Shown here in pieces: positions 1 to 34,250 of a DNA stretch of 34,250 bases. The number at the start of each line of letters is the position of its first letter. Positions within the stretch are counted from its first letter, which is position 1. The stretch comes from Comamonadaceae bacterium (GTDB lineage Bacteria > Pseudomonadota > Gammaproteobacteria > Burkholderiales > Burkholderiaceae_C). The DNA lies in assembly GCA_947451565.1 (NCBI GenBank), contig CANFZT010000006.1, positions 1-34,250 on the forward strand. Reading direction: 5' to 3'. Both the position numbers and the translations under genes were made by a program. The notes under the pieces are model-generated. The model searched no databases. It worked only from the letters and a program-made list of their open reading frames with translations, and was not told where the DNA came from.

Positions 1-311
1 ACGCGGCATTGATGTTGGCGAGCGTGGGATTGGCCAATGCCTACGGGCCCCAGGGCGTGCGTGTGAATGCCATCAACCCAGGTCTCACTTTGACTGACCG
101 CTTGCAAGAAGGCTTCGCCGCCGATGCGCGCATGCGCGGCGTGAGCACGCAAGAGGTGTTGAACCAAACCATTGCCAAGCTCCCTCTCGGGCGTATTGCG
201 ACCCCCGAAGAAATTGCCAATGCCACGGTATTTTTAGCCTCCTCAAAAGCCAGCTACATCACTGGCATTTGCATGAGCATGGATGGGGCACTGAATCCGA
301 TCGTGGTCTGA
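1..311 (+). CDS. SDR family oxidoreductase, C-terminal fragment (5' end outside window)
   Basis: Frame open from window start; RVNAINPGLTLTDR...GRIATPEEIANATVFLASSKASYITGICMSMDGA is typical SDR C-terminus. Confidence 0.9.
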   Translation, partial: AALMLASVGLANAYGPQGVRVNAINPGLTLTDRLQEGFAADARMRGVSTQEVLNQTIAKLPLGRIATPEEIANATVFLASSKASYITGICMSMDGALNPIVV

Positions 312-334
312 GTCGCGGGCCACGCCACGCGCGC

Positions 335-1033
335 TTACTTGACGCCGTAACGCTCGCGGTACGCCTGCGTACGTGCCAGGTGCTCGCCCATGGCGTTGCC
401 GTCTTGTGCATTCAAGTACGTCAACAAATCGCTCAACTCTGCGATGGCGCACACCTGCAAGCCCACTTGCTCGCGCACGTATTGCACGGCGCTGTAGGGC
501 ACATCCTTCGTTGTGCCATCGGCTTGTTTTTCAGTTGCCATTTCTTGGCGATCCAAGGCAATCGCCACCGCGTGGGGCGTCGCGCCTGCTGCCTTGATGA
601 GGGCAATCGACTCGCGTGCGGCAGTCCCCGCGCTCATCACATCGTCCACGATCAACACGCGGCCCTTGAGCGGCGCACCCACCAAGCTGCCGCCTTCGCC
701 ATGGTCTTTGGCTTCTTTGCGGTTGTAGGCAAAAGGTACGTTCTTGCCCAAACGGGCCAATTCAATCGCTACGGCAGCGCCCAAAGGAATGCCTTTGTAG
801 GCGGGGCCAAAGATCATGTCGAACTCAATGCCGCTTTGCATCAAACGCTGCGCATAGAAGCTCGCCAACTTGCCTAACTTCGCGCCATCGTCAAACAAAC
901 CCGCATTGAAGAAGTAAGGGCTCATGCGGCCCGCCTTGGTTTTGAACTCCCCAAACTTCAACACGCCACAATCCAGCGAAAATTGCACAAACTCTTGTGC
1001 CAACACATCGTTGGCAGCGGCACTCTGACTCAT
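335..1033 (-). CDS. pyrE: Orotate phosphoribosyltransferase
   Basis: PRPP motif VLIVDDVMSAGTAARES; FGPAYKGIPLGAAVA. Confidence 0.95.
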   Translation of the reverse strand: MSQSAAANDVLAQEFVQFSLDCGVLKFGEFKTKAGRMSPYFFNAGLFDDGAKLGKLASFYAQRLMQSGIEFDMIFGPAYKGIPLGAAVAIELARLGKNVPFAYNRKEAKDHGEGGSLVGAPLKGRVLIVDDVMSAGTAARESIALIKAAGATPHAVAIALDRQEMATEKQADGTTKDVPYSAVQYVREQVGLQVCAIAELSDLLTYLNAQDGNAMGEHLARTQAYRERYGVK

Positions 1034-1044
1034 GGGGAAATTCC

Positions 1045-1836
1045 TTGTTCAAACTAACCAGCCTCAACCTCAACGGTATTCGTTCGGCCGCCCGCAAGGG
1101 CGTGGAAGCTTGGCTCGAAAAAGCCAGCCCTGATTGTATTTGCGTCCAAGAAATCAAAGCCCAAGCGCCTGACGTCGAAGGCATATTCGACCGTTTGGCG
1201 GGTTTGCAAGGTCACTTTCACTACGCCGAAAAAAAAGGCTACTCGGGTGTGGGCGTGTACACACGGCATGAACCCAGCGACGTGATCGTCGGCTTTGACG
1301 GTGGCGAGTTCGACAGTGAGGGGCGCTATGTCGAACTGCGGTTTGACACACCTACCCAAAAACTCTCCATCATCAGCAGCTACTTTCCCAGCGGCTCCTC
1401 TGGCCCTGAGCGCCAAGAGGCGAAATACCGCTTTTTAGCCGCCATGTCGCCCCACCTCAGCGCCTTGAAGCAAACGCGCGAGTTTGTGCTGTGCGGCGAC
1501 ATCAACATCGCGCACAAGGAGGCCGACTTGAAGAACTGGAAGGGCAACCAAAAGAACAGCGGCTTCTTGCCCGAAGAGCGTGCATGGATGACCCAGCTCA
1601 CCACCCTAGGCGGCATCGTGGATGTGTACCGTCAACTCCAACCCGACACCACCGACGCTTGCTACACCTGGTGGAGCAACCGAGGCCAAGCCTATGCCAA
1701 CAACGTAGGTTGGCGCTTGGACTACCACCTGGCGACCCCCGCAGTGGCCGCCAAAGCGCGCCACGAGGCGATTTACAAAGATGAGAAATTTTCAGACCAT
1801 GCGCCCATCACCGTTGCGTATGAGGGGCTGATCTGA
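1045..1836 (+). CDS. xth: Exodeoxyribonuclease III (probable TTG start at 1045)
   Basis: KLTSLNLNGIRSAARKG, CVQEIKAQ, CGDINIAHKEADLKNWKGN, WRLDYHLATP, SDHAPITV; ORF track start at 997 lies inside pyrE. Confidence 0.9.
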   Translation: MFKLTSLNLNGIRSAARKGVEAWLEKASPDCICVQEIKAQAPDVEGIFDRLAGLQGHFHYAEKKGYSGVGVYTRHEPSDVIVGFDGGEFDSEGRYVELRFDTPTQKLSIISSYFPSGSSGPERQEAKYRFLAAMSPHLSALKQTREFVLCGDINIAHKEADLKNWKGNQKNSGFLPEERAWMTQLTTLGGIVDVYRQLQPDTTDACYTWWSNRGQAYANNVGWRLDYHLATPAVAAKARHEAIYKDEKFSDHAPITVAYEGLI

Positions 1837-1844
1837 ATTTCGAA

Positions 1845-2249
1845 TCAAGCCAAAGCCATCACCCGATACACCACCCAAGCGACGTTGACAATCGCCGACA
1901 AGGCCAGGGCCGCAAAAGTAAGCTTCATGCCTCTGACCCGTTGGGTGAAATTAGGCGGGGGCTCGTTGATACCTTTGGCATGAAAGTAACGCCCAGCCAC
2001 GAGCAAGGCACCCAACACGGCCACCAGCCCCCACGGAGCACCGTTGAGCTCCAGAGCGCCGATCAAAAACAGACCCAACGGCACGTATTCAGCAAAGTTG
2101 CCGTGCGCGCGTATGGCTCTTTCAAGCTCGTCCACGCCTCCCGCACCCAAAGAGACCTTGTTCTTGCGCCGAAAACCAATCACATTGAATGAGAGTTTGA
2201 TGAACATCAATGCCAAGATGCTGGCAAAAACAGCGGTTGTCAAAAGCAT
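1845..2249 (-). CDS. MAPEG family membrane protein
   Basis: Four-helix hydrophobic profile; RAIRAHGNFAEYVPLGLFLIGALE motif. Confidence 0.85.
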   Translation of the reverse strand: MLLTTAVFASILALMFIKLSFNVIGFRRKNKVSLGAGGVDELERAIRAHGNFAEYVPLGLFLIGALELNGAPWGLVAVLGALLVAGRYFHAKGINEPPPNFTQRVRGMKLTFAALALSAIVNVAWVVYRVMALA

Positions 2250-2272
2250 GGCTTACTCCTATTTTTCAAGCA

Positions 2273-2926
2273 TCACACCAACATCCCCTTGGCCTCAATG
2301 AATTTGACCACGGCTTGCAAGCCGTCCAAGGTGCGTAAATTGGTCATCACAAAAGGCTTCAAGCCACTGGCGTTGGTGCGCATGCGAATGGTATCGGCTT
2401 CCATCACCGACAAGTCCGCCCCCACATGCGGCGCTAAGTCTGTTTTGTTGATGATGAACAAATCGCTCTTGGTGATGCCCGGGCCACCCTTGCGTGGAAT
2501 TTTTTCACCCGCCGCCACGTCGATCACATAAATCGTCAAGTCGCTCAACTCAGGGCTGAAAGTGGCCGCCAAGTTGTCGCCACCGCTCTCGATGAACACC
2601 ACATCGGCATCGGGAAAATCGACCAACATGCGGTCGATGGCTTCAAGGTTAATCGATGCATCTTCGCGAATCGCCGTGTGCGGACAGCCGCCCGTTTCCA
2701 CACCCATGATGCGCTCCGCAGGCAACGCACCGCTGATGGTCAACAAGCGTTGGTCTTCCTTGGTGTAGATGTCGTTGGTGATAGCCACGAGGTCGTATTT
2801 TTCTCGCATGGCTTTGCACAGCATTTCCAACAAGGTGGTTTTGCCAGAGCCCACAGGCCCGCCGATGCCCACGCGCAAAGGTGGCAGTTTTTTGGTGCGG
2901 TGCGCGATGGTGTGTAAGTGCTTCAT
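2273..2926 (-). CDS. ureG: Urease accessory GTPase UreG
   Basis: P-loop [25 protein letters not shown] (CPH motif), [17 protein letters not shown]. Confidence 0.98.
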
Positions 2927-3630
2927 GATCGGAACAGTCGAGAGTATTGGGTTTCATGTTGGGCCGAAAGAATGGCCAGCATAGGGGAGAAGGCTTGGCG
3001 CGTGTCGTCCGTCACCTGCATGGCGTGACTGACTGCGGGGGCGATGTGTTGGGCGAGTTGGGTCAACATGCGCTGCCCCGAGTTTTGCCCCAGCGGGACC
3101 GACTTGATGGCGGCTTGCACCATGTTCTCAGCCCAGCCAAACGCATAGGCTTGCAAGCATTGTTCTAGGGGTGCGCCGGTGCGTGACAAGGCCAACGCAA
3201 ACATCAGCGGATAGGTGGGTACCCAACGGTTGCACAGGGCGATGGTGTCTGCATCGATGGCCTCTTGGTTGCGCAGCCACTCCAGCATGGAGCGACCCAT
3301 TTGCTCGCTTTGCAAGCGCAGCTCGGCGCTCTCGCGTGTGGCGTGTACCCATTGGCTCAAGGCTTGCAAGCGCGTCACATCATGCTGCTGCCACGCCGTC
3401 ACCATCTGGCCCAACACCGCCATGTCACCACGCGATTGGGTCAGGTGCAATTGGTCAACCAACCACGCAGCGGCGCTGTGTTCGTCATGCACGAGGCCAT
3501 GGTCGATGGCAGCTTCTAAACCTTCGGAATATGAGAAGCCGCCAATTGGCAAAGCGGGCGAAGCCAGCCAAATGAGTTGAAGCAGCGCGGGCGTGGCAGC
3601 AGGCGCTGTGATGGGCGCATCAGTGGTCAT
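2923..3630 (-). CDS. ureF: Urease accessory protein UreF (start uncertain: 3630, 3654 or 3660)
   Basis: [32 protein letters not shown]; overlaps 3' end of ureE. Confidence 0.95.
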
Positions 3631-4171
3631 GCTGGCAATGGGGGCCGTGTACATGGCCATGCGCTGTGTGTTCCTGCGTGTGCGAATGTCCGTGTCCGTG
3701 CCCGTGTGAGTGGCCTTGGCTGCTGTACGCACCGCCTTCAGGTTCAAACGCTTCTTGCACGGCCACCACCGTCATGTGCATGGCACGCAGCATGTCCGCC
3801 AACACATGGTCGGGCTCGATCTTCAAATGGTCAGGCTTGAGTTCAATCGGCACATGGCGGTTGCCAAGGTGATAGGCCGCACGCGTCAAATCAAAAGGTG
3901 AGCCATGCTCTGCACAGGCGGTGATGCGCAGCACTGCTTGCGGTGCAGCCAGCACGCGCACGAGCGAGCCGTCTTCCAGCACCAGCACATCGCCGCCACG
4001 CACCAGGGTGCCGCGTGGCAAAAAGACGCCCAAGGCGCGGCCCGTCGAATCCGTCGCATCAAAGCGGCTTTTTTGGCGCACATCCCAATCCAGCTCTACC
4101 GTGGCCGCACGTTTGACCAAGGCAGCGGCCAAGCCTTGACCGCCTGCAATCAATTTAGAACAAGTGAGCAT
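3620..4171 (-). CDS. ureE: Urease accessory Ni-binding protein UreE with His-rich C-terminus
   Basis: UreE fold text plus C-terminal [30 protein letters not shown]. Confidence 0.96.
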
Positions 4172-4181
4172 CAGAACCTAG

Positions 4182-5924
4182 TTAAAACAAGAAGTAGCGT
4201 TGGGTCATGGGCAAACTCACCGCAGGTTCGCAAGTGAGCAAATGACCATCGGCGCGCACCGCATAGGTTTGTGCATCCACCTCCATGCGCGGCGCGTAGT
4301 CGTTGTGAATCATGTCACGTTTGCCGACGCTGCGGATGTTTCTCACCGCACTCAGCGTTTTGTGCAAGCCAAACTTCTGCCCAATGCCCGCAGCCAAGCC
4401 CGCTTGCGACACAAAGGTCAGTGAGCCTCGGTGCAAGGCACCACCATACGCGCCAAACATCGGGCGGTAATGCACGGGCTGGGGCGTGGGGATGGACGCA
4501 TTCGGGTCGCCCATCGCGGCCATCGCAATGAAGCCCCCTTTCAAAATGATGCTGGGCTTGATGCCAAAGAACGCCGGCTTCCACACCACCAAGTCGGCCC
4601 ACTTGCCCACTTCCACGCTGCCCACTTCGTGGCTGATGCCGTGTGCGATGGATGGGTTGATGGTGTACTTGGCGATGTAGCGTTTGACACGGAAGTTGTC
4701 ATGGCGGTCGGTGTCGCCAGGCAATTGACCCCGCTGCGCTTTCATCTTGTGTGCGGTTTGCCAAGTGCGGATGATCACTTCGCCCACACGTCCCATGGCT
4801 TGGCTGTCGCTGCTCATCATGCTGATGGCACCGAGGTCGTGCAAGATGTCTTCGGCGGCAATCGTCTCGCGGCGAATGCGGCTTTCGGCAAAGGCCAAGT
4901 CTTCCGCAATCGCGGGGTCGAGGTGATGACACACCATGAGCATGTCCACATGCTCGTCGAGTGTGTTCACCGTGTACGGGCGCGTGGGGTTGGTGGAGCT
5001 GGGCAGTACATTGGCCTCGCCCACCACTTTCAAAATATCGGGCGCATGGCCACCACCCGCACCTTCGGTGTGGAAAGTGTGGATGGTGCGGCCCTTGAAA
5101 GCCGCCACCGTGTCTTCCACAAAGCCCGACTCGTTGAGCGTGTCGGTGTGGATGGCCACTTGCGTGTCCGTGGCTTCGGCCACGTTCAAACAGTTGTCAA
5201 TCGCGGCGGGCGTGGTGCCCCAGTCCTCATGCAGCTTTAAACCAATGGCACCTGCGTTGATTTGCTCGTGCAACGAATCGGGCAGGGCCGCGTTGCCTTT
5301 GCCTAAGAAGCCGAGGTTCATCGGAAAGGCATCCGCCGCTTGCAACATGCGTTCGATGTTCCAAGCGCCGGGTGTGCAGGTGGTGGCGAAGGTGCCGGTG
5401 GCGGGGCCTGTGCCACCACCCAACATAGTGGTCACACCACTGGTCAAGGCTTCTTCAATTTGCTGCGGTGCGATGAAGTGGATGTGCGTGTCCACACCGC
5501 CTGCGGTGACGATGTTGCCTTCACAGCTGATGACTTCGGTGCCGGGGCCAATCACAATGTCTACGCCCGGTTGTGTGTCGGGATTGCCCGCTTTGCCAAT
5601 GGCCACAATGCGACCGCCTTTTAAACCAATGTCGGCTTTGACGATGCCCCAGTGATCGATGATGAGTGCGTTGGTCATCACGGTGTCCACGGCGCCGCCG
5701 GCTTGCGGGCCAGTGCCTGCGCCGTCGCGTGTGCGCTGCGACTGCGCCATGCCATCGCGGATGGTTTTGCCGCCGCCGAACTTCACCTCTTCGCCATAGC
5801 CACCGGCTTGCAGCGTGAAGTCTTTTTCAACTTCAATGACCAAGTTGGTATCTGCCAAGCGCAGACGGTCGCCCACGGTGGGGCCATACATTTCTGCGTA
5901 AGCGCGTTTGCCGATGGTTGCCAT
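4182..5924 (-). CDS. ureC: Urease alpha subunit
   Basis: [22 protein letters not shown] (carbamylated Lys), MVCHHLD flap, [16 protein letters not shown]-terminus. Confidence 0.99.
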
Positions 5925-6259
5925 CAGATGTTTCCTTTGCGTGACGCGTCGACAGAGCCGTTCACCAAACCGCGAAAACCAAACACTTGGCGATCGCCAC
6001 TCAAGTCCACCAGTTCGACCGTGCGTTGTTGGCCCGGCTCAAAGCGCACAGCGGTACCTGACGCAATGTTCAGCCGCATGCCATGTGCGGCGTCGCGGTC
6101 GAAACTCAGACCCGCATTGGTTTCTGCAAAGTGGTAGTGCGAGCCCACTTGAATGGGTCGGTCGCTGGCGTTTTGCACCACGAGTGTGTGCATGCGTCGG
6201 CCTGGGTTGAGGGCGTGCTCGCCCTCGTCAATCAACAGTTCACCGGGTGTCATGTACAT
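5924..6259 (-). CDS. ureB: Urease beta subunit
   Basis: [18 protein letters not shown]...[43 protein letters not shown]. Confidence 0.98.
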
Positions 6260-6265
6260 CTCACT

Positions 6266-6430
6266 TTATTTGCCACGGCCCATCCACCACATGGCGACAA
6301 CGACAGCAAGCGCTGCCAAAAAGCCCCAAGCATCGGTGGCGTGGTAGTGCGAAGCGCCTTCGATGCCGTGGCCTTCATGGGCGTGTGCGAACACAGGCAA
6401 AAGGATTAAAACAAAAATCAAACGTTCCAT
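6266..6430 (-). CDS. Small His-rich membrane/exported protein (54 aa) between ureA and ureB
   Basis: MERLIFVLILLPVFAHAHEGHGIEGASHYHATDAWGFLAALAVVVAMWWMGRGK: signal-like N-terminus, His cluster, second hydrophobic segment; fits the gap between ureA and ureB on the same strand. Confidence 0.75.
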   Translation of the reverse strand: MERLIFVLILLPVFAHAHEGHGIEGASHYHATDAWGFLAALAVVVAMWWMGRGK

Positions 6431-6443
6431 GAGGGTGGCGCTT

Positions 6444-6746
6444 TCAAACAATGGGTTGGTGCACGGTCACGAGCTTGGTGCCGTCGGGGAAAGTGGCTTC
6501 GACTTGGATATCCGGAATCATCTCGGCCACGCCGTCCATCACATCCGCGCGGGTCAGCACGTTGCGACCAGCACTCATAAGCTGAGCCACGGTTTTGCCG
6601 TCGCGCGCGCCTTCCATCACAGCGGCACTGATGAGCGCGACCGCCTCGGGGTAGTTGAGTTTGAGGCCACGGGCTTGTCGACGCTCGGCCAGCAAAGCGG
6701 CCGTGAAGATCAAGAGCTTGTCTTTTTCGCGGGGAGTGAGTTCCAT
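6444..6746 (-). CDS. ureA: Urease gamma subunit
   Basis: [44 protein letters not shown] track start (6857) is too far upstream. Confidence 0.98.
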
Positions 6747-6760
6747 AGTGGCTTTGACTA

Positions 6761-6776
6761 TGCAACTTGCGTGCCC
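6761..6776 (-). promoter_or_regulatory. Candidate sigma54 promoter for ureA
   Basis: Minus strand reads GGGCACGCAAGTTGCA, versus TGGCACG-N4-TTGCA; one mismatch. Confidence 0.75.
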
Positions 6777-6859
6777 TGTTTTGCAGGATGCCAGAGGCGC
6801 CAAGTGCATGCTTTGGTGCACGAAACCTGTCTTGGTGCGCACATCGTCACACCTCAAGT

Positions 6860-6876
6860 TGCGCCAGCTTGGTGCA
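6860..6876. promoter_or_regulatory. Candidate NtrC enhancer dyad
   Basis: TGCGCC-AGCTT-GGTGCA, one mismatch to TGCACC-N5-GGTGCA; further GGTGC half-sites at 6815, 6834, 6900 and inverted TGCACC at 6924. Confidence 0.7.
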
Positions 6877-6968
6877 TCGTCCTTAAGTTGAACTTTATTG
6901 GTGCACGTGCGCGGTGTTTGTGATGCACCTTATAGCGAAGCAATTTTTCAGCTAGGAGAAGTGGGCGT

Positions 6969-6984
6969 TGGCACAGGCTTTGCG
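6969..6984 (+). promoter_or_regulatory. Candidate sigma54 promoter for urtA
   Basis: TGGCACA-GGCT-TTGCG; matches -24 TGGCACR and -12 TTGC with correct spacing. Confidence 0.8.
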
Positions 6985-7052
6985 ATAGCTGTTGTGAAGC
7001 GCACCGTTACCGCGAGCGCCGAACCAACCCTTAATTTTTGGAGTGAACCCCC

Positions 7053-8327
7053 ATGATGAATCGTCGAGGAAATTTGAAAGCTTTGGCCGCCGCTGCCGCG
7101 CTGTCGGTCGGGTCGTTTGTGATGGCGCCCCAAGCGCTGGCTGCCGATACCATCAAAGTGGGCGTGCTGCACAGCTTGTCTGGCACCATGGCGATTTCTG
7201 AGACCGTGTTGAAAGACACCGTGCTCATGGCCATTGACGAAATCAACGCCAAGGGCGGCGTGTTGGGCAAAAAGCTCGAACCCGTGGTGGTCGACCCCGC
7301 TTCCAACTGGCCTTTGTTTGCTGAGAAAACCAAGCAGTTGCTCGGCCAAGACAAAGTGGCCGTCATGTTCGGTTGCTGGACCTCGGTGTCGCGCAAGTCG
7401 GTGTTGCCTGTGGTGGAAGAAATGAACGGTTTGCTGTTCTACCCCGTGCAATACGAAGGTGAAGAGCTGTCTAAAAACGTGTTTTACACCGGCGCAGCGC
7501 CTAACCAACAAGCCATCCCTGCGGTGGACTACTTGATGAGCAAAGACGGCGGCGCTGCCAAGCGTTGGGTCTTGTTGGGCACCGACTATGTGTACCCACG
7601 CACCACCAACAAAATTTTGCGCGCTTACCTCAAGAGCAAGGGCGTGGCTGACAAAGATATCGACGAGAAGTACACACCGTTTGGTCACAGCGACTACCAA
7701 ACCATCGTGGCTGACATCAAGAAATTTTCTGCGGGCGGCAAAACTGCCGTGGTGTCCACCATCAACGGTGACTCCAACGTACCGTTTTACAAAGAACTGG
7801 GCAACGCTGGCTTGAAGGCCAAAGACGTGCCAGTCGTCGCCTTCTCCGTGGGTGAAGAAGAATTGCGTGGCGTGGATACCAAGCCTTTGGTGGGTCACTT
7901 GGCGGCATGGAACTACTTCATGTCCATCAAGAGCCCCGCCAATGATGAATTCATCAAGAAATGGGCGGCCTACGCCAAGGCCAAAGGCATCGCGGGTCAC
8001 AAAGACAAGCCTTTGACCAACGACCCGATGGAAGCGACTTACATCGGCATCAACATGTGGAAGCAAGCGGTTGAAAAAGCCAAGACCACCGATGTGGACG
8101 CGGTGATCAAAGCGATGGCGGGCCAAACCTTCAAGGCGCCAAGCGGCATCGTGAGCAAGATGGATGAAAAGAACCACCACTTGCACAAGTCGGTGTTCAT
8201 CGGCGAGATCAAGGCCGATGGCCAGTTCAATGTGGTTTGGAAAACACCAGGCCCTGTGAAGGCCAAGCCATGGAGCCCTTACATCGAAGGCAATGCTGCA
8301 AAGCCTGATGAGCCTGTGAAGAAGTAA
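7053..8327 (+). CDS. urtA: Urea ABC transporter substrate-binding protein
   Basis: DTIKVGVLHSLSGTMAISETVLKDTVLMAIDEINAKGGVLGKKLEPVVVDPASNWPLFAEK; SD-like GGAG at about 7040. Confidence 0.97.
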   Translation: MMNRRGNLKALAAAAALSVGSFVMAPQALAADTIKVGVLHSLSGTMAISETVLKDTVLMAIDEINAKGGVLGKKLEPVVVDPASNWPLFAEKTKQLLGQDKVAVMFGCWTSVSRKSVLPVVEEMNGLLFYPVQYEGEELSKNVFYTGAAPNQQAIPAVDYLMSKDGGAAKRWVLLGTDYVYPRTTNKILRAYLKSKGVADKDIDEKYTPFGHSDYQTIVADIKKFSAGGKTAVVSTINGDSNVPFYKELGNAGLKAKDVPVVAFSVGEEELRGVDTKPLVGHLAAWNYFMSIKSPANDEFIKKWAAYAKAKGIAGHKDKPLTNDPMEATYIGINMWKQAVEKAKTTDVDAVIKAMAGQTFKAPSGIVSKMDEKNHHLHKSVFIGEIKADGQFNVVWKTPGPVKAKPWSPYIEGNAAKPDEPVKK

Positions 8328-8351
8328 ACCTTTCTCCGAGGGATGAACTTG

Positions 8352-8378
8352 GGGGAGGGCTCTGCCCTCCCCTTTTTT
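8352..8378 (+). terminator. Rho-independent terminator/attenuator between urtA and urtB
   Basis: GGGGAGGGC-TCT-GCCCTCCCC followed by TTTTTT. Confidence 0.9.
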
Positions 8379-10004
8379 ATGGGAATCTGGATGACCTGTT
8401 TTTCTTTACCTGCCTGGATGCGTCAGCTCGCACTGCGCAGCACTTGTGCGCTGGCACTCGGCGTGTTCAGTCACGCCTCGGTGCAGGCACTGACCACGGA
8501 ACAAGCGCGCGCCCTCACCTTGGGCGACACCGATGCACGCGTGACCGCGCTGCAAAAAGCACTGGCCTCACCTGACGTACAAACCGCCGCCTTCTTGCAA
8601 GACATGGCCAATGATGCGGTGAAGGTCAACGGCACGCAAGTGCTGGTGGTACGCGATGGCAAAGCCGTTGACCCTGTCAGCGGTGCAAACACGGACTTGC
8701 CGGATACCGCAGAAGACGTGATCAACAACAACCGCATGCGCGGGGAAATTGACGCCGCCTTGTCTGCCCTGCAACTGCTCAGCCCCGACGCCGCCTTGCG
8801 TTTGCAAGCGGCCAAATCGGTGCTGAAAGAACCTGATCCCACCAAACTCGCCATGCTGGAAAAAGCATTGACCAGCGAGATCAACGAGGACGTGAAAAAA
8901 CAAATGCTACTGGCGCGTGCAGCAATTTTGCTGAACAGCGACAACGCCGACGAGCGCTTTGCCTCAGCCAAAACTTTGGCCGACAGCCAAACGCCCGACA
9001 CCCAACTCTTGCTCAACCAACGTTTGAGCCAAGAGGAAGACAAAAAGGTTCGAGCTCAGCTGCAAACCTCACTGCTCACCATTCAAGCCGCATTGAGCTG
9101 GGGTGAAAAGCTCGGCGCCTTGTTCACAGGCATCAGCTTGGGTTCCATCTTGTTGTTGGTGGCCTTAGGTCTCGCCATCACCTACGGTTTGATGGGCGTC
9201 ATCAACATGGCGCACGGCGAGCTGATGATGATTGGCGCCTACGCCACCTACGTGGTGCAAGGTTTGTTTCGCCAGTATTTGCCCGGCATGTTTGACGCGT
9301 ATTTGCTGGTGGCCGTGCCTGCCTCGTTCCTCGCTGCGGCCCTGGTGGGTGCGGTGCTAGAGCGCCTGGTGTTGCGCCACTTGTATGGCCGCCCCCTCGA
9401 AACATTGCTGGCCACCTGGGGCATTAGCCTCGTGCTGATGCAAGGCGTGCGCAGTATTTTTGGGGCGCAAAACGTGGGCGTTGAAAACCCCTCCTGGATG
9501 AGCGGAGGCGTGCAGCTGCTGGCCAACCTTTCGCTGCCCTACAACCGTTTGGTCATCATTGGCTTTGCCTTGTTTGTGTTGGTGGGCATGACGCTGTTGA
9601 TCAGCCAAACACGTTTGGGTTTGTTCGTGCGCGGCGTCACCCAAAACCGTCCGATGGCTTCGGCCTTGGGCGTGAACACCGCACGCATTGACACCTATGC
9701 GTTCTCACTCGGCTGCGGCATTGCAGGCCTGGCCGGTTGTGCCCTCAGCCAAATTGGCAACGTGGGACCAGACCTTGGCCAAAGTTACATCGTCGACGCC
9801 TTCATGGTGGTGGTGCTAGGTGGCGTGGGCCAATTGGCAGGCACGGTGTACGCCGCGATGGGTTTGGGATTGATGAACAAATTGCTCGAAGGTGTGGCCG
9901 GTGCTGTGCTGGCCAAGATTGCGGTGTTGGTGTTCATCATCGTGTTCATCCAAAAACGTCCCCAAGGCATCTTTGCCATGAAAGGCCGCAGCGCGGAGGC
10001 ATGA
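8379..10004 (+). CDS. urtB: Urea ABC transporter permease UrtB (start 8379, 8391 or 8418)
   Basis: LIV-H-like permease GISLGSILLLVALGLAITYGLMGVINMAHGELMMIGAYATYVVQ with the N-terminal extension seen in UrtB. Confidence 0.95.
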   Translation: MGIWMTCFSLPAWMRQLALRSTCALALGVFSHASVQALTTEQARALTLGDTDARVTALQKALASPDVQTAAFLQDMANDAVKVNGTQVLVVRDGKAVDPVSGANTDLPDTAEDVINNNRMRGEIDAALSALQLLSPDAALRLQAAKSVLKEPDPTKLAMLEKALTSEINEDVKKQMLLARAAILLNSDNADERFASAKTLADSQTPDTQLLLNQRLSQEEDKKVRAQLQTSLLTIQAALSWGEKLGALFTGISLGSILLLVALGLAITYGLMGVINMAHGELMMIGAYATYVVQGLFRQYLPGMFDAYLLVAVPASFLAAALVGAVLERLVLRHLYGRPLETLLATWGISLVLMQGVRSIFGAQNVGVENPSWMSGGVQLLANLSLPYNRLVIIGFALFVLVGMTLLISQTRLGLFVRGVTQNRPMASALGVNTARIDTYAFSLGCGIAGLAGCALSQIGNVGPDLGQSYIVDAFMVVVLGGVGQLAGTVYAAMGLGLMNKLLEGVAGAVLAKIAVLVFIIVFIQKRPQGIFAMKGRSAEA

Positions 10005-10005
10005 C

Positions 10006-11139
10006 ATGACCACACACAACTCTTCTTCGCTCCAACTGCCAGAGCCGCCCGCTTTGTTAGGCCCGAAAGCTTGGATGCTTTTTTTGGCAGCGTTCATCAC
10101 CGTGTGCGCCGTTGTGCCTGTGCTCAACCTGTGGGTACCCGCAGGCAGCGTGTTCCACATGAGCGACTACGCCGTGGCCTTGGTGGGCAAGATCATGTGC
10201 TATGCCATCTGCGCTTTGGCGATGGATTTGATTTGGGGCTACACCGGTATCTTGTCGCTGGGCCACGGTTTGTTCTTTGCGCTGGGTGGCTATGTGATGG
10301 GCATGTACCTCATGCGCCAGATCGGCACCGACGGCAACTACAAAAGCAACTTGCCAGACTTCATGGTGTTTCTCGATTGGAAAACCTTGCCTTGGCATTG
10401 GACGTTCAGCGACAGCTTCCTTGCCACGCTGTTGCTCATCGTGTTGGTGCCCGGTGTGTTGGCCTTGGTATTTGGCTACTTCGCGTTTCGCTCGCGCATC
10501 AAGGGCGTGTACTTCTCCATCATCACGCAGGCCATGACGTTTGCCGCCATGCTGCTGTTCTTTCGTAACGAAACGGGCTTTGGTGGCAACAACGGCTTCA
10601 CAGACTTCAAACGCATCTTGGACTTGCCCATTGCCACCCCCGCCATGCGCATGACCTTGTTTGTGCTGACGGGCTGGGCGCTGTTGATGAGCTTTTTGTT
10701 TGCCCGCTGGTTGGTACAAAGCAAGTTTGGCCGCGTCCTGCAAGCCATTCGCGACGCAGAAAGCCGCGTGATGTTTTCGGGCTACTCACCCCTGCCCTAC
10801 AAGCTGACCATCTGGGTCATCTCTGCGGTGATGTGCGGCATTGCCGGCGCTTTGTATGTGCCACAAGTGGGCATCATCAACCCCAGCGAAATGAGCCCTG
10901 CCAACTCGATTGAGATGGCGGTGTGGGCCGCTGTGGGTGGCCGTGCGTCGCTGATTGGTCCCATCGTCGGTGCGTTCTTGGTCAACGGCATGAAGAGCTG
11001 GTTGACCGTGACGGCACCTGAGTTTTGGTTGTATTTCTTAGGTGCTTTGTTCATCGGCGTGACGCTCTACATGCCGCAAGGCGTGGTGGGCTTGCTACAA
11101 AAACTCAGCACCAAGCCAAAAGCAGAGGAGCGCGTATGA
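10006..11139 (+). CDS. urtC: Urea ABC transporter permease UrtC
   Basis: LIV-M-like permease; LIWGYTGILSLGHGLFFALGGYVMGMYLMRQIGTDGNY. Confidence 0.95.
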   Translation: MTTHNSSSLQLPEPPALLGPKAWMLFLAAFITVCAVVPVLNLWVPAGSVFHMSDYAVALVGKIMCYAICALAMDLIWGYTGILSLGHGLFFALGGYVMGMYLMRQIGTDGNYKSNLPDFMVFLDWKTLPWHWTFSDSFLATLLLIVLVPGVLALVFGYFAFRSRIKGVYFSIITQAMTFAAMLLFFRNETGFGGNNGFTDFKRILDLPIATPAMRMTLFVLTGWALLMSFLFARWLVQSKFGRVLQAIRDAESRVMFSGYSPLPYKLTIWVISAVMCGIAGALYVPQVGIINPSEMSPANSIEMAVWAAVGGRASLIGPIVGAFLVNGMKSWLTVTAPEFWLYFLGALFIGVTLYMPQGVVGLLQKLSTKPKAEERV

Positions 11140-12008
11140 CCCCCGATCTGTTTGAAGAAGGCACCGAGCGCTTAGCCACACACCAGGCGCGCGTGATCAC
11201 AGAGGTGAACTCCGGCGACCGCAGCGCGGGCTTTGGTCGGGTGCATGAACCTGGCAGCTTAGACCTGGCACATGGCCGCATCTTGTACTTAGAAGATGTG
11301 CATGTGAGCTTCGATGGTTTCAAAGCCATCAATGGTTTGTCACTCGACATTGCACCGGGCGAGTTACGCTGCATCATCGGGCCTAACGGCGCGGGTAAGA
11401 CCACGATGATGGACATCATCACCGGCAAAACCAAGCCGGATTCAGGTGACGTATTTTTTGGCAGCACCATCAACTTGCTGCGCCACAACGAGCCCGAAAT
11501 TGCACAACTGGGCATTGGTCGCAAATTTCAAAAGCCCACGGTGTTTGAACACCTGAGCGTGTTTGAAAATTTGGAGCTGGCTTTGAAAACCCACAAAGGC
11601 GTGGCACCCTCGATGTTCTTCAAACTCAACGGCACGCAACGCGACCGCTTGAGCGACGTGCTGCACACCATTCACTTGGAAGACAGCGTGACGCGCCAAG
11701 CTGGCAACCTCAGCCATGGCCAAAAGCAGTGGCTGGAGATTGGCATGTTGCTCATGCAAGACCCCAAGCTCTTGCTGCTCGACGAGCCGGTGGCCGGCAT
11801 GACCGACTTTGAGACCGAACGCACGGCCGAACTTTTCTTGACCCTCAAAGGCAAACACTCGCTGATGGTGGTGGAGCATGACATGAGCTTCATCAACACC
11901 ATCTCCGACATCGTCACCGTGCTGTGCGACGGCTCGGTGTTGGCACAAGGCACGCTCGCGCAAGTGCAAGCCGACGAGCGCGTGATTGAGGTGTATCTGG
12001 GCCGCTAA
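11136..12008 (+). CDS. urtD: Urea ABC transporter ATP-binding protein UrtD
   Basis: Walker A GPNGAGKTTMMD; LSHGQKQWLEIGMLLMQDPKLLLLDEPVAGMTD; ATGA overlap with urtC stop. Confidence 0.95.
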   Translation: MTPDLFEEGTERLATHQARVITEVNSGDRSAGFGRVHEPGSLDLAHGRILYLEDVHVSFDGFKAINGLSLDIAPGELRCIIGPNGAGKTTMMDIITGKTKPDSGDVFFGSTINLLRHNEPEIAQLGIGRKFQKPTVFEHLSVFENLELALKTHKGVAPSMFFKLNGTQRDRLSDVLHTIHLEDSVTRQAGNLSHGQKQWLEIGMLLMQDPKLLLLDEPVAGMTDFETERTAELFLTLKGKHSLMVVEHDMSFINTISDIVTVLCDGSVLAQGTLAQVQADERVIEVYLGR

Positions 12009-12022
12009 CTCTGACGTTCACT

Positions 12023-12748
12023 ATGCACACACACGACATGCCTTTAGATATGCCATTACTCCAAGCCTCTCACATCAACCAGTTTTATGGTGGCTCGCAC
12101 ATCCTGCGCAATGTGAGCTTTGAAGCCAACTTAGGCCGCATCACCGTGCTACTCGGTCGCAACGGCGTGGGCAAAACCACCTTGCTTAAATCACTCATGG
12201 GCGCCGTGCCCATTCGTGATGGCAACATCACCTTTAACGGCGAATCCATCGAACGCGCCGCACCCTACGAGCGCGCGCGCGCAGGCATTGGCTACGTCCC
12301 ACAAGGACGCGAAATCTTTGCGCGCCTCACAGTGGAAGACAACTTGCGCATGGGCCTGGCCACACAACCTGCAGGCACAGACATTCCTGCGGAGTTGTTT
12401 GAACTGTTTCCCGTGTTGAAGCAAATGCTGCATCGCCGTGGCGGCGATTTGTCAGGCGGTCAACAACAACAACTCGCCATTGCCCGGGCATTGGCCTCAG
12501 GCCCTAAGTTGTTGGTGCTAGATGAACCGACAGAAGGCATTCAGCCGAGCATCATCAAAGACATTGGTCGTGTGATTCGCATGTTGGCCAGCCGTGGCGA
12601 CATGGCCATCTTGCTATGCGAGCAGTATTACGACTTTGCAGAAGAATTGGCAGACGACTACTTGGTGATGGAGCGGGGTGAGGTGATTGCGCGTGGCTTG
12701 GGCTCTGACATGCAACGCAACAACGTTCGTCAATTGGTCGCCATCTAA
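12023..12748 (+). CDS. urtE: Urea ABC transporter ATP-binding protein UrtE
   Basis: LGRNGVGKTTLLKSLMG; LSGGQQQQLAIARALASGPKLLVLDEPTEGIQPSII. Confidence 0.96.
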   Translation: MHTHDMPLDMPLLQASHINQFYGGSHILRNVSFEANLGRITVLLGRNGVGKTTLLKSLMGAVPIRDGNITFNGESIERAAPYERARAGIGYVPQGREIFARLTVEDNLRMGLATQPAGTDIPAELFELFPVLKQMLHRRGGDLSGGQQQQLAIARALASGPKLLVLDEPTEGIQPSIIKDIGRVIRMLASRGDMAILLCEQYYDFAEELADDYLVMERGEVIARGLGSDMQRNNVRQLVAI

Positions 12749-12780
12749 AAAGCAGGCTGCAGTCTGGGTGCAGCAAAAAA

Positions 12781-13614
12781 CTACATCGACCAAATACGCG
12801 GCGGCACATCCGACATGCCCCACATGCCGCGTCGCCACGAAGCCCAAACCCCACGCAACAACGTCTGCGCAGGCTCCACCAACGGCGACAACGTGCGCAA
12901 CACCACAATCCGCGGATGCGGTGACGTCACCCCCGCCACCAAGCCCGCAGGTGCCGCCTGCGTCAACTCACGCGCCAACGACAAAGCCAAATCGCGACGC
13001 TCACGCGGCAAATCTGCGCCACACGCAAACACCAAGGTCGCCATACAGCGATGCTTGGCCAACCCCAAGGGGCCATCCATCAAGCGTGCATCTTGGGCGT
13101 CAAGTAACCCGCGCTCCAGCCACACACCCGTCACTTCCATGTGCTGCTGCAACTGACCATGCTCGAACGGCAAGTTGGCATTCGGTAGGCCGAGGGCGGT
13201 GATATCCCACGCCATCATCTCTGCCTTGGGCGCTAGGTCGAACACGGCCTGGTTCAAACCGTGACAACCGTTGTACGCAATGGTTTCTAGCGGCAGCCAC
13301 TCTAGACGGGCACCGCCGCCCACATAGGCTTTCACCTGTTGCGTGGCGAGACCTTGCTCGCTTCTGTAAAAACGTGTCGCGCCAGGGGTGGTGAGCAGCG
13401 CGTGTGTGTCAGCCCCTAAGTGCAACTGAATGTCCAGCAAGTCGCCGCCCACCAAACCGCTGGGTGGATGCACCAGCACGTTGTGGCACACGGCGTTGCC
13501 TTCGGGGTAAAGGCTTTGCAACACGCGCAGCGGGCCAACGTGCTCGAACTTCGCCACGGTGCGCTCAGCAGCACGGGCGTAGTCGAGTTTGAGATGCGCT
13601 TGCCAACCGCTCAT
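12781..13614 (-). CDS. ureD: Urease accessory protein UreD
   Basis: MSGWQAHLKLDYARAAERTVAKFEHVGPLRVLQSLYPEGNAVCHNVLVHPPSGLVGGDLLDIQLHLG. Confidence 0.96.
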   Translation of the reverse strand: MSGWQAHLKLDYARAAERTVAKFEHVGPLRVLQSLYPEGNAVCHNVLVHPPSGLVGGDLLDIQLHLGADTHALLTTPGATRFYRSEQGLATQQVKAYVGGGARLEWLPLETIAYNGCHGLNQAVFDLAPKAEMMAWDITALGLPNANLPFEHGQLQQHMEVTGVWLERGLLDAQDARLMDGPLGLAKHRCMATLVFACGADLPRERRDLALSLARELTQAAPAGLVAGVTSPHPRIVVLRTLSPLVEPAQTLLRGVWASWRRGMWGMSDVPPRIWSM

Positions 13615-13668
13615 GTTTGCCTTGTTTTGGTGCTTTAAAGGAGATTCAGAGAATAAATGGTGCGAGGC

Positions 13669-13683
13669 GCACAAAACTAGTGC
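13669..13683. promoter_or_regulatory. Candidate NtrC-type dyad between ureD and TBDR
   Basis: GCAC-AAAACTA-GTGC inverted repeat (GCAC-N7-GTGC core). Confidence 0.5.
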
Positions 13684-13722
13684 AAGTCTGCTCGACGTTT
13701 GCACAGTTAAGGGGGGCCTTAC

Positions 13723-13738
13723 TGGCGCACCAATTGCT
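13723..13738 (+). promoter_or_regulatory. Candidate sigma54 promoter for the TonB-dependent receptor gene
   Basis: TGGCGCA-CCAA-TTGCT; one mismatch to TGGCACR-N4-TTGCW. Confidence 0.65.
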
Positions 13739-13751
13739 AGGTCTATGCGTG

Positions 13752-15812
13752 ATGCCTGTTCTCTCTTCGTCCTCTCTGTGCGCAACCGGCGCGATTGCGT
13801 TACAGCTATGCCTTGCAGGCTTCGTGCCAGCGGCACGGGCTGATGGCCTTGATGGGCATCTGCTTGCTCATACCGAAATGCCCGAGATTGAAATTCACAG
13901 TGAATCCGATACAGCGGATCACAACAGCGCATCCGAAGGCCGCATCCGTGCGCAACGGATCGTCCAGCAAGCCCTACTTCGTCCTGCCGATGTACTAGAA
14001 AACATTCCAGGCATGGTTGTCACACAGCATTCGGGCGATGGCAAAGCCAACCAGTATTTTTTGCGCGGCGTGAACCTAGACCACGGCACAGACTTCGCCA
14101 GCACCATCAACGGTGTGCCCGTGAACCTGCCCACTCACGCACACGGGCAGGGTTACAGCGATTTGAATTTTTTAATGCCAGAGTTGGTGCAACGTGTGGA
14201 CTACCGCAAAGGTCCCTATGCAGCGCAAGACGGTGATTTTTCTTCGGCGGGATCGGCCCACTTTGTATACCGCAAGCACGTCGATCGTCCTTTCAGCCAC
14301 TTCACATGGGGGCAGCGGGGTTACGTGCGTGGCATGGCCGCTGACTCGCGCAGCGTAGGGGAAGGCCTGGTGCTACTCACCGCCGTCGAGCGCGCGAACA
14401 ACGATGGCCCGTGGACCGTGCCCGAAGGACTACGCAAAACCAACGCGCTACTCACCCTGAGTGGGGGCAGTCCAGAACAAGGCTGGTCCACCAGCGTCTC
14501 GCTGTACCGCGCGCAATGGACAGCCACTGACCAAGTGCCTCAACGTCTGCTGGACCAAGGCAACTACCAAGGCCAAGCTTTTGGCCGCTTTGATTCGCTA
14601 GATCCCAGCGATGGCGGCCACACCCATCGCAACAGCGTGTCAGGCGAATGGCACCACCACGACACGAATAACGTTCGCAAGCTAAGCTGGTACATCATGC
14701 AGTATGACCTTGATTTGTATTCCAACTTCACGTACCAAACCACACCTGCGGGCGACCAGTTTGCCCAGCGTGACAAGCGCACAGTGGTCGGAGCACATGC
14801 CTTGGCGTCGTGGACCGTGGGCCAGAACGAAACAAACCCCAGCACGAACACCGTAGGGCTGCAAGTACGACAAGACCACATTCAAGTCGGACTTGACCAA
14901 ACCACGCGTCGAGAAATCAGCAACCCTGTGAGCGCCGATGAAGTAATGCAATCCTTGGTCGGCGTGTACGCAGAAACCAACACCGCTTGGTTGCCTCAGT
15001 TCCGAACCGTGGTGGGCATGCGCTTTGACCAATTCAACGCACGCACCGCCAACACGTTGGTGATGGGTCCTTCAACCACGCAACAAAGCCAACAACTTTC
15101 GCCAAAGTTCTCGGCCATTTGGGATGCGTTACACCACACTGAATTCTTCTTCAACGCAGGCCGAGGGTTTCACAGCAATGACGCCCGCAGCCAAGCAGGC
15201 CTCAGCCGTTCGCAAGGTGAAGAGCTAGGTCTGCGTACCCGTGCACTACCTCATGTGCAAAGCAGCCTCGCGCTTTGGCGCTTGAATTTCGGCGCCGACT
15301 TGCACTATGTCGGCGACGCAGGCACCACCGAAATAGGACGTCCCAGCCAACGCACCGGCCTAGAGCTGAACAACCGCTGGACACCCCAACGCCATATCAG
15401 CCTAGAAGCCAACTTGGCGTGGAGCCGTCCACGCTACACCGACCCCAGCGCCATGGGGAACGCAGTCCCCAATGCAGTACAAAAAGTGGCACAACTCCAT
15501 GCCACAGCGAGCCACATGGGCGCTTGGTCGTCCGCCTTAAATGTGCGCTACATCGGCTCAGCACCTTTGTTGGAAGACAACAGCATGCGCTCATCTGCCA
15601 ACATCAGCACGCAACTTCGCCTCTCGCGCCGCATGAGCCAAGATGTGACGGTATCGCTGGATGTGTTCAACCTCACGAACCGCAAAAACAACGACATTCA
15701 ATACGCCTACACCTCACGCCTAAGCGGCGAGCCTGTGGCGGGCGTGATCGACCACCACTTACACCCCGCCGAACCGCGCACTTTTCGTCTGGGTGCACGC
15801 GTGCAGTATTGA
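13752..15812 (+). CDS. TonB-dependent receptor
   Basis: Signal-like N-terminus, plug VLENIPGMVVTQHSGDGKANQYFLRGVNLDHGTDFASTINGVPVNLPTHAHGQGY, terminal beta strand ending RLGARVQY. Confidence 0.93.
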   Translation: MPVLSSSSLCATGAIALQLCLAGFVPAARADGLDGHLLAHTEMPEIEIHSESDTADHNSASEGRIRAQRIVQQALLRPADVLENIPGMVVTQHSGDGKANQYFLRGVNLDHGTDFASTINGVPVNLPTHAHGQGYSDLNFLMPELVQRVDYRKGPYAAQDGDFSSAGSAHFVYRKHVDRPFSHFTWGQRGYVRGMAADSRSVGEGLVLLTAVERANNDGPWTVPEGLRKTNALLTLSGGSPEQGWSTSVSLYRAQWTATDQVPQRLLDQGNYQGQAFGRFDSLDPSDGGHTHRNSVSGEWHHHDTNNVRKLSWYIMQYDLDLYSNFTYQTTPAGDQFAQRDKRTVVGAHALASWTVGQNETNPSTNTVGLQVRQDHIQVGLDQTTRREISNPVSADEVMQSLVGVYAETNTAWLPQFRTVVGMRFDQFNARTANTLVMGPSTTQQSQQLSPKFSAIWDALHHTEFFFNAGRGFHSNDARSQAGLSRSQGEELGLRTRALPHVQSSLALWRLNFGADLHYVGDAGTTEIGRPSQRTGLELNNRWTPQRHISLEANLAWSRPRYTDPSAMGNAVPNAVQKVAQLHATASHMGAWSSALNVRYIGSAPLLEDNSMRSSANISTQLRLSRRMSQDVTVSLDVFNLTNRKNNDIQYAYTSRLSGEPVAGVIDHHLHPAEPRTFRLGARVQY

Positions 15813-15830
15813 GCCGCCTACACTTGGCGG

Positions 15831-17108
15831 GTGACTACAAATACAAAAAAACAAATCGCCATCATTGGCGCAGGCCCCGCTGGCCTGATGGCCGCTGAAA
15901 CACTGAGCGCCGCAGGCGTTCATGTGCATGTGTATGACGCCATGCCTTCGGTAGGCCGCAAGTTTTTGCTAGCCGGTTTGGGGGGGCTCAACCTCACACA
16001 TGCCGAACCTTTTGACATTTTCACGACCCGCTACGCCGAGCGCCGCGAAGCCTGCACTGCATGGCTCAAGACGTTGGATGCAGGGGCCATTTGTGAATGG
16101 GTCAAAGGCTTAGGGCTAGACACGTTTGTGGGCAGCTCGCAGCGGATCTTTCCGACAGACATGAAAGCGGCACCTTTGCTGCGCGCTTGGCTACACCGCT
16201 TGCGCCACCCGACACAAGGCGTGCCGGTCACCTTTCATATGCGCCACCGCTGGAACGGTTCGTTGGAACAACGCCGTAATGAATTCAGTCTGAACTTTGA
16301 CACACCGCAAGGCACGCACACCGCACACGCAGATGCTGTGCTGTTGGCTCTCGGCGGTGGTAGCTGGGCCAAGTTGGGTTCGGACGGAGCGTGGCAATCG
16401 TGGGTCAGCGCATTGGGCATTGACGTGTCGCCACTGCGCCCTGCCAACTGCGGCTTTGACGTGCAAAGCCGCGATGGCCATACTGGCTGGAGCAAGCACT
16501 TATCAGCACAGTTTGCGGGCACGCCACTCAAGTCGGTGGCCTTGTCGTTCACCGACAGCTTGGGCCATAGCTTTAGCCGTCGCGGCGAGTTTGTGGTGAC
16601 GGCCACAGGCGTCGAAGGCAATTTGGTTTACGCCGCATCGGCCTTACTGCGCGATGAAATTGCGCGCAGTCGCTGCGCGACGTTGCACCTTGACCTCAAG
16701 CCTGATTTCACGCCCGAGCGTGTAATGGCCGAGGTGTCACACCCCCGCGGCAGCCGCTCGCTCAGCAGCCATTTGAAAAGTCGCCTCCACCTCAGCGCGC
16801 TGCACCTAGGACTGTTGCACGAAGTGCTAAGCAAACAAGCCATGAACGACACGGCGCAATTGGCCACAGCCATCAAACACTTACCCATCACGTTGACGGC
16901 CACACGGCCATTAGACGAAGCCATCAGCAGCGCAGGCGGCGTGCGCTTAGAAGCACTAGATGCGCGCCTGATGGCCACTGCACTGCCAGGCTTGTTTGTG
17001 GCTGGCGAAATGTTGGACTGGGAAGCCCCGACGGGTGGCTATTTACTTAGCGCCTGCTTGGCCAGTGGTCGCGTGGCGGGCCTTGGCGCGGCGCAGCACT
17101 TGTGCTGA
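15831..17108 (+). CDS. NAD(P)/FAD-dependent oxidoreductase, HI0933/YhiN-like (TIGR03862-like); GTG start
   Basis: IAIIGAGPAGLMAAETLSAAGVHVHVYDAMPSVGRKFLLAGLGGLNLTHAE. Confidence 0.88.
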   Translation: MTTNTKKQIAIIGAGPAGLMAAETLSAAGVHVHVYDAMPSVGRKFLLAGLGGLNLTHAEPFDIFTTRYAERREACTAWLKTLDAGAICEWVKGLGLDTFVGSSQRIFPTDMKAAPLLRAWLHRLRHPTQGVPVTFHMRHRWNGSLEQRRNEFSLNFDTPQGTHTAHADAVLLALGGGSWAKLGSDGAWQSWVSALGIDVSPLRPANCGFDVQSRDGHTGWSKHLSAQFAGTPLKSVALSFTDSLGHSFSRRGEFVVTATGVEGNLVYAASALLRDEIARSRCATLHLDLKPDFTPERVMAEVSHPRGSRSLSSHLKSRLHLSALHLGLLHEVLSKQAMNDTAQLATAIKHLPITLTATRPLDEAISSAGGVRLEALDARLMATALPGLFVAGEMLDWEAPTGGYLLSACLASGRVAGLGAAQHLC

Positions 17109-17152
17109 GCCACTATGATTGCGGCATTGCTTAGCTTTAAACCTTGATAGCC

Positions 17153-17557
17153 ATGTTCCGCACCCTGCTCAAATCAAAGATCCACCGAGTGGTTACGACG
17201 CAGTGCGAGCTTCATTACGAAGGCTCGTGCGCGATTGATGAAAACCTGCTCGACGCCGCCAACATTTGTGAGAACGAACAAGTCCACATCTGGAATATCA
17301 ACAACGGCGAACGCTTCATCACCTACGCCATCAAAGGCGAACGTGGCTCAGGCATGATTTCCGTCAATGGTTCTGCCGCACGCCGCGCCAGCGTGGGTGA
17401 CTTGTTGATCATTGCCTCGTTTGCGCAAGTGCATGAAGACCAAGTGGCCCAACATGAACCACAACTCGTGTTTGTGGATGAACACAACCAACAAGTGGGC
17501 TTGCGCCACCATGTACCCACGCAAGCTGCGCCGGGGCATGGGACGGATGAGTGTTGA
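17153..17557 (+). CDS. panD: Aspartate 1-decarboxylase
   Basis: [38 protein letters not shown] with Gly-Ser self-cleavage site. Confidence 0.97.
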
Positions 17558-17584
17558 GCGCATTGAGTCACCTCTTCTCTATCA

Positions 17585-17613
17585 ACGCACGATCTCATCC
17601 ATCGTGCGTTTTT
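17585..17613 (+). terminator. Rho-independent terminator downstream of panD
   Basis: ACGCACGAT-CTCATCC-ATCGTGCGT then TTTTT. Confidence 0.85.
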
Positions 17614-17632
17614 CTTTATGAAATCATTTAAC

Positions 17633-17687
17633 GCATTGGTTCTAGAGCGTATTTGTTATTGAATTGATGCATCAGTGAAACTACGAT
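17633..17687 (+). promoter_or_regulatory. Promoter/operator element copy 1
   Basis: GCATTGGTTCTAGAGC...TTGAAT-N17-TACGAT; 40/55 ungapped identity to 18080-18134. Confidence 0.6.
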
Positions 17688-17715
17688 TTTGGTTGTTCTT
17701 CATTCAACCATTCAC

Positions 17716-17874
17716 ATGAGATTCGCCATCGTTACCTCTTCGATTTCAGTGGTCCTTATCACTTTCGTTAGCGCACTTTCTATCGCTGTTCTTTCTTGGA
17801 TTTATCCAGCCGTTCAAAGCTACGAACCTAACTCCGATTTGAAAACAGAAATTTCTTGGGGCCAGGGTAGCTAA
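17716..17874 (+). CDS. Small membrane protein (52 aa), tail EISWGQGS
   Basis: MRFAIVTSSISVVLITFVSALSIAVLSWIYPAVQSYEPNSDLKTEISWGQGS: one hydrophobic segment, own promoter-like element, tail shared with next ORF. Confidence 0.6.
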   Translation: MRFAIVTSSISVVLITFVSALSIAVLSWIYPAVQSYEPNSDLKTEISWGQGS

Positions 17875-17877
17875 GCC

Positions 17878-18060
17878 ATGCGACCAAGTTTGATCATCGC
17901 ATTGCTTCTTTCTATCGGAAGCATCAGCACCGCAGCGGTGCTTTTTTGGGATGGCTCGCCAAAATCATCGAGTAAAAGAACGGCACCGCCGCTTTCTGTA
18001 GAGATCAAATGGGGCGAAGGCTCTGAAGCCGGCTTGCCTGATGCTGCGATTCACAAATAA
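17878..18060 (+). CDS. Small membrane protein (60 aa), motif EIKWGEGS
   Basis: MRPSLIIALLLSIGSISTAAVLFWDGSPKSSSKRTAPPLSVEIKWGEGSEAGLPDAAIHK; AVLxW...EIxWGxGS shared with preceding ORF. Confidence 0.55.
   Translation: MRPSLIIALLLSIGSISTAAVLFWDGSPKSSSKRTAPPLSVEIKWGEGSEAGLPDAAIHK
17926..17947 (+). terminator. Terminator-like hairpin inside the second small ORF
   Basis: AGCACC-GCAGC-GGTGCT followed by a T run (TTTTTT overlapping the stem end). Confidence 0.6.
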
Positions 18061-18079
18061 AAACGTTCACGCTTCTAGT

Positions 18080-18134
18080 GCATTTGTTCTAGAGCAAATT
18101 TTCTATTGAGTCGCTGAATAGCTGTCACTACCAT
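18080..18134 (+). promoter_or_regulatory. Promoter/operator element copy 2
   Basis: GCATTTGTTCTAGAGC...TTGAGT-N17-TACCAT; identical TTCTAGAGC-to-TTGA offset as copy 1. Confidence 0.6.
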
Positions 18135-18168
18135 CAAAGATCTATTAAATTTTCGGTCACGTTTGGAT

Positions 18169-18516
18169 ATGAATAAAGTACACGCCATCAGCGACAACCT
18201 GAACTACTTGATGCGTTTGCTTATCAGCATCGCCTTGCTTTCTAGTGCTGTTGCTTGGGCGGCAAAGACTGAAAGAATGAAAACGGAACTGGGCAATGAT
18301 GAAGCAACATTTTTATTGACAGGGACGTGTCAAAACGGTGAGCCTTATCGACTGTTTTCATATCAGAAGCGTACCGGCGGTTTGTCTCAGTCGTACTATG
18401 ACTACGAAGGACCTGCTGGCAAAGGTTCGGTTCGATCGGACACCTACCCCAAAGTGATGGCGGTGAGAGTTTGTCGCAAACTGGCGGAAATCATCAACGC
18501 CAACTATTGGGAATGA
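18169..18516 (+). CDS. Orphan exported/membrane-anchored small protein
   Basis: Hydrophobic LMRLLISIALLSSAVAWAA then soluble domain with two Cys (TGTCQNG, VRVCRK). Confidence 0.65.
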   Translation: MNKVHAISDNLNYLMRLLISIALLSSAVAWAAKTERMKTELGNDEATFLLTGTCQNGEPYRLFSYQKRTGGLSQSYYDYEGPAGKGSVRSDTYPKVMAVRVCRKLAEIINANYWE

Positions 18517-18523
18517 TGCAGAG

Positions 18524-18892
18524 ATGTTTCATTTGTCAATTGAATACAACTCTTCGAACAGGCCGACAAGCAATCGGCTGGAGCATCCATTGCTAGAGGT
18601 TTTAGAAAGTGTCTACGAATCAGGCTCTATCGGCAAGGCTGCCAAACAACTGGGTCGCTCTTATCGTCATGTTTGGGGCGAACTGAAGCACTGGGAATCA
18701 ACACTGAATACAAACCTAATTGTTTGGGGAAGAAACGGCAAGGGGGCCGAGCTGACACCGCAAGCCATTGAATTCCTAGACGCTGTTTCTAAAATCCAAG
18801 TGGATTTAGCGCCCCAATTTGCGCATATCAAGAATTGCCTCCAGCAATGCGTTACCGTTTTGCAAGCGACCAGCGCACCGCACCACACTTAA
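18524..18892 (+). CDS. Stand-alone winged HTH protein, ModE N-terminal/LysR-like
   Basis: LLEVLESVYESGSIGKAAKQLGRSYRHVWGELKHWESTLNTNLIVWGRNGKGAELTPQAIEFLDA resembles ModE DNA-binding domain; no ligand-binding domain follows. Confidence 0.75.
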   Translation: MFHLSIEYNSSNRPTSNRLEHPLLEVLESVYESGSIGKAAKQLGRSYRHVWGELKHWESTLNTNLIVWGRNGKGAELTPQAIEFLDAVSKIQVDLAPQFAHIKNCLQQCVTVLQATSAPHHT

Positions 18893-18965
18893 TATGAATG
18901 CACTATTTTTGGTTACTTTCTAATGCAATCTGCGGCTTCATGACGCATCTGTAACTAAAGTTTAA

Positions 18966-18994
18966 TTGATGCAATAGCGACGCGTCAGTACGAT
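18966..18994 (+). promoter_or_regulatory. Third TTGA-N17-type promoter-like element upstream of response regulator
   Basis: TTGATG-N17-TACGAT; dyad GTCAGT-N6-ACTGAC (18984-19001) overlaps the -10. Confidence 0.4.
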
Positions 18995-19003
18995 CACTGA
19001 CAC

Positions 19004-19630
19004 ATGAATGCCATCATTAAAAAATCCCTCCTCATCATTGATGACCACCCTGTTTATCGTGATGCGTTGGGTGAAAAATTGACGCTTGAATTTATAGATG
19101 ATGGGGTCGAAGTTGCCGTGGCAAGCAGCGCCAACGAAGGCCTAGAACTTATTGAAAACACAGACAAACACTGGATCGTTTTGCTGGACATTTTGATGCC
19201 CGGACTTAGTGGTTTAGCCGGCATCAAAGTTTTTAAAGACTTACACAATGTTCAACAAGTTGTAGCGATTTCTGGACTTGACGAGCACGCTTGGGAGCCC
19301 AAAACAGCTTCTGCAGGAGCTTCGATGTTTTTGTCGAAAAATAACACTGCCGAATTTATTATTCGCAAGTTAAAGCCGCTGCTAGCCCTTCAAACTGACT
19401 ACGTCGCGAAAACTGAAAATGTAGAACCTAAAGAGTTTCGACTCACGCAACGGCAGAGAGAAGTTCTTGATTTAATTTCGCAAGGTCACCCGAATAAATT
19501 GATTGCCGACTTCTTAGACATCAGCGAACAAACCGTCAAAATTCACATCAATCAAATATTCAAAGAGCTACGAGTTTTTAACAGGACTCAAGCTGTGCTT
19601 AAAGCACAAAAGCATCAACTGCTGTCGTGA
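19004..19630 (+). CDS. NarL/LuxR-type response regulator
   Basis: REC SLLIIDDHPVYRD...VLLDILMPGLSG; HTH LTQRQREVLDLISQGHPNKLIADFLDISEQTVKIHINQIFKEL. Confidence 0.95.
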   Translation: MNAIIKKSLLIIDDHPVYRDALGEKLTLEFIDDGVEVAVASSANEGLELIENTDKHWIVLLDILMPGLSGLAGIKVFKDLHNVQQVVAISGLDEHAWEPKTASAGASMFLSKNNTAEFIIRKLKPLLALQTDYVAKTENVEPKEFRLTQRQREVLDLISQGHPNKLIADFLDISEQTVKIHINQIFKELRVFNRTQAVLKAQKHQLLS

Positions 19631-21393
19631 GAATTGAATTGATGGCGAACGAGATCAACAACGTCTATCTGCTACGAGAGAAATCAGCGCATATCACCAA
19701 GGCTGCGCGCTCAGCCACAGTCGCCAATTTATTGGCGCCTATGCTTTGCATTCCGATGTTCAAGGATGAAGTCCAACCCTTGAATTTAGCCATCTGGCTA
19801 GGCTATATGTTCATTGCCGTGTTCATTCGTACGTGGATGATTTTTCAGTTAGCGCATGAAGCTGAAAAAATTCTCGACCCCGAACGTCATTTAAAAGTCA
19901 TGACCTATGCCGTTGGTATGGTTGGTTTTGGCTGGGGCTTAGGTTGGGTTTTGATGGCGCCAGATTTGTTGATGGTGAATCGGATGATTTATGTGTACAT
20001 GACAACGGCTGCGATGATTTCGAGCATGTTTGCATACAGCGTGAACACGGCAACATTTTTTGCGTTCACGTTGCCAATCATGATTCCTTCATTGAGTACG
20101 GTTCTATGGTCCGTCAATATTTTTCCATGGCCATTTACTGTCGGTCTGGCATCGCTTTACATCGTCGTGCTTAGCATTGCGAAAAACTTCGCCAAGACTT
20201 TTGAAGATTCTGTGCGACTTAGATTTCGCAACGAACATTTGTATCAAGAGTTAGCGGCGGAACGCGATCAATCCGTTGCTGCGAATGTGGCCAAATCGAA
20301 GTTCATTGCGGTTGCAAGCCATGATTTGCGACAACCCATGCATGCCGTTAACGTCTATTTAGAACTGGTTAACTTGGACAACTTGCCAACGGTTGAAAAA
20401 AAATCGCTGTCAAAAATTAAAAGCAGCATCACCACCCTGAACGCGATGTTTGACTCGCTCCTGAACATCAGCAAACTAGATGCCGATGCCATGCAAGTCA
20501 ATCATCGTGTCTTTCGTTTGGATGACCTCGCAACTACGATTCGCGATCTCACAGAGGCCAAAGCAACAAGCAAAGGCTTGATCTTTAATGTGACTCATGC
20601 CGACTTTTTAGTGCGCGGGGACAAACTACTGCTTCAACAAATCATCACCAATCTCGCCTCAAATGCTATTCAATACACAGAACATGGACAAGTGGACGTG
20701 CGCTTCGAATCTGAGCACGATTGCTTGACCATTGAAGTGAGCGATACAGGGTGCGGGATAGCAGAATCAGAACAACAGCACATCTTCAATCAGTTCTACC
20801 GAGCAGACAAAACGCGAGCATTGCATGATGGACTAGGGTTAGGGCTGTCTATCGTTCAACGTTTATGCAATCTCATAGGTGCCGACGTTCGTGTGGTATC
20901 AACACCGGAGAGAGGTACAAAGTTCATCATCACGACGTCTTTCCCAATCTCAGCGAATGCAGAAAAAATTTATCCTTTACAGCAAGTGGTGCAAAAACCG
21001 TATGGTTCACATCGAACCCTTCAGGGCAAATACATTGCGGTGATTGAAGACAACCCCATCATTGTTGAGGCATATAGGCAAACACTAGCCAACAAAGGCG
21101 CATACGTTGAAGTGCTATCAGAGTACCCGGACGAACTGGCGCTGCAGCTTGCAACCATCGACCGGATTGACTGCATCTTGAGTGATTACCGACTGAGTCA
21201 AACCACAGGTGATGTGCTGATACAAAAGCTCAGAGATAACTACAACGAAGAAATACCCGCCATCATCGTCACAGCAGATACGTCACCGTCTCACATCAAT
21301 TTATTTGCTCAGTTAAATGTACAAGTGCTGCACAAGCCAATTAGTTTTCATGATGTCGCTGCAACCATTGAAAAAATCACAGCACCTAAATAA
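19627..21393 (+). CDS. Hybrid membrane sensor histidine kinase with C-terminal receiver (GTG 19627 or ATG 19642)
   Basis: About six TM segments, H-box ASHDLRQPMHAVN, N/G boxes NLASNAIQYTEHG, DTGCGIAESEQQHIFNQFYRAD, REC IAVIEDNPII...CILSDYRLS...LHKPIS. Confidence 0.95.
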   Translation: MRIELMANEINNVYLLREKSAHITKAARSATVANLLAPMLCIPMFKDEVQPLNLAIWLGYMFIAVFIRTWMIFQLAHEAEKILDPERHLKVMTYAVGMVGFGWGLGWVLMAPDLLMVNRMIYVYMTTAAMISSMFAYSVNTATFFAFTLPIMIPSLSTVLWSVNIFPWPFTVGLASLYIVVLSIAKNFAKTFEDSVRLRFRNEHLYQELAAERDQSVAANVAKSKFIAVASHDLRQPMHAVNVYLELVNLDNLPTVEKKSLSKIKSSITTLNAMFDSLLNISKLDADAMQVNHRVFRLDDLATTIRDLTEAKATSKGLIFNVTHADFLVRGDKLLLQQIITNLASNAIQYTEHGQVDVRFESEHDCLTIEVSDTGCGIAESEQQHIFNQFYRADKTRALHDGLGLGLSIVQRLCNLIGADVRVVSTPERGTKFIITTSFPISANAEKIYPLQQVVQKPYGSHRTLQGKYIAVIEDNPIIVEAYRQTLANKGAYVEVLSEYPDELALQLATIDRIDCILSDYRLSQTTGDVLIQKLRDNYNEEIPAIIVTADTSPSHINLFAQLNVQVLHKPISFHDVAATIEKITAPK

Positions 21394-21396
21394 CAA

Positions 21397-21431
21397 AGAG
21401 GCCCGCTCATTTTTAGGCGGGCCTCTTATTT
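21397..21431. terminator. Rho-independent terminator, possibly bidirectional
   Basis: AGAGGCCCGC-N10-GCGGGCCTCT then TATTTTT. Confidence 0.92.
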
Positions 21432-21444
21432 TTAAGTTCAGTGA

Positions 21445-22020
21445 TTACTGAGCCATGGCTTCGATGGCGATGTCGATGCGCACGTCGTCACCCACGTAAG
21501 GAGCGAATTTACCTGCGTTAAATTCGCTGCGCTTGATCACGGTGAAGGCATTGGCCCCCAAGGCTGGCTTTTTCATCATGGGATGAGGCATAGCTTGGAA
21601 GCTGGTCACGGTCAACGTCACCGGCTTGGTCACGCCCTTGATGGTGAGCTGACCTTCGATGGTGTGTGGCTTGTCACCTTCAAACACCACTTGGGTGGAT
21701 TTAAACGTGGCTTGTGGGAACTTGGCAGTGTCCAAGAAGTCTTCACCTTGGATGTGTTCGTTGAAATCCACAAAACCTGTACTAACCGACTTGGTGTCGA
21801 TCACGATGTCCACTGAGCCTTTTTTGGCTTGGGCATCAAACACCACTTTGCCTGTGGTTTTGCTAAAGCTGCTCAACTGTGTAGAGTAGCCAAAGTGTGA
21901 GTACGAAAAACGTGGGAAGGTGTGTGTGCCATCCACGTCATAAGTTACGGGGGCAGCCATGGCCGATGCCACGGCGCCCGTGAGTGCCAAAGCGACGGCG
22001 ATGCGTTTGATTGATTTCAT
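21445..22020 (-). CDS. YceI family periplasmic protein
   Basis: Signal peptide MKSIKRIAVALALTGAVASAMAAPVTYDVDGTHTFPRFSYSHFG. Confidence 0.93.
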   Translation of the reverse strand: MKSIKRIAVALALTGAVASAMAAPVTYDVDGTHTFPRFSYSHFGYSTQLSSFSKTTGKVVFDAQAKKGSVDIVIDTKSVSTGFVDFNEHIQGEDFLDTAKFPQATFKSTQVVFEGDKPHTIEGQLTIKGVTKPVTLTVTSFQAMPHPMMKKPALGANAFTVIKRSEFNAGKFAPYVGDDVRIDIAIEAMAQ

Positions 22021-22042
22021 TTGAAAGCTCCTGTTTAAAAAA

Positions 22043-22612
22043 TCATTTGCCAGAGTTGGCGGTGAGTTGGAAATTAACTTGGATGTCGTTGGCGACCACA
22101 TCGAACTTGGCCCACATGCCTTCGCCAATGGCAAAGTCAGCGCGACGCATGACGAAGCCACCACTGAACACAGCTGCGTTACCTTGTGCAACCAGCTTCA
22201 GCGGAAATTTGATGTCTTGGCTCTTGCCTTTGATGGTGAGCACGCCTGTTACATCAAACTGGTTGGCGCCCGTGGCTTTGATTTGTTTGGCCACAAAGGT
22301 AGCTTTGGGGAATGCTTTGACGTTGAACCAGGTTTTACCGATCACTTCATCGTCTGCATCAGACGAACCGGCGTCGATGCTGGCGAGGTCAATTTCGATT
22401 TCGGCTTTGGCAGCGGCGGGTTTGGCCGGGTCGAAGCTGAGCTGGGCTGCAAACTTCTTGAAGCGGCCATCCATGGCCACGCCCATTTGTTTGTATTGAA
22501 ATGTGACTTTGCTTTTCTCGGGCTGAATGACTTTGTAGTCGACGGCGACAGCGTTCGTCGCTAGCCCCAAAGCAAGTATGGCGCCCATGACAAGAGTGGA
22601 GAGGTGTTTCAT
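22043..22612 (-). CDS. YceI family periplasmic protein (second copy)
   Basis: MKHLSTLVMGAILALGLATNAVAVDYKVIQPEKSKVTFQYKQMGVAMDGRFKKF. Confidence 0.92.
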   Translation of the reverse strand: MKHLSTLVMGAILALGLATNAVAVDYKVIQPEKSKVTFQYKQMGVAMDGRFKKFAAQLSFDPAKPAAAKAEIEIDLASIDAGSSDADDEVIGKTWFNVKAFPKATFVAKQIKATGANQFDVTGVLTIKGKSQDIKFPLKLVAQGNAAVFSGGFVMRRADFAIGEGMWAKFDVVANDIQVNFQLTANSGK

Positions 22613-23163
22613 GTGTTGTCCTTCAAGGTAATGCTGCGCGTGGGCAGCATGCGTTTCAAAATATCGTCTTTGTCAATCCAGTGATGCTTCAGGGCTGCGG
22701 CCACATGGCCTGCCAGCAAGAAAAGCAGCACCCAGTTAAGCACCTCATGGACCTCTTTGAGTAAGTGACCCAGCTCTTTGTTCTTCTCTAACAAATCGGG
22801 CAAAGGCAGCACGCCAAACCAAACGGTGGGCACGCCTTTGGCAGAACTCATTAACCAGCCCGAGACGGGAATAACGATCATCAAACCGTACAAAGCTCCA
22901 TGGCCCAAATGCGCCATAACTTTGACCAGTGGCGACATCGTGCTGGGGTAAGCAGGCGGAGTGTTGAGCACACGCCATAACAAACGCAGCCACACGAGCA
23001 CAAACACGCTCACACCGGCCCATTTGTGCCACGCGTAGTACTGCAGTTTTTCAGGCGACAAAGGCATGTCGGTCATCACAAAGCCCAACGCGATGAGTCC
23101 TGCAAAAACAAGCGCCATGCCCCAATGGAATAGTTTGGAAATGGCGGTGTAAGTCGTACTCAT
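22609..23163 (-). CDS. Cytochrome b561
   Basis: FHWGMALVFAGLIALGFVMTDMPLSPEKLQYYAWHKWAGVSVFVLVWLRLLWR; transmembrane His pattern. Confidence 0.93.
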   Translation of the reverse strand: MSTTYTAISKLFHWGMALVFAGLIALGFVMTDMPLSPEKLQYYAWHKWAGVSVFVLVWLRLLWRVLNTPPAYPSTMSPLVKVMAHLGHGALYGLMIVIPVSGWLMSSAKGVPTVWFGVLPLPDLLEKNKELGHLLKEVHEVLNWVLLFLLAGHVAAALKHHWIDKDDILKRMLPTRSITLKDNT

Positions 23164-23171
23164 ATAGATCC

Positions 23172-23963
23172 TTAATGCACGAAGGCATAGCCATCCATGG
23201 CTATTACGTAGTCACTCACCCCGCGGTAAAAAGCTTGAGGGGTGGCACCAGCACCTGCGGCGCCCAGTGCCACATACAGCGGTAGCAAGTGGTCTTCACT
23301 TGGGTGGGCTTGCCGACCATCGGCGGCATGTTGGCGATAGTTGAGCAAAGCACTCACGTCATTCGCCATCAATTGCGTGTTCACCCAATCGGCAAAGTGC
23401 TGCACGTAGGCTGGCGTTTGGCCCTTGGTCGACGCCGCCACATGCCAGTCGCGCAGGTTGTGTGTGATGTTGCCGGAGGCAATCACCCAAATGTTTTTCT
23501 CTGCTAACACCGACAGGGCTTGGCCTACGCGAAACGCGTGCTCCGGGCCTGCATGTGTTTGCATGGACAAGGGAACGATAGGTACATCGGCATCGGGGAA
23601 CATTTGACGCAAGGGTTGCCACGCACCGTGGTCTAAGCCGTGTTGGCTACTGTCGTCTACTGCCATGCCTGCGCTGCGCAACGCAGTGGCCACCTCTTTG
23701 GCCACTTCTGGACAACCTGTGGCTGGGTATTGAATTTTGTACAGCGCTTCAGGAAATCCAGCAAAGTCGTGGATGGTTTCCAACTGCGTGGCCACGCTGA
23801 CGGTGGGGATGCGGGTGTCCCAATGCGGGCTCACCACCACGATGGCACGCGGAGTGGACAGCTTTTGCACCATGTCAGACATGGCTGCGCCCACAGCACC
23901 TGGATTCAGGGCAAAGGTGGGTGCGCCATGCGGCACAAAGAGGACATTGCGAAAGGTCTGCAT
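23172..23963 (-). CDS. Class III extradiol dioxygenase, DODA/YgiD-like
   Basis: VLFVPHGAPTFALNPGAVG; VVVSPHWDT; SSQHGLDHGAWQPLRQMFPDADVPIVPLSMQ. Confidence 0.9.
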   Translation of the reverse strand: MQTFRNVLFVPHGAPTFALNPGAVGAAMSDMVQKLSTPRAIVVVSPHWDTRIPTVSVATQLETIHDFAGFPEALYKIQYPATGCPEVAKEVATALRSAGMAVDDSSQHGLDHGAWQPLRQMFPDADVPIVPLSMQTHAGPEHAFRVGQALSVLAEKNIWVIASGNITHNLRDWHVAASTKGQTPAYVQHFADWVNTQLMANDVSALLNYRQHAADGRQAHPSEDHLLPLYVALGAAGAGATPQAFYRGVSDYVIAMDGYAFVH

Positions 23964-24036
23964 ACGAGTTCTCGGGTTTGGAACACGTAATGTAGAAATG
24001 ATTGGCGAATAGAAAAAGAGCCTAATCTTCAATTAT

Positions 24037-24057
24037 TTGTTGCAAAATTAGCAACAA
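24037..24057. promoter_or_regulatory. Palindromic LysR-type operator candidate overlapping LysR start codon
   Basis: TTGTTGC-AAAATTA-GCAACAA perfect 7-bp arms; contains T-N11-A. Confidence 0.65.
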
Positions 24058-24965
24058 TGGACAAACTCAACGCCATGCAACTTTTTGTGCGGATCGCCGA
24101 AACCGGCAGCTTCACCGCCGTCGCCGACCAACTGGATGTGGCACGCTCGGTCGTGACCCGTCAAATATCAGCGCTCGAAAAACAACTGGGCATCAAGCTG
24201 ATGACGCGCAGCACGCGCAGCCTCACACTCACCACAGCAGGCTCGGCTTACCTAGAAAAATGCCGCGTCATCTTGAACATGGTGGATGCAGCCGAGTCGA
24301 GCTTGCTGGAAGAAAAAACCGAGCCCCGAGGTCGCATTCGCTTGGGTCTGCCTTTGAGTTTTGGTTTGCAGCGCCTCATGCCTGCCCTACTGGAATTTGC
24401 GCAAGCCCATGCACACATTGAACTAGTGATGGATTTTTCAGACCGCCGCAGCAAGCTGATTGAAGAAGGCATTGATCTATCCATCCGCATCACCAGCCGT
24501 CTAGAGCCTGGTGACATCGTGCGCAAGCTGGGTGAGTCGCGCCTGCTCACCGTGGCCTCGCCCAAGTACCTGGCAGAGCACAGCCACCCCAAACATCCAC
24601 GCGACTTGGCGCATCATGCGTGTTTGGTGTATTCGCAAGACTTTCAATCCACCACTTGGCGTTATCGCGCCAAAGAGGGCGATGCCAATGTGACGGTTCG
24701 CCCACGTTTGGCGGCTAACAACGGCGAAGCACTGCTGCAAGCCGCCACACAAGGGCTGGGCATCACACGCCCACCCGACTTCATGGCGCAGCCCTATTTA
24801 GAAAGTGGCAGTGTCGTCGCCGTGCTGCCTAAGTTTGAGCCCGAGCCGCTGGGCATTTATGCCGTGCTGCCCAGCAACCGCTATATTCCACACCGCGTGT
24901 CGGTGTTGATTGATTTTTTAGCGCACGCCTTGCGTGAGACTGAATCTCGCGTGCGAAGCAAGTGA
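24057..24965 (+). CDS. LysR family transcriptional regulator
   Basis: MDKLNAMQLFVRIAETGSFTAVADQLDVARSVVTRQISALEKQLGIKLMTRSTRSLTLT. Confidence 0.96.
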   Translation: MDKLNAMQLFVRIAETGSFTAVADQLDVARSVVTRQISALEKQLGIKLMTRSTRSLTLTTAGSAYLEKCRVILNMVDAAESSLLEEKTEPRGRIRLGLPLSFGLQRLMPALLEFAQAHAHIELVMDFSDRRSKLIEEGIDLSIRITSRLEPGDIVRKLGESRLLTVASPKYLAEHSHPKHPRDLAHHACLVYSQDFQSTTWRYRAKEGDANVTVRPRLAANNGEALLQAATQGLGITRPPDFMAQPYLESGSVVAVLPKFEPEPLGIYAVLPSNRYIPHRVSVLIDFLAHALRETESRVRSK

Positions 24966-25002
24966 GCTGCGATCGCTTTGTTTACATGCTCTAATTTGCA
25001 AC

Positions 25003-25641
25003 ATGCTGAAGTACGAAACCGTCCCCGTTACCCCCTTCCAACAAAACTGTTCCATCGTTTGGTGCGATGAAACCATGAAAGCCGCCATCATCGACCCCGG
25101 TGGTGATTTGCCTTTGCTGGAAGACGCTTGCCAACAACTGGGCGTGACACTAGAGCAAATCTGGCTCACCCACGCCCACATTGATCACGCAGGCGGCACC
25201 GCAGACTTGGCCGAAAAGCTGAGCCTGCCCATCATTGGCCCGCACGAAGGTGATCAGTTTTGGATTGATGGCTTGCCGCAAGCCGCGGCCAACTATCGCT
25301 TTCCCCCTTCGCGTCCGTTCACACCCACCCGCTGGCTTCACGATGGCGACACCGTCACGCTTGGCCAACACACCTTGCAAGTGCGCCATTGCCCGGGGCA
25401 CACGCCGGGCCATGTGGTGTTTTATTCGCCCGAGATCAAACGTGCGTTTGTCGGCGATGTGCTGTTTGCAGGCAGCATTGGCCGCACCGATTTTCCGCAG
25501 GGCAACCACGAAGATTTGATCAACAGCATCACACAGCGCCTTTGGCCCATGGGTGACGACACCGTGTTCATTCCGGGCCACGGGCCCGAGAGTACGTTTG
25601 GACGTGAGCGCGTGAGCAACCCTTATGTGGGTGGCACCTGA
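25003..25641 (+). CDS. MBL-fold metallo-hydrolase (glyoxalase II-like)
   Basis: LTHAHIDHAGG, CPGHTPGHVVFY, VGDVLFAGSIGRTDF. Confidence 0.93.
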   Translation: MLKYETVPVTPFQQNCSIVWCDETMKAAIIDPGGDLPLLEDACQQLGVTLEQIWLTHAHIDHAGGTADLAEKLSLPIIGPHEGDQFWIDGLPQAAANYRFPPSRPFTPTRWLHDGDTVTLGQHTLQVRHCPGHTPGHVVFYSPEIKRAFVGDVLFAGSIGRTDFPQGNHEDLINSITQRLWPMGDDTVFIPGHGPESTFGRERVSNPYVGGT

Positions 25642-25645
25642 CCCC

Positions 25646-26485
25646 TCAATGGGTCGATGACTTGCTGCGCTCGTACAGCGGCATGACTTTGGGCAAGTTG
25701 GCCTGAATTTCTTCAATGCGTGTGTTGCCCGAAGGATGGGTGCTGAGCCACTGCGGTGGCGCACCTTTGTTGGCGGCACTCATTTTTTGCCACAACGTCA
25801 CACCCGCACGCGGGTCGTAACCGGCGCGTGCGGCGATTTCCATGCCGACCAAGTCAGCCTCGGTTTCATCGTCACGGCTGAATTTCAGGTTCAGCAAGTT
25901 CGCCCCTTGCTTGGCTACCAAATCGGTGAGTTGTGGGCTTACACCAAAGAACACCGAGGCTACGGTGCTGCCGAGAGTGGCCACGCCGTTGGTCGCCGCC
26001 GCCTTGCCCATGCGTTCACGCGCATGCTCGCGCAAGGCGTGGGCAATTTCATGCCCCATGACCATGGCCACTTCGTCGTCGGTGAGTTGCAACTGAGTCA
26101 AGATGCCACTGTAAAAAGCAATCTTGCCGCCAGGCATGCAAAAGGCGTTGATTTGGTTGGACCCCACAAGGTTGACTTCCCATTTCCACTCTTTGGCACG
26201 CGGGTTCCAGTCAAAGCTTTGGGGAATGATGTCTTTGGCGATGCGACGCAAGCGTATGACTTGCGGATGGTTGTCAGGGCCGAGTGCGTTTTTGCTGGCG
26301 GCTTCCCTCATCATGTCTGCATATTGCTTGCGCGCGGATTGCTCGACTTCTGCCGCAGGCACGAGGTTGGCAAACACCGAGGCCTCCTTGTTCACTTCCA
26401 CGCCATCGCGGGCCAGCAGCACACCGCTGCCGAGGCCGCAAGCGCAACCCACACAACCGTAAAGAAAAGCGCGTTTCGTGAGCAT
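25646..26485 (-). CDS. M48 family metalloprotease
   Basis: VMGHEIAHALREHARERM (HExxH) and ETEADLVGMEIAARAGYDP. Confidence 0.93.
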   Translation of the reverse strand: MLTKRAFLYGCVGCACGLGSGVLLARDGVEVNKEASVFANLVPAAEVEQSARKQYADMMREAASKNALGPDNHPQVIRLRRIAKDIIPQSFDWNPRAKEWKWEVNLVGSNQINAFCMPGGKIAFYSGILTQLQLTDDEVAMVMGHEIAHALREHARERMGKAAATNGVATLGSTVASVFFGVSPQLTDLVAKQGANLLNLKFSRDDETEADLVGMEIAARAGYDPRAGVTLWQKMSAANKGAPPQWLSTHPSGNTRIEEIQANLPKVMPLYERSKSSTH

Positions 26486-26521
26486 GAAAGAGTCTTTTTG
26501 TGAAAGCCTGAAAATAGAGGG

Positions 26522-27877
26522 ATGAACGATACAACAAGTCCAGCAACCCCGTCGACCACCGAAGTTAAAAAACTCGGTTGGCTCGCCGCGCTTCATGTGT
26601 ATTTAGAGCCCGCCTCATGGCGTATGTTGTGTCTGGGATTTTCTACGGGTTTGCCCCTTTTATTGGTGCTGGGCACACTGAGTTTTCGCCTGCGCGAAGC
26701 CGGCATTGACCGCAGCACGATTGGCTTTTTGAGCTGGGTGGGCTTGGCCTATGGTTTCAAATGGGTGTGGTCCCCCTTGGTCGACCGCATGCCCTTGCCT
26801 CTGCTCACGCGTTACTTGGGTCGCCGCCGCAGCTGGTTACTGTTCGCGCAGGCCATGGTGGTGGCGGGACTCATCGGCATGGCCTTGCTTGACCCGCAGC
26901 AAGCCCTAGAGCCTGTGGTGTGGGCCGCCTTGGTAGTGGCGTTTGGCTCGGCCACACAAGACATTGCGCTGGATGCTTTTCGCATCGAGTCCGCCGACGC
27001 ACAGCACCAAGCCGCCCTAGCCGCGACTTACCAAACCGGCTACCGCCTCGCCATGATTTGGGCAGGCGCAGGTGTGTTGTGGATTGCCGCACGCGCGGCA
27101 GGAACCGACGACACCACCTACCAACACAGTGCTTGGCAGGCCGCCTATCTGGTGATGGCCGCGTCGATGAGCCTGGGCGTGTTGACCGTATTGCTCTCTC
27201 CAGAGCCGGTACAGCGCGAGATCCCTCCCGCACGCAACGCACGCGCTTGGTTGCAAGGCGCGTTGATTGAGCCCTTTGCCGAATTCATCCGCCGTTACCA
27301 CTGGCATGCCGTCATCATTTTGGGGCTCATTGCGGTGTACCGCATCAGCGATGTGGTGATGGGCATCATGGCCAATCCGTTTTATGTGGACATGGGCTAC
27401 ACCAAAGACGAAGTGGCCGCCGTCACCAAAGTGTTTGGCGTCATCATGACTTTGTTGGGCGCTTTCATTGGTGGCGTGCTGTCGATGCGTTTAGGCGTGA
27501 TGCGCATCCTCATGCTGGGCGCCGTGCTGAGCGCCCTCACCAATTTTTTATTTGCGTGGTTGGCCACACGCGGGCATGACCTGACGGCTTTGGTATGGGT
27601 CATCTCAGCCGACAACTTGGCCAGTGGCATCGCCTCTGCGGCTTTCATTGCGTACTTGTCTAGCTTGACCAACATCAACTATTCGGCCACGCAGTACGCC
27701 CTGTTCAGCTCCATGATGCTGCTCGCCCCCAAATGGTTGGCTGGTTTCTCGGGGGTGTATGTCGACGCACATGGCTACGAAGCTTTTTTCACCAGCACCG
27801 CCTTGCTCGGGGTGCCAGTGCTGTTGCTGGTCTGGCTGGCCTCCCGCATCTTGCCAGTGGGGGGCTCAACGCCCTGA
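26522..27877 (+). CDS. AmpG-like MFS transporter
   Basis: MLCLGFSTGLPLLLVLGTLSFRLREAGIDRSTIGFLSWVGLAYGFKWVWSPLVDRMPLP; FGSATQDIALDAFRIE. Confidence 0.9.
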   Translation: MNDTTSPATPSTTEVKKLGWLAALHVYLEPASWRMLCLGFSTGLPLLLVLGTLSFRLREAGIDRSTIGFLSWVGLAYGFKWVWSPLVDRMPLPLLTRYLGRRRSWLLFAQAMVVAGLIGMALLDPQQALEPVVWAALVVAFGSATQDIALDAFRIESADAQHQAALAATYQTGYRLAMIWAGAGVLWIAARAAGTDDTTYQHSAWQAAYLVMAASMSLGVLTVLLSPEPVQREIPPARNARAWLQGALIEPFAEFIRRYHWHAVIILGLIAVYRISDVVMGIMANPFYVDMGYTKDEVAAVTKVFGVIMTLLGAFIGGVLSMRLGVMRILMLGAVLSALTNFLFAWLATRGHDLTALVWVISADNLASGIASAAFIAYLSSLTNINYSATQYALFSSMMLLAPKWLAGFSGVYVDAHGYEAFFTSTALLGVPVLLLVWLASRILPVGGSTP

Positions 27878-27940
27878 TTTACCTTGTCTTTACGTGATGG
27901 ACAGGCAAACACACAACCGCGAAGGCATGATGGGGAAACC

Positions 27941-28648
27941 ATGAACACCTTGCTCTTGATCGAAGATGACCATCGCCTCGCCAACATGGTGCGCGAATAC
28001 CTCCAACAATCTGGTTTTACCGTACAACATGCGGCCAATGGATTGAGCGGCTTAAAGCTGCTGCAAGACAGCGCCCCCGCCCTGGTGCTGCTTGACCTGA
28101 TGCTGCCCGATATTGAAGGCTTGGAAGTGTGCAAACGCATCCGCGCCTTGCCAGGCACCTTGGCGCAAACACCCGTGCTGATGCTGACCGCCAAAGGCGA
28201 TCCGATGGATCGCATTGTTGGCCTAGAACTCGGCGCCGACGATTACTTACCCAAGCCCTTCGAACCCCGTGAGTTGCTGGCACGCATTCGCGCTGTGCTG
28301 CGCCGCCATGCACCCGGCGAGACGACCGATGCCGCACACCAAACGCTCAAATTTGGCTCGTTAGACCTTGACCGCGATGCACGCACGGTCAGCTTGCGTG
28401 GCAAGGTGTGCGATCTCACAGCGTATCAATTTGATTTGCTGTGGGTCTTGGCCGAGCGCGCAGGCCGAGTGCTGTCGCGTGACCAAATCATGGAAGCGGT
28501 GCGAGGCCGTGAGCTCGAAGCCTTCGACCGCTCGATCGACGTTCACATGGGCCGCATTCGTGCCGCCATTGAAGACGATGCCAAAGCCCCCAAACGTATC
28601 CTGACCGTTCGCGGTGTGGGTTACGTGTTTGCAAAACAACAAGACTGA
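27941..28648 (+). CDS. OmpR/PhoB-type response regulator
   Basis: LLIEDDHRLANMVREYLQQSG; LVLLDLMLPDIEGLEVC; winged-helix VHMGRIRAAIEDDAKAPKRILTVRGVGYVF. Confidence 0.95.
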   Translation: MNTLLLIEDDHRLANMVREYLQQSGFTVQHAANGLSGLKLLQDSAPALVLLDLMLPDIEGLEVCKRIRALPGTLAQTPVLMLTAKGDPMDRIVGLELGADDYLPKPFEPRELLARIRAVLRRHAPGETTDAAHQTLKFGSLDLDRDARTVSLRGKVCDLTAYQFDLLWVLAERAGRVLSRDQIMEAVRGRELEAFDRSIDVHMGRIRAAIEDDAKAPKRILTVRGVGYVFAKQQD

Positions 28649-28654
28649 TTCCAC

Positions 28655-29899
28655 ATGCCATCGACCTCGCCTAGCCGTTCTTTGCATCTGCCGTTGTATG
28701 TGCGTATTTGGCTGGCGGTGGTGTTGGCGGTGGCTGTGCTCACCCTGTTGACGGGTTGGATTCTGCGCATCACCGCCGAGCCACCTCTTCGCGAAGTGAT
28801 GGTGCGCAACGCCTCGGGCGAGCTGGTGGGTCAAGGTCGGGCGCGTTTGCGTGCGCCTGATGGTTTGCCTATTGAAGCACCGCCCCTGCAAGGGCCCGAC
28901 ATGTCGCATCCGCCCGGGCATTTTGGCTCTGGCCCAGAATTCATGGTGCGCATGCAAAACGGCGAGTTGATGCATGTGCATTTGCCACGCCCGCCCCACA
29001 GCTTTTGGTCACGCCCGCCTTTTGGCTTTGCTTGGACCTTGGGCTTGGTCGCACTCGCCGTGGCACTCGGCACCTATCCGATCGTGCGTCGATTGACGCG
29101 CCGTTTAGAAAACCTACAAAAAGGTGTGGAGCAATGGGGCACCGGCAACTTATCGGCCCGGGTGGCCGAACAAGGCAATGACGAAGTGGCTTACCTTGCC
29201 CAACGCTTCAACCATGCTGCTGAGCAAGTGGAGCAGCTTGTCACCTCGCACAAATCGCTGCTGGCCAATGCCTCACACGAATTACGGTCACCCCTCACAC
29301 GCATTCGCATGGGCCTGGAGTTAATGGGTGACTCACCTTCACCCGCCATGAAGGAAGAGATTTCGCGCAGTGTGGGCGAGCTCGACCAGCTGATCGATGA
29401 AATTTTGCTAGCCAGTCGTCTGGATGCCAAAGAGGCCGACCTTGGTACGGTGGAGTCTGTCGACTTGACAGGCCTTGCCAGCGAAGAGTGCGCACGCGTA
29501 GAGGCCCATTTGGAGTTGGGTTTTCAGCCACAAAGCATCGTCGTCCCAGGCATTGCCAAGCTACTGCGCCGCATGCTGCGCAACTTGCTTGAAAACGCTC
29601 GTCGCTATGGCACATCGGACATTGAGGTGCAGCTTTCAAACTGGGTTGAACACAACCGCCATTGGGTGCGCCTGTGCGTGTGCGACCGTGGACCTGGCGT
29701 GCCTGCGGCGTTGCGTGAACGCATCTTTGAGCCGTTCTACCGCTTACCCGGTGCGAGTGAACGCGAAGGCGGTGTGGGCTTGGGCTTATCACTGGTACGT
29801 TCCATCGTGCAACGCCATCACGGCGCTGTGCACTGCGAAGATCGCGAAGGGGGCGGCGCACGATTTGTGGTGCTGCTGCCCACTGACGTCAGTGGGTAA
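28655..29899 (+). CDS. Sensor histidine kinase
   Basis: HAMP region, LLANASHELRSPLTRIRMGLEL, LRNLLENARRYG, GVGLGLSLVRSIVQRHHG. Confidence 0.95.
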   Translation: MPSTSPSRSLHLPLYVRIWLAVVLAVAVLTLLTGWILRITAEPPLREVMVRNASGELVGQGRARLRAPDGLPIEAPPLQGPDMSHPPGHFGSGPEFMVRMQNGELMHVHLPRPPHSFWSRPPFGFAWTLGLVALAVALGTYPIVRRLTRRLENLQKGVEQWGTGNLSARVAEQGNDEVAYLAQRFNHAAEQVEQLVTSHKSLLANASHELRSPLTRIRMGLELMGDSPSPAMKEEISRSVGELDQLIDEILLASRLDAKEADLGTVESVDLTGLASEECARVEAHLELGFQPQSIVVPGIAKLLRRMLRNLLENARRYGTSDIEVQLSNWVEHNRHWVRLCVCDRGPGVPAALRERIFEPFYRLPGASEREGGVGLGLSLVRSIVQRHHGAVHCEDREGGGARFVVLLPTDVSG

Positions 29900-30926
29900 A
29901 ACCTGCGGCCAATTGGTGCACGATTTCAGCGGCCGGACATGCCTTACACCCTGAACGGTTCATCCCTGACCAGAGCGGCGTGAAGTCATCGCGTTGACTC
30001 GCCTCAGCTTTGGTTCTCAAGGGTGCGATGCTTTGCGTGGCCATCGGGAAAACCGGTGCTGCCGCGTTTTGCGGTCCCAGTTCGTGCATGACGCGGTTGA
30101 ACAGCCCGCGGGCCAAACCCCCTGTAAACAGATTGGTCAATGCCGTGGGCGCCTGCTGATCGCTCAAACGTACCCGATGCAACGCGCTGGTTTTGGCTTC
30201 GTGACAGAGTAAAAACGCCGTGCCTACTTGCACCGCCGCCGCGCCTACAGCCATAGCGGCTTGCACGCCTTGCGCATCAGCAATACCTCCCGCTGCAATG
30301 ATGGGCACCTGTATGTGTGGCGTCAGTTGCTTCAACAGATCAAAGGTATAGGCTTGCTGTGTGACATCGCGGTCCAGAAAGTGCCCGCGGTGCCCACCGG
30401 CCTCAAGGCCTTGCGCAATGACGCCGTCAGCCCCGTTGGCGACCAACCAACGCGCTTCATTCAACGTGGTGGCGGAAGACAACACAAATGCGCCACGCAA
30501 CTTCACGCGCGCTAATAAATCTGGACGTGGCAGCCCGAAATGAAAACTGACCACCGTGGGCGAGAACGCGTCCAGCACGTCAGCCATTTCGTCATCAAAC
30601 GGGCGGCGGCCGGCGGAGGCTGGGATCGCCACGGGGTCAATGCCAAACTCTTGGTAATACGGCAACAACGCGGCCTGCCACGCAGACTCTGCCGCGGCTG
30701 TGTGCTGCGGTGGTTGATGGCAAAAGAAATTGACGTTGTAAGGCAACCCACTGCTTTGCAGCACTTGCAGTTCACGACGCAAGGTCTGGGCATCGAGCAT
30801 GGCCGCGGGCAGAGACCCCAAGCCGCCCGAGCGGCTGACGGCAAGGCTTAGGCCAGTGTCTTGCACGCCCGCCATGGGCGCTTGGATGAGCGGGAAGCGG
30901 GTCCCCAAAATCGCGTTCAATGACAT
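29889..30926 (-). CDS. Nitronate monooxygenase-like flavin oxidoreductase
   Basis: FPLIQAPMAGVQDTGLSLAVSRSGGLGSLPAAML; VIAQGLEAGGHRGHF; PIIAAGGIADAQGVQAAMAVGAAAVQVGTAFL. Confidence 0.93.
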   Translation of the reverse strand: MSLNAILGTRFPLIQAPMAGVQDTGLSLAVSRSGGLGSLPAAMLDAQTLRRELQVLQSSGLPYNVNFFCHQPPQHTAAAESAWQAALLPYYQEFGIDPVAIPASAGRRPFDDEMADVLDAFSPTVVSFHFGLPRPDLLARVKLRGAFVLSSATTLNEARWLVANGADGVIAQGLEAGGHRGHFLDRDVTQQAYTFDLLKQLTPHIQVPIIAAGGIADAQGVQAAMAVGAAAVQVGTAFLLCHEAKTSALHRVRLSDQQAPTALTNLFTGGLARGLFNRVMHELGPQNAAAPVFPMATQSIAPLRTKAEASQRDDFTPLWSGMNRSGCKACPAAEIVHQLAAGFTH

Positions 30927-31051
30927 CGCAAACTTTCAAGTAATCTCGGCGCCATCCTAGCGCCAACGGCCATACGCCTGCGCGCTTGCCGACTATGATG
31001 CAAGCCATTTATAACGCACCGCCCTCAGCGTGCTATCGCCTTATTGACCCC

Positions 31052-32068
31052 ATGAGCCAACGCATTCTTATTTTGTCGCACGACAACAAAATTGGCGACG
31101 CTATTGTGATGACGGGTTTATTCCGCCCCTTGCGTGCGCATTGGCCCGATTGCGAAATTGGTGTGTTGTGTGGCGCCAGCAATGCCGCCTTGTATCGCCA
31201 CCATCCCGAAGTGAAATGGCTGCATGTGTCGTCAAGCCGCAATGTGTTTGCCCGCCTGTGGGCCAGCCTCAAAGCGCGTATGGTGCGCTACGACATGGTG
31301 GTGCACTTTGGCTTAGACCTTGCTAACCCTTCCGTACAGCTGGTGTTGAACACGGTCAACGCCAAACAACGTTTTTTGTTTTTGGAGCATCCCACCAAGC
31401 CCCTGCCCAACGACGAGGTGATGGCCGGCGATTGGGGCTACAGCACGCATGACAAGGCGCAACACTACTCCGCACGTCATCTGCATTTTTTACACACATT
31501 GGGGGCCAAGCCTGGCCCCTACCAATATGACATTCGTTTAGGTCAGCATACCGCTGCGGTAACAAAGCCAACAGACAAAGACTTGTTAATGGTCATCAAC
31601 AGCCAAAGCAGCGCGGCAAACAAATCGTTTTCATTGCCTTGGCTGCAGCAATTCGTGCATGCCGTTTATGTGAAGTACCCCCACATCCACATGCACCTAC
31701 TCAGCGCCAGCCCCGCGCTTGAAAAGTCAATGCATGCGATGTTTGACATACAAAGCGACCGCGTGACGGTGAGCCCTTTTGTGCCAACGGTCACGCCCGC
31801 GCTGGCCATGATTCAACATGCTGACTTGGTGGTATCACCTGACACCTACGCGGTCCATGCCGCCAGCGCCTGGAACAAACCCGTGATTGCGCTGTACGAA
31901 CCCAGTGTGCTGTCCGTGGACTCGTGGGAGCCTTTGTCAGACACCTATGCCCAAATCGTGGCACCCGCAGGACAAGCGGTGAGCCAGATTGACGTGTCTG
32001 AGGTGATGACGGCGCTGGCTCAGTTGCTGGCCACGCCAAACTCACGTCAACGCGTGTTGCTGAAGTAA
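31052..32068 (+). CDS. Glycosyltransferase family 9 (heptosyltransferase-like)
   Basis: MSQRILILSHDNKIGDAIVMTGLFRPLRAHWPDCEIGVLCG; DLVVSPDTYAVHAASAWNKPVIALYE. Confidence 0.88.
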   Translation: MSQRILILSHDNKIGDAIVMTGLFRPLRAHWPDCEIGVLCGASNAALYRHHPEVKWLHVSSSRNVFARLWASLKARMVRYDMVVHFGLDLANPSVQLVLNTVNAKQRFLFLEHPTKPLPNDEVMAGDWGYSTHDKAQHYSARHLHFLHTLGAKPGPYQYDIRLGQHTAAVTKPTDKDLLMVINSQSSAANKSFSLPWLQQFVHAVYVKYPHIHMHLLSASPALEKSMHAMFDIQSDRVTVSPFVPTVTPALAMIQHADLVVSPDTYAVHAASAWNKPVIALYEPSVLSVDSWEPLSDTYAQIVAPAGQAVSQIDVSEVMTALAQLLATPNSRQRVLLK

Positions 32069-32070
32069 GT

Positions 32071-32898
32071 TCAGTTTTCGACGAGCAAAGCGCGTTGCTC
32101 AGCCGTCCACTTTTGCTCAAGCGGAATGAGTTTGTCTTTGTCGACAAAGGGCGGGTAGCCGCCCTTCATGGTTAAGCGAATGTAATGGTGGTTGAAGCAG
32201 TCCAGCGCGATGTGCATGGGGCGAATGTCACCCACTTCGCGGGCACGCAGGGCTGTGCGCAAGAACAAATCAAAGTCTGCTGCTTGTTGGGTTTCATCCC
32301 AAGGACCCAAGATGTTTAGGGCCCGACGCGAGAACATCACGGTATTGCCCACAAAACCTTCGACAGCTTGATGCTTGAACTTGTCTTGGCGGTTTTTACA
32401 AAATGCCGCCCAGTTGCCATACATCCATTTGTGCATCAGCAACAAGCTGCGACGGCCCGTGCCAAACAAACCCACCAAGCCACGGATGCGGTTCCAACGG
32501 CGACGTAACTTTTTGGTCGCCGCTTTGCTTTCGATGCGCTCAATGCCACACGAGGTGATGACGTCGAGTTGGTTGTGCTCGGCGTTGGCAATGAGGGTCG
32601 CGTCCCAGTCTTTGCTGACGATGATGTCGTTGTTCAAGAATGCCAGCCACTCGCCCTTGGCAACGGCAATGCCTTGGTTCTGAGAGACAGGGTAAGAGTA
32701 GTTGCCGGGGTTGCGAATGACGCGCGCACCCACCGACTCAAAAAAATCAGCACTGGCATCGGTGGAGGCGTTGTCGATGACGATGAGCTCAAACGAGTGC
32801 TGGGTGTGCTTGACCAAGTTTTCCCAATAAATCTGGTTCATCGGCAACTGGTTGTAAACCGCTGTGATGATGCTGAGCTTAGGCTTTTGTTCAGACAT
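32071..32898 (-). CDS. Glycosyltransferase family 2
   Basis: KLSIITAVYNQLPMNQIYWENLVKHTQHSFELIVIDNASTDASADFFES; LAFLNNDIIVSKDW. Confidence 0.93.
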   Translation of the reverse strand: MSEQKPKLSIITAVYNQLPMNQIYWENLVKHTQHSFELIVIDNASTDASADFFESVGARVIRNPGNYSYPVSQNQGIAVAKGEWLAFLNNDIIVSKDWDATLIANAEHNQLDVITSCGIERIESKAATKKLRRRWNRIRGLVGLFGTGRRSLLLMHKWMYGNWAAFCKNRQDKFKHQAVEGFVGNTVMFSRRALNILGPWDETQQAADFDLFLRTALRAREVGDIRPMHIALDCFNHHYIRLTMKGGYPPFVDKDKLIPLEQKWTAEQRALLVEN

Positions 32899-32919
32899 AG
32901 ACGCACTTCTCAAAGGGGT

Positions 32920-34038
32920 TCAAAGCAAGCGATAAACGCGCTCAGCCGACACGTCTTCTAAGCAACGCGTGTGGCCCAAAGGGCAATTTCGCTCGTAGCA
33001 AGGCGAGCAAGCCAATGGCGGTTGGTAGCTGGGGTCAACACGCAGCCACACCACACGCGCACGGTCATTCAACGGCGGCGTGTGCTCAGGGCTGGATGAA
33101 CCAAACACCGCCACTTGCGGCACACCAAAAGCCGCCGCAACATGCATGAGGCCTGAGTCGTTGCTGACCACGCGGTGGGCATAGGCAATCAGCGCGAAAG
33201 CTTGCGTCAGGTTGGTTTGTCCTGCCAAGTTAAAGCAATGGCCGGGCTGTTTGGCATTGGCTGTCGTGGCAATTTCTTGGCAGATGTCGAACTCTTTGTT
33301 GGAGCCGAGCAAAAACACAGGGCTATCAATCTTGCTCGCCAGCGCTGCGAAGTGTCTAGCAGGCCAGCGCTTGGCTGGGCCGTATTCCGCACCCGGCGCA
33401 AACACGACATAGCTGCGCTTGGCCAAGGTTGGCAACGTCGGCATATGGGTGGCGAGTGCTTCTAGCGCCTCGTCCATCACACCCGCACCGGCCTTGAGTA
33501 CAGGGCGTAAGTCACCAACCAACTTCATCGGCTTGCCAGGGTTTTGGCCCACCAAACTCAACGCGGCGTACCACTCGACCATGGGTGGGCGCTCTTCAGT
33601 TTGGGGATGGGGTAAACGATCGGTCAATAAACCAAAACGCATTTCACCGGTGTAACCCACGCGTTTGGCAATGCCGGCCATCCAGGGTAGCAATGCACTC
33701 TTCAAAGAGTTGGGGCACACATAGGCCACCTCAAACTTGTCGCGCAATTGGCTGGCAAGTTTCAAACGGCCCACCAGTTGCAGGCCGCCGTGTTTGAACG
33801 GCATTTCAATCACCTCGGCGACGCCGGGCATCACACGGTAAACCGGTGCAATCCAAGGTAGCGCAGCGACAGTGAGGCGCTCACCGCGCGCAGCCAAACG
33901 GCGCAGCAAGGGCTCGGTCATCACCGCATCCCCAATCCATTGGGGCGCGATGATGAGGGCGTTTTTAGTGGTGGCCGCCAACGTGCTCGCCGGCTTTGAG
34001 TTTGTAAACGGTGCCGCAGTAAGGGCACTTGGCTTCAC
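32920..34038 (-). CDS. waaF: Lipopolysaccharide heptosyltransferase II (start uncertain; TTG at 33981 also possible)
   Basis: NALIIAPQWIGDAVMTEPLLRRLAARGERLTVAALPWIAPVYRVMPGV; SNDSGLMHVAAAFGVPQVAVFGSSSPEHTPP. Confidence 0.93.
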   Translation of the reverse strand: MKPSALTAAPFTNSKPASTLAATTKNALIIAPQWIGDAVMTEPLLRRLAARGERLTVAALPWIAPVYRVMPGVAEVIEMPFKHGGLQLVGRLKLASQLRDKFEVAYVCPNSLKSALLPWMAGIAKRVGYTGEMRFGLLTDRLPHPQTEERPPMVEWYAALSLVGQNPGKPMKLVGDLRPVLKAGAGVMDEALEALATHMPTLPTLAKRSYVVFAPGAEYGPAKRWPARHFAALASKIDSPVFLLGSNKEFDICQEIATTANAKQPGHCFNLAGQTNLTQAFALIAYAHRVVSNDSGLMHVAAAFGVPQVAVFGSSSPEHTPPLNDRARVVWLRVDPSYQPPLACSPCYERNCPLGHTRCLEDVSAERVYRLL

Positions 34039-34168
34039 CCGTTTTGGCCACGTCCAAGTAGACCTTGGGGTGGCTGTTCCAAAGTTTCATGTCGGCTTTG
34101 GCGCTGGGGCAAAACACGCCGCCTTGACCGTTCAAGTCTTTGGCTAAGAGTTCAACTGTGTTGCTCAT
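33965..34168 (-). CDS. Zinc-finger domain protein
   Basis: VFCPSAKADMKLWNSHPKVYLDVAKTGEAKCPYCGTVYKLKAGEHVGGHH. Confidence 0.9.
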   Translation of the reverse strand: MSNTVELLAKDLNGQGGVFCPSAKADMKLWNSHPKVYLDVAKTGEAKCPYCGTVYKLKAGEHVGGHH

Positions 34169-34170
34169 TT

Positions 34171-34250
34171 TTATACCTTCGTCAACCAGTGTGCGTACTT
34201 GGGATTGCGGCCATTGACGATGTCAAAGAACGCAGTTTGGATCTTCTCAG
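34171..34250 (-). CDS. ilvE: Branched-chain amino acid aminotransferase, C-terminal fragment
   Basis: Minus-strand frame ending at 34171 reads EKIQTAFFDIVNGRNPKYAHWLTKV*; absent from ORF track because truncated. Confidence 0.85.
   Translation of the reverse strand, partial: EKIQTAFFDIVNGRNPKYAHWLTKV

Follow-up and report, generated by a model that had tools for sequence, protein, structure and literature searches.

What kind of unit occupies the AT-rich block at 17633-21426, between panD and the yceI genes, and do its genes belong together? The window, that is, the whole stretch of 34,250 nucleotides that was analysed, is contig C6 of a genome that is 77% complete. In a preliminary description the block was taken for a possible undescribed signalling module in which small peptides accompany a two-component system. 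Its outline was confirmed by our analysis. The block has 45.0% GC compared with 57.2% in the left flank and 53.5% in the right flank, so that it is indeed AT-richer than both, and most of the related blocks elsewhere are AT-richer than at least one of their flanks. The six called genes all lie on the forward strand, and terminator-like hairpins stand at the two borders where strong terminators had been proposed. An Rfam search gave no match. The interval between panD and yceI is variable: in genome G105 it holds a LysE-type gene and no block, while the panD site of G050 has pepA and pepB without exp. The genes and borders are as follows.

17584..17610, forward strand: intrinsic terminator of panD, left border (hairpin of 10 pairs and a T tract)
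17716..17874, forward strand: pepA, a 52-aa membrane peptide with the C-terminal end EISWGQGS (seven orthologues)
17878..18060, forward strand: pepB, a 60-aa membrane peptide with the internal stretch EIKWGEGSEAG, paralogue of pepA
18169..18516, forward strand: exp, a small exported protein with invariant Cys54 and Cys102 (26-sequence alignment)
18524..18892, forward strand: stand-alone winged-HTH protein of the LysR/ModE N-terminal domain type, an optional member (Pfam HTH_1, 6e-11)
19004..19630, forward strand: RR, a response regulator with REC and a LuxR/NarL-type HTH (Pfam)
19627..21393, forward strand: HK, a hybrid histidine kinase with a six-helix membrane sensor, HisKA, HATPase_c and REC (Pfam)
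21396..21427, forward strand: intrinsic terminator, right border (hairpin of 12 pairs and a T tract)

Products of the block

The two tandem small membrane peptides were already recognised from the open reading frames, and each recurs in seven loci, so both are real genes. PepA and PepB match each other with one profile (HMM cross-hits) and are therefore tandem paralogues. From the codon comparison, dN/dS is mostly 0.1-0.35 where synonymous sites are unsaturated, with a few pairs higher, and by this measure both peptides are under purifying selection. The invariant part of their alignment is a single hydrophobic helix together with a WG-x-G/S tail, mostly EIxWG[EQ]GS; the peptides are predicted to have one membrane helix, with the EIxWGxGS C-terminal tail facing the periplasm. 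Neither pepA, pepB nor exp was assigned to a family in the Pfam and NCBIfam searches. At an E-value of 1, pepA had just a weak PufQ match below the cut-off and pepB had no match. In two genomes, PepB and Exp form a single ORF (L031, 5228-5704; L057, 7992-7567), which ties the one product to the other.

Exp was formerly regarded as an orphan. This is correct in that it belongs to no known family, and no credible match was obtained against Pfam, PHROGs, PDB sequences or PDB folds, but Exp is not a lone protein: it belongs to a two-cysteine family with 25 relatives, most of which adjoin the same RR and six-helix HK. Its predicted structure consists of an N-terminal helix (a predicted signal peptide), four strands and a further helix, with a core pLDDT above 90, and the protein is predicted to be a small periplasmic domain with a disulfide. 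Exp is present in 21 of the 84 genomes of the genus and in just two of the 141 genera sampled in the family, and none was found in plasmids and phages. A few genomes that do not have this RR (G038, G029 and G012) also encode Exp-like proteins.

RR and HK themselves are of ordinary families. Above the Pfam gathering cut-offs we found HisKA, HATPase_c and REC in HK, and REC (Response_reg) with the GerE HTH in RR, which agrees with the families first named for them, and the start of HK overlaps RR by 4 bp, as had been noted. The two genes are adjacent or overlapping and kept together in most loci. In the model of the HK sensor domain (pLDDT 87.6) there are six helices and no large periplasmic domain; its closest fold among the PDB folds is the membrane domain of ImcA (8wcn), a weak match whose E-value of 0.66 is not significant (TM 0.58). 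A literature search on the ImcA match found nothing, and one on Limnohabitans two-component systems found nothing relevant. The catalytic part of HK matches NahK/ErcS best (NCBIfam NF041832, E 1e-72), with a score of 244.8 bits that is below the cut-off of 400, so HK falls outside this family, from which it also differs in its sensor of six membrane helices.

The HTH protein, of 122 aa, has no further domain. It corresponds only to the N-terminal HTH part of ModE and has no molybdate-binding (MOP) domain. The ModE repressor domain is its best NCBIfam match, so the earlier label of ModE-like is apt to that extent, but the score is below the cut-off (38.7 vs 98.5 bits). The stand-alone form is found in seven genomes of the genus, and most of the others have only a two-domain relative of ~380 aa.

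Promoter elements

The block start at 17633 in the preliminary description is a real coordinate, but it had not been seen that 17633-17687 is one arm of a repeat pair. The direct repeats at 17633-17687 and 18080-18134, which are 73% identical, are two copies of a promoter element kept across two genera. We call its 25-bp core operator A, and a related element upstream of RR operator B.

17638..17662, forward strand: operator A copy 1, GGTTCTAGAGCGTATTTGTTATTGA (leave-one-out PWM score 66; identical in other genomes)
18085..18109, forward strand: copy 2 of operator A, before exp, TGTTCTAGAGCAAATTTTCTATTGA (differs from the pattern at 2 positions; PWM score 53.5 leave-one-out and 60.4 with the full matrix)
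18949..18969, forward strand: operator B, before RR, CTGTAACTAAAGTTTAATTGA (about 24 RR-clade loci have related elements)

The final TTGA of copy 1 starts the -35 box TTGAAT (17659-17664), which is followed after a spacer of 17 bp by the -10 box TACGAT (17682-17687); the promoter of copy 2 has the -10 box TACCAT (18129-18134). A TANNAT -10 box stands at one fixed distance from operator A in 23 of the 25 collected sites, and the other two have TCTAAT. The leave-one-out PWM scores range from 23 to 66, while no shuffled locus scored above 5. A consensus copy with 0 mismatches is present in G042, G101, G033, G114, G052 and L. radicicola, the last from a second genus, and the element has the same sequence in species whose RRs resemble that of the window to only 62-85%. 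The genes downstream of operator A are pepA (pepB where pepA is lost), exp and, in L032 and L033, the HTH gene. Another small exported protein, of the MQFN type, also has the element on its 5' side (L033/L082). The maximum per locus is four sites, which G033 has within 1.4 kb. On the other hand, the RR loci L093, L122 and L124 have exp without a recognisable operator A. We also considered the repeats as the ends of a mobile element; this was rejected because the -10 spacing is fixed and, at the sites collected, the promoter points towards a module gene.

When the 84 genomes of the genus were searched with a permissive operator A pattern, 20 of the 22 matches fell at these loci, the two others being weak with 3 mismatches, and there were no control matches. 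In the sample of 401 genomes of the family, operator A is confined to two genera of 141.

Operator B has the general form CTACAACCWAAGTTTMRTTGA with a TAGCAT-like -10 box, and about 24 loci have it in front of RR. In the window, the -10 box of RR is TACGAT (18989-18994) with the ATG 9 nt later. In most operator B loci the RR ATG lies 9-10 nt past the -10 box, a spacing which predicts that the RR mRNA is probably leaderless or nearly leaderless. The reverse complement of operator B and operator A have TTRGGTTsTAG in common (column-permutation 0.003, also without the -35 part), a modest likeness that depends on the permutation model. Genus-wide, matches of operator B with 0-1 mismatch occur at RR only. 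Matches with 2 mismatches include RR sites, and away from RR they are at control level, so operator B as the mark of a wide regulon was rejected. Autoregulation of RR via operator B would be the simplest reading.

Distribution and the candidate regulator

Among named records, the same genes are present in the Limnohabitans isolates JirII-31, Jir61, B9-3, L. radicicola, MMS-10A-192 and 15K, and in Comamonadaceae MAGs, so that the genome of the window is probably of Limnohabitans type as well. PepA, PepB and Exp occur together with RR and HK in G042, G041, G033 and G101, and subsets of the five in G050, G114, G122, G123, G113, G116, G011 and others. The set of small genes differs by species: exp alone, pepAB alone, both, or these with a further small exported protein. 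In the second genus, exp, RR and HK are found at other genomic sites and without pepA and pepB, exp being often convergent to HK-RR. Non-conservation of the neighbourhood, which had been named beforehand as the sign against a module, was not seen, and the small peptides and Exp are kept beside this kinase/regulator pair. Since the genes are conserved beside the pair and the promoter element occurs only with this RR, "undescribed small-peptide/two-component module" is a fitting term, except that PepA and PepB are not universal and the HTH protein is optional. The HTH protein had been counted as part of the module; this part of the proposal is abandoned because G042, G101 and G050, each at least 96% complete, have no stand-alone HTH protein and still retain both elements, so that it is dispensable.

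The clade of RR is present in all 15 element-bearing genomes of the genus, compared with 27 of 84 overall (hypergeometric 1e-9, uncorrected for phylogeny). In G050, operator A with pepA and pepB is at panD (L058) while RR and HK are ~660 kb off (L034); linkage alone is therefore no explanation for the co-occurrence of element and RR. Besides, the HTH region of RR, TVKIHINQIFKELRVFNRTQA, hardly varies among the loci that have the element, although whole-RR identity drops to 62%. Together with the near-complete genomes that have no stand-alone HTH protein, these observations point to RR as the best candidate binder of operator A.

Reading of the block as a circuit

On balance we lean towards reading the block as a self-contained, autoregulated two-component circuit that is restricted to Limnohabitans-type bacteria, with small envelope proteins as outputs and probable feedback on the kinase. 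The six-helix hybrid HK would sense an envelope or membrane signal and hand phosphate to the NarL-type RR. RR would then bind operator A over the -35 box of pepA-pepB, of exp and, in genomes that have it, of the HTH gene. By binding the related operator B it would also control its own promoter, from which a near-leaderless mRNA would be made. Operator A overlaps the -35 box, a class II-like placement that is compatible with activation, and RR bound there is most likely an activator, repression being also possible. Judging by the promoter anatomy, PepA, PepB and Exp would be outputs, and they would most likely act in the membrane beside HK as feedback modulators. We infer from sequence all three of the following: RR as the binder, the sign of regulation and the feedback on HK.

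There is a real, if minor, chance that the small proteins are instead terminal envelope effectors (stress-protection or envelope-modifying) with no action on the kinase. The same promoter anatomy marks them as outputs in that case, and their set varies among species, as that of effectors might. However, the detected regulon comprises these genes and RR only, which fits feedback parts better, and the adjacency of exp to RR and HK is near-fixed. We favour feedback over a general effector regulon since no other targets were detected, exp adjoins RR and HK, and PepB is fused to Exp in places. A small membrane-embedded sensor tuned by single-helix partners is plausible. A bolder version, which we put forward with considerable doubt, is that RR has no targets in the whole genome besides its own gene and a rapidly reshuffled group of tiny envelope proteins (PepA, PepB, PepB-Exp, Exp and others) that are ligands or gating subunits of the six-helix kinase.

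The feedback reading has counterparts among known systems. MgrB, a membrane protein of 47 aa, belongs to the PhoP regulon and inhibits PhoQ (PMC8404706). PepA and PepB resemble it as tiny single-helix membrane proteins, matching in size and predicted topology, and they too would be expressed under a two-component regulator. The kinase here differs from PhoQ in being a hybrid with a six-helix sensor. MgrB carries a periplasmic cysteine pair, whereas the PepA/PepB alignment contains no cysteine and therefore no such pair, and the two peptides match no small-protein Pfam family. Exp, a small exported protein behind a putative operator and beside two-component genes, recalls the CpxA/CpxR-CpxP system, in which the periplasmic CpxP is expressed under CpxR and damps CpxA. 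In contrast to CpxP, to which it has no detectable homology, Exp has a predicted fold of four strands and a helix with a predicted disulfide, and the architecture of HK is unlike that of CpxA.

Small proteins that are exported or sit in the membrane are widespread, yet a function has seldom been assigned to them. Here a sharply conserved control element connects three new families with a single kinase/regulator pair. In the literature searched we found no description of these families, of the pairing of operators, of their strictly local occurrence or of an RR mRNA that is probably leaderless. The operators of the module can be tested, its targets form a defined list, and Limnohabitans that can be cultured offer natural variants (exp only, pepAB only, fusion). 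Should the feedback prove real, a counterpart of MgrB/CpxP would have evolved independently in freshwater bacteria that are abundant, and the module would be a clear example of a two-component system with a detectable regulon made up almost entirely of proteins that modulate it.

PepA and PepB could also be precursors of secreted peptide signals that are sensed by the six-helix kinase, in an Agr-like cell-cell loop. AgrC-type kinases are polytopic and peptide-sensing, and HK likewise has a polytopic membrane sensor, without a large extracytoplasmic domain, and adjoins small-peptide genes; moreover, the C-terminal peptide EIxWGxGS is conserved and the promoter arrangement is positive-feedback-like. 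Nevertheless, we consider such a loop improbable: the tail is tethered N-terminally to a single helix, two genomes have PepB joined to Exp, and a protease or exporter gene for processing and export is neither in the block nor conserved beside it. HK is also a hybrid with REC, unlike AgrC, and many kinase-bearing loci have no peptides, with those of the second genus retaining RR, HK and exp.

It is equally hard to believe that operator A is bound by the stand-alone HTH protein instead of RR, and that the small genes are in this way linked to a different input. Operator A does precede the HTH genes in L032 and L033, and the element is present in all 7 genomes with the HTH protein, but 8 of the 15 element-bearing genomes have no stand-alone form, including the three near-complete ones, and by this absence the HTH protein is ruled out as the sole binder.

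Finally, accessory cargo that landed by chance in a variable spot between panD and yceI, with the repeats as duplication remnants and no joint function, would agree with the low GC and with the different contents of the spot (the LysE-type gene of G105, pepAB only in G050), but is very improbable given the conserved promoter spacing, the low dN/dS and the recurrence of genes and elements at unrelated loci of another genus.

Operator A and similar sites

In one of the compared loci, L082 (own coordinates), two copies of operator A (10338-10362 and 10325-10349) lie head to head and overlap at one TCTAGA palindrome, and this overlap suggests that the operator core is symmetric, GGTTCTAGAACC. Similar sites were seen at other genes. 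Genome G050 carries a second, paralogous RR/HK pair, with a weak operator-A-like site immediately 5' of that pair's own RR gene (L039 6309, minus strand), and in G051 a small unrelated ORF is preceded by an operator-A-like sequence with 6 mismatches (L040 11397, minus strand).

The pepA leader and the RR gene start

Directly 3' of the -10 element, the pepA leader contains an inverted repeat, GGTTGTT...TCAACC (window 17690-17709), which is conserved in the window and in loci L031, L032, L033, L059 and L061. The repeat may serve as a binding site for a second regulator, or it may fold into a hairpin in the mRNA. At L059 3307 down to 2998, in genome G114, only a short pepA remnant, MRFAIVTSVLHGAKAIN, is left, with operator A and pepB both intact. 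At the RR gene, a conserved -10 is followed 9-10 nt on by the ATG (window 18989-19004), with the same spacing at most RR loci; judging from sequence, the RR mRNA is probably leaderless, as a conserved trait.

Small exported proteins

The Exp family extends beyond the RR/HK module; Exp-like proteins occur without the RR clade nearby (genomes or loci G038, G029, G012, L130 and L131). An additional small exported protein starts with MQFNFKK or MQLNFQK, and its gene lies downstream of operator A in L033 and L082 and otherwise close to panD/pepA.

Occurrences of the MQFNFKK/MQLNFQK-start protein
L033, 5057-5287
L082, about 10250, minus strand
L146, 491-718
L151, 1119-1205
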